Origin: Oscillospiraceae bacterium
Lineage (GTDB): Bacteria; Bacillota; Clostridia; Saccharofermentanales; Saccharofermentanaceae
Assembly: GCA_902789515.1 (NCBI GenBank)
Contig: CADAOK010000035.1
Location: forward strand, 1-40,092
Direction: 5' to 3'
Length of the DNA stretch: 40,092 bases
Notes under the pieces: generated by a model
Database searches by the model: none
Told to the model about the DNA's origin: nothing
Seen by the model: the letters and a program-made list of their open reading frames with translations, nothing else
Shown here: positions 1 to 40,092 of the stretch, piece after piece
Layout: each line of letters opens with the position of its first letter
How positions within the stretch are numbered: the stretch's first letter is position 1
Made by a program: the position numbers and the translations under genes

Positions 1-806
1 GCAGTAGGCTTCGGAGTATAGTCATAAAGTACTCTGTTAATACCGGGTACTTCATGAGTGATACGGTCAGTGATCCTGCACATGAGGTCATACTCGATGG
101 GCTCGACAGTAACCTGAACAACATCAGTTGTGTTGATCGCACGGACGATGCAGAGCCACTCGAAAGCTCTCTTGCCGTCCTTGATGCCTGTTGACTTGAA
201 ATCGGGAACGACAGTGAAGTACTGCCATACCTTGCCTGCGAGACCTGCCTTCTCGAACTCTTCGCGGAGGATCGCATCAGATTCTCTTACTGCTTCGAGT
301 CTGTCTCTGGTAATTGCACCGGGACATCTTACGCCGAGACCGGGACCCGGGAACGGCTGACGGTAAACCATCTTGTCGGGCAGACCGAGTGCGGAACCTA
401 CAACACGAACTTCATCCTTGTAGAGATATTTAACGGGTTCAACAAGCTCGAAATCGAGTTCCGGAGGCAGACCGCCGACGTTGTGATGAGCCTTGATGCC
501 CTGCTCGCTCTCGAGGATATCGGGGTATATGGTACCCTGAGCGAGGAAAGAGATGCCGTCGAGCTTTGCTGCTTCTTCAGCGAAGACCTTAATGAATTCC
601 TCGCCGATGATGTGGCGCTTCTGCTCGGGATCCGTAACACCTTCAAGAAGTCCGAGGAATCTGTCATCGACTCCGCCCGAGAGCGCGAGTAAGACTTTCT
701 TGTCACCCACCTGCTCCTTGATAGCCGCAATCTGCTCATCAATGAAGCTGTTTGCCAGTTCCCGTGTCGTAATGCGCTTCAGAGAATCAGGTCTTTTGTC
801 TGCCAT
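1..806 (-). CDS. guaA: GMP synthase, ATP-pyrophosphatase subunit/domain; partial at window edge, internal deletion
   Basis: GMP synthase aminates XMP to GMP using ATP. The visible 268 residues hold the ATP-pyrophosphatase and dimerisation domains: an SGGVD loop at residues 43-47, then DPEQKR, the AHHNVGGLP segment, QPFPGPGLG and the C-terminal INRVLYDYTPKPT. Only about six residues lie beyond the window. The ATG at 806 follows AGGGGG. The start sits directly before the PP-loop domain, so no glutamine amidotransferase domain is fused, and the opposite side holds pyk; the amidotransferase would have to be a separate gene, as in split GuaA systems. After SGGVD the chain jumps to DRFLGLL. Known GuaA proteins carry about 50 residues there, including the serine of SGGVDS. 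This in-frame gap (near 660-668) should abolish ATP binding. It is a real lesion or an assembly error. Family assignment is firm; function is doubtful. Confidence 0.88.
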   Translation of the reverse strand, partial: MADKRPDSLKRITTRELANSFIDEQIAAIKEQVGDKKVLLALSGGVDDRFLGLLEGVTDPEQKRHIIGEEFIKVFAEEAAKLDGISFLAQGTIYPDILESEQGIKAHHNVGGLPPELDFELVEPVKYLYKDEVRVVGSALGLPDKMVYRQPFPGPGLGVRCPGAITRDRLEAVRESDAILREEFEKAGLAGKVWQYFTVVPDFKSTGIKDGKRAFEWLCIVRAINTTDVVQVTVEPIEYDLMCRITDRITHEVPGINRVLYDYTPKPT

Positions 807-840
807 GATATGTACCCCCTGGAAATAGATTTTTAGCGTA

Positions 841-870
841 TCTGTATTTTACATTAAAATGCGTTACAAT
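841..870. promoter_or_regulatory. Overlapping divergent promoters for guaA and pyk
   Basis: On the minus strand TTGTAA (864-869) and TACAGA (841-846) are 17 bp apart and face guaA. On the plus strand TACAAT (865-870) is a good -10 for pyk, with only a weak -35 (CTGTAT, 842-847). The two elements occupy nearly the same bases, so polymerase binding in the two directions would be mutually exclusive. Assigned by motif only. Confidence 0.4.
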
Positions 871-900
871 AGGGGCGAATTTCATGGAGAGGAAACACTT

Positions 901-2316
901 ATGCGTAAGACTAAGATCATATGTACTATAGGCCCTGCATCTGCCAACGAAGAGACGTTGGCCAAGATGTTCGAAGCGGGAATGAACGTCGCGAGACTGA
1001 ACTTCTCCCACGGCACACACGAAGAGCATCAGGAGAAGATCGACCTCATCAAGAAGGTCAGGGAGGACATGCATCTTCCTATTGCGATCATGCTCGACAC
1101 CAAGGGCCCCGAATACAGGATCAAGACATTCAAGGATCACAAGATCGAGCTTAATGACGGAGATAAGTTCACACTGACCACAGACGATATCGAAGGCGAC
1201 GAGACAAAGGTAGCCGTTACTTATAAAGATCTTCCCAAGCAGCTCAAGAAGGGCGACAGGGTCCTCATCAACAACGGACTCGTTATCCTCGAGGTGGCGG
1301 ATATCAGCGGCACGAATGTCGAGTGCGATGTCATCACGGGCGGAGTCCTGTCCGACAGAAAGAGCATGAACTTCCCGAACAAGGTCATGACCGGCGATTA
1401 CCTGAGTGAGCAGGACAAGTCGGATCTCCTTTTCGGCATCAAGAATGACGTGGACTTCGTTGCGGCTTCGTTCGTATCCACAAAGAGTGATATGGAGGAG
1501 ATAAGGACTTTCCTCGACAATAACGGCGGCGAAGGCATCGAGGTAATCGCCAAGATTGAGAACCGTGCCGGCGTCGACAACATTGACGAGATCTGCGAGA
1601 TCGCTTCCGGCATCATGATCGCCAGAGGCGACCTCGGAGTTGAGATACCTTTCGTCGAAGTCCCGAGCATCCAGAAGAGACTCATCAAGCGCTGCAGACT
1701 CCTCGGCCGCCGTGTCATCACCGCGACAGAGATGCTTGAATCAATGATCACCAACCCGAGGCCGACCAGAGCCGAGATCTCCGACGTCGCGAATGCCGTT
1801 TACGACGGTTCTTCCGCGATCATGCTCTCCGGCGAATCCGCTGCCGGCAAGTATCCTGTCGAGGCAGTAAAGGCAATGGCAAACGTAGCCGAGTACACAG
1901 AAGCAAACATCAACTACAAGGAAAGATTCAAGAAGCAGGAATTCAAGATCAGGAGCAACCTCGACGCGATCTCACATGCTACCTGCGCAATGGCAGTCGA
2001 CGTCAACGCGAAATGCATCGTCGTCCACTCCAAGTCCGGTATCACCGCAAGGATGGTATCCAGGTTCAGATGCCCGATCGACATCATCGGCATGACCACA
2101 TCAGAACACATCTGGAGGAGACTGAGCCTGAGCTGGGGTGTTATCCCGATCCTCAACGAGGAGTTCAATTCGACCGACGTAATGTTCTATCACGGTTTCC
2201 AGGTCGCCAAGGAGATCATGAACCTTCAGGAAGGCGACAATGTCGTCATAACCGGCGGACTGATCAACGGAACAAACGGCAATACGAATACTATTAAGGT
2301 CGAAACGGTTCAGTAA
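901..2316 (+). CDS. pyk: Pyruvate kinase
   Basis: Cytoplasmic glycolytic enzyme converting phosphoenolpyruvate and ADP to pyruvate and ATP. The 471-residue product is full length for the short form without a C-terminal PEP-utiliser extension. It opens with KTKIICTIGPAS and carries ARLNFSHGTHEEH, MLDTKGPE, the active-site IAKIENRAGVDNIDEI region, IMIARGDLGVEIP and ATEMLESMI before the regulatory C-terminal domain (HSKSGITARMVSRFR). A longer reading frame opens at 859, but GGAGAGGAAA just before the ATG at 901 and the standard N-terminus favour 901. It is monocistronic and divergent from guaA; the next operon has its own promoter candidate. Confidence 0.97.
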   Translation: MRKTKIICTIGPASANEETLAKMFEAGMNVARLNFSHGTHEEHQEKIDLIKKVREDMHLPIAIMLDTKGPEYRIKTFKDHKIELNDGDKFTLTTDDIEGDETKVAVTYKDLPKQLKKGDRVLINNGLVILEVADISGTNVECDVITGGVLSDRKSMNFPNKVMTGDYLSEQDKSDLLFGIKNDVDFVAASFVSTKSDMEEIRTFLDNNGGEGIEVIAKIENRAGVDNIDEICEIASGIMIARGDLGVEIPFVEVPSIQKRLIKRCRLLGRRVITATEMLESMITNPRPTRAEISDVANAVYDGSSAIMLSGESAAGKYPVEAVKAMANVAEYTEANINYKERFKKQEFKIRSNLDAISHATCAMAVDVNAKCIVVHSKSGITARMVSRFRCPIDIIGMTTSEHIWRRLSLSWGVIPILNEEFNSTDVMFYHGFQVAKEIMNLQEGDNVVITGGLINGTNGNTNTIKVETVQ

Positions 2317-2383
2317 ACTTTCCGTTTTCTGATTTGGTAACGTAAAATAGCATTTTTGACACACGATTGCCACATCGTATGTG

Positions 2384-2412
2384 TTAAATAGAAGGGGTTA
2401 TCATAGTATAAT
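2384..2412 (+). promoter_or_regulatory. Promoter candidate for the 2462-7777 operon
   Basis: A perfect -10 TATAAT lies at 2407-2412, 17 bp after a poor -35 (TTAAAT, 2384-2389). A consensus TTGACA at 2356-2361 lies further up with TATGTG at 2378-2383 (16 bp) as a possible second -10. An imperfect dyad (ACACGAT/ATCGTATGTGT, 2361-2384) lies between them and may be an operator. The rest of 2317-2461 shows nothing else clear. Confidence 0.45.
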
Positions 2413-2461
2413 CCCTTTGTGCTTCAGAGGGCACATGAGGATAAGTAGGTAAGAATTTAAT

Positions 2462-3658
2462 ATGGGTCTTTCTGACAAGGATAACAGTTCTTTCCCGAAA
2501 GAGACTGAGACGCGGGTGCGCCCGGGTTCGCAGCTCCCTTCAGAGGAGAAGAAGCCTGAGACTGCGGCTGCAAAGCGCGCGGCAGGTTCTGCTGCATCCA
2601 AAACCAAGAGCAAAGCAAAGGTTAAGGCCAAGCCGCCCAAGGCTCATAAGTCTGCGGATGAGACTGCCGGCAAGTATGCCATGTCGGTCATACCCAAGGC
2701 ATATGAGACACTCATTCCAGACGATATCCCGGAATTCGAAGATACACCCGAGAGACGCGCTCTTGTTGAGAAGCGTAAGAAAGGCCATTTCAGAAGGAAG
2801 TTAAGAGACTGGGGAATATTTACCGGTTACCTTACACCGAGCCTTCTCGGCGTTATGGTGTTCTTCTTCCTGCCGCTCATCCTGCTCCTTAAGACTTCAT
2901 TCCAGAAGTCACCTACGAATGCGGACTTTGTCGGTTTCCGTAACTACGAGAGAGTACTGACCAATGCCGCGTTCATATCAGCTTCAAAGAATACACTGAC
3001 ATTCGCGCTCATCTCCGTTCCGCTTGCGGTTGTCCTTGCACTGTTTTTGGCGATGCTCCTCAACTCGGGACTTCCGGGCAAGTCGGTGTTCAGGAGTATC
3101 CTTCTCAACCCGATGATGGTACCGGTCGCATCCGTCGTGCTCATATGGCAGGTGTTCTTCTCATACAACGGCGTCATCAACGGATGGACGGCACAGCTGT
3201 TCTCATGGGATAAGATCGACTGGCTCAAATCGCAATATGCGCAGATAGTCATCATGTTATTGTTCTTATGGAAGAACCTGGGTTATAACATGGTCCTCTT
3301 CCTTGCGGCTCTGAATGCGATACCGTCCGAGATACTCGAATCCGCATCGCTGGACGGCGCGGGCCCGGTCAAGCGTTTCTTCGCCATAAAGCTTCATTAC
3401 TTAAGCCCGACGATTTTCTTTGTCGGCATCATGTCGCTCATCAATTCATTCAAGATATTCAGGGAAGTCTACCTTCTTACGGGTGACTATCCGTTCGATA
3501 ACCTTTACATGCTGCAGCACTTCATGAACAACAAGTTCACGCAGCTCGACTACAGCCTGCTCTCTTCAGGCGCCATCGTAATGTGTATCGCGATGATCAT
3601 CATCGTAGGTATACTGTTCTATTCCGAATCCAAGTTTGATTCGGATGTGGAGGAATAA
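2462..3658 (+). CDS. ABC transporter permease, MalF/UgpA type, with long N-terminal extension
   Basis: Integral membrane permease of the carbohydrate-uptake (CUT1) family. Residues about 120-398 form the usual six-helix core, from GYLTPSLLGVMVFFFLPL onwards. The coupling (EAA) loop reads ESASLDGAGPVKRFFAIKL, close to consensus but with H where a proline is normal after I-x-L. The first ~110 residues are an added cytoplasmic, low-complexity tail rich in Lys, Ala, Pro, Ser and Glu (AAKRAAGSAASKTKSKAKVK), which ordinary CUT1 permeases of about 290-300 residues lack. It leads an operon with a 3-bp gap to the next permease. There is no solute-binding protein or ATPase gene beside it. The fold is confident; substrate and direction of transport are unknown. 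Confidence 0.88.
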   Translation: MGLSDKDNSSFPKETETRVRPGSQLPSEEKKPETAAAKRAAGSAASKTKSKAKVKAKPPKAHKSADETAGKYAMSVIPKAYETLIPDDIPEFEDTPERRALVEKRKKGHFRRKLRDWGIFTGYLTPSLLGVMVFFFLPLILLLKTSFQKSPTNADFVGFRNYERVLTNAAFISASKNTLTFALISVPLAVVLALFLAMLLNSGLPGKSVFRSILLNPMMVPVASVVLIWQVFFSYNGVINGWTAQLFSWDKIDWLKSQYAQIVIMLLFLWKNLGYNMVLFLAALNAIPSEILESASLDGAGPVKRFFAIKLHYLSPTIFFVGIMSLINSFKIFREVYLLTGDYPFDNLYMLQHFMNNKFTQLDYSLLSSGAIVMCIAMIIIVGILFYSESKFDSDVEE

Positions 3659-3661
3659 GCC

Positions 3662-4717
3662 ATGGACGCTGAACTGAGAAAACAACGCAGACTGGCCGCT
3701 ACCAAAGCGAGACGTAATGTCTTTACCGAGACCGTACACCCGAAGTCTTACTTCGAGCAGATGACGGATGCGGAGCGCGAGGCATTCTTTGCAAGAGAGA
3801 AGAAGAGATCCGCGACTGCCCTTAAGCAGAGGAAGGTCAGGAAGACCATACTGACTGCCTTAGGACTTATGATCGCGGCAACGATATCGCTCCTTGCACT
3901 CGTCCCGATCTTCTTTACATTCCTTAATTCGTTCATGTCATCTGATGAGATCATCAACAATTACTCGGTCATCTTCCAGAGTATGTCCGGTCATAATTCT
4001 TCAGGTGCGACATACCTGTCGAGGACACCGGTCCTCAAGCTCATACCTGAGGAAGTAACGATCAAGCAGTACACGACGCTCCTGTTTATGAACCCGGCAT
4101 ATCTGTTCAAGTTCTGGAATTCGATCGTCCTGACGCTTCCGATCGTCGGAGGACAGATGGCGGTCGCTTGCCTTGCGTCTTACAGTTTCGCGAGATACAG
4201 AAAGAAGAGGAGAGAGGTGTTGTTCTTCTCGTACATCATCCTCATGCTCATGCCGTTCCAGGTTACGCTCGTTCCGAACTACATGATCGCGGATGCCCTC
4301 GGGATACTGAACACATATTGGGCCATCATCCTTCCGGGTGTCTTCTCGACCTTTGCGATCTTCCTCCTCACGAAATACATGAGGCAGATACCGTCGGGCT
4401 ATATCGAAGCTGCGACGATAGACGGCGCGACAGAGTGGCAGATCTTTACCAAGATAGCCATACCGCTCTGTAAGAACGCGATATTTGCCCTTACTATCCT
4501 TTTGTTTATAGACTATTGGAACATGGTCGAGCAGCCGCTCGTACTTCTTACCGATACGGAGCTCCAGCCTCTGTCGGTGTTCCTTGCGCAGATAAATGAG
4601 CCGGAGATAGGCATCGCCTTTGCGGCTTCGGCAGTATATATGATTCCGCCCCTGCTGATATTCCTCTGGGGTGAGGAATACCTAGTAGAGGGTATCTCGA
4701 GATCAGGCATTAAGTAA
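3662..4717 (+). CDS. ABC transporter permease, MalG/UgpE type
   Basis: Partner permease of the preceding gene. After a charged N-terminal tail of about 60 residues (ERFF-like EREAFFAREKKRS segment) it has a first helix near residues 63-85, a longer than usual first external loop (about 86-150), then the core helices. The EAA coupling loop, IEAATIDGATEWQIFTKIAIPL when read across residues near 235-256, is canonical for docking to an ATPase. At 351 residues it is about 70 longer than typical MalG homologues (about 280). It ends 13 bp before the adaptor gene, with AACGGAGG before that start, so all four genes are probably one transcript. Its likely ATPase is a shared MsmK/UgpC-type protein such as the one starting at 39838 (inference). 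Confidence 0.88.
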   Translation: MDAELRKQRRLAATKARRNVFTETVHPKSYFEQMTDAEREAFFAREKKRSATALKQRKVRKTILTALGLMIAATISLLALVPIFFTFLNSFMSSDEIINNYSVIFQSMSGHNSSGATYLSRTPVLKLIPEEVTIKQYTTLLFMNPAYLFKFWNSIVLTLPIVGGQMAVACLASYSFARYRKKRREVLFFSYIILMLMPFQVTLVPNYMIADALGILNTYWAIILPGVFSTFAIFLLTKYMRQIPSGYIEAATIDGATEWQIFTKIAIPLCKNAIFALTILLFIDYWNMVEQPLVLLTDTELQPLSVFLAQINEPEIGIAFAASAVYMIPPLLIFLWGEEYLVEGISRSGIK

Positions 4718-4730
4718 CGGAGGATCAAAA

Positions 4731-6461
4731 ATGAAGAACAGGCGTAAGATTATTGTAAGGATCATGGTGGCGTTCGTTGCGGCACTCGCACTTCTGACCT
4801 TCTTTTCAAACACGATCATGAATCTGACTATTCCTAAGGTCATGGGTGAGTATGCGACCAGAGGAAACCTTGCATATACGAATACCGCATCGGGTACCAT
4901 CAAGGTCGAGAATGAGACCAAGCTTACCGGCGTGGAAGGAAGGACGATAGACCAGGTGCTGGTTACCAACTACGATACCGTCGAAGTCGGCGATGTCATT
5001 GCCACGCTCAAGCCTGTCGAGAACACCGATGATCTCGAGACACTTCAGGATAAGCTGACACAGCTCCAGCGTGATAAGGAATATGCGGAGAGGGAACCCG
5101 ACACAAACGACCTGTCTACATACGAGACTGCAGTTGACACTGCACAGGAGTCCCTGACAACTGCTCAGGAAGGACTTACCGCTTCACAGAACAAGCAGGC
5201 TACTATAGATGCTGCAGATTCCACCATCCTTGATCAGTCTGCCCAGCTGGCGACATTCCAGTCAGCGCTGGATTATGCCACAGCCGAGAAAGCGGGATAC
5301 GAAGATCAGATCAAGACGATCGATGATGCCATCTCACCGCTCTCGACACAGTTGCTTGTATACCAGTCATACGGATATGCGATCACTGTCGAGGAAGAGA
5401 CAGGATACTACAGGTTTACCGCTTCAACCGGTGAGACGGAATCCGACCCGATAATAACGGATCCGACAACATGGACGGACGAAGAGAAGATCAGGGATCT
5501 CTGCTTCCAGATCAACCAGTACATCGATGCCAAGGTTCCTCTCCAGGAAGGACTCGACGCTGCACAGGCTGATATAGATTCCAACAGTTCCGCTGTGGCA
5601 GCTTGTGAACTTGCGATCACGAATGCGCAGACGGCAAAAGAAGCTGCGGAAGAGCTTCCTTCTGTATCTGATGCACAGAAACTCGTTGACCAGGCTCAGA
5701 CGACCCTTTCAACAGCACAGCAATCGCTGTCTGACGCGCAGGTCAATGCAGGCATCGAAGCAGATAAGGCGCAGGATGCCGCAGACGACAGAGACAAGGA
5801 GATCGCAGAACTCGAGGTCGAGATCGCAGAACTCGAAGAGAAGATAGGACAGACAGAGATCAAGGCTACGGCAGCCGGTTATGTATACAACCTTTCTATT
5901 GAAGAGGGAACCGTCATGGATAAGAACCAGACGATCGGTTACATTATCCCTGAGTACGACAGAGAGTGCACGGCCACTTTCAGTTTCCCTACAGATGTTG
6001 CTTCAAGACTCAACATCGGTGATGAGATGGATGTTACGGCGGGTTATGTTGATTCCTGCGTGATCATCAATATCAAGCCGGATCCCGAGAACCCGAGAGA
6101 GTACAAGCAGGTCAAGTGCAAGATCGACGATTCGTATGCTTTCCCCGGAGAAGCGATCACGGTCCGTGCAGATAAATCCAACAAGGATTATGAATGCGTC
6201 ATTCCGAGCAGCGCAGTCAACAAGGATAATTCCGGTACATTCGTATATCAGATCATCGGATCATCCAGCCCGCTCGGCGACAAGTACACTGTTAAGCGTG
6301 TCGACGTAACTGTCCAGGATGACGACGGAACATATGCTGCAATTTCCGGCGAGAAGCTGGATAAGGATGCAATGATCGTCGTAAGGAGCGAGAAACCTCT
6401 CGAGGACGGCGAGCGCGTCAGACTTGAAGACTTTGATTCAGACAAGAAGAAAAAATCCTGA
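4731..6461 (+). CDS. HlyD-like membrane fusion/adaptor protein with long coiled coil
   Basis: 576-residue membrane-anchored protein. One N-terminal helix (about 9-30) is followed by a first lipoyl half (GTIKVENETKL...VEVGDVIATLKP, about 55-100), two helical arms rich in Gln, Ala, Thr and Glu (about 105-225 and 280-375), a second lipoyl half (EIKATAAGYVYNLSIEEGTV) and beta-barrel segments near 415-540. A non-helical insertion with YYRFTASTGETESDP and DPTTWTDEEK (about 225-260) sits where the hairpin tip is expected. This is the order found in HlyD/MacA adaptors, which in Gram-positives pair with ABC transporters. Here it follows importer-type permeases and precedes a MacB-like extracellular-domain protein, an unusual set. 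Adaptor fold is well supported; partner and cargo are not known. Confidence 0.85.
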   Translation: MKNRRKIIVRIMVAFVAALALLTFFSNTIMNLTIPKVMGEYATRGNLAYTNTASGTIKVENETKLTGVEGRTIDQVLVTNYDTVEVGDVIATLKPVENTDDLETLQDKLTQLQRDKEYAEREPDTNDLSTYETAVDTAQESLTTAQEGLTASQNKQATIDAADSTILDQSAQLATFQSALDYATAEKAGYEDQIKTIDDAISPLSTQLLVYQSYGYAITVEEETGYYRFTASTGETESDPIITDPTTWTDEEKIRDLCFQINQYIDAKVPLQEGLDAAQADIDSNSSAVAACELAITNAQTAKEAAEELPSVSDAQKLVDQAQTTLSTAQQSLSDAQVNAGIEADKAQDAADDRDKEIAELEVEIAELEEKIGQTEIKATAAGYVYNLSIEEGTVMDKNQTIGYIIPEYDRECTATFSFPTDVASRLNIGDEMDVTAGYVDSCVIINIKPDPENPREYKQVKCKIDDSYAFPGEAITVRADKSNKDYECVIPSSAVNKDNSGTFVYQIIGSSSPLGDKYTVKRVDVTVQDDDGTYAAISGEKLDKDAMIVVRSEKPLEDGERVRLEDFDSDKKKKS

Positions 6462-6472
6462 CGGGGGACAAA

Positions 6473-7777
6473 ATGGCTTTTAAAGACAGCATAAAGGAAT
6501 ACTTCCGCGAGACAGGATCCTCGAACAAGAAAAGGATTAAGAGCATTGTTCTTGCAGCTCCGTTCTGGATAATACTGGCTGCCATCGTCCTGATCTGTGC
6601 AGGATTCATAAGGATATCGGTCCTTACATCAGCCCGCCAGGAGCAGTATATGGCTACCTACTGGGGACAGGGATCTGATGTGTCGTACAGACAGATGAGC
6701 GTTTTAGCGCGCGGGGCAAGACCTGTGGACGATATGACGCCCCTGATGTATGTGAGTTCGGATATATCCCTGCGCAAGTCGGATATCCCTGTTATCAGGG
6801 CTGCGATCCAGGGCACTGTGGATGCTTCAAATCCGAATCTTCCCGAGAAGGCAAAGGGCCTCGATACCGACGGTTCGCCGAAGGGATGGGAGGACTGCTA
6901 TTCCTCATCGGTCATGGCAAACGTAATGCTCGTGAATGAAGAAGAGAAAACATCACAGGATACGATCATACCCAATGTCGATGCCGAGATCATCGGAGTC
7001 GGCGGCAACTATAAAGCTTTCCATCCGTTCAGGTTCCTCTGCGGCGGCTTCCTTCCCGAAGTGCAGATCGACAGGAACCAGATAGTCGTCAACGATATCC
7101 TCGCATGGAACTTCTTTAAGTCTTATGATGTCGCAGGCCGCAAGGTCTCGATCGGCGGTGAGACATTTACCATCATAGGCGTAGTCGAGGAACAGGATAC
7201 GGAGATCGACGGACTGGCCGGTGCGGATAAGCCGAGAGCGTATATCTATTTCGACAGACTTACCATTCTTATTCCCGCAGGTGCCGCAGCATCCACGGCA
7301 GATGCTTCTTATGCGGATCCTTCCACGGGCGGAACTGATTCGGCGGGTTCTTCGGATGTACTTGCCATCCAGTGCTATGAGGCCATGATGCCCGAGCTCG
7401 TTAAGGGTGTTGCAATTACCGACATCAAGGGTGCGCTCCCGACATATGCGCTGACTGACCCGAAGATTTTTGTTCTCAGCAATACGGACAGATACACACT
7501 GGTGAGTGTCTGGGACTGGGTATTCCCGATAGGCGAGACGCAGAGCCAGCTTACGGGTTATGAGCTTCCCTATTGGGAGAGAGCGGCTCAGCTGACCACA
7601 ACGAGGGTGTTCTACGATATGGTCATGATCTTTGCGGGATTCCTTCTCCTCCTGATCGGAGGCATGATGGTATTCCTCAGGTTCCGCAAACCCAAGCCGG
7701 CTTCTGAGACGGCCGATACTGCTGAACCGGATAAGACCGAAGAAGAGATCAAACTGCTGGAAGAACAGACCAAATAA
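6473..7777 (+). CDS. Bitopic membrane protein with MacB-type periplasmic core-like domain
   Basis: 434 residues with a helix near 24-46, a large extracellular region, a second helix near 381-404 and a charged cytoplasmic tail. In the outer domain, residues about 180-245 (FRFLCGGFLPEVQ, QIVVNDILAWNFF, AGRKVSIGGETFTIIGVVEE) follow the pattern of the MacB/FtsX-linked core domain. The FtsX permease domain itself (three further helices after the core) is missing, and a Ser/Ala/Gly-rich stretch near 265-300 replaces part of the fold. It lies 11 bp after the HlyD-like adaptor gene, so the two probably act together outside the membrane. It could be a scaffold or mechanotransmission piece; no enzymatic residues are recognisable. 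Confidence 0.7.
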   Translation: MAFKDSIKEYFRETGSSNKKRIKSIVLAAPFWIILAAIVLICAGFIRISVLTSARQEQYMATYWGQGSDVSYRQMSVLARGARPVDDMTPLMYVSSDISLRKSDIPVIRAAIQGTVDASNPNLPEKAKGLDTDGSPKGWEDCYSSSVMANVMLVNEEEKTSQDTIIPNVDAEIIGVGGNYKAFHPFRFLCGGFLPEVQIDRNQIVVNDILAWNFFKSYDVAGRKVSIGGETFTIIGVVEEQDTEIDGLAGADKPRAYIYFDRLTILIPAGAAASTADASYADPSTGGTDSAGSSDVLAIQCYEAMMPELVKGVAITDIKGALPTYALTDPKIFVLSNTDRYTLVSVWDWVFPIGETQSQLTGYELPYWERAAQLTTTRVFYDMVMIFAGFLLLLIGGMMVFLRFRKPKPASETADTAEPDKTEEEIKLLEEQTK

Positions 7778-7807
7778 TACGCCGGTACAAAATAGAATTA
7801 TCTAAAG

Positions 7808-7842
7808 GAGCGGGGACTGCGAAATAGCATCTCCGCTCTTTA
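7808..7842 (+). terminator. Rho-independent terminator after the four-gene operon
   Basis: GAGCGGGGA (7808-7816) pairs with TCTCCGCTC (7830-7838), nine pairs with one G-U, a 13-nt loop and a short CTTTA tail. It separates the transporter-like operon from the flotillin gene. Confidence 0.7.
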
Positions 7843-7913
7843 ATCTGCCGTTATTTATTCGTATCACCCCCTCGGATATCATTTATCTCAGAAAATGAAA
7901 GGAGGGCAAGAAA

Positions 7914-9515
7914 ATGCCATTTGATTACATTTTACCGATCGGCATAGGCCTCGGAGTAGTACTGGTTATCGCAATAATACTGTCAGGATACGTAAAGGCA
8001 CCGCCGGATGTAGCTTACATCATCTCAGGACCTAGGAGAAAGAAGAAAATCCTTATCGGTCAGGCCGGAGTTAAGATCCCGTTTATTGAGAGAAAAGACA
8101 CGCTGCTCCTTAAGCAGATCAGCATCGATATCAAGACAAGCGGCTATGTTCCCACAAACGACTTCATCGGTGTAGACATCGACGCAGTCGCTAAGGTAAG
8201 AGTCAAGACCGATCCGGAAGGCATCGAGCTCGCTATGAAGAACTTCCTCAACATGGACGAGGAAAGGATCGTAACAGCACTGACAGACTCTCTCCAGGGT
8301 AACATGCGTGAGATCATCGGTACCGTAGGTCTGAGAGAACTCAATACCGACCGTAAGAAGTTCGGTGACGAGATGCAGACCAAGGCGCAGACAGACATGA
8401 ATGCACTCGGTATCGAGATCATCTCCTGCAACATCCAGAGGATCGAGGACGAGAAAGGTCTTATCCTTGCTTTAGGTCAGGACAACATGTCCCAGATCCA
8501 GAAGGACGCTTCCATCGCTAAGGCTCAGGCTGAAAGAGACGTAGCGATCGCAGAGGCAGATGCTAAGCAGAAGGCAAACGAGGCTTCCGTCGCTTCGCAG
8601 ATCATTATCGCAGAGCGCCAGAATGCACTTGCAATCAAGCAGGCTAACCTGCAGGTAGAAGCTGATACAAAGAAGGCTGAAGCAGATGCTGCTTATGAGA
8701 TCCAGAAGCAGGAACAGCAGAAGGTCATCGGCGTAAAGGCAACGGATGCAAGCATCGCTAAGACCGAGCAGGAAGCTATCCTGAGACAGAAGCAGGTCGA
8801 GGTCAGACAGCAGGAACTCGAAGCTGAGATCAACCGTAAGGCTGACGCAGACAAGTACCAGAAGCAGAAGGCAGCAGAGGCTGCTCTCATCGAGAAGCAG
8901 AAGGCTGCAGAAGCTGCACTCTACAATCAGCAGAAGCAGAGCGAAGCTGAGAGGGTAATTGCCGAGACTGAGAAGTACAAGGCAATCCAGGATGCGGAAG
9001 CAAAGAAGGCATTGGCTGAAGCTCAGCGCTATGCGGCAGAGCAGGAGGCAGCAGGTATCAAGGCTAAGTACGATGCTGAGGCTGCAGGTATCCAGGCAAA
9101 GGGTCTCGCAGAGGCTGAAGCTATGGAGAAGAAGGCTGAGGCAATGAAGAAGTACGGTCAGGCAGCTATCCTCGAGATGATCGTCAGCGTACTTCCCGAT
9201 GTTGCAAAGGCAGTTGCAGAGCCTCTGTCCTCTATCGACAAGGTCACTGTATTCGCAGGCGGCGCAGACGGCGGAAACGGTGTGCCGGGCATATCGGCAA
9301 ACGTTCCGACAGTCATGGCTCAGACATTTGAGACAGTTAAGGCTGCTACGGGCGTAGATCTGGTCGACATCGTCAAGGCTTCCGGTTACGACGCTAAGGT
9401 AACACGCAACATCAATGTCTCCGGACCTGAAGGTGCAGACGGCAACGTCACTGATACGGTAACCGCTGCGGCAATCGCAGATGCCGTATCCGACAAGGGC
9501 GAAGACAACAAATAA
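7914..9515 (+). CDS. floT: Flotillin-family membrane scaffold protein
   Basis: 533-residue flotillin. An N-terminal hydrophobic segment (residues 6-26) anchors it, the PHB/SPFH domain covers about 30-200, and the flotillin domain is a long Ala/Glu/Lys/Gln helical coiled coil (about 200-430) with repeated AEAA and KQKAAEAAL units. The C-terminal third (VLPDVAKAVAEPLSSIDKV) is the usual oligomerisation segment, followed by a Gly/Ala/Asp-rich tail. Flotillins organise membrane microdomains in Gram-positives and influence secretion, signalling and cell shape. GGAGGG precedes the ATG. The usual NfeD partner gene is not next to it. It stands alone between two terminators, directly after the adaptor operon. 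Confidence 0.95.
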   Translation: MPFDYILPIGIGLGVVLVIAIILSGYVKAPPDVAYIISGPRRKKKILIGQAGVKIPFIERKDTLLLKQISIDIKTSGYVPTNDFIGVDIDAVAKVRVKTDPEGIELAMKNFLNMDEERIVTALTDSLQGNMREIIGTVGLRELNTDRKKFGDEMQTKAQTDMNALGIEIISCNIQRIEDEKGLILALGQDNMSQIQKDASIAKAQAERDVAIAEADAKQKANEASVASQIIIAERQNALAIKQANLQVEADTKKAEADAAYEIQKQEQQKVIGVKATDASIAKTEQEAILRQKQVEVRQQELEAEINRKADADKYQKQKAAEAALIEKQKAAEAALYNQQKQSEAERVIAETEKYKAIQDAEAKKALAEAQRYAAEQEAAGIKAKYDAEAAGIQAKGLAEAEAMEKKAEAMKKYGQAAILEMIVSVLPDVAKAVAEPLSSIDKVTVFAGGADGGNGVPGISANVPTVMAQTFETVKAATGVDLVDIVKASGYDAKVTRNINVSGPEGADGNVTDTVTAAAIADAVSDKGEDNK

Positions 9516-9540
9516 ACAGCCAGGGACTGTAAATTACAAA

Positions 9541-9582
9541 CAGCCGGTTCACTGTAATGGTGGGCCGGCTGCTTGCTTTTGA
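9541..9582 (+). terminator. Terminator after flotillin
   Basis: CAGCCGG (9541-9547) and CCGGCTG (9565-9571) form a 7-bp GC-rich stem with a 17-nt loop, followed by CTTGCTTTTGAGAG. The U-tract is interrupted, so efficiency is uncertain. Confidence 0.6.
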
Positions 9583-9609
9583 GAGTTTTTATGTGTCTTA
9601 TTGTCATCA

Positions 9610-9708
9610 GTCGCTGAAAAGTCGCTGAGAAAGCCGATTCCGGCGAATAATCAGCTACTTTCGCTGGTTTGTCGCTGTAAATAGCATTTTCAGCGACTTT
9701 CCAGCGAC
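9610..9708. repeat. Array of six 11-bp CGCTG repeats in both orientations
   Basis: Three head-to-tail pairs, each with an exact 11-bp step: GTCGCTGAAAA (9610) and GTCGCTGAGAA (9621); TTCGCTGGTTT (9660) and GTCGCTGTAAA (9671); inverted TTTTCAGCGAC (9687) and TTTCCAGCGAC (9698). The first and last pairs form a 22-bp inverted repeat with two mismatches around a 55-bp centre. The last copy abuts or overlaps the likely -35 position of the cellulase promoter. Helical spacing and promoter position suggest an operator for cooperative binding; a structured RNA or a dispersed repeat is possible. Confidence 0.8.
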
Positions 9709-9731
9709 GGGGAACCTGATTGATATATAAT
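9703..9731 (+). promoter_or_regulatory. Cellulase promoter
   Basis: A perfect -10 TATAAT lies at 9726-9731. The -35 position 17 bp upstream (AGCGAC, 9703-9708) does not match consensus and lies inside the last repeat of the CGCTG array, which suggests activator dependence or direct repression at this site. Confidence 0.55.
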
Positions 9732-9763
9732 GTCCGTAGGAATTTTTGTGGTCAGAGGTAGAT

Positions 9764-12382
9764 ATGAACAAGAGACTTATTGCATCCGCACTTGCAGCCG
9801 TGATGCTCATCCAGGCGGGCTGTGCCGCCAAAACGCAGGAAGAACCTTCAGCATCCGTGCCTTCTTCGGAAAGCATGCCGGAGGCAACCCAGACGGAGGG
9901 CACGGCGGAGACAACTGAAGCTGTCCAGTTGAGTGAGGGGCTGTACGGGTCATCCAAGCTCGATACCGGCAATCTTACGGAATTCGGGAACGGATATGAG
10001 GGAATAGAGGGAACCGGCGACTTCAATTACGGCGAAGCGCTTCAGAAATCCATATTGTTTTATGAACTCCAGCGATCGGGCGATCTTCCCGAGCAGGTCA
10101 GGTGCAACTGGCGCGGCGACTCGGGCCTTAATGACGGTGCCGACAACGGGATAGACCTCACAGGCGGATGGTACGACGCCGGCGACAACGTAAAGTTCAA
10201 TCTTCCGATGTCATATTCCGCGGCGATGCTTGCATGGTCAGTATATGAGTTCGACTATGCTTATGAGGAAGCCGGACAGATGGAGTACATCCTGGGCGAT
10301 ATCAAATGGGTCTGCGACTATCTCATCAAGTGCCATCCGGAAGATGAGGTCTTCTACTATCAGGTCGGAGACGGAAATGCCGACCATTCGTGGTGGGGAC
10401 CTGCAGAAGTAATGGCAATGGAAAGGCCGAGCTACAAGGTAACTGCGGATAATCCGGGTTCGTGCGTCACGGCAGAGGCTGCCGCCGCACTCGCTTCCGC
10501 ATCGATCATTTTCGAAGAGACGGATCCCGAATACAGCGCACTCTGCCTTGAGAATGCCAAGAGCCTGTTCGAGTTTGCGAACAAGTACAGGAGCGATTCT
10601 GGATACACCGCCGCAGACGGTTTCTACACTTCTTGGAGCGGGTTCTATGACGAGCTGGCCTGGGCCGGCGCATGGCTGTATCTTGCTACAGGCGAACAGG
10701 ATTATCTCGACATTGCTGAAGAGTGCTATCCCCAGGCTTCCCAGGATTACAACTGGTCGATGTGCTGGGATGACGTTCATATCGGCGCCGCTGTACTTCT
10801 CGCGAAGATTACGGGAAAAGATACATACACAAATGCCGTCGAGAAACACCTCGACTGGTGGACCACGGGAACCTCTGACGGAGACAAGATAACCTACACT
10901 CCCGGCGGTCTGGCATGGCTCGATTCATGGGGATCTCTCAGATATGCGACGACCACGGCTTACATCGCCTGCGTCTACAGCGGTTATGACTGCTGCGACC
11001 CGTCCAAGGTCGATACATATATTGAATTTGCCGAAGCCCAGTGCAATTATGCGCTCGGTTCGTCAGGAAGGTCCTATATGGTCGGTTTCGGAGAGAATCC
11101 CCCGGAGCATCCGCACCACAGGACTGCGCAGGGCTCATACTGCGATAACATGAATGAACCGTCCACACACAAGCACACTCTGTACGGTGCGCTCGTCGGA
11201 GGTCCGGATGCGAATGACGGCTATTCTGACGAAGTGTCCAACTATACGTGCAATGAGGTGGCATGCGACTACAATGCAGGCTTCACGGGCCTTCTCGCAT
11301 ACATGTACTCGAAATACCACGGCCAGACACTGAAGGATTTCGGTGCGGTTGAGCAGATCGATGAGTACGAGTATTCTGCCGAAGCATCTGTAAACGCTTC
11401 AGGCGACGACTTCACGGAGATCAAGGTGGTCGTGTACAACAAGACAGCCTGGCCGGCAAGAGCCGCAACGGATCTGGAGATGAAGTATTTCGTGGACCTG
11501 AGCGAGATAATCGAGTCAGGCGGCGATCCCTCCGCGATCGAGATCACATCGAGCTACATGCAGTCGGGTACCTGCGAAGGCCTTAAAGTTTGGGATGAGG
11601 AGAACGGGATCTATTATCTGTCCGTGACTTTTACCGACGGTACGCTCTATCCCGGAGGACAGTCGCAGTGCAAGTCGGAAGTACAGATAAGGCTCACTTA
11701 TCCGGGCGGTCCCTGGGATCCTTCGAACGATCCTTCCTATGAAGGTCTCAGCACCGGCGGTGAGTCTCTCAACACCAATATCGCGCTGTACGAAGGCGGA
11801 GTACTGGTATTCGGTACCGAACCTCCGGCAGGTGACAATGCCGGCCAAAGCGTGGTAATAAGCGGCGATTCAGGTTCGTCCGGATCTTCTTCCGGCAGCT
11901 CCGGTTCGTCCTCATCTTCTTCGGGCGGTTCCGGAGAATCCGGAGATCTGTCGCTGTCCGTCAAATACGACAGCAGCGGCGGCAACAGCATTTCAGGTTC
12001 GATGGAGATCAAGAACCTGAGCAGCTCCGCGATAAGCTTCTCCGGCCTTAAGGTCAAGTACTACCTTACAAACGATTCGGGCGCCGCCATGACGTTCGAC
12101 TGCTACTATGCGGGTATGAACGGCGCGGACGGTGCATATTCCGAGGTAAACGGCATCACCGGAGCATTTGAGGATGCTTCGGGCACTGATGCCGATACAT
12201 GCCTGGTCATGTCTTTCCCTTCGTCGGGAACTCTCAATGCCGGCGCTGTGGTTACAGTCAATTTCTCGATCCACTATTCTGACTGGTCCAACATGACCAC
12301 ATCAAACGATTACTCGATGACGGATGTCGGCAACATCGTTATCGAGAGCGGAGGCAAGGTAATCTACGGAACAGAGCCGTAG
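9764..12382 (+). CDS. GH9 endoglucanase with CBM3c and C-terminal CBM3, lipoprotein-type signal
   Basis: 872-residue extracellular cellulase hydrolysing beta-1,4-glucan. The N-terminus (MNKRLIA...LIQAGC) has a lipoprotein-like signal with Cys20, though Gln at -3 is atypical for a lipobox; an acidic Thr/Ser-rich spacer follows. The GH9 module (about 85-525) has GGWYDAGDNVKF with the nucleophile-activating Asp pair near 138-141, HPHHRTAQGS, and the acid Glu near 498 in CNEVACDYNAGF. A CBM3c (about 530-690) follows directly, the arrangement of processive Cel9 enzymes. A Ser/Gly linker leads to a second CBM3 (about 735-872). There is no dockerin or sortase signal. The frame opens at a GTG at 9746, but AGAGGT before the ATG at 9764 and the signal peptide fix the start. 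A YfhO-family gene follows after 15 bp. Confidence 0.95.
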   Translation: MNKRLIASALAAVMLIQAGCAAKTQEEPSASVPSSESMPEATQTEGTAETTEAVQLSEGLYGSSKLDTGNLTEFGNGYEGIEGTGDFNYGEALQKSILFYELQRSGDLPEQVRCNWRGDSGLNDGADNGIDLTGGWYDAGDNVKFNLPMSYSAAMLAWSVYEFDYAYEEAGQMEYILGDIKWVCDYLIKCHPEDEVFYYQVGDGNADHSWWGPAEVMAMERPSYKVTADNPGSCVTAEAAAALASASIIFEETDPEYSALCLENAKSLFEFANKYRSDSGYTAADGFYTSWSGFYDELAWAGAWLYLATGEQDYLDIAEECYPQASQDYNWSMCWDDVHIGAAVLLAKITGKDTYTNAVEKHLDWWTTGTSDGDKITYTPGGLAWLDSWGSLRYATTTAYIACVYSGYDCCDPSKVDTYIEFAEAQCNYALGSSGRSYMVGFGENPPEHPHHRTAQGSYCDNMNEPSTHKHTLYGALVGGPDANDGYSDEVSNYTCNEVACDYNAGFTGLLAYMYSKYHGQTLKDFGAVEQIDEYEYSAEASVNASGDDFTEIKVVVYNKTAWPARAATDLEMKYFVDLSEIIESGGDPSAIEITSSYMQSGTCEGLKVWDEENGIYYLSVTFTDGTLYPGGQSQCKSEVQIRLTYPGGPWDPSNDPSYEGLSTGGESLNTNIALYEGGVLVFGTEPPAGDNAGQSVVISGDSGSSGSSSGSSGSSSSSSGGSGESGDLSLSVKYDSSGGNSISGSMEIKNLSSSAISFSGLKVKYYLTNDSGAAMTFDCYYAGMNGADGAYSEVNGITGAFEDASGTDADTCLVMSFPSSGTLNAGAVVTVNFSIHYSDWSNMTTSNDYSMTDVGNIVIESGGKVIYGTEP

Positions 12383-12385
12383 TGT

Positions 12386-12391
12386 TAAAAT
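12386..12391 (+). promoter_or_regulatory. Possible extended -10 giving a leaderless yfhO-like mRNA
   Basis: TGTTAAAAT (12383-12391) is an extended -10 (TGn-TAAAAT) ending six bases before the ATG at 12398. No Shine-Dalgarno sequence is present there. Transcription would begin at or next to the A of the start codon. Confidence 0.35.
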
Positions 12392-12397
12392 GGTTGC

Positions 12398-15217
12398 ATG
12401 ACTGACACCGCTAAGCAAAAACCGGGACTGTTCGGGGCACACAGGAATAGGGATTTCCTCATTCTTTATACCCTGATATTCGCGTTGCTCGCCGTTCTGA
12501 CGCACATCTATATCTACGTCAGCGGCAAGACGCTCGTCTGGAACCTCGACGGTTCAGGTCAGCACATCAAGGCGCTGGCTTTCTACGGAGAGTGGCTCCG
12601 GGGCGTTCTCAGGCACATATTCATCGACCGCGAAATGTCTGTACCGTCGTGGTCTTTCTCAATCGGGTACGGTGCGGATGTCCCCGTAACTCTCAGCTAC
12701 TATGTAACGGGCGATCCGTTCGCTATCCTGTCGGTCTTCGTGCCGGTCAGATACACTTACTTCCTCTACGAAACCCTCATTTATCTGCGCATCTGGTGCA
12801 TGGGGCTTGCGTTTGCGATATTCTGCTTCGGAAAGAACAGGAATGCCGCTCCTTATGCAGTTCTTGCTTCTTCGTTTGTTTATTCGTTCTGCGGCTTTGC
12901 AATGCACAACACCATCAGGCATCCGTTCTTCCTGACTCCGATGGTATTCCTGCCTCTGGTCCTTCTCGGAGTGCAATATGTAATTGACAGGAGAAAGCCC
13001 TGGCTTCTCATCGTCTCGGTCTTCCTTGCGGCTGTCTCGAACTTCTATTTCTTCTATATGATCGCGCTTGTGACGGTGCTGTATGTCGGGCTGATGCTTT
13101 TCGTGCCGTTTGCCGCGGACAGGTTCAAAGAAAGCCTTGCGGCGATAGGGCGGGTGGCACTCTTTGCCTTTACCGGCGTGCTCTTGAGCGGGGTGCTCTT
13201 GTACCCGACGTTCCTTCTTATAATGAGCAATTCCAGGACGGGCGCGGATCATATGCTGAGCCTGCTTTACCCCCTTAAGTACTACGAGTCGTTCCTGTCG
13301 TCTTTCCTCACGTTCTATGAGGCAGAGGGAGGGGAGTGGACGACCCTGGGATATGCGGCTCCTGCACTTGTGGCTGTTGCCCTGCTGTATTTCGGCAGGA
13401 AGACGGACAACGTGAAGCTCAGGCTGCGTGTCGCTTTCGCGGTCATGACGGTGTTCCTGCTCATCCCCGAGGTCCAGTTGGTATTCAACGGATTCACATA
13501 TCCTTCCGCAAGATGGCATTTCGCATACGGCTTCCTCGTGGCATATATCCTTGTGTGCATGTGGCCGGAACTTATAAAGGCCTCAAAGAAAAAGCTCATA
13601 TACTTTGCCGTATTCCTCGGAATCTACGCAGCAGTGTGCCTGGTCCTTCCTCACGGCAGGAATTGGTGCGTGGCCGCATCTCTTGCGCTGGCGCTTGCAC
13701 TCGCTCTCGTACTCAACCTGACCGGCGAAGGGAAGGATGCAATCAGGGAGAAAGCAATCCTTCTTACGGTATCCGTATCGGTAGTGATAAACAGCGCATT
13801 CATGTTCCTGCCTTCTGACAGTACATTCATGAAAGAACTTGCGGACAGTGCCGGCATTAACGGGCTGATATATCCGGCGGAGACGGAAGAACTAAAGGCT
13901 CTCGGCGAAGGCGGCGGACTGTGGAGATTCTCGTATTTCTCGCATCACGATGCCAATGCCTGCAACGATGCGATGCTGTCGGGAATGGGGAGCACGGGAA
14001 CATACTTAAGCTTTGTCCCTGATTCCGTGACGGATTACATGCAGCTCAATGAGATCGACAGAAAGTCAGACTTCAGGTTCTCGGACCCGGACAGAAGGAC
14101 TTTCCTGCTTGCCCTGGCAGGCGTCAAATATGCTGTTCTCGCGAATCCTGCTGAAGGCGCCCCCTACGGTTATGAGATGATCTCGGATAACATATGTGTC
14201 AATAAATATGCGCTCCCCTTTGGATACACATATTCTTCAGCACTGACGGAAGATGAGTACTTATCCATGACACCTGCAGAGCGCCAGGAGGCCATGCTCC
14301 AGGGAGTTTATCTTGAAGGCTATGAAGGAAGCCTGCTCGCTGCCGGGGAAGTCAAACTGACTTCCACTGAGGTTCCCTGCGAGATCATGCCGGGAAGCGG
14401 AGTGTATCTGACCGGCAATTCGTTCTATGTTACCAAGCCGTTCGCGACGGCGACGATCACTTTCGCGGGAAAGCCTTTGTGCGAGACTTATCTCGATATC
14501 AAGGGCTTTACCTACACTGGAACAACGATGTACAGGATCTACAAGAGCAATCCCGACATGTTTGACTGGAATGCGCTTACTCCTGACGAGCAGAAGGCAA
14601 TGACAGAAGAGGACAGGTATTACACTGAGCCCGAATTCGTCATGGTGACGCTCAACGCCCTGAGCCCGTATACGCATGAACTCTACCTTGAATCAAAGAC
14701 CTACAGCAGATATTCCGGAAGAGACAGGTTCCTCATCAATATGGGGTACAGCGATGCCGCCAGGAGCATGATGACCATGACATTCCCGGAAGTCGGCATC
14801 TATTCATTTGAAGAGATCAGTGCCGTACTGCAGCCGATGGATGATTATCCGGCGGAGATCGGCGCACTTCAGGAAGATACACTGGATAATATCGACCTTC
14901 ACGACCTTCATACGAGCGGCAATGCGACCTGCCTTGTTACGGGCAGCATATCGGTTTCCGAAGATAAGATACTTGTTCTGCCGATACCCTATTCAGAAGG
15001 GTGGAGTGCCACGCTGGACGGGGAATCCGTTACGGTATACCGCGCGAACACCATGTATATGGGGATCCTGATCCCTGCGGGTTCGCACAGTCTCGAAATG
15101 CATTACGCAACGCCCGGCGCCGCTTTGGGCCTGTGCATGACTTTTGCCGGCATCCTTATCTGTGCCGGGTATGCGGTTTTCGGCAGGATTACGGGAAAAC
15201 GGACAAAGAATAATTAA
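12398..15217 (+). CDS. YfhO-family multi-spanning membrane protein
   Basis: 939-residue polytopic protein. About a dozen helices occupy residues 20-470 (for instance FLILYTLIFALLAVLTHIYI), with the LDGSGQHIKALAFYGEW loop after helix 1 typical of the YfhO family. A large extracytoplasmic beta-rich domain (about 480-900) follows, then a last helix (GAALGLCMTFAGILICAGYA) and a basic tail. YfhO proteins resemble GT-C glycosyltransferases; B. subtilis YfhO has been linked to lipoteichoic acid glycosylation. The conserved acidic residue after the first helix fits a lipid-sugar donor enzyme (inference). It lies 15 bp after the cellulase gene and lacks a ribosome-binding site. A second member of the family lies at 19622-21685. 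Confidence 0.82.
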   Translation: MTDTAKQKPGLFGAHRNRDFLILYTLIFALLAVLTHIYIYVSGKTLVWNLDGSGQHIKALAFYGEWLRGVLRHIFIDREMSVPSWSFSIGYGADVPVTLSYYVTGDPFAILSVFVPVRYTYFLYETLIYLRIWCMGLAFAIFCFGKNRNAAPYAVLASSFVYSFCGFAMHNTIRHPFFLTPMVFLPLVLLGVQYVIDRRKPWLLIVSVFLAAVSNFYFFYMIALVTVLYVGLMLFVPFAADRFKESLAAIGRVALFAFTGVLLSGVLLYPTFLLIMSNSRTGADHMLSLLYPLKYYESFLSSFLTFYEAEGGEWTTLGYAAPALVAVALLYFGRKTDNVKLRLRVAFAVMTVFLLIPEVQLVFNGFTYPSARWHFAYGFLVAYILVCMWPELIKASKKKLIYFAVFLGIYAAVCLVLPHGRNWCVAASLALALALALVLNLTGEGKDAIREKAILLTVSVSVVINSAFMFLPSDSTFMKELADSAGINGLIYPAETEELKALGEGGGLWRFSYFSHHDANACNDAMLSGMGSTGTYLSFVPDSVTDYMQLNEIDRKSDFRFSDPDRRTFLLALAGVKYAVLANPAEGAPYGYEMISDNICVNKYALPFGYTYSSALTEDEYLSMTPAERQEAMLQGVYLEGYEGSLLAAGEVKLTSTEVPCEIMPGSGVYLTGNSFYVTKPFATATITFAGKPLCETYLDIKGFTYTGTTMYRIYKSNPDMFDWNALTPDEQKAMTEEDRYYTEPEFVMVTLNALSPYTHELYLESKTYSRYSGRDRFLINMGYSDAARSMMTMTFPEVGIYSFEEISAVLQPMDDYPAEIGALQEDTLDNIDLHDLHTSGNATCLVTGSISVSEDKILVLPIPYSEGWSATLDGESVTVYRANTMYMGILIPAGSHSLEMHYATPGAALGLCMTFAGILICAGYAVFGRITGKRTKNN

Positions 15218-15244
15218 ATATTTTATATTATTTTTATTATGCGA

Positions 15245-15273
15245 TTGACTTAAAAAATACTCCTGCCTAAAAT
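15245..15273 (+). promoter_or_regulatory. Promoter of the ABC exporter pair
   Basis: TTGACT (15245-15250) and TAAAAT (15268-15273) with a 17-bp spacer, in an AT-rich gap, followed by GGAGG (15286-15290) and the ATG at 15297. Near consensus, so likely constitutive unless a repressor acts. Confidence 0.8.
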
Positions 15274-15296
15274 TGTTAAGGTATCGGAGGGCATAG

Positions 15297-17027
15297 ATGC
15301 AAGAAAGAAAAAAGACGATCATAGTCAACACGCTTCTGACTATTCTGTTCATAACGGGTGAGGTAATCCTCGAGGTCCTCATCCCTAACATCACGTCCGG
15401 CATGGTTAACGGCATCAAGGACGGCGTGCCTCTGGAAGTTACCCTGAGCACCGGCGGACAGATGGCCATTGCAGCTGTTGTATCTCTCATCTGCGGTTCC
15501 CTGGCCGGCAGCTTTGCTGCCAAGGCTTCATCCAATCTGGCAGGCGCACTGAGGCATGACATATTCAGGAAGGTTCAGAGCTTCTCCTTCGGAAATATCG
15601 ATAAATTCTCCACATCGTCTCTGGTAACGAGGATGACAACCGATATCACCAATGTTCAGAATTCCTACATGATGGTCATCAGGACGGCAATAAGATCGCC
15701 CTTTATGCTCATCTTTACGATTATCATGGCTTTCAGGATGAGCTCCGAGCTTGCGGTGGCCTTCGTTATCGTCGTGCCGGCTATGGCTTTCGGGCTCATA
15801 ATGATAGGTAAGTTCGCGATGCCCGCTTTCCGTGCGGTGTTCAAGAAGTACGACCGCATGAACGAGTCCATAGAGGAGAATGTCCGCGGAATGCGCGTTG
15901 TTAAGGGTTTCGCGAGAGAACAGTACGAGACAGAGAAGTTTACCAAAGCATCTGAAGGCATAAGGCTCGATTTTACCAAGGCCGAGAGGATCGTAAGCCT
16001 TAACGGACCGTTGATCGAGCTGTGCATGTTCTTTGATACGGCATTCATTCTCTATGTCGGTGCGCAGCTCGTAATCGGCAGCAAGGGACAGGATATCGAT
16101 GTCGGACAGATCTCAGCGATGCTGACTTACGGCGCGATGATCCTGATGTCACTCATGATGATCTCTATGATCTATGTCATGCTGACCATGTCGCTCGAAT
16201 CGGTAAAGCGTATCAGGGAGGTCCTCAAAGAAGAGCCTTCCATCACCAATCCTGAGAATCCCGTAATGGAGGTCATTGACGGTACGATAGATTTCAGTGA
16301 TGTTGCATTCAAGTATTCAGAGAATGCTTCCCGCGACGCACTCTATGATATCGACCTTCACATCGACAGCGGCATGACAGTCGGAATACTCGGCGGAACG
16401 GGTTCGTCGAAGACAACTCTCATCCAACTCATACCGAGACTCTATGATGTTACGGACGGCGAGCTTAAGGTAGGCGGAGTTCCGGTAAAGGATTACGATG
16501 TAAAGACCTTAAGAGATGCAGTATCTGTAGTGCTCCAGAAGAACGAACTGTTCTCCGGCACGATTAGGGATAATCTCAAGTGGGGCAATGAGCAGGCTGA
16601 TGACGACGAGATCGTGACCGCGTGTAAGATCGCGCAGGCAGACGAATTCATCTCACAGATGCCTGACGGTTATAACACTTATATAGAGCAGGGCGGAACG
16701 AACGTATCAGGCGGACAGAAACAGCGTCTGTGCATCGCGCGTGCCCTTCTCAAAAAGCCCAAGATCCTGATCCTGGACGATTCGACATCAGCCGTTGATA
16801 CAAGAACTGATGCGCTTATCCGCAAGGGATTCCGCGAGTATATTCCCGAGACGACAAAGATCATCATCGCGCAGCGTGTGGCTTCCGTCATGGACTGCGA
16901 CATGATCGTGATCATGGACAACGGTAAGATCGCGGATAAGGGAACCCACGACGAACTCATGCAAAGATGCGATATCTATCGCGAGATATACGAAGAACAG
17001 ACAAAGGGGGACGATGGCAATGACTGA
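15297..17027 (+). CDS. ABC exporter half-transporter, degenerate nucleotide-site subunit
   Basis: 576 residues: an exporter-type membrane domain (about 1-300, six helices) and a nucleotide-binding domain. Walker A is GGTGSSKTT near 366-374 (S replaces the usual G before K), the signature is VSGGQKQ near 470, Walker B ends LDDSTSAVD with Asp in place of the catalytic Glu, and the switch His is Gln (IIIAQRVASV). These changes mark the non-catalytic site of heterodimeric exporters such as TM287/288 and BmrCD. It overlaps the second subunit gene by up to 14 bp, which favours coupled synthesis at equal amounts. Cargo could be drugs, lipids or peptides; nothing nearby decides. Confidence 0.93.
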   Translation: MQERKKTIIVNTLLTILFITGEVILEVLIPNITSGMVNGIKDGVPLEVTLSTGGQMAIAAVVSLICGSLAGSFAAKASSNLAGALRHDIFRKVQSFSFGNIDKFSTSSLVTRMTTDITNVQNSYMMVIRTAIRSPFMLIFTIIMAFRMSSELAVAFVIVVPAMAFGLIMIGKFAMPAFRAVFKKYDRMNESIEENVRGMRVVKGFAREQYETEKFTKASEGIRLDFTKAERIVSLNGPLIELCMFFDTAFILYVGAQLVIGSKGQDIDVGQISAMLTYGAMILMSLMMISMIYVMLTMSLESVKRIREVLKEEPSITNPENPVMEVIDGTIDFSDVAFKYSENASRDALYDIDLHIDSGMTVGILGGTGSSKTTLIQLIPRLYDVTDGELKVGGVPVKDYDVKTLRDAVSVVLQKNELFSGTIRDNLKWGNEQADDDEIVTACKIAQADEFISQMPDGYNTYIEQGGTNVSGGQKQRLCIARALLKKPKILILDDSTSAVDTRTDALIRKGFREYIPETTKIIIAQRVASVMDCDMIVIMDNGKIADKGTHDELMQRCDIYREIYEEQTKGDDGND

Positions 17028-18993
17028 AAACAAGTCCGATGTAAAGTCTGCTAAGGCTCCCCAGGGACCCGGCGGAAGACGTAAAGGTCCGGCTTCGATG
17101 TCGGATGTCATGGCTTCCGCAGGAAGCCTCAAGCGTGTCATGAAGCTGTATTTCAAGACATTCCCGAAGCTTACCCTGCTTATAGGTGTATGCGTCACTG
17201 TAGGTGCGATAACCGCTGCAATCCCTGCAGTATTCCAGCAGAAGGTCCTCAAGGTAATTGAAGGCGCTTTCGCATCAGGTGACTGGGAAGCGGCCAAGCC
17301 TCAGATCCTTCACTATATCATCCCGCTTATCTGCCTTTATGTGTTCGCGCTTATCCTGAGTGTTGTTCAGTCCCAGGTCCTTGCGTATATGACACAGAAG
17401 TTCCTTGCCAAGATGAGGGAAGAGATGTTCTCGAAGATGCAGACTCTGCCTCTGAGTTATTTTGACACTCACAAGCACGGCGATATCATGAGCCACTATA
17501 CGAACGATATCGATACATTGAGGCAGTTCGTATCCATGGCATTCCCTACGATGATCCGCGCCGGCATCGTTGTGCTGTCGGTATTCTTCATCATGCTCTA
17601 TTACAGCGTATGGCTGACACTCATCCTGTGTCTCGGCATAGTTCTCATGGTCTTCATCACGGGCAGGGTCGGAGCAGGCTCATCGAAATACTTCCTGCGC
17701 CAGCAGAAGGCGGTTGCCTCCACGGAAGGTTTTGTCCAGGAGATCATGAACGGCCAGAAGGTAGTCAAGGTCTTCAATCACGAGCCTGAGGCCATCGAAC
17801 AGTTTGATGTGCTCAATGACGGTCTTACAGAAGACAGCGGCAAGGCTAACATGTATGCGAATATCCTGGCTCCGATAATCAACAATATCGGAAACATCGT
17901 ATATGTTCTTATCGCCATACTTGGCGGTGTCATGATGTTCTTCGGCTTATCGAATCTGTCTTTATCAGGTCTTGCTTTCGGCATCGATATCATGGTTCCG
18001 TTCCTCAATATGAGCAAGCAGTTCATGGGCAACATGAACCAGCTCACCATGCAGATGAATGCCATCGTCATGGCAGGAGCCGGCGCACAGAGGATCTTCG
18101 ATCTTATCGACAGAGAGCCCGAGACCGACGACGGATATGTAACCCTGGTTACCTGTGATGTCGCTGAAGACGGCACGATTACCGAGACTGACCATACCAC
18201 CGGACACTGGGCATGGAAGCATCCCCACCAGGCTGACGGTACTATCACATACACGGAGCTCAAGGGTGACGTCAGGCTTACGGATGTTGATTTCGCGTAT
18301 GTTCCCGACAAGCAGGTCCTTTATGATGTGTCCGTTTTCGCCGAACCCGGACAGAAGGTTGCCTTTGTTGGCGCTACCGGTGCGGGCAAGACAACGATCA
18401 CGAACCTTATCAACCGTTTCTACGATATCGCAGACGGTAAGATCAGATATGACGGCATCAATGTAAACAAGATAAAGAAGAGGGACTTAAGAAAGTCTCT
18501 GGGCCTCGTTCTTCAGGAGACGAACCTGTTTACGGGCAGTGTTATGGAGAACATCAGATACGGCAGGCTCAGCGCGACCGATGAGGAGTGCCGCGAGGCA
18601 GCAAGGCTTGCAGGTGCAGCTGACTTTATCGAGAGACTGCCTGCCGGATACAATACCGAACTGACGAACAACGGTTCAAACCTCTCTCAGGGCCAGAGAC
18701 AGCTTATCGCGATCGCGAGGGCGGCTGTAGCAAATCCTCCGGTAATGATCCTCGACGAGGCTACTTCTTCGATCGATACGCGTACAGAGGCGATAGTCCA
18801 GCGCGGCATGGATAAGCTCATGGAGGGACGCACGGTGTTTGTCATCGCTCACAGGCTCTCAACGGTAATGAATTCCGATGTCATCATGGTCTTAGATCAC
18901 GGAAGGATCATCGAGCGCGGATCTCATGAACAGCTTATTGCAGAGAAGGGCACATACTACCAGCTCTATACCGGAGCTTTTGAACTTGAATAA
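17014..18993 (+). CDS. ABC exporter half-transporter, catalytic subunit
   Basis: 659-residue partner of the previous subunit. The membrane domain covers about 45-350 after a basic Lys/Gly/Pro tail. The ATPase domain has intact Walker A (GATGAGKTT near 453), Walker B with catalytic Glu (ILDEATSSID) and switch His (VIAHRLSTV). Its signature is LSQGQ rather than LSGGQ; that motif faces the degenerate Walker site of the partner, so both halves of the inactive site are altered. A segment of about 45 residues precedes the ATPase core (near 375-420, with TGHWAWKHPH), a variant also known from other Firmicutes exporters. GGGGG at 17006-17010 is close to the ATG at 17014 (3 nt) and better spaced for an ATG at 17020 (9 nt), so the true start may be 17020. 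Confidence 0.93.
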   Translation: MAMTENKSDVKSAKAPQGPGGRRKGPASMSDVMASAGSLKRVMKLYFKTFPKLTLLIGVCVTVGAITAAIPAVFQQKVLKVIEGAFASGDWEAAKPQILHYIIPLICLYVFALILSVVQSQVLAYMTQKFLAKMREEMFSKMQTLPLSYFDTHKHGDIMSHYTNDIDTLRQFVSMAFPTMIRAGIVVLSVFFIMLYYSVWLTLILCLGIVLMVFITGRVGAGSSKYFLRQQKAVASTEGFVQEIMNGQKVVKVFNHEPEAIEQFDVLNDGLTEDSGKANMYANILAPIINNIGNIVYVLIAILGGVMMFFGLSNLSLSGLAFGIDIMVPFLNMSKQFMGNMNQLTMQMNAIVMAGAGAQRIFDLIDREPETDDGYVTLVTCDVAEDGTITETDHTTGHWAWKHPHQADGTITYTELKGDVRLTDVDFAYVPDKQVLYDVSVFAEPGQKVAFVGATGAGKTTITNLINRFYDIADGKIRYDGINVNKIKKRDLRKSLGLVLQETNLFTGSVMENIRYGRLSATDEECREAARLAGAADFIERLPAGYNTELTNNGSNLSQGQRQLIAIARAAVANPPVMILDEATSSIDTRTEAIVQRGMDKLMEGRTVFVIAHRLSTVMNSDVIMVLDHGRIIERGSHEQLIAEKGTYYQLYTGAFELE

Positions 18994-19008
18994 AAGTGAT
19001 AATCTCCG

Positions 19009-19037
19009 TTTACCAATTCTCTTATTTATAATAGAAT
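19009..19037 (+). promoter_or_regulatory. Promoter candidate for the 19095 lipoprotein
   Basis: TTTACC (19009-19014) and TAGAAT (19032-19037), spacer 17 bp. An overlapping TATAAT (19027-19032) lacks a -35 at the right distance. No terminator hairpin is seen after the exporter gene, so read-through is possible. Confidence 0.45.
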
Positions 19038-19094
19038 AATCCGTGTTACAATATTAAAATAAAATGATATACATATATTTGGGAGGGTGTTCGT

Positions 19095-19619
19095 ATGAGA
19101 AGCAAGGTTAAAGCAGCATCGGTGCTTTTGGTAATGATGCTCTCGCTTGTGCTCCTCGCAGGATGCAGCGGCAAGAAAGTAACGCTTAGAAGAGTTACAT
19201 ACGAGATCCCCAGCAATTACAAGTTGAGCAGCCAGATCGGCAACGATACGGCAACCTATACTGCCAGCAACGGTTTCGAAGAAGGTGCGGTCCTCAGGTT
19301 CAATTCAAGCCTCGGTGATCTTTATGATGAGAATGCATTCGATAAGGAATGCATAAGATATGCTGATTCCTGCCTGAATTCGATCCCTGAAGTAGGTCAG
19401 TATTCCATCGTATCCAATGTCAAGACACAGTGGCTGGGCATGCCCGCCGTAAGGTTTACGGCCAATGCGGTGTCTAATTCCGGCAAAGCACTTGTTGTAG
19501 AAGGTATATATGCCTATGATGCAGAGAACAATGCGATATACAACATCTCTCTGACACGTCCTGCAACCAGCTTTGACAAGGACTTCGATAGTATTCTGAA
19601 CAAAGCGCGTCTGGGCTGA
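19095..19619 (+). CDS. Small lipoprotein of unknown function
   Basis: 174 residues. A basic N-terminus and hydrophobic core end in a clear lipobox (LLAG before Cys24), so the protein should be lipidated and held on the outer face of the membrane. The mature part is soluble with an Ile-Pro-Ser-Asn-Tyr segment (YEIPSNYKL) near its start, alternating beta-like strands and a C-terminal FDKDFDSILNKARL helix, similar in plan to PsbP-like or DUF-type lipoproteins that carry one alpha/beta domain. GGGAGGG precedes the ATG. It ends 2 bp from the convergent YfhO-family gene. I do not recognise a specific family. Confidence 0.85.
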   Translation: MRSKVKAASVLLVMMLSLVLLAGCSGKKVTLRRVTYEIPSNYKLSSQIGNDTATYTASNGFEEGAVLRFNSSLGDLYDENAFDKECIRYADSCLNSIPEVGQYSIVSNVKTQWLGMPAVRFTANAVSNSGKALVVEGIYAYDAENNAIYNISLTRPATSFDKDFDSILNKARLG

Positions 19620-19621
19620 TA

Positions 19622-21685
19622 TCAGACCTCTTCCTGCTTAGTTTTCCGGACTGATCTTCCCTGCTTTACCTTGTACAGGGCGATTATTGCTGCAACAACG
19701 GCAAGGCCTGATACCGATACGGCAAGGCCTGTGTAGAAATTTCTTTCCACGTATCTGACAGAGATGTGGTGCTCTCCGGGAGGGCAGACCACCTTTATCT
19801 CCCACAGATTTGAATCCGCCTCAATCCCGGCCGGTTCCCCGTCAATGGTGCAGGTAAAGTATTCATCGTGCGCATAGTTCATGGTTATCTCTCCTCCGGC
19901 AAATCCGGCCGGAGTGGTAAGCTCGAGGCTGTTTACCTTTTGTTCCAGAGCTATCCCGTTACCGTCTTCGTCGTACGCCAGAGGCTCACAGAAGGAATCT
20001 TCGAAGATCACTTTACTGTCGTCCTCGAATACCTCAGTGATGCCGTACTGCCCGAAATATGCCGTAAAGGCATCCTTGTTCCTGATGTCTGAGACATACC
20101 ATCTTACAGAACGGCCCCGCATCTCCTCAACGAAACCGGGATATACATCCGGAAGCTCGCCGGAGAGCTCCGTAACATGTGAGAAAAATTCGGAATACTC
20201 CTTAACGTCGCTCTTCATCATTACATCGTAGTACCCGCTGACACTGTTGAACCCGAAGTAAGATGCAAGATCGTACTCAAGTGTAGACGTCGTATCGATC
20301 ATCTGAAGACCGCTGACAGGATCGATAGTTACCGGGCAGAAGCACACGGATACATATCGTCCTTCCGCAAGGTTATCCGCATACTCTTCCTCGAAAGGAA
20401 TCTTGCTGGTGCAGATGATCCCCGCGGTCTTGCGCGGTGCCATCATATATAGCCCGAGAAGGCTTACAGTCTGGATAACGAGGAATGCGGCAAACAGGAC
20501 ATTAACAGGTTTCCCGCGCTTTTGCTGCAGATATTTCCCGATCACGGTCATGGTAAGTGAGGATATGACGATTACCGCAGATATGGTAATTATCGTCAGT
20601 TTATGCTGATATCTGAATCTGTTGAGTATCGGGATGAGATAGATGATCCGGTTGAATCCGACACTCAGCATCCACAGCAGGGATATAGCGCAGACGGGGA
20701 GAGATGCCGCCATGCCGGTCATCTCTTTCCTGTAAGAACCGAAATTCCTTCCCAGCGTGACTCCAAGGAATATCAGGAGGATCGCACCTACTGCAGTAAA
20801 TACCGCAGAGATAATGCCGAAGAAACCGACTCCGGATATCAGTCTGTAGCTCGTGAAAGTCTCAAAAGACAGCTTGTCCGCTCTCTCGCTCATAGCCGTA
20901 AGATCAAGCATCGGGAGCATGAGAGGGAGGCAGGCGAGAGTTACTATCACATAGCTAACCGCATACTCGCCGATGAGTTCGATGAACGAGCGGGATCTCT
21001 TCTTTGACTTATCCTTATCAATAAGTACATAAGAAGCAGCAAATATAAAGTCGAAGATCGCAGAATAGATGAAGAACTGGGGATGCCCGCAGTAAAAGAG
21101 TGCGATCCTGGGAACAGAAGCCAGGAGAAGATTGATGACGGAGTGTCGCTGGTGGAGCCTGAATGTTCCGTAATACATCCAGGGAAGCGCAGCAGTCGTC
21201 ATCATGACTATTATCCACGAGTCGCCTATGCAGATGTTATATGTGTTGAGGTTCCACCCGACAGCACCTATTATGGCGGGGATCCTCGTGCAGCCGATCT
21301 CGCGGAGGAACAGATAAGCACCGGCAGAGCCCGTCATGATAAGGATAAGCGCCATGATATCGATGGTGGCATCGATGTGCCCGAAGATGAGCCGGCTTAC
21401 GGCTGCGGCTATGAAAACGAGCGGATTGAGCGAGCCGGTCTGTCCGGTCCCGAGAAAGCGTTTGCCGCAGAACTGGTGGAAGTTATAGAACGGGAATTCC
21501 CCGCCGAGCAGGGATCTGACCGAATGCTGATACATACACAGATAAGCATCGGCATTGTCATCGTTGAGGAAGAAATAGGGAAAGCGTATCTCCAGGAGCA
21601 CGAAGAACAGCAAGCAGATCAATAAGATCACTGCCAGATCGGTCGTATATTGCTTCCTGACTGATAATTCCGCCTTCTTATTCAT
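19622..21685 (-). CDS. YfhO-family membrane protein coupled to the SCIFF maturase gene
   Basis: 687-residue polytopic protein, last gene of the SCIFF operon. Helix 1 (LAVILLICLLFFVLLEIRF) is followed by the YfhO-like loop FFLNDDNADAYLCMYQH, then about eleven more helices to residue 420, an external domain (about 425-640, ending CPPGEHHISVRYVERNFY) and a last helix with a basic tail. The loop with DDNADA takes the place of the acidic catalytic region of GT-C glycosyltransferases (inference). Its start lies 8 bp inside the maturase gene and the ribosome-binding site must be within it, so its translation is tied to the maturase. A glycosyltransferase-fold protein joined to a thioether-peptide operon is unexpected; chance placement is possible. 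Confidence 0.8.
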   Translation of the reverse strand: MNKKAELSVRKQYTTDLAVILLICLLFFVLLEIRFPYFFLNDDNADAYLCMYQHSVRSLLGGEFPFYNFHQFCGKRFLGTGQTGSLNPLVFIAAAVSRLIFGHIDATIDIMALILIMTGSAGAYLFLREIGCTRIPAIIGAVGWNLNTYNICIGDSWIIVMMTTAALPWMYYGTFRLHQRHSVINLLLASVPRIALFYCGHPQFFIYSAIFDFIFAASYVLIDKDKSKKRSRSFIELIGEYAVSYVIVTLACLPLMLPMLDLTAMSERADKLSFETFTSYRLISGVGFFGIISAVFTAVGAILLIFLGVTLGRNFGSYRKEMTGMAASLPVCAISLLWMLSVGFNRIIYLIPILNRFRYQHKLTIITISAVIVISSLTMTVIGKYLQQKRGKPVNVLFAAFLVIQTVSLLGLYMMAPRKTAGIICTSKIPFEEEYADNLAEGRYVSVCFCPVTIDPVSGLQMIDTTSTLEYDLASYFGFNSVSGYYDVMMKSDVKEYSEFFSHVTELSGELPDVYPGFVEEMRGRSVRWYVSDIRNKDAFTAYFGQYGITEVFEDDSKVIFEDSFCEPLAYDEDGNGIALEQKVNSLELTTPAGFAGGEITMNYAHDEYFTCTIDGEPAGIEADSNLWEIKVVCPPGEHHISVRYVERNFYTGLAVSVSGLAVVAAIIALYKVKQGRSVRKTKQEEV

Positions 21686-23057
21686 CTCCCGGTTTCCTGA
21701 TATCTGAAGTCAAGAGCTTTACTGCGATCGCGCATTCAATACGCTTGCAAAACAGTTTGCATCCGTAATCGTATACGCCGCTGATGTCTCCCGTTGCATG
21801 GTAGGCATTGGCAGCACAGCCGCCTGAGCAGTAGAGCTTTGCCCAGCAGTCCCTGCATTCGGGCCTGCTGTAGGCATTGCAGGATGCGAACTTGCTGCGC
21901 ATGTCTGTGTTGGTCACGCCCTCATATATGTCACCCATCTTATACTTGTCATCGCCGACAAACTGGTGGCAGGGATAGAGATCACCCCACGGTGTTACGG
22001 CAAGATACTCAGTACCGGAACCGCATCCTGCTATCCTCTTGTATATGCAGGGGCCGCATGTCAGGTCCAGCATATAGTGATAGAAAGTGAAGGGGCGGCC
22101 TTCCTTGTGCCTTTGGACCATGAGCCTTGCGAGTTCGTCGTACTGCTCAAAGATGACGGGAAGATCCTCTTCGGTCAGAGCGGAAGGGGATGCCGGATCG
22201 GTTACGACCGGTTCCATGGAGAGCTCCGTGAATCCCAGATCGAGGTAATGCTTTATATCATTAAGGAAATCAGGGTTGAAGTGCGTGTATGTGCCGCGCA
22301 TATAGTAGCTCTTGCCGTCTCTTTGCGCGACGAATCTTTGGAAGTTCGGAACGATCTTGTCGTAGGAACCGTTGCCGGCGTAGTCGACCCTGAACCTGTC
22401 GTTGACTTCCTTGCGTCCGTCGAGAGAGAGGACCACATTGTGGAATTCCCTGTTCGCGAACTCCGTGACCTCATCGTCGAGCAGCACGCCGTTGGTCGTA
22501 AGCGTGAACCTGATGTTCTTATTGTGGAGCTTCTCCTGTTCTCTGCCGTATGCGGTAAGCTGCTTTACCACTTCCCAGTTCATGAGAGGCTCGCCGCCGA
22601 AGAAATCGATGTCCAGGTTCTTGTGGAAACCGGAATTCTCTATCAGGAAGTCGATCGCACGCTTGCCCACCTCATAGCTCATCAGTGCACGGTCGCCGTG
22701 GTACTTGCCCTGACTTGCAAAGCAGTAGGAGCAGTTGAGGTTGCAGGTATGTGCCACATGCAGACAGAGAGCCTTGATATTGAAATTCTTTTTTCTGAAA
22801 TCGCGGGCAAGGTTCTCGTATTTGTCCGGTGCGTACAGTTTGCCGGCCTCTTTGAGACTGTCGATGTCCGAAAGACACTCTTCGGCTTCTCCCCGGGTGA
22901 TCTTGTGCTCCGTGACAGCCCTGGAGATGACATCTTCCGCGGGCTGTGTCTCATACCATCTGATCATGTCATATGCCACGGGATCGACCATGTGGATCGA
23001 GCCCGAATGGCAGTCGAGCACTATGTTAAGTCCGTCAAACTGATAGCAGTGAATCAT
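21678..23057 (-). CDS. scfB: SCIFF maturase, radical SAM/SPASM protein
   Basis: 459-residue radical SAM enzyme that forms Cys-to-alpha or other thioether links in the SCIFF precursor peptide (ranthipeptide class; characterised homologue CteB). Residues 1-90 form a RiPP-recognition-like domain. The [4Fe-4S]/SAM motif is C105-NLN-C109-SY-C112, with FFGGEPL following. The SPASM region holds clustered cysteines between about 340 and 445 (CGPC, GCGSGTEYLAVTPWG, PCHQF, CRDCWAKLYCSGGC, CKLFCKR) that bind two auxiliary clusters. It lies 73 bp after the precursor gene, beyond a terminator hairpin. The Shine-Dalgarno is weak (GGTTGGT), so expression is probably low. Family assignment is very secure because of the adjacent six-cysteine peptide. 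Confidence 0.96.
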   Translation of the reverse strand: MIHCYQFDGLNIVLDCHSGSIHMVDPVAYDMIRWYETQPAEDVISRAVTEHKITRGEAEECLSDIDSLKEAGKLYAPDKYENLARDFRKKNFNIKALCLHVAHTCNLNCSYCFASQGKYHGDRALMSYEVGKRAIDFLIENSGFHKNLDIDFFGGEPLMNWEVVKQLTAYGREQEKLHNKNIRFTLTTNGVLLDDEVTEFANREFHNVVLSLDGRKEVNDRFRVDYAGNGSYDKIVPNFQRFVAQRDGKSYYMRGTYTHFNPDFLNDIKHYLDLGFTELSMEPVVTDPASPSALTEEDLPVIFEQYDELARLMVQRHKEGRPFTFYHYMLDLTCGPCIYKRIAGCGSGTEYLAVTPWGDLYPCHQFVGDDKYKMGDIYEGVTNTDMRSKFASCNAYSRPECRDCWAKLYCSGGCAANAYHATGDISGVYDYGCKLFCKRIECAIAVKLLTSDIRKPGDE

Positions 23058-23072
23058 GTGTTTACCAACCGT

Positions 23073-23106
23073 ATAAAATAAAAAAAGGTCTCAAATCGAT
23101 GAGACC
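23073..23106 (-). terminator. Terminator/attenuator between SCIFF precursor and maturase
   Basis: On the minus strand GGTCTCA (23106-23100) pairs with TGAGACC (23093-23087), loop of 6, then TTTTTTTATTTTA. A strong intrinsic terminator placed before the maturase would give much precursor and little enzyme from one promoter. Confidence 0.85.
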
Positions 23107-23130
23107 CTTAATCTCGCAAATTACCAATGC

Positions 23131-23277
23131 TTATTTTGAAAGCTTCTCGCAAGCCTGATTTGCAACTCCGCAGGAAGTCTTGCAAGCTGACTGGCAGGAT
23201 GTCTGGCACTCGCCGCAGCCGCCTTCCTTAGCGGACTTATCAAGGTCGCGGGTCTCGATAGTAACGATTCTCGTCAT
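23131..23277 (-). CDS. scfA: SCIFF ranthipeptide precursor (six cysteines in forty-five residues)
   Basis: 48-residue precursor. The leader (MTRIVTIETRDLDKSAKEGG) precedes the core with six cysteines at positions 21, 24, 28, 32, 36 and 43, in the SCIFF pattern CGECQTSCQSACKTSC. The spacing and the QTSCQSACKTSC string are nearly invariant across Clostridia. Cysteine sulfurs are joined to backbone or side-chain carbons of acceptor residues, usually Thr, by the radical SAM partner. A longer frame opens upstream, but AGGGGG (8 nt before) and leader conservation fix the ATG at 23277. It has its own promoter with a consensus TATAAT. No dedicated protease or exporter is adjacent; its biological role is only partly known (quorum-like roles have been proposed). 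Confidence 0.96.
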   Translation of the reverse strand: MTRIVTIETRDLDKSAKEGGCGECQTSCQSACKTSCGVANQACEKLSK

Positions 23278-23307
23278 TGTGAGGTTCCCCCTTTTTTTGA
23301 TAGAGAA

Positions 23308-23336
23308 ATTATACTTTGTGCCCGCCATACAGTCAA
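23308..23336 (-). promoter_or_regulatory. Strong promoter of the SCIFF operon
   Basis: TTGACT (23336-23331) and TATAAT (23313-23308), spacer 17 bp, on the minus strand. The -35 overlaps the stop codon of the upstream decarboxylase-like gene, so the precursor has an independent start about 25 bp before its ATG. Confidence 0.88.
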
Positions 23337-24709
23337 GGCAACACTTTGACATAGCCGCCGAAAGGCTCGGCCGGACGCCTTATCTCAGCTCCGCCGGAGC
23401 GGATGTAATCTATCGTGTCCTGTGTGATGAGTTCTCCGGGGACCAGCAGGGGCACACCGGGCGGGTAGCAGAACAGATATTCTCCGGATATCATGCCGGA
23501 ACTCTCTTCAATGGGTTTCTCTTCTGCAGTCAGGCCTTTGATGGATGCATCGCGCACATTCATCGCGAAAACGGGTTTCGGGCGTGGCAGGACCGAACAG
23601 CCTTCCTGCGGAGAAGACAGCCCGTCTATCGTCAGAACGGCATCACAGAAACGGCTTATCGACTCTTCCGTGTCTCCTATACCGGTCATGGCGATCAGGT
23701 GTGTGGAGAAAGCGGCCTCGCACTCTATCCCGAAATCACCTCTGAGTCGCTCGGCGAGTCCTATGCCGTTACCTAATATGACGAGTTTGGAGCGTTCCTT
23801 GACGGGAGCCTGCCAGAGCCGGTAGTTCTTCAGGCCCGTGAGACGTTCCTCAGCCAGGCGGATGCCGTTCTTCCAGGGTGTCATGATGTCACTTCTCGCG
23901 TTGATCGAAGCAAAGCATCTGGAGATCCCGCGCAGGAGTACATATGACGGGGAACTGGTCTCGAAAATATCTATATAGTGACGTATTACCGATTCCGGGA
24001 TCCTGCATCCGGGGTAAGTCAGCATGACTGATGTCTGGGTCGGGGAGTTGAGAGTCTTGTGAAGGCTCTTGATCACGATATCGCCGTAGCAGTTGTGCCC
24101 GAAGAAATCGTCACCGAGACCGAGATGCGCCCCGTGGGCACAATCGGTAATGAGAGTGGCGTCATAGCGCTTTGTTATCTCATATATGGAATGAGTATCC
24201 GATATGACACCCTCATAAGTGGGGGAAGTAATGATGACGGTCCTTATGTCAGGGTTCCTTACAAGTATCTTCTCTATGTCATTTGCCGAGACGGGTCCGG
24301 CAAACGGCAGGCTGCCGTCTGTTACGGGCATCAGCGGGACAGGATTGTTGCCGGTCAGCTCGAGTGCGTGCCATACGGCGAGGTGGCTGTTCATTGCGAC
24401 AAGCACCTTGGAACCGGGCATTTCCGCATTGCATGCCGAGATGGCGGTAAGCAGCATTGCCGTTGAGCCGCCAACCGAGACATAAGCCTTCTCCGCACTC
24501 CAGAGCTCTGCACCTGCGGTCTCCATGTCCCTGATGAGACCGGAAGGCGAGTGGAGGTTGTCGAAGCCGGAGATCTCGGTAATATCACGGGCAAATTCCT
24601 GGGATATCAGATTAGGATTGCGCTTGTGTCCGGGCATATGCATCGGCAGCGGATCGCTTCCGAGATAGAGCTTGAGTGCCGCACCGAGCCTGTCGTTGTC
24701 GTATGCCAT
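23333..24709 (-). CDS. Orn/Lys/Arg decarboxylase-fold PLP enzyme
   Basis: 458-residue PLP-dependent fold-type I protein. The N-terminus has MHMPGHKRN, characteristic of the short Orn/Lys/Arg decarboxylase family (YaaO/SpeA type). SVGGSTAMLLTAI binds the cofactor phosphate, DCAHGAHLGLGDD holds the aspartate contacting the pyridine nitrogen, and SLHKTLNS provides the Schiff-base lysine (near residue 225). The C-terminal region (YPPGVPLLVPGE) is also family-typical. Members decarboxylate arginine, lysine or ornithine for polyamine synthesis; some act on unknown substrates. The gene follows the zinc-ribbon gene after a terminator and precedes the SCIFF precursor by 55 bp. AAGGGGAA precedes the ATG. 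Substrate cannot be read from sequence. Confidence 0.92.
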   Translation of the reverse strand: MAYDNDRLGAALKLYLGSDPLPMHMPGHKRNPNLISQEFARDITEISGFDNLHSPSGLIRDMETAGAELWSAEKAYVSVGGSTAMLLTAISACNAEMPGSKVLVAMNSHLAVWHALELTGNNPVPLMPVTDGSLPFAGPVSANDIEKILVRNPDIRTVIITSPTYEGVISDTHSIYEITKRYDATLITDCAHGAHLGLGDDFFGHNCYGDIVIKSLHKTLNSPTQTSVMLTYPGCRIPESVIRHYIDIFETSSPSYVLLRGISRCFASINARSDIMTPWKNGIRLAEERLTGLKNYRLWQAPVKERSKLVILGNGIGLAERLRGDFGIECEAAFSTHLIAMTGIGDTEESISRFCDAVLTIDGLSSPQEGCSVLPRPKPVFAMNVRDASIKGLTAEEKPIEESSGMISGEYLFCYPPGVPLLVPGELITQDTIDYIRSGGAEIRRPAEPFGGYVKVLP

Positions 24710-24724
24710 AGTTGTTCCCCTTTA

Positions 24725-24760
24725 ACAAGAAACCCTGCCTCATCAGAAGAAGAGGCAGGG
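24725..24760 (-). terminator. Terminator after the zinc-ribbon gene
   Basis: CCCTGCCTC (minus strand 24760-24752) pairs with GAGGCAGGG (24741-24733), nine perfect pairs with a 10-nt loop, followed by TTTCTTGTT. It lies between the zinc-ribbon gene and the decarboxylase-like gene and may lower read-through. Confidence 0.8.
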
Positions 24761-24787
24761 AAAAGAAATGGAGTAAAAAATGAAAAA

Positions 24788-25633
24788 TTAATCCTTAGGT
24801 GTGTAAGTAGTGAAGCTGTAACCGTTGATCATGTCGGGCTTCTCATAGATGGATTCCTGCATCTTGAGTGCTGTGGAGAGGATCAGTGTGTAAGGGCTGA
24901 GACAGCCGTCGATCTTATCGCACTCTGCAGCATAGCTGATAGCCTGTGCCTCATCATCGGAAAGCAGCATGTACTGCGATACGAGGAAGAGGGATCTTAC
25001 GCCTACGCTCATGTAAACGAGTTTGTTGTTGATGGAATAAGAAGGTGCGGAAGAAGATGTGGTGGACAGCCTGCTGCTGAATGACAGACCGAGCGCAGAA
25101 CTTGCAGAGCTCAGTGAAGTTGCTTCTTCCTGGATAAAGAGAGGCTTGCCCTCGATACCGACCTTGCCTACTTCGTGGAAGAGACCGATGATGATAGCGG
25201 ACTCCTCGTCGAGCTGAGGCATGATGGTATCCTTGATCCTGAGGAGCTGCTTTGTAACAGCAACGCTCCTGATGAGGAGGCCCTTCTCGCATGCGAGCTC
25301 ACCCTTTACATCTGCGGGTGCGGTAAGCCATGCTGTCCTGTTCTCGAGGAAATCGATAAAGTGATCGAACTCGGTCTTTCTCTTAACGACTGCTGCCTTG
25401 AGCTGCTCGTAATAAGTTTCGACATTGTCCTTGTTGACTTCGATCATGGGCATAATGCCTGCAACCTTGTCGGACTTGCCGGTAGCTGCTGCCGAGACTG
25501 CTGCTGCCTGAGGAGTAACAACTGCCTCTGCACCGCTGTCGCCTTCATCTGCTGAAGTAAATGTATATTTGCACTTAGGGCATCTGATAGCCTGATTAGC
25601 AATTACCATTCCGCAATCGGGACACTTTTTCAT
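24788..25633 (-). CDS. Zinc-ribbon protein with degenerate HD-like domain
   Basis: 281 residues. It opens with a zinc ribbon (MKKCPDCGMVI...IRCPKCKYTF, four Cys in two CxxC pairs), followed by a low-complexity Ala/Val/Asp-rich linker, then an alpha-helical domain from about residue 80. LFHEVGKVGIEG (near 165) has the look of the HD phosphohydrolase LLHDxxKI motif, and YMLLSDDEAQAISY and LILSTALKMQESI match later helices of that fold. The Asp of the HD pair is Glu and the GHGE-type second metal site is replaced by a Ser-rich insert (about 180-215), so catalysis is unlikely. AGGAGG eight bases before the ATG at 25633 fixes the start although the frame extends 16 codons further. A nucleotide-sensing or scaffold role is a guess. 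Confidence 0.8.
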   Translation of the reverse strand: MKKCPDCGMVIANQAIRCPKCKYTFTSADEGDSGAEAVVTPQAAAVSAAATGKSDKVAGIMPMIEVNKDNVETYYEQLKAAVVKRKTEFDHFIDFLENRTAWLTAPADVKGELACEKGLLIRSVAVTKQLLRIKDTIMPQLDEESAIIIGLFHEVGKVGIEGKPLFIQEEATSLSSASSALGLSFSSRLSTTSSSAPSYSINNKLVYMSVGVRSLFLVSQYMLLSDDEAQAISYAAECDKIDGCLSPYTLILSTALKMQESIYEKPDMINGYSFTTYTPKD

Positions 25634-25699
25634 AGTTGGACCTCCTGAAGAATTCACGGCGTTGAGGGATTCAACCGCCATGAGTTAATTTATTTTGTT

Positions 25700-25728
25700 A
25701 TTTTACAACTTAAGAAACTAACTATCAA
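25700..25728 (-). promoter_or_regulatory. Promoter of the zinc-ribbon gene
   Basis: Minus strand TTGATA (25728-25723), spacer 17 bp, TAAAAT (25705-25700). It lies about 65 bp upstream of the ATG at 25633 in an AT-rich region. Confidence 0.8.
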
Positions 25729-25794
25729 TAAAACTAAACTTTGTTTTTGGTTATTTTCAAAAGATTTAACACTTTTTTATCGGATATTTTGTGC

Positions 25795-25833
25795 AAAAAG
25801 AAAAAAGACACTGACGAGGGGTTGTCAGTGTCT
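25795..25833 (-). terminator. Perfect 10-bp hairpin with U-tract on the minus strand
   Basis: AGACACTGAC (25806-25815) and GTCAGTGTCT (25824-25833) pair completely around an 8-nt loop. Read on the minus strand it is followed by TTTTTTCTTTTT. No annotated minus-strand gene ends here, because divIC is already stopped by the hairpin at 26249, so it may end a small RNA. On the plus strand it is followed by AAGGAGGG and a two-codon ATG-AAG-TAA frame at 25846. Confidence 0.6.
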
Positions 25834-25981
25834 TAAGGAGGGTGTTATGAAGTAAGGAACAATTACTTAGAACAATTGTATAATACCACGCCCGGGATTT
25901 ACTTTAAGATTCAAAAAAGGCAAAATAGTGGCAAAGATTCATCAGAATTGAGGCACAGCCTCGCAAAAAGGGAGAATTGTT
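25834..25981. other. Leader of the 86-residue gene
   Basis: This stretch holds AAGGAGGG followed by the tiny frame ATG-AAG-TAA (25846-25854), then a TATAAT at 25879-25884 with no good -35 at 16-18 bp. It ends with AGGGAGA before the ATG at 25982. The TATAAT is the likely -10 for the downstream gene. Nothing else is evident. Confidence 0.4.
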
Positions 25982-26242
25982 ATGAAACTGGAAGGCAGAC
26001 TCTTTGTCGGAAGCCGCCTTACGGAGATAAAGGAAGTCGCGACAGAGAGCACGGATGAAGCCTTTTCGAGGCAGCTGGAGACCGCTCTGGTGCTGCTCTG
26101 CAAGGAGATGGACATCCCGGTGCCGGTGTGGATGAAGAAGAACACCAAGGAGTTCGCGGCATTCCATCAGACGATATTCTTCAGCGAACAGTATACCGAA
26201 CAGGTCAGGTTCGACAGATTCCAGATCAGGATGACAGAATAA
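25982..26242 (+). CDS. Conserved hypothetical protein, 86 residues
   Basis: Small soluble protein with no signal peptide. The sequence has an N-terminal beta strand (MKLEGRLFVGSRL), an amphipathic helix (RQLETALVLLCKEMDI), VPVWMKKNTKEFAAFHQTIFF and a final FDRFQIRMTE strand. The pattern of a helix with a Cys, then P-x-W, N-x-x-EF and a C-terminal FDxxxI resembles small uncharacterised proteins common in gut Firmicutes (from memory, not searched). AGGGAGA lies seven bases before the ATG. It is transcribed alone against all neighbours and is closed by a bidirectional terminator shared with divIC. Confidence 0.8.
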   Translation: MKLEGRLFVGSRLTEIKEVATESTDEAFSRQLETALVLLCKEMDIPVPVWMKKNTKEFAAFHQTIFFSEQYTEQVRFDRFQIRMTE

Positions 26243-26278
26243 AGAAGACCGTCTCAGTTTTGAGACGGCCTCTTTGTC
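26243..26278. terminator. Bidirectional terminator between the 86-residue gene and divIC
   Basis: CCGTCTCA (26249-26256) and TGAGACGG (26261-26268) form an 8-bp stem with a 4-nt loop. The plus side ends in CCTCTTTGTCT and the minus side in TCTTCTTTATT, so both convergent genes can be stopped. Confidence 0.85.
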
Positions 26279-26311
26279 TAACAGCAAATCAGGTCGGGAG
26301 GACCATTTATC

Positions 26312-26620
26312 TCAGTTGTTGCCGGTAGATACCCGGAAGATTACTTCGCCCGGATATACCATGTCGAGCTGGCTCCTTGCCACGCTCTCGATATAAGCAT
26401 CGTCTTCGCCGAACTGCTCCTGGGCCTTGATCTGTCCGAGCTTCTCACTCAGTGATTCGGACTGTGCGATAAGGGAACTGTTCTCAGCCTTGAGGCGCGT
26501 ACGCTGCTCCATTATGTTGGAGAATCTCGTAATGCAGAGGATGGCAACCACGACGATGCCGATGTAGACCAACGCCTTGAGGAATGATATTCCGTGTGTC
26601 TTGTGATGCCTCTTGCGCAA
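26312..26620 (-). CDS. divIC: Septum formation initiator DivIC/FtsB family
   Basis: 102-residue bitopic cell-division protein. A basic N-terminus is followed by one helix (ALVYIGIVVVAILCI, about 16-34), a coiled coil (TRLKAENSSLIAQSESLSE) and the family C-terminus (ARSQLDMVYPGEVIFRV). DivIC works with DivIB and FtsL in the septal complex that activates peptidoglycan synthesis. The frame begins at a TTG (26620) with a weak, distant AAAGG; no ATG is available in frame, so the exact start is uncertain. In sporeformers yabP and yabQ commonly separate rqcP from divIC; here only a 120-bp gap with a terminator and promoter lies between. Confidence 0.9.
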   Translation of the reverse strand: MRKRHHKTHGISFLKALVYIGIVVVAILCITRFSNIMEQRTRLKAENSSLIAQSESLSEKLGQIKAQEQFGEDDAYIESVARSQLDMVYPGEVIFRVSTGNN

Positions 26621-26652
26621 GAGCGGTTCCAGCCTTTCCGATAATAATACTG

Positions 26653-26681
26653 ATTAAAATATCTCATACGTAAAATGCCAA
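26653..26681 (-). promoter_or_regulatory. divIC promoter
   Basis: Minus strand TTGGCA (26681-26676), spacer 17 bp, TTTAAT (26658-26653). It lies just past the terminator of the upstream rqcP gene. Confidence 0.55.
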
Positions 26682-26714
26682 AACAACAACGCATCCCCAA
26701 ACTTAAAGGGGATG
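26680..26714 (-). terminator. Terminator of the dnaX-ybaB-recR-rqcP transcript
   Basis: CATCCCC (minus 26714-26708) pairs with GGGGATG (26698-26692), 9-nt loop, followed by CGTTGTTGTTTTGG. The U-tract is interrupted. Confidence 0.6.
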
Positions 26715-26740
26715 TAACAATAAGTAAGACAATTGTAATC

Positions 26741-27013
26741 TTAGGATTCTTCCTCGGAATTCTCGTCGGTGTCTTCGATGAGTTCGTACATCTCGCGGGC
26801 TTCTTCGCGGCGCACGTTCTCGGGAAGGCTTAAGACCTTGAAACTGACGACTCCGTTGCCGAACATGATCGAAACTATGTCCCCGATCTTGAGCTTGGTG
26901 CCGGGTTTGGCGACCTTGCCGTTCACGGTAACGCGCCCTGTGGAACACACTTCGTTTGCGACTGTGCGGCGCTTGATAACGCGGGAAAGCTTAAGGAATT
27001 TGTCAAGCCTCAT
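26741..27013 (-). CDS. rqcP: S4-domain RNA-binding protein RqcP (YabO)
   Basis: 90-residue S4-domain protein starting MRLDKFLKLSRVIKRRT, nearly the same as B. subtilis YabO/RqcP. RqcP works with RqcH on stalled 50S subunits to add C-terminal alanine tails for ribosome-associated quality control. The S4 core is followed by GDIVSIMFGNGVVSFKV and an acidic C-terminal tail. The ATG at 27013 lies inside recR, overlapping its end by 11 bp, so translation is coupled. A longer frame exists but begins within recR without a ribosome-binding site and would spoil the conserved N-terminus. Confidence 0.95.
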   Translation of the reverse strand: MRLDKFLKLSRVIKRRTVANEVCSTGRVTVNGKVAKPGTKLKIGDIVSIMFGNGVVSFKVLSLPENVRREEAREMYELIEDTDENSEEES

Positions 27014-27629
27014 CTCCGGCCCCCGTGCTGAGTGACACTCTGCCTTTAAGGGCATTGGCCAGAGTAAGGTCGTCTATGTATTCGATATCCGAGCCCATGG
27101 GAAGACCGGAAGCCAGACGCGTGACCTTGATCCCCGAAGGCGACAGCATCCTGGAAAGATAGAGTGCGGTCGCATTGCCTTCCGCATTCTGATTGGTCGC
27201 GATGATAACCTCTGTTACCTCGCTGTGCTCCGACAGTCTCTTTATGAGCTGAGGGATCGTGGTGTCGTTGATGCTCTTGTTGTTGAGCGGGTCGAAGACA
27301 CCGTGGAGCACATGATACTGTCCGTTATATTCGTGCATCCTCTCGAATGAAGAGACCTCCCTCGGGGTCTCGACAACGAGGACTGTGCTCTTATCGCGCG
27401 TGCTGTCGGCACAGATACGGCAGGGATCGCCGTCGGTAAAGTTCTGGCAGACAGAACATCTTCTGGTCGACTGCCTTGCGGTAATGATCGAATCAGACAG
27501 GGCTTTGGCCTTGTCCTCATCCATCGAGAGGATATGGAAAGCCAAACGCTGAGCAGACTTCCCGCCGATTCCGGGAAGATTGGACAGCTGTGCTATGAGA
27601 TTCTGGATGGAAGGGGAGTAGCCTGACAT
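27003..27629 (-). CDS. recR: Recombination mediator RecR
   Basis: 208 residues, full length. RecR works with RecO and RecF to load RecA at gaps. A helix-hairpin-helix (LPGIGGKSAQRLAFHIL) is followed by the four-cysteine zinc finger (CSVCQNFTDGDPCRIC), the Toprim domain (VLVVETPREVSSFE through NQNAEGNATALYL) and the C-terminal ASGLPMGSDIEYIDDLTL. It starts one base after the stop of ybaB with no clear Shine-Dalgarno of its own, so coupled translation is likely. The dnaX-ybaB-recR order is the classic bacterial cluster. Confidence 0.98.
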   Translation of the reverse strand: MSGYSPSIQNLIAQLSNLPGIGGKSAQRLAFHILSMDEDKAKALSDSIITARQSTRRCSVCQNFTDGDPCRICADSTRDKSTVLVVETPREVSSFERMHEYNGQYHVLHGVFDPLNNKSINDTTIPQLIKRLSEHSEVTEVIIATNQNAEGNATALYLSRMLSPSGIKVTRLASGLPMGSDIEYIDDLTLANALKGRVSLSTGAGDEA

Positions 27630-27630
27630 A

Positions 27631-27966
27631 TCAGAAAGGAAGCTTTACTCCGCCCGTGATGGTGTTCAGACGCTTCTGGGATTCCGCCTCGAGTTCGTCT
27701 GCAGCCTGGTTGAATGCAGCCATTACGAGATCTGCGAGACCTTCTGCGTCTTCGGGATCGATAACGGAAGGATCGATCTCAACGCCGTAGATCTTGTGAT
27801 CGCCGCCGAGGATGACCTTGACCTTCTCGCCGCCTGCCGTGCCTGTGATACGCATAGCCGCAACTTCAGCCTGAGCTACCTCGAGCTGTCTCTGCATCCT
27901 CTGTGCCTGAGCCATCAGGTTATTTGCATTTCCTCCGGGCATTCCACGGAAACCGCCTTTTGCCAT
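27631..27966 (-). CDS. ybaB: Nucleoid-associated protein YbaB/EbfC
   Basis: 111-residue small DNA-binding protein of the YbaB/EbfC family. It has a Gly-rich N-terminus (MAKGGFRGMPGG), a long helix (AQAQRMQRQLEVAQAEVAAM) and a strand-turn region (GGDHKIYGVEIDPSVIDPED) ending in a helix; the protein acts as a dimer with tweezer-like arms. AGGAGG precedes the ATG by eight bases. It lies between dnaX and recR as in most bacteria. Confidence 0.97.
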   Translation of the reverse strand: MAKGGFRGMPGGNANNLMAQAQRMQRQLEVAQAEVAAMRITGTAGGEKVKVILGGDHKIYGVEIDPSVIDPEDAEGLADLVMAAFNQAADELEAESQKRLNTITGGVKLPF

Positions 27967-28001
27967 AATATCTGTCCTCCTGTAAACTGTTTATTCCTTA
28001 A

Positions 28002-30155
28002 TTAATCGTCATCACCGAAGTGGACGTTTGTGTTGATGCCTTTCTCTTTCGCGCGCTGCATGAACTCGTCTGCTTTCTTCTGCGCCTCATCTTCCTGCCT
28101 GGCGTTGAGCATATTCCTGTACTGGTCTTCAGTGCAGAGGAAGATGTGTGCGGCATCAAACTCTTTCTTTGCCGCAGGTGCGATCGTCATAAGCGCAGGT
28201 GTCTTCTTGAGGTTTAACATGAGCTTTGAATCCTCGTTCGCGAAAACGATATATGCGCTGTCGCCGTCGAGCCTCATGGAAGATTTCCCGAGGGCCGCAG
28301 CCGCATTGGAATTCTCTTCCGGAAGGGATGCTATGAAGTTCTTCCATCTTACTGCGATATCCGCAGTCTCCGTATTGAACTCGGGAACCCTGATCTCGTT
28401 CTTCGGAGTCTCGACTATGAGGTTTGAACGGTCCATTTGGGCCGCAAGCTGTGTCCTGTGTTCGGGTTCCGATGCTTCTTCTTGCTCATCTTCCGGTTCT
28501 TCCTCAGCTTCCGCACCGGCTCTGAGATCGTCAAGGAAAGAGGAGCCGAGTCCTGCCAGGAAATGTTTTGAATCATCCTGTTCAGGGAAAGGAATGCCGC
28601 CTGTTGTTGTGTCTTCTGAATCCGCGCCGTCCTCATCGTCATCATCATCCGGATCTTCCTCCGGCTCTGATGCGGGCTCTTCGGGCTCATCGGATCCTGT
28701 GCTGCCGCCTATCGAAGAGAAATAACTGAATATGGAGCTCTGTCCGGGGATTTCTTCATCTGAGCCTTCGTTGTCGGATGCTTCATCAACGGGAGCTTCG
28801 GGCTCATCGGATGCTGCAGCAGCTTCTTCCTCAGCCTTTGCTTTCAAGGCTTCTTTCTGCTTCGCGAAAATGCTTACCGGGCTGCTTGCGGGCTTTATCC
28901 CGCTCTTGCTCTCTTCTTCAGGCTCATCGTCAGCGGGAGCAGGTTCCGGTTCAGCTGCCGGCTTGGACGGTTCTTCATGAGATTCAAAGGATATGCTCTT
29001 TGCAGCTTCAGCCTGTTTCTTCGCAAAATCGGGAATGACAAGCGGTTCGACAGGCAGACGGGATTTCCTTCCGCACAGCCTGAGCATCATTATCTCAAAA
29101 CTGGTGGTAATGTCCGGAGACCATTTGAAGTCTGAGACCTCTTTGGAAAGGTATGTAATGAATCCCGACAGGGTGTCCGCACTGACCTTGTTCGCGGTTA
29201 CATACATCTCATGTATGGTATCGGATGTATACGGCAGGAGCTTTAACGGGTCCGGCATGACGCGGATCATGAGAAGATCCCTGAAATAATGTGCCAGTTC
29301 AAGAGTGAACTTGACATAGTCACGGCCGCTCTCGTGGAGCTCGGTCATAAGATCCATGAGCTCATCGAACCTGCCGTCGATTATCGCGTTAGCAGTCTTG
29401 AACAGGAATGTGTTGTCTACGGTTCCCGTGGCTTCTTCGACATCGGTACCGGTGATCGTCTTGCCGCCGGTAACCGCTCTCATCTGGTCGAGCAGGGTAA
29501 GGGCGTCTCTCATCGCACCGTCAGACTGTGCCGCAATGAGACCGAGAGCCTCGTCCTCGACCGGGATGCCGTCCTTGTCCGCAACATAGCGCAGACGCTC
29601 GATTATCTTCTCGCGGGAGATGCGCTTGAAATCATATCTCTGGCATCTCGACAGGATCGTCGAAGGAATCTTGTGGACCTCCGTGGTCGCGAAAAGGAAG
29701 ATCACATGCTTGGGAGGCTCTTCAAGAGTCTTGAGCAGGGCATTGAATGCACCCTGGGAAAGCATATGGACCTCGTCTATGATGTATACCTTGTATCTGG
29801 CTGCAGACGGAGCGAAATTAACCTGTTCCGTTATCTGCCTGATATTGTCGACACTGTTGTTGGAAGCCGCATCCATCTCTATGACATCAAGGATGCTGCC
29901 GTTAAGGATACCCTTGCAGGTGGGGCACTCATTGCACGGATTGCCGTTTACCGGGTGTTCGCAGTTTACTGCTCTTGCGAAGACCTTGGCGATCGTTGTC
30001 TTGCCCGTTCCGTGCTGTCCGCAGAAGAGATATGCATGGCCGATCCTGCCGCCGGTTACCGACTGACGGAGAGCGGTAACAGATTCCTTCTGTTCGACGA
30101 TGTCGTCGAATGTCTGAGGTCTGAACCGTCTGTACAACGCCAAGTGTTCTTCCAT
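28002..30155 (-). CDS. dnaX: DNA polymerase III subunit gamma/tau
   Basis: 717-residue clamp-loader subunit. Walker A GQHGTGKT covers 46-53, the zinc cysteines are 65, 74, 77 and 80, and DEVH is 127-130. LLKTLEEPPKHVIFLFAT, the SRC motif (STILSRCQRYDF) and domain III follow to about 365. A 190-residue acidic linker rich in Glu, Asp, Ser and Pro (about 390-590) contains short hydrophobic islands (SIFAKQKEALK, SIFSYFSSIG, FLAGLGSSFLDDL), before a C-terminal folded domain of about 110 residues (VRWKNFIASLPEENSN onward). No A-rich frameshift site was noticed. AAGGGGG precedes the ATG. The SRP RNA gene lies just upstream. Confidence 0.97.
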   Translation of the reverse strand: MEEHLALYRRFRPQTFDDIVEQKESVTALRQSVTGGRIGHAYLFCGQHGTGKTTIAKVFARAVNCEHPVNGNPCNECPTCKGILNGSILDVIEMDAASNNSVDNIRQITEQVNFAPSAARYKVYIIDEVHMLSQGAFNALLKTLEEPPKHVIFLFATTEVHKIPSTILSRCQRYDFKRISREKIIERLRYVADKDGIPVEDEALGLIAAQSDGAMRDALTLLDQMRAVTGGKTITGTDVEEATGTVDNTFLFKTANAIIDGRFDELMDLMTELHESGRDYVKFTLELAHYFRDLLMIRVMPDPLKLLPYTSDTIHEMYVTANKVSADTLSGFITYLSKEVSDFKWSPDITTSFEIMMLRLCGRKSRLPVEPLVIPDFAKKQAEAAKSISFESHEEPSKPAAEPEPAPADDEPEEESKSGIKPASSPVSIFAKQKEALKAKAEEEAAAASDEPEAPVDEASDNEGSDEEIPGQSSIFSYFSSIGGSTGSDEPEEPASEPEEDPDDDDDEDGADSEDTTTGGIPFPEQDDSKHFLAGLGSSFLDDLRAGAEAEEEPEDEQEEASEPEHRTQLAAQMDRSNLIVETPKNEIRVPEFNTETADIAVRWKNFIASLPEENSNAAAALGKSSMRLDGDSAYIVFANEDSKLMLNLKKTPALMTIAPAAKKEFDAAHIFLCTEDQYRNMLNARQEDEAQKKADEFMQRAKEKGINTNVHFGDDD

Positions 30156-30182
30156 GGATGATCCCCCTTAAAAATAAAAAAG

Positions 30183-30300
30183 TCCATCCCGCCCAAAATG
30201 CAGACAGATCAGGCTTCCCCGCGGCACACGCGGAAATCCGCTTACTGCTGCTTCCTTCCGGACCTGACAGGGTTCACGGCACCGAGTTGCACGGGACCCG
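30183..30300 (-). ncRNA. ffs: Small signal recognition particle RNA (4.5S type)
   Basis: The minus strand has the diagnostic helix 8 core GTCAGGTCCGGAAGGAAGCA (about 30277-30258) with AGCAGTAAGCGG on the 3' side, as in SRP RNA. The ends are set by pairing of GGGTCCCG (5', near 30300) with GGCGGGAT (3') and by CTTTTTTATTTTT (30182-30170) as transcription stop. About 118 nt, so it is the short form without an Alu domain. It binds Ffh for co-translational membrane targeting. It starts 15 bp after the stop of the upstream gene, and no good promoter is seen in that gene's end, so it may be processed from a longer transcript. The exact 5' end is uncertain. Confidence 0.92.
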
Positions 30301-30314
30301 AATAAAAGGATTAC

Positions 30315-31565
30315 TTATTCCGCATAGCATGCGGAGATGAAATCATAAGCGTAGGAAGACATTGTATACAGGGCGGTATCGGCTGTATCGGCGTTCTTGG
30401 CCTCCACATAAACGACCAGGATGACCGGTTCATATCCGTCGATTATCGCGCAGTCGATATATGCGCCAAGCTCGGAATTGCTTCCCGAGACATGGTAGAC
30501 ATCGCAGTCTTCCCCGAATGCGTCTTTGATGGGCGAAGGCATCTCGCTCGTCGCCAGATCGTTGATAAGCCTCTGATAAGTGTCAGGGTTATTAATATAT
30601 CCCTTGTAAAGGTATTCAAGGTAATTGGCCATATCGTAGCAGGTGGTCCTGTGGTTGCCGCTGATCTCATAACCGCGGTAATCCGTATAGAGGACACTGT
30701 CCTCATATGAGATGTAAGAGCTGATCTTACTGATCTCATCGCTGACGGCCTCCGAGCCGCCGAGAACATTGACGAGCATCGACAGTGCAATGTCATCATT
30801 GAGCGTGACGGCGTATCTCATAAGTGTCCTCAGATAGAACTGCTTGCCGGCCGTGTACTGGGAGCATATGTATGAGATGTTGCTCGTTTTCGAGCCGTCA
30901 TAGGAATAGACGGACGAGAAGTTTGCCATGTTCTCCGCGACTTTATCACAGAGCACGATTCCCGCAGGAAGGCTCCAGGCGCCCGAGGGAGCGATGGGGT
31001 CGAGTTTGTTGAAACCGAGTTCCTCGCCCGTATCAAGTGATTTGATCAGGAAGCAGATGCGGAGATTAGGGTTATCGTTGGCGAATTTCGTGATCTTCTC
31101 CTTGAGGCTGTCGAGAAGGACAGCGCGCTCCTGATATGAGACCGTCCTTGTGGGATAGTCATCCCTGAAATGGATGCCGTCAGGCTCCGAGAACGGATCG
31201 GGCTTGTTGTCCTGCTCGGTGCTCTCGGTAGGCTCGGTGGTCTCGGGAAGCGTCGTGGTCTCCGCGATCACAGCGGAAATGACCGATGTCTCAGCCTCTG
31301 TCGTGGATTCGGTCGTCGTCTCTTCCGTGGTCGTGTGGACCGGCCTTGAATACTTCTCCCATTCCGTTGTGGTGGATGTCGCAGCTCCGACAAGTTCCGG
31401 ATACGCCTCGGCGTATTTGCGCTGCATCGCCGCCACAGACATGACAAATGCCGTGACCAGGGCGATGGCGGAAATGCAGACGATTATTATGAGTGCGCGT
31501 TTGCGGCGGAACTCATGAAGTCCTTCTGCTTTCTTCAGGAATGTTGGATTAGGCCTTTTGCTCAT
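30315..31565 (-). CDS. Membrane-anchored beta-lactamase-fold protein without catalytic residues
   Basis: 416 residues: a basic tail, one N-terminal helix (ALIIIVCISAIALVTAFVMSV, about 24-45), a Thr/Glu/Ser-rich spacer (about 62-118) and a C-terminal domain (about 145-416) similar in plan to class A beta-lactamases and D-Ala-D-Ala carboxypeptidases. At the position of the SxxK motif it reads PSGAWSLPAGIV, lacking the lysine. The SDN-equivalent reads TLNDDIALSML, and the KTG-equivalent reads VSGSN. It is therefore probably a non-catalytic, extracellular binding protein. It starts 2 bp before... after fhs (2-bp gap) without its own ribosome-binding site, so it is part of the fhs transcript. Alternative: a fold-related protein of another function. 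Confidence 0.72.
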   Translation of the reverse strand: MSKRPNPTFLKKAEGLHEFRRKRALIIIVCISAIALVTAFVMSVAAMQRKYAEAYPELVGAATSTTTEWEKYSRPVHTTTEETTTESTTEAETSVISAVIAETTTLPETTEPTESTEQDNKPDPFSEPDGIHFRDDYPTRTVSYQERAVLLDSLKEKITKFANDNPNLRICFLIKSLDTGEELGFNKLDPIAPSGAWSLPAGIVLCDKVAENMANFSSVYSYDGSKTSNISYICSQYTAGKQFYLRTLMRYAVTLNDDIALSMLVNVLGGSEAVSDEISKISSYISYEDSVLYTDYRGYEISGNHRTTCYDMANYLEYLYKGYINNPDTYQRLINDLATSEMPSPIKDAFGEDCDVYHVSGSNSELGAYIDCAIIDGYEPVILVVYVEAKNADTADTALYTMSSYAYDFISACYAE

Positions 31566-31567
31566 GC

Positions 31568-33238
31568 TCAGAACAGTCCGGTTATGTCTCCTGTATCAGA
31601 TACGCTGATGTCGAGAGCGGCAGGATGTGCGGGAAGTCCGGGCATCGTGAGGATGGTGCCGGTAAGTCCGACGATATAGCCTGCACCTGCCGACAGATGG
31701 CAGTCTCTTACTGTAAGAGTGAAGCCTTCGGGACGTCCGAGAGCCTTGGGGTCATCGGAGAGCGAATACTGTGTCTTGGCAAGACATACGGGAAGGTCTC
31801 CGTAGCCGTCCGCAGTAAACTTGTCGATCTTCGCCTTTGCTTCGGGGAGGATGTCGACCTTGGCTGCACCATATATCTTAGTTGCGATCTTTGTTATCTT
31901 TTCTTCCACGGATTCATTCAGCTCGTATGCATAATTCAGTTTGCCGGATGACTTGGGGATTGCAGCGAGGACTGCCTCTGCCAGATCGATCCCGCCGTCT
32001 CCGCCCTTGGCGAAGATCTCCGCAGGTACGCATGCCGCACCGAGCTTGGCACACTCTTCTTCCATAACGGCAAGCTCGTCATCCGTGTCTGTGAGGAATC
32101 TGTTTGCTGCAACGACAGCAGGGATGCCGTACGAATTGATGTTCTCGATGTGCTTTGCAAGATTTACAAAGCCTCTTCTGACGGCTTCGGGATCGGGCTT
32201 GGAAAGATCAGCCCTGTCGATGCCGGCATTGTATTTGAGGGATCTTACGGTGGAGACTATGACGCATGCATCAGGACACAGGCCTGCTTCGCGGCACTTT
32301 ATGTCGAGGAACTTCTCTGCTCCGAGATCTGCTCCGAAGCCTGCTTCCGTGACGGTTATGTCACCGAGCTTCATCGCAGCCCTGGTGGCGATTATTGTAT
32401 TGCAGCCGTGAGAGATGTTGGCGAACGGACCGCCGTGAACAAATGCGGGAACGCCTTCAAGCGACTGTACGAGATTAGGACAAAGGGCATCTTTGAGAAC
32501 TGCCGTCATGGCGCCGTCCGCACCGAGATCGCCTGCGGTTATGTTCTTGCCGTCCTTGTCGCATGCGATGATGAGGCCTGCCAGTCTTCTTCTGAGATCT
32601 TCAAGGTCCCTGGCCATGCAGAATGTTGCCATGACTTCGGATGCTGCCGTTATCGTGAAGTGATCGGTCCTGGTGATGCCGTCCTTGCCGCCGGTGGCAG
32701 CGATCGTGACATTTCGGAGAGTACGGTCATTCATGTCCAGGCATCTCTTCCAGTAGATGCGTTCGGGGTCGATGTTCAGCTCGTTGCCCTGATAGATGTG
32801 ATTGTCGATCATTGCGGCGAGAAGATTGTTAGCCGTTGTGATGGCATGGATGTCGCCGGTAAAGTGCAGGTTGATATCCTCCATCGGGATGACCTGGGAG
32901 TATCCGCCGCCGCATGCGCCGCCCTTTACTCCGAAGACGGGGCCCAGAGAGGGTTCGCGGAGTGCTAATACGGTCTTCTTGCCGAGCTTTGTCAGAGCCT
33001 GCGCCAGACCGACACTTACTGTGGTCTTACCCTCGCCGGCGGGCGTGGGATTCATGGCGGTCACAAGGACAAGCTTTGCGTCCGGATTGTCACTGATCCT
33101 GTCGATAACATCCAACGGGACCTTTGCTTTGTACTTTCCATAACACTCGATATCACTCTCTGACAGACCGAGTCTGCCGGCTATCTTCTCTATGCGTTCT
33201 GGCTTTGCCTGCTGTGCTATCTCAATGTCGCTCAACAT
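31568..33238 (-). CDS. fhs: Formate-tetrahydrofolate ligase
   Basis: 556 residues, the normal family length. The enzyme makes 10-formyl-tetrahydrofolate from formate, ATP and tetrahydrofolate for purine synthesis and one-carbon metabolism (also the Wood-Ljungdahl methyl branch). NPTPAGEGKTT (near 70) is the ATP P-loop, with PSLGPVFGVKGGA and VHGGPFANISHGCN following. A longer frame opens at 33310, but GGGGGA before the ATG at 33238 and the usual N-terminus MLSDIEIAQQA fix the start. The promoter is near consensus, and two NrdR-like boxes lie between it and the divergent veg promoter. It heads the transcript that includes the beta-lactamase-fold gene. Confidence 0.97.
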   Translation of the reverse strand: MLSDIEIAQQAKPERIEKIAGRLGLSESDIECYGKYKAKVPLDVIDRISDNPDAKLVLVTAMNPTPAGEGKTTVSVGLAQALTKLGKKTVLALREPSLGPVFGVKGGACGGGYSQVIPMEDINLHFTGDIHAITTANNLLAAMIDNHIYQGNELNIDPERIYWKRCLDMNDRTLRNVTIAATGGKDGITRTDHFTITAASEVMATFCMARDLEDLRRRLAGLIIACDKDGKNITAGDLGADGAMTAVLKDALCPNLVQSLEGVPAFVHGGPFANISHGCNTIIATRAAMKLGDITVTEAGFGADLGAEKFLDIKCREAGLCPDACVIVSTVRSLKYNAGIDRADLSKPDPEAVRRGFVNLAKHIENINSYGIPAVVAANRFLTDTDDELAVMEEECAKLGAACVPAEIFAKGGDGGIDLAEAVLAAIPKSSGKLNYAYELNESVEEKITKIATKIYGAAKVDILPEAKAKIDKFTADGYGDLPVCLAKTQYSLSDDPKALGRPEGFTLTVRDCHLSAGAGYIVGLTGTILTMPGLPAHPAALDISVSDTGDITGLF

Positions 33239-33269
33239 ATCCGTTTCCCCCGTTTCTTTTGACCCTTCG

Positions 33270-33298
33270 ATTTTAAATAAATTCATAGGAGTTTTCAA
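33270..33298 (-). promoter_or_regulatory. fhs promoter
   Basis: Minus strand TTGAAA (33298-33293), 17-bp spacer, TAAAAT (33275-33270). The start would fall about 25 bp upstream of the ATG at 33238. Confidence 0.82.
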
Positions 33299-33311
33299 AT
33301 GCGCGCCCAAA

Positions 33312-33359
33312 ACACAATATTTTGTGAGGGGTATGACAAATTTCCACTATATATTGTGT
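33312..33359. promoter_or_regulatory. Two tandem NrdR-like boxes between fhs and veg promoters
   Basis: Box 1 (33312-33327) reads ACACAATATTTTGTGA and box 2 (33344-33359) reads CCACTATATATTGTGT. Against the 16-bp NrdR consensus acaCwAtATaTwGtgt, box 1 matches 14 and box 2 matches 15 positions. The gap of 16 bp (32 bp start to start, three helical turns) is the spacing known for paired NrdR boxes. AAAACACAATAT (33309) and ATATTGTGTTTT (33351) also form a perfect 12-bp inverted repeat. NrdR normally represses ribonucleotide reductase genes. Confidence 0.7.
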
Positions 33360-33365
33360 TTTTTA

Positions 33366-33394
33366 TTGACATTTTATCAAGTAAATGTTAGAGT
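33366..33394 (+). promoter_or_regulatory. veg promoter
   Basis: Consensus TTGACA (33366-33371), 17-bp spacer, extended -10 TGT-TAGAGT (33386-33394). The 5' end of the transcript can form a GTGGT/ACCAC stem (33398-33413). veg of B. subtilis is also driven by a very strong promoter. Confidence 0.85.
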
Positions 33395-33453
33395 TGTGTG
33401 GTATATAAACCACCCGGCAACAGGGTATTTCCGAATTGGGGGAACGAGTACCG

Positions 33454-33720
33454 ATGATTATCAGTTCAGATCTGGCTAAGTGCCGCGAGAAGTTCGAAGA
33501 GCTTTTGGGAAAGAAGATCGTTTGCAAGACAAACGGCGGCCGTAAGAGGATCATCACTTACATCGGAACGGTTGAGCACTGCTATCCCAACGTGTTCACT
33601 CTCAGATGCCAGAGCGAGACCGGTAAGGAATCATTGGTTTCTTTCAGCTATATCGATGTTCTGACAAGAACGGTACGCGTCGGAGTAATGCCTGAGAAGG
33701 CTGAAGAAGTAGCTGTCTGA
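33454..33720 (+). CDS. veg: Veg family protein
   Basis: 88-residue small basic/beta protein of the Veg family (DUF1021). It has MIISSDLAKCREKFEELLGK at the start, then KTNGGRKRIITYIGTVE, YPNVFTLRC and VSFSYIDVLTRTVRVG, all matching the B. subtilis protein, in which Veg stimulates biofilm matrix genes. The frame extends to a TTG at 33436, but the ATG at 33454 with GGGGGA ten bases upstream gives the family N-terminus. The veg-ispE order is conserved in Firmicutes; the sspF spore gene often found between them is absent here. Confidence 0.93.
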   Translation: MIISSDLAKCREKFEELLGKKIVCKTNGGRKRIITYIGTVEHCYPNVFTLRCQSETGKESLVSFSYIDVLTRTVRVGVMPEKAEEVAV

Positions 33721-33749
33721 TCCGTTTTGATTTACAGGTAGACACAGGT

Positions 33750-33781
33750 CATCCCGCGAAGACTGCGGGATGGCTTTTTTG
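33750..33781 (+). terminator. Terminator after veg
   Basis: CATCCCGC (33750-33757) and GCGGGATG (33765-33772) form an 8-bp GC stem, 7-nt loop, followed by GCTTTTTTG. Confidence 0.93.
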
Positions 33782-33813
33782 TTTATAAACTTTTATTTAT
33801 ATATTATTTAATG

Positions 33814-33819
33814 TAAAAT
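33814..33819 (+). promoter_or_regulatory. Likely -10 giving a leaderless ispE mRNA
   Basis: TAAAAT lies seven bases before the ATG at 33827 in a very AT-rich gap. There is no Shine-Dalgarno sequence between the veg terminator and ispE, so the transcript would start at or beside the A of the ATG. The -35 is poor (TTTTAT, 33791-33796). Confidence 0.45.
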
Positions 33820-33826
33820 CAGATTC

Positions 33827-34780
33827 ATGGATAAGATCGAGACATACAAGACATCCGCGAATGCCAAGGTCAACCTTTTCCTCAGGGTATGCGGTACCCT
33901 GCCAAACGGTTACCACCGGCTTTATACGGTAATGCAGGAGATCGACTACTGCGATGAACTGCTCGTATCGATCGGCGGCGAGGGACCGGCTGAAATAGTT
34001 GTTGAGTGCGAAGGAAGAACGGACATAATCCCGAATAAGAACCTTTGCTACAAAGCGGCAGACAGATTCTACTCAAGTCTCCGCAATAAGCTTGCGGCCG
34101 AGGGAAAGCAGGACAGCAGGAGTATCTTCCCGCGCACGGTCATCAATCTTACCAAGAACATTCCTTCCGAATCCGGAATGGGCGGAGGGAGCTCCGATGC
34201 CGCGTCCGTCCTTATCGTGCTGCAGGAGCATTTCGGGAATCCTTTCACGGAAGAAGAGCTCGGCAAGCTGGCAGTCAATGTCGGTGCAGATGTGCCTTTC
34301 TTCCTTTACGGCGGAACATGCCTCTGCGAGAAGGTGGGAGAGGATGTGACCCCCATAGCAAGCCTCGCGGGCCTGCCGGTACTTATCGTCAAACCTTCGG
34401 AGGGTGTCTCTACTCCCGAATGTTTCAAGGCAATCGATTCCGAAGAGCTTCCGTTCTTTGACGGCGATGCTTATGCGGGATATGTCAGCAGCCTTACCGA
34501 GGAGAAAGACTCGCTGTCTGACAAGCTGGATCTGTTCCTGACCGGCGGAGAACTCCTGGTAAATGACCTCCAGAAACCTGCAGTAAACAGCGTTCCCCAG
34601 ATTGGAGAGATAATAACGGCGCTTAAAGATGCAGGTGCGTCTTATGCGGCTATGACCGGTTCCGGCAGTGCTGTTTTTGCACTGTTTGATTCGGAAGAGA
34701 AGGCGAAGGAAGTATCTGATACGGTCAAGACCGATCCGCGCGCGAAGGATTGTATCGTTATCTTAACCAAGACTGTTTGA
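33827..34780 (+). CDS. ispE: 4-diphosphocytidyl-2-C-methyl-D-erythritol kinase
   Basis: 317-residue GHMP kinase of the non-mevalonate isoprenoid pathway that phosphorylates CDP-ME at the 2-hydroxyl. SANAKVNLFLRV holds the catalytic lysine, PSESGMGGGSSDAAS (near 110) is the ATP loop, NVGADVPFFLYGG holds the catalytic aspartate, and MTGSGSAVFALF is the C-terminal GHMP motif. It is about 25 residues longer than typical because of a loop near residues 80-100 and one near 215-240. No ribosome-binding site precedes the ATG, suggesting a leaderless message. The 3' end overlaps the convergent GNAT gene by 18 bp. Confidence 0.96.
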   Translation: MDKIETYKTSANAKVNLFLRVCGTLPNGYHRLYTVMQEIDYCDELLVSIGGEGPAEIVVECEGRTDIIPNKNLCYKAADRFYSSLRNKLAAEGKQDSRSIFPRTVINLTKNIPSESGMGGGSSDAASVLIVLQEHFGNPFTEEELGKLAVNVGADVPFFLYGGTCLCEKVGEDVTPIASLAGLPVLIVKPSEGVSTPECFKAIDSEELPFFDGDAYAGYVSSLTEEKDSLSDKLDLFLTGGELLVNDLQKPAVNSVPQIGEIITALKDAGASYAAMTGSGSAVFALFDSEEKAKEVSDTVKTDPRAKDCIVILTKTV

Positions 34781-35290
34781 GAACAGACCGCGGTCGTATC
34801 CTCTCGAGTCTTCGTGGTCGATAAGCCTGAATCCGCGTTTCCTGTAGAATTCCACCATAGACTTATTGGTAGCGGAAGAGTGAAGCAGCACGGCGCCGCA
34901 GTCCTCTTTGACAGCCAGTTCAACGGCCCGGTTTACCAGCTCTATCCCTAGTCCCGAATTTCTCAGGTCTTCGCGTACTGCAAAGCGCGATATGTAGCCG
35001 ACCTTTGAAAACCCTGAAAGATAGTTCAGCGTCTTATCGGAGAAACTCAGTTTCTGAGGAGTATCCACCGTGTTGAAAGTGATCGTTCCGACAATGTCAT
35101 TTCCGTCCAGGCAGCACAGACAGGTGCATCTCCTTATCCTGTCTTCTATCGTCGCGGTATCCTCGTTCATGGCTTCAAGCATGGCCTCGGAAATGCCCGA
35201 ACCCTCGCAGTACGTCTTCATCGCACACTTCAAAAGGCGCGACAGCTCGGGGGCGTCTGACACATCAGCTATGCGGAATGTATAGGGCAT
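34763..35290 (-). CDS. GNAT-family N-acetyltransferase at the end of the arginine operon
   Basis: 175-residue acetyl-CoA-dependent acetyltransferase. YTFRIADVSDAPELSRLL is the usual first strand-helix, ISRFAVREDLRNSGLG carries the acetyl-CoA pyrophosphate loop (R-x-x-G-x-G form), and NKSMVEFYRKRGF is the C-terminal motif B. The ATG is one base from the argF stop, so it is translated with the operon. The cluster lacks argJ, so the cell needs another N-acetylglutamate source; a short GNAT enzyme could act as N-acetylglutamate synthase, as in other bacteria (inference). It might instead acetylate an unrelated substrate. The 3' end overlaps ispE by 18 bp in convergent orientation. Confidence 0.87.
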   Translation of the reverse strand: MPYTFRIADVSDAPELSRLLKCAMKTYCEGSGISEAMLEAMNEDTATIEDRIRRCTCLCCLDGNDIVGTITFNTVDTPQKLSFSDKTLNYLSGFSKVGYISRFAVREDLRNSGLGIELVNRAVELAVKEDCGAVLLHSSATNKSMVEFYRKRGFRLIDHEDSRGYDRGLFSNSLG

Positions 35291-35291
35291 A

Positions 35292-36215
35292 TCAGTTCAG
35301 ATAGCAGTTGACCAGGATAGCCTTGTGGGCATGGAGCCTGTTCTCGGCCTCGTCGAAAACGACGCTCTGGGGACCGTCGATGACATCTTCCGTAACCTCA
35401 TAACCTCTGTATGCAGGGAGGCAGTGGAGGAAGATGGCATCCTTCTTTGCAACGCCCATAAGCTTGCTGTTTACCTGATAATCCTTGAAGATCTCGACTC
35501 TCTTTGCCTTCTCCTCTTCCTGGCCCATGGATGTCCATGTGTCGGTGTAGATGACATCTGCGCCGTCTGCGGCTTCGAAAGGATCAGTCGTCATAAGGAT
35601 CTTGGAGCCTGTGATCTTGGCATCTTCCTGCGCCTGCTTAACATACTTGTCGGGGCAGGTATAGTCAGCGGGTGATCCGATGGCAACATCCATGCCGGCC
35701 TTGGCGCATGCCTGGAGCAGTGAGTTGGCAACGTTGTTGCCGTCTCCGACATAGCAGAGCTTAAGTCCCTTGAGATCTCCCTTATGCTCCTTGATGGTAA
35801 GAAGGTCAGCGAGCATCTGAGTGGGGTGCTGGTCATCAGTCAGTCCGTTGATAACAGGGATCGAACCGTACTTTGCAAGATCTTCGACATCGCTGTGCTT
35901 GAAGGTCCTGATCATGATGCCGTCCACCATTCCGGAGAGAACGTGTGCGGTGTCATAGATGGTCTCGCCCCTTCCGATCTGAATGTCGTTGTTGCTGAGG
36001 AAGAGTGCCTGACCGCCAAGCTGGTACATGCCGACCTCGAATGAAACCCTTGTCCTCGTGGAAGATTTGGTAAAGATCATCGCCAGGGTCTTGCCCTTGA
36101 GGTAGTGGTGCTCGATGCCTGCCTTTGTCTTAGCCTTCATGTCTGCCGCGATATCGAGCAGATAGGGAAGTTCATCAATGGCAACATCTTCGTGAAAATC
36201 TATATAATGCTTCAT
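35292..36215 (-). CDS. argF: Ornithine carbamoyltransferase
   Basis: 307 residues, full length. Carbamoyl phosphate and ornithine are joined to citrulline in arginine synthesis. The carbamoyl-phosphate loop SSTRTRVSF is near residue 50, the HPTQMLADL segment near 130, and HCLPAYRG (with the catalytic Cys) near 265. AAGGAG precedes the ATG. It lies 18 bp after argD in the argC-argB-argD-argF order. The N-terminus MKHYIDFHEDVAIDEL is typical of a cytoplasmic enzyme. Confidence 0.97.
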   Translation of the reverse strand: MKHYIDFHEDVAIDELPYLLDIAADMKAKTKAGIEHHYLKGKTLAMIFTKSSTRTRVSFEVGMYQLGGQALFLSNNDIQIGRGETIYDTAHVLSGMVDGIMIRTFKHSDVEDLAKYGSIPVINGLTDDQHPTQMLADLLTIKEHKGDLKGLKLCYVGDGNNVANSLLQACAKAGMDVAIGSPADYTCPDKYVKQAQEDAKITGSKILMTTDPFEAADGADVIYTDTWTSMGQEEEKAKRVEIFKDYQVNSKLMGVAKKDAIFLHCLPAYRGYEVTEDVIDGPQSVVFDEAENRLHAHKAILVNCYLN

Positions 36216-36233
36216 TTTAATTATTCTCCTTGA

Positions 36234-37601
36234 TCACATGCCATCTTCGTCTGTCTCTGCGGTTGCCTTGGGTGCTGCAGGTGCCGCGGGTGCTTCCTTT
36301 TCGCCGGGTAGCCTGTCGAACGAAGCTACGCTGACCTGTTTTGAAGTGGAAGGCAGCTTGTCCTTTATCGCCGAGATGAGACCCTTTTTGGCAGGGATCG
36401 TATTCTTAAGGATACTGTCGAGCGCCTTGCAGAATACGTCGATCTCCCTCTTGCCGACGATGAGCGGGGGAGCAAGCCTGATCGTTGAGGTGCCGATCGA
36501 GCTTACAAGGATACCGTTCCTGAACAGTTCGATCATCATCTGCGAAGCGGAGATGCGCTCGTCGAATTCGATGCCGATCAGCAATCCCATGCCTCTGATG
36601 TCCGTGATGCAGTCGTACTTAGCCTTGAGCTTTCCGAGTTTTTCGGTCAGGTATGCGTTCATGTTGTTGACGTTGACGAGGAGATCGTCCTCCCTGATGG
36701 TATCGAGTACTGCGTTTGCAGCCGCACAAGCCAGGGGATTGCCTCCGAAAGTCGTGCCGTGGTCTCCAGGATGGAAACCTGTGGCAACTTCGTCGGTGCA
36801 GAGCATTGCTCCTATCGGGACTCCGCCGCCAAGACCCTTGGCAAGCGTGATGATGTCAGGTGTGATGCCGTATCTCTCGTAGCAGTACATCATGCCTGTC
36901 CTGCCGATACCGGTCTGTACCTCGTCGATTATGAGGAGGATCCCGTTGTCCTTGCAGAACTTGTCGACAAGCTTTGCATACTCGATGTTGGCCGGATGTA
37001 CACCGCTCTCGCCCTGGATGAGTTCGAGCATTACTGCTGCCGTCTTCGGACCGCATGCCTGTTTCAGAGCATCTATGTCATTGAACGGAACATAAGTGAA
37101 ACCGGGCATTACGGGTGCGAAAGGCTCACTGAACTTGGGCTGGCCGGTTGCCGCTACCGTTCCCAGAGTCCTGCCGTGGAAGCTGTTCTTGGCGGTAACG
37201 ATCTCATATCTGTTCTCGCCCTTGTAGTGGAAATACCCGCGTGCGATCTTGATAGCCGCCTCGTTTGCCTCCGCACCGGAGTTGCAGAAGAACGCCTTGT
37301 CGGCGAAGCTGTTCTTGCAGAGCTTGTATGCGAGTTCGGACCTGCCGGGAATGTAGTAGTAATTGCAGCAGTGGATGAGCTCGGAAGCCTGCTTCTTGAT
37401 TGCCGAGACGAGCTTCGGGTGAGCGTGTCCCAGTGAATTGACGGCAATGCCGCCGATCATGTCGATGTACTTGGTGCCCTGGGTATCGTAGAGCCAGCAG
37501 CCCTTGCCTTTTACGAAAGCAACGGGAAGCGGGTTGAATACCTGAAGATAGTAGTTTTTATCAAAATCCGCGATCAGGGAAAGGTCATTTTCTATACTCA
37601 T
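36234..37601 (-). CDS. argD: Acetylornithine aminotransferase with C-terminal extension
   Basis: 455-residue PLP enzyme converting N-acetylglutamate semialdehyde to N-acetylornithine. [33 protein letters not shown] and the Schiff-base lysine in [15 protein letters not shown] are all present. The core ends near residue 405, and about 50 further residues ([11 protein letters not shown], then an Ala/Pro/Lys tail to EDGM) are an extension not found in most homologues. The start lies 17 bp inside argB, so translation is coupled. The tail could anchor the enzyme in a complex or be inert. Confidence 0.95.
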
Positions 37602-38529
37602 AATTCTCTTTCTTCTCCTTTATTATCATTGTGCCTATGCCGTTCTTTGTGAATATCTCGAGTATGATCGAGTGCGGTATCCTGCCGTCTATTATGTGTG
37701 CGCGGTTCACTCCGCGTCGTACCGTATCAAGGCATCCGCCGATCTTCGGGATCATGCCTCCGGAGATTATCCCGCGGTCGATGCAGTCTTGGACATCGGA
37801 TTCATCCAGAACGGGGATCACCCTGTCCGTGCCGTCTTCGAGCTTCTCGAGCACTCCGCCGACATCAGTGAGCATGATGAGCTTGGATGCCTGGAGTGCG
37901 ACTGCGACCTCGGCAGCGACGGTATCTGCATTGATGTTGTAGCTCTCTCCGTCAGTTCCCACGCCGATGGGGGCTATGACGGGAATGTATTCGTCGTTGG
38001 CGAGCATGGAGATGACTTTGGTGTTGATCTTCTTTATCTTGCCGACATATCCGATATCAACGGGGTTGCCGTCCGCATCCTCGGTCATCTTCTCCGCCTC
38101 GATCAGATTGCCGTCGATGCCGGAGATACCGATCGCTTTCGCGCCCTTGCCGCAGAGAACGGATACGATCTCCTTGTTGGTCTTGCCGATCAGGACCATC
38201 TGCGCGTAGCCCATCGTCTCGCTGTCTGTATATCTCAGGCCGTTGACGAAAGTCGACTCCTTGCCGACTGTCTCAAGCATGCTGTTAATGTCGGGACCGC
38301 CGCCGTGAACGATGACGGGGTTGATGCCGACCAGCTTTAAGAGAGTGATGTCATCCATGACGGTCTGCTTGAGGCCGTCGTTGACCATGGCATTTCCGCC
38401 GTACTTGATGACTATCGTCTGTCCCCTCATCTTCCTGATATAGGGGAGGGCTTCGGTAAGGACCGCCGCCCTGTTTACCATGTTCTGCATATCGCCCGTG
38501 ATCTCGGGCATCTTGTCCTGATTTGCCAT
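37585..38529 (-). CDS. argB: Acetylglutamate kinase
   Basis: 314-residue amino-acid kinase phosphorylating N-acetylglutamate. [10 protein letters not shown] (near 40), the substrate loop [30 protein letters not shown] and the ATP-binding end [21 protein letters not shown] are present. The N-terminal stretch [21 protein letters not shown] is slightly longer than E. coli and typical of the hexameric, arginine-sensitive type; that trait is an inference. The ATG follows the old argC stop by one base and overlaps nothing else. Confidence 0.97.
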
Positions 38530-38530
38530 A

Positions 38531-39439
38531 TTACACGCCTCTTACCATATCTTTGAGTCCGGTCTCTTCCGGTGCGCTGCGAAAAGCTTGATCATGCCGG
38601 TATCGGCATCATACACACCGTTTACCTCGATGTAATTGGAACCATTTACGGCTTTGACATCCGGCATAACGCCTTCGGGAAGGGCTCTTACGAACTGTTC
38701 GTCCTTGTAGAATTCCTGATATATGCCATTGATTGCGGAAGATGAGACATCATTGAAGTCATCTGAAGGCTTCGCATATATCGTATTCAGCATGCCTCTC
38801 TTGAAAGGTGCCAGGTGGGGAGTGAAGGTGACCTTGATGTCACCGGACTTGCCGCCTGCAAGGAAAGAGCACTTCTCCGAGATCTCGGTGGTGTGCCTGT
38901 GTCCGACCACGCCGTAGGGCTTGAAGGAATCATCCTCTTCACAGAAAGCATAGGCCAGATCCGCCTTCCTTCCTGCACCCGAGACTCCGGATACAGCATC
39001 TATTATTATAGTGTCTTTCTTAATTAAATTATTCTTAAGGAACGGAGCAAGCGCTATCAGCGAGCATGTGGGATAGCAGCCGGGGTTGGCAACGAGCTTT
39101 GCAGTCTTAAGTTCATCCCTGTAGAACTCGGGAAGACCGTATACGGCTTCTTCGAGCAGCTCGGGATGAGGATGAGTGAGCTTATAGGACTTCTCGTATG
39201 TTGCCAGATCCTTGTATTACGAGATCGCTCTCCTTGCCGACTTCCGCAGGATCCTTGTCGCTGAGGATGATGTCACATACTCCGCGGAAGACGGGGTATA
39301 CATCAGAGAATGCCTTGCCGGCAAAACTCTTGCTGGTCAGGGTCTTAAGCTCAAAACACGGGTGGGATACAAAACCCCTGACGAGCTCTGCACCAACATA
39401 TCCCGTTGCTCCTATAATGCTTACTTTAATCTTTTCCAT
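38531..39439 (-). pseudogene. argC: N-acetyl-gamma-glutamyl-phosphate reductase, broken by two frameshifting deletions
   Basis: The enzyme reduces N-acetylglutamyl phosphate to the semialdehyde. The first 75 codons are intact (MEKIKVSIIGATGYVG, NADP loop) up to SDLVI. The chain then jumps to another frame at KDLATYEKSYKL, missing about 31 residues of the cofactor domain, so the natural frame stops at 39182. The second block has the catalytic cysteine in NPGCYPT and GHRHTTEI, and runs to IKLFAA (near 38575). There a second jump removes about 22 residues (the DNLVKGASGQ region) and shifts frame to [13 protein letters not shown], ending at 38531, one base before argB. Neither lesion leaves a working enzyme. 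An assembly or sequencing error in both places must be ruled out. The catalytic part alone occupies 38542-38910 as an open frame. Confidence 0.85.
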
Positions 39440-39468
39440 AATAATACGCGCCTCTTGGCTATGTTAGA

Positions 39469-39490
39469 TTTATGCAATATAATGCATAAA
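39469..39490. promoter_or_regulatory. ArgR-like operator (ARG box) over the argC -10
   Basis: TTTATGCA (39469-39476) and TGCATAAA (39483-39490) form a perfect dyad with a 6-bp AT centre. Against the 18-bp ARG box pattern wnTGAATwwwwATTCAnw the central 18 bases match about 15 positions. It covers the -10 of the argC promoter, as expected for ArgR/AhrC repression by arginine. Confidence 0.65.
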
Positions 39491-39504
39491 AATACAATTG
39501 TCAA
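39476..39504 (-). promoter_or_regulatory. Arginine operon promoter
   Basis: Minus strand consensus TTGACA (39504-39499), 17-bp spacer, TATATT (39481-39476). AGAGGC follows before the argC ATG at 39439. Confidence 0.88.
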
Positions 39505-39837
39505 CAACTGACTACTATATTTTTACATCATTACTATATAAGTAGAATGACAATGAGGTAACAGATCAGCCCTTTATATGCCTGCAGTTGACAGATAGCA
39601 CAAAGCACAGGGGTGTTTTGTGTGCGCTGTAGTTGTCAGAAATACTTGCTTTTTTGGACAACACACACAAAAAACCAAATATCGAATGGTAATAATAAAC
39701 AAAACAGGGCTTTGCGCATTACAAAAACCCTTATTTTTTTTTGGGAATTATGTCATATAGTAAAGAAAATGCGCCTTTGTTAGTATTTCTGTATGAATTA
39801 GCCCGTCTATTGGCGTGGCACCTTTGGAGGTAAGAAA
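39505..39837. other. Upstream region of the sugar ABC ATPase gene with direct repeats and an attenuator-like hairpin
   Basis: A direct repeat, CTGCAGTTGACAG (39582-39594) and CTGTAGTTGTCAG (39627-39639), differs at two of 13 bases. Between the copies lies an imperfect dyad (GCACAAAGCAC/GTGTTTTGTGTGC). At 39706-39742, AGGG-C-TTTG pairs with CAAA-AA-CCCT and is followed by TA and nine T, an intrinsic-terminator shape about 95 bp before the ATG. Possible -10 elements occur (TATAGT, 39756) but none has a convincing -35. GGAGG at 39826 serves the gene. Confidence 0.5.
39706..39742 (+). terminator. Terminator-like hairpin in the msmK leader
   Basis: AGGG (39706-39709) and TTTG (39711-39714) pair with CAAA (39722-39725) and CCCT (39728-39731), with a small bulge on each side, followed by TATTTTTTTTT. 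It could end an upstream transcript or act as a leader attenuator for the ATPase gene. Confidence 0.5.
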
Positions 39838-40092
39838 ATGGCAAGTTTATCTTTCCAGCATGTTTACAAGAAGTATGAAGGCGGCGTTGTAGCTGTATCA
39901 GACTTTAATCTCGATGTTGCAGATAAGGAATTCGTTATCCTGGTAGGACCTTCCGGTTGCGGTAAGTCAACAACTCTCCGTATGCTCGCTGGCCTCGAGG
40001 ACATTTCCGAGGGCGAGATCTACATCGACGACCGTTGCGTTAACGACGTTCTTCCTAAGGACAGAGATATCGCGATGGTTTTCCAGAACTAC
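39838..40092 (+). CDS. msmK: Sugar ABC transporter ATPase, MsmK/UgpC type (N-terminal part)
   Basis: First 85 residues of a CUT1-type ATPase that powers sugar uptake; the gene runs off the window. [20 protein letters not shown] is the standard N-terminus, Walker [10 protein letters not shown] lies at 37-45, and the Q-loop begins MVFQNY at 80-85. Such an ATPase is often a single shared motor for several permease pairs in Firmicutes, so it may serve the permeases at 2462-4717 (inference). GGAGG at 39826-39830 precedes the ATG. A long leader with a terminator-like hairpin lies upstream. Confidence 0.95.

Follow-up and report, generated by a model that had tools for sequence, protein, structure and literature searches.

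The four adjoining genes at positions 2462-7777 probably encode a CUT1-type importer with two obligatory MacAB-family subunits, which would build a collar serving as docking and gating platform for many binding proteins. Judged from their sequences and neighbours, the four genes form one conserved unit in hundreds of genomes of gut and rumen Clostridia. The membership of the parts is established, as are the gene set, its co-inheritance, the folds, the binding-protein and ATPase partners seen in relatives, and the conserved membrane helix of the adaptor.

The window is the whole stretch of DNA analysed (40,092 nucleotides), an entire contig of a 1.93-Mb genome that is 75.5% complete. The four open reading frames lie on the + strand and are separated by gaps of 3, 13 and 11 bp, in agreement with an earlier note on this DNA, which had described four genes tied together by these gaps. 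Promoter and terminator scans gave no signal above chance. The first gene (2462..3658, +) encodes PermF, a MalF/UgpA-type ABC importer permease of 398 aa, assigned by BPD_transp_1, by the UgpA/GlcT/MalF families of NCBIfam and by alignment. The second (3662..4717, +) encodes PermG, a MalG/UgpE-type permease of 351 aa, assigned by Pfam, alignment, conservation and a gap in bit scores. The two permeases match BPD_transp_1 of Pfam with E 2.5e-12 and 7.1e-17; their best NCBIfam families are UgpA/MalF and GlcU/UgpE/MalG, both below the curated cut-offs. An EAA-type loop is retained in both proteins according to the alignments (ESASLDGAGPVKRFFAIKL; EAATIDGATEWQIFTKIAIP), so that Pfam, NCBIfam and alignment agree with the identification of two MalF/MalG-type permeases with EAA coupling loops, as in CUT1 importers. 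The signature of the PermG clade is DYWNMVEQP, and its members scored 455-603 bits against 118 bits or less for ordinary MalG proteins in the genomes compared. The N-terminal tail of PermF is about 120 residues long. The long permease tails remarked on earlier are real, but the alignments reveal them to be a trait of the window's sub-clade; the permeases of many relatives begin about 15-40 residues ahead of the first helix.

The third gene (4731..6461, +) encodes a HlyD/MacA-type adaptor of 576 aa, as had been proposed, with matches to HlyD_3 (Pfam, 2.2e-5) and to RND_mfp (NCBIfam, 1.3e-20, below the curated cut-off). Sequence comparison of the adaptor with the PDB returned chance matches only, and in the long-form set adaptor length did not correlate with binding-protein length (r = -0.04). 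The membrane helix of the adaptor holds a near-invariant motif, LTFFSNTIMN (residues 22-31), and no segment of the protein is more conserved than the helix stretch LALLTFFSNTIMNLTIPKV. In control adaptors of the same family (n=19, from genuine MacB loci and their neighbours) the helix lies at the 9th percentile of conservation, and the contrast persists when the importer-linked adaptors are subsampled to 19. Contact between adaptor and permeases is suggested because the helix is conserved, unlike that of the MacB-partner adaptors of the same family; such conservation fits a fixed intramembrane partner, which would most simply be PermF/PermG.

The fourth gene (6473..7777, +) encodes the PCD protein, 434 aa long, with a MacB-type core domain and two membrane helices. 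It matches MacB_PCD of Pfam at residues 168-262 (E 2.4e-8), and no FtsX permease match was found in it by Pfam. In the structure model (pLDDT 78) two long membrane helices, 29-53 and 367-404, flank an extracellular domain of MacB type, with matches to MacB (3ftj, Z 15.1), YknZ (5f9q, Z 13.5) and Spr0695 (5xu1, Z 13.9). The PCD protein is thus modelled as a cut-down MacB-type subunit, because the domain shared with MacB, YknZ and Spr0695 sits between only two membrane helices. Both Pfam and the model bear out the description of a MacB-type core without FtsX permease, and the folds of the 576- and 434-residue proteins are those predicted, not the unrelated ones that would have spoken against the earlier reading. 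Compared with MacAB, the set therefore has the HlyD/MacA-type adaptor and the MacB extracellular core fold; the four-helix FtsX/MacB permease is replaced by two long helices, and no MacB-type ATPase, fused or adjacent, occurs within the operon. In a single relative (L172, 11072-14353) the PCD protein and a large binding protein are fused in one ORF of 1093 aa, with the lipoprotein signal peptide kept between them.

A scan of the species collection with the PermG alignment yielded at least 550 confirmed stretches, 80 of which were fetched for inspection. By forward-frame reading, the adaptor adjoins PermG, directly downstream, in all 80, and the PCD gene is present in 77 of the 77 assessable loci among them. 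The arrangement is far beyond chance, since it is present in 80/80 loci examined. The order is invariant in the 65 loci in which all four genes are clean ORFs, with median gaps of -4, 24 and 13 bp. Within the window's family a PCD match was found in 104 of 115 genomes (a few of these being weak MacB matches only) and an adaptor match in 100 of 113. Strong adaptor matches adjoin a PCD match in 101 of 104 cases; the remaining three are on split contigs. In the 13 family genomes without adaptor, PCD matches are likewise limited to weak MacB hits, and the best PermG score is 118 bits, against 580-603 in two carriers. The earlier note had asked how often the four genes co-occur, and had recognised that its reading would suffer if the last two genes were found mostly without the permeases, or usually beside a MacB ATPase/permease. 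These counts give neither result, and genuine MacB loci stand apart from the operon in the same genomes. A distant member (L193, 1016-8117) keeps all four genes in the order binding proteins-HlyD-PCD-PermF-PermG, with a PermG score of 292 bits and a weak PCD match (E 6.5e-4, below the Pfam cut-off). Named records of relatives come from rumen and gut bacteria labelled Saccharofermentans, Mageeibacillus or 'Ruminococcaceae/Clostridia', and then from Lachnospiraceae, e.g. Butyrivibrio, Blautia and Acetatifactor. No relatives of the PCD protein turned up when viral contigs and plasmids were searched. The mixed set of importer and exporter parts hence exists as described, departs from the standard sets, and is conserved in different genera and families.

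A flotillin (FloT-type) gene (7914-9515, +) directly follows the operon; among the loci checked this is so only in the window and its near relatives L060 and L061. In Butyrivibrio (L148, L178) an NfeD-SPFH pair lies 3' of the operon's downstream binding protein. A conserved link of the operon to flotillin/SPFH or to DUF711 was considered and rejected, as these occur in small sub-clades only. Elsewhere in the window, a YfhO-type gene is followed by a pair of overlapping genes for ABC exporter half-transporters that probably form a heterodimer (15297-18993, +), and a 687-aa protein with no Pfam match overlaps a radical SAM/SPASM gene (19622-23057, -).

The ATPase expected of a CUT1 importer, of MalK/UgpC/MsmX type, is available in the operons of relatives and as a partial copy in the window. 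The latter, the first 85 codons of a UgpC/MsmX-type gene (39838..40092, +), is cut by the contig end and is 69% identical to the ATPase of a complete operon (L097). A full-length ortholog is found in a genome of the window's genus (G073), downstream of the operon at a distance of about 35 kb. In other families a UgpC/MalK-type ATPase is encoded inside the operon (L078, L097, L189-L192, L171). L097, L189, L190 and L192 are complete operons that include a UgpC-type ATPase and a binding protein, and L078 and L191 have the ATPase together with a large binding protein. Response regulator and histidine kinase genes were seen near L189, L190 and L192, which have the ATPase and a short binding protein.

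In most relatives the permeases are adjoined by a roughly 800-residue lipoprotein that has a solute-binding protein as its C-terminal half. This large binding protein lies upstream in 51/72 and downstream in 38/71 assessable loci; a short binding protein occurs in the operons of one clade in other families. In a structure model (pLDDT 83) residues 369-792 match sugar-binding proteins, the top match being CbpC of Clostridium thermocellum (Z 24.3). The N-terminal half (~350 residues) is modelled as nearly all strands and is possibly a propeller; structural matches are confined to 369-792. At least two large binding proteins are encoded elsewhere in the window's own genome, unlinked to the operon: the family profile alone detects the copy on contig C29, and the one on C55 also matches Pfam. 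The extracellular sugar-type binding protein of CUT1 importers is accordingly represented by SBP_bac_1/8 matches in relatives and by these two unlinked copies. The earlier statement that there is no binding protein holds for the immediate neighbourhood but not for the genome, and its suggestion that extracellular parts replace a binding protein is contradicted both by the loci of relatives and by the window's own genome. The binding proteins of relatives, the copies in the same genome and the UgpC/MsmX-type ATPase indicate that the system is an importer with all the usual parts plus two extra ones, and not an exporter devoid of binding protein. It is to be read as a CUT1 variant and not a plain member, because the membrane part is more than two permeases: adaptor and PCD protein accompany them in all assessable loci.

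Large binding proteins number from 6 to more than 12 per complete relative and are mostly orphans; 20 of 20 scattered copies (G000, G073, G008, G027) have no such permease within 3 kb. Lachnospiraceae genomes hold 3 to 34 stretches matching the binding protein. The translocon is present once per genome as a rule, next to as many as about 30 orphan binding proteins, and dozens of scattered binding proteins apparently share it, although they could also be served by other MalFG permeases. Among 13 translocon-less genomes, seven are without any such binding protein and six have them. The absence in 7/13 of these against 0/10 carriers (Fisher p 0.007) is supportive backing only, the genomes being related and the carriers picked near the window; the seven double-negative genomes may represent a single loss event. 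That no translocon was detected in these six, among them G103 (94% complete) and G017 with about 30 large binding proteins each, is due either to an assembly gap or to the use of another permease.

From these observations we infer a physical complex with the following geometry and function. PermF and PermG would form the pore, powered by the common UgpC/MsmX-type ATPase, and large lipoprotein binding proteins, operon-adjacent or orphan, would hand over the substrate. Resting on the permeases, the two-helix PCD protein and the adaptor, the latter through its conserved helix in the membrane, would together make up an extracellular collar. This collar would be a common docking and gating platform on the outer side of the membrane, by which one translocon serves many different large binding proteins. 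Such a docking hub would explain both the many orphans and the single translocon. From family and habitat, the cargo is likely to be oligosaccharides. It is a tentative proposal, less likely than not, that the operons represent a distinct class of ABC importers whose MalFG permeases bear a collar of MacA-like adaptor and MacB-core subunit, with this collar as a universal dock for tens of large orphan binding proteins on one translocon.

The two added subunits can be accounted for in other ways. The adaptor has the order of parts of a membrane fusion protein (MFP), and the Gram-positive adaptor Spr0693 forms a hexameric nanotube across the inner wall zone (PMC5768738). A hexameric adaptor tube could thus guide long substrates across the wall zone as far as the importer, with the PCD protein seating the tube on the permeases and the binding proteins loading tube or pore; this is rather unlikely, as the binding proteins fold as ordinary oligosaccharide binders, for which no tube is needed. 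A mechanical role is a little less probable again. Here PCD protein and adaptor would, in the manner of MacB, relay the permeases' ATP cycle to the outside, and release or exchange binding proteins or act on a wall component instead of docking. The PCD fold is that of MacB mechanotransmitters, the conserved helix of the adaptor suggests an intramembrane coupling, and the pneumococcal adaptor requires its cytoplasmic region and helix for ATPase stimulation (PMC5985334); however, the PCD protein has lost two of the four MacB helices and no ATPase of the MacB kind adjoins it.

Adaptor and PCD protein might instead be a separate device (e.g. a YknXZ relic), merely co-transcribed with an ordinary importer, and free-standing relatives are known for each pair. 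Strict co-inheritance and conserved order, the rearranged yet complete set of L193, the joint absence in 13 genomes and a PCD protein without ATPase of its own make this very improbable. Least credible is an exporter using importer-type permeases. HlyD adaptors do work with exporters in known systems, yet the permeases carry EAA loops, and UgpC/MalK-type ATPase and sugar-type binding proteins are encoded in the same operons. The 'tripartite envelope machine' considered earlier is, in the export sense, likewise unlikely, given that the ATPase is an import-type one (UgpC/MalK).

The collar-bearing importer, if true, exemplifies the recruitment of exporter parts for import. MacAB-type pumps are regarded as machines separate from importers, and by family matches alone these genes pass for efflux adaptors. 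So widespread a hybrid would alter how carbohydrate uptake is read in Lachnospiraceae and in Saccharofermentans-type bacteria of the gut and rumen. Many binding proteins per genome are without an assigned permease, and the hub reading offers them a testable partner. The set was not described in the open literature searched, a scope outside which most subscription journals lie; one apparent match was rejected, MACB1018 being a strain name. The parts are known; the permanent combination is apparently new, no description having been found.

CUT1 importers (MalEFGK2, UgpABCE; MsmX/MsmK-powered) share with the present system the two EAA-loop permeases, a common UgpC/MalK-type ATPase encoded apart, and lipoprotein binders with the sugar-binding fold. 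They differ in that the operon described here always has two added subunits, its binding proteins carry the strand-rich N-terminal half, and many orphan binding proteins are found per translocon. MacAB-TolC, YknWXYZ and Spr0693-0695 likewise have a HlyD/MacA-type adaptor followed by a MacB extracellular core protein. In contrast to these, the core protein here is two-helix and lacks FtsX permease and MacB-type ATPase, the partners are importer permeases, and the adaptor helix is highly conserved and not variable. ECF group II importers and the multitask ATPase MsmX offer an analogy of one energised module for many substrate-recognising proteins, although here the common module would include CUT1 permeases and the proteins are unrelated. 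MCE systems (Mla, Let) are analogous in concept, being ABC importers extended by spanning parts outside the cytoplasm; the operon has no MCE domain, and its adaptor and permeases are unrelated to theirs.
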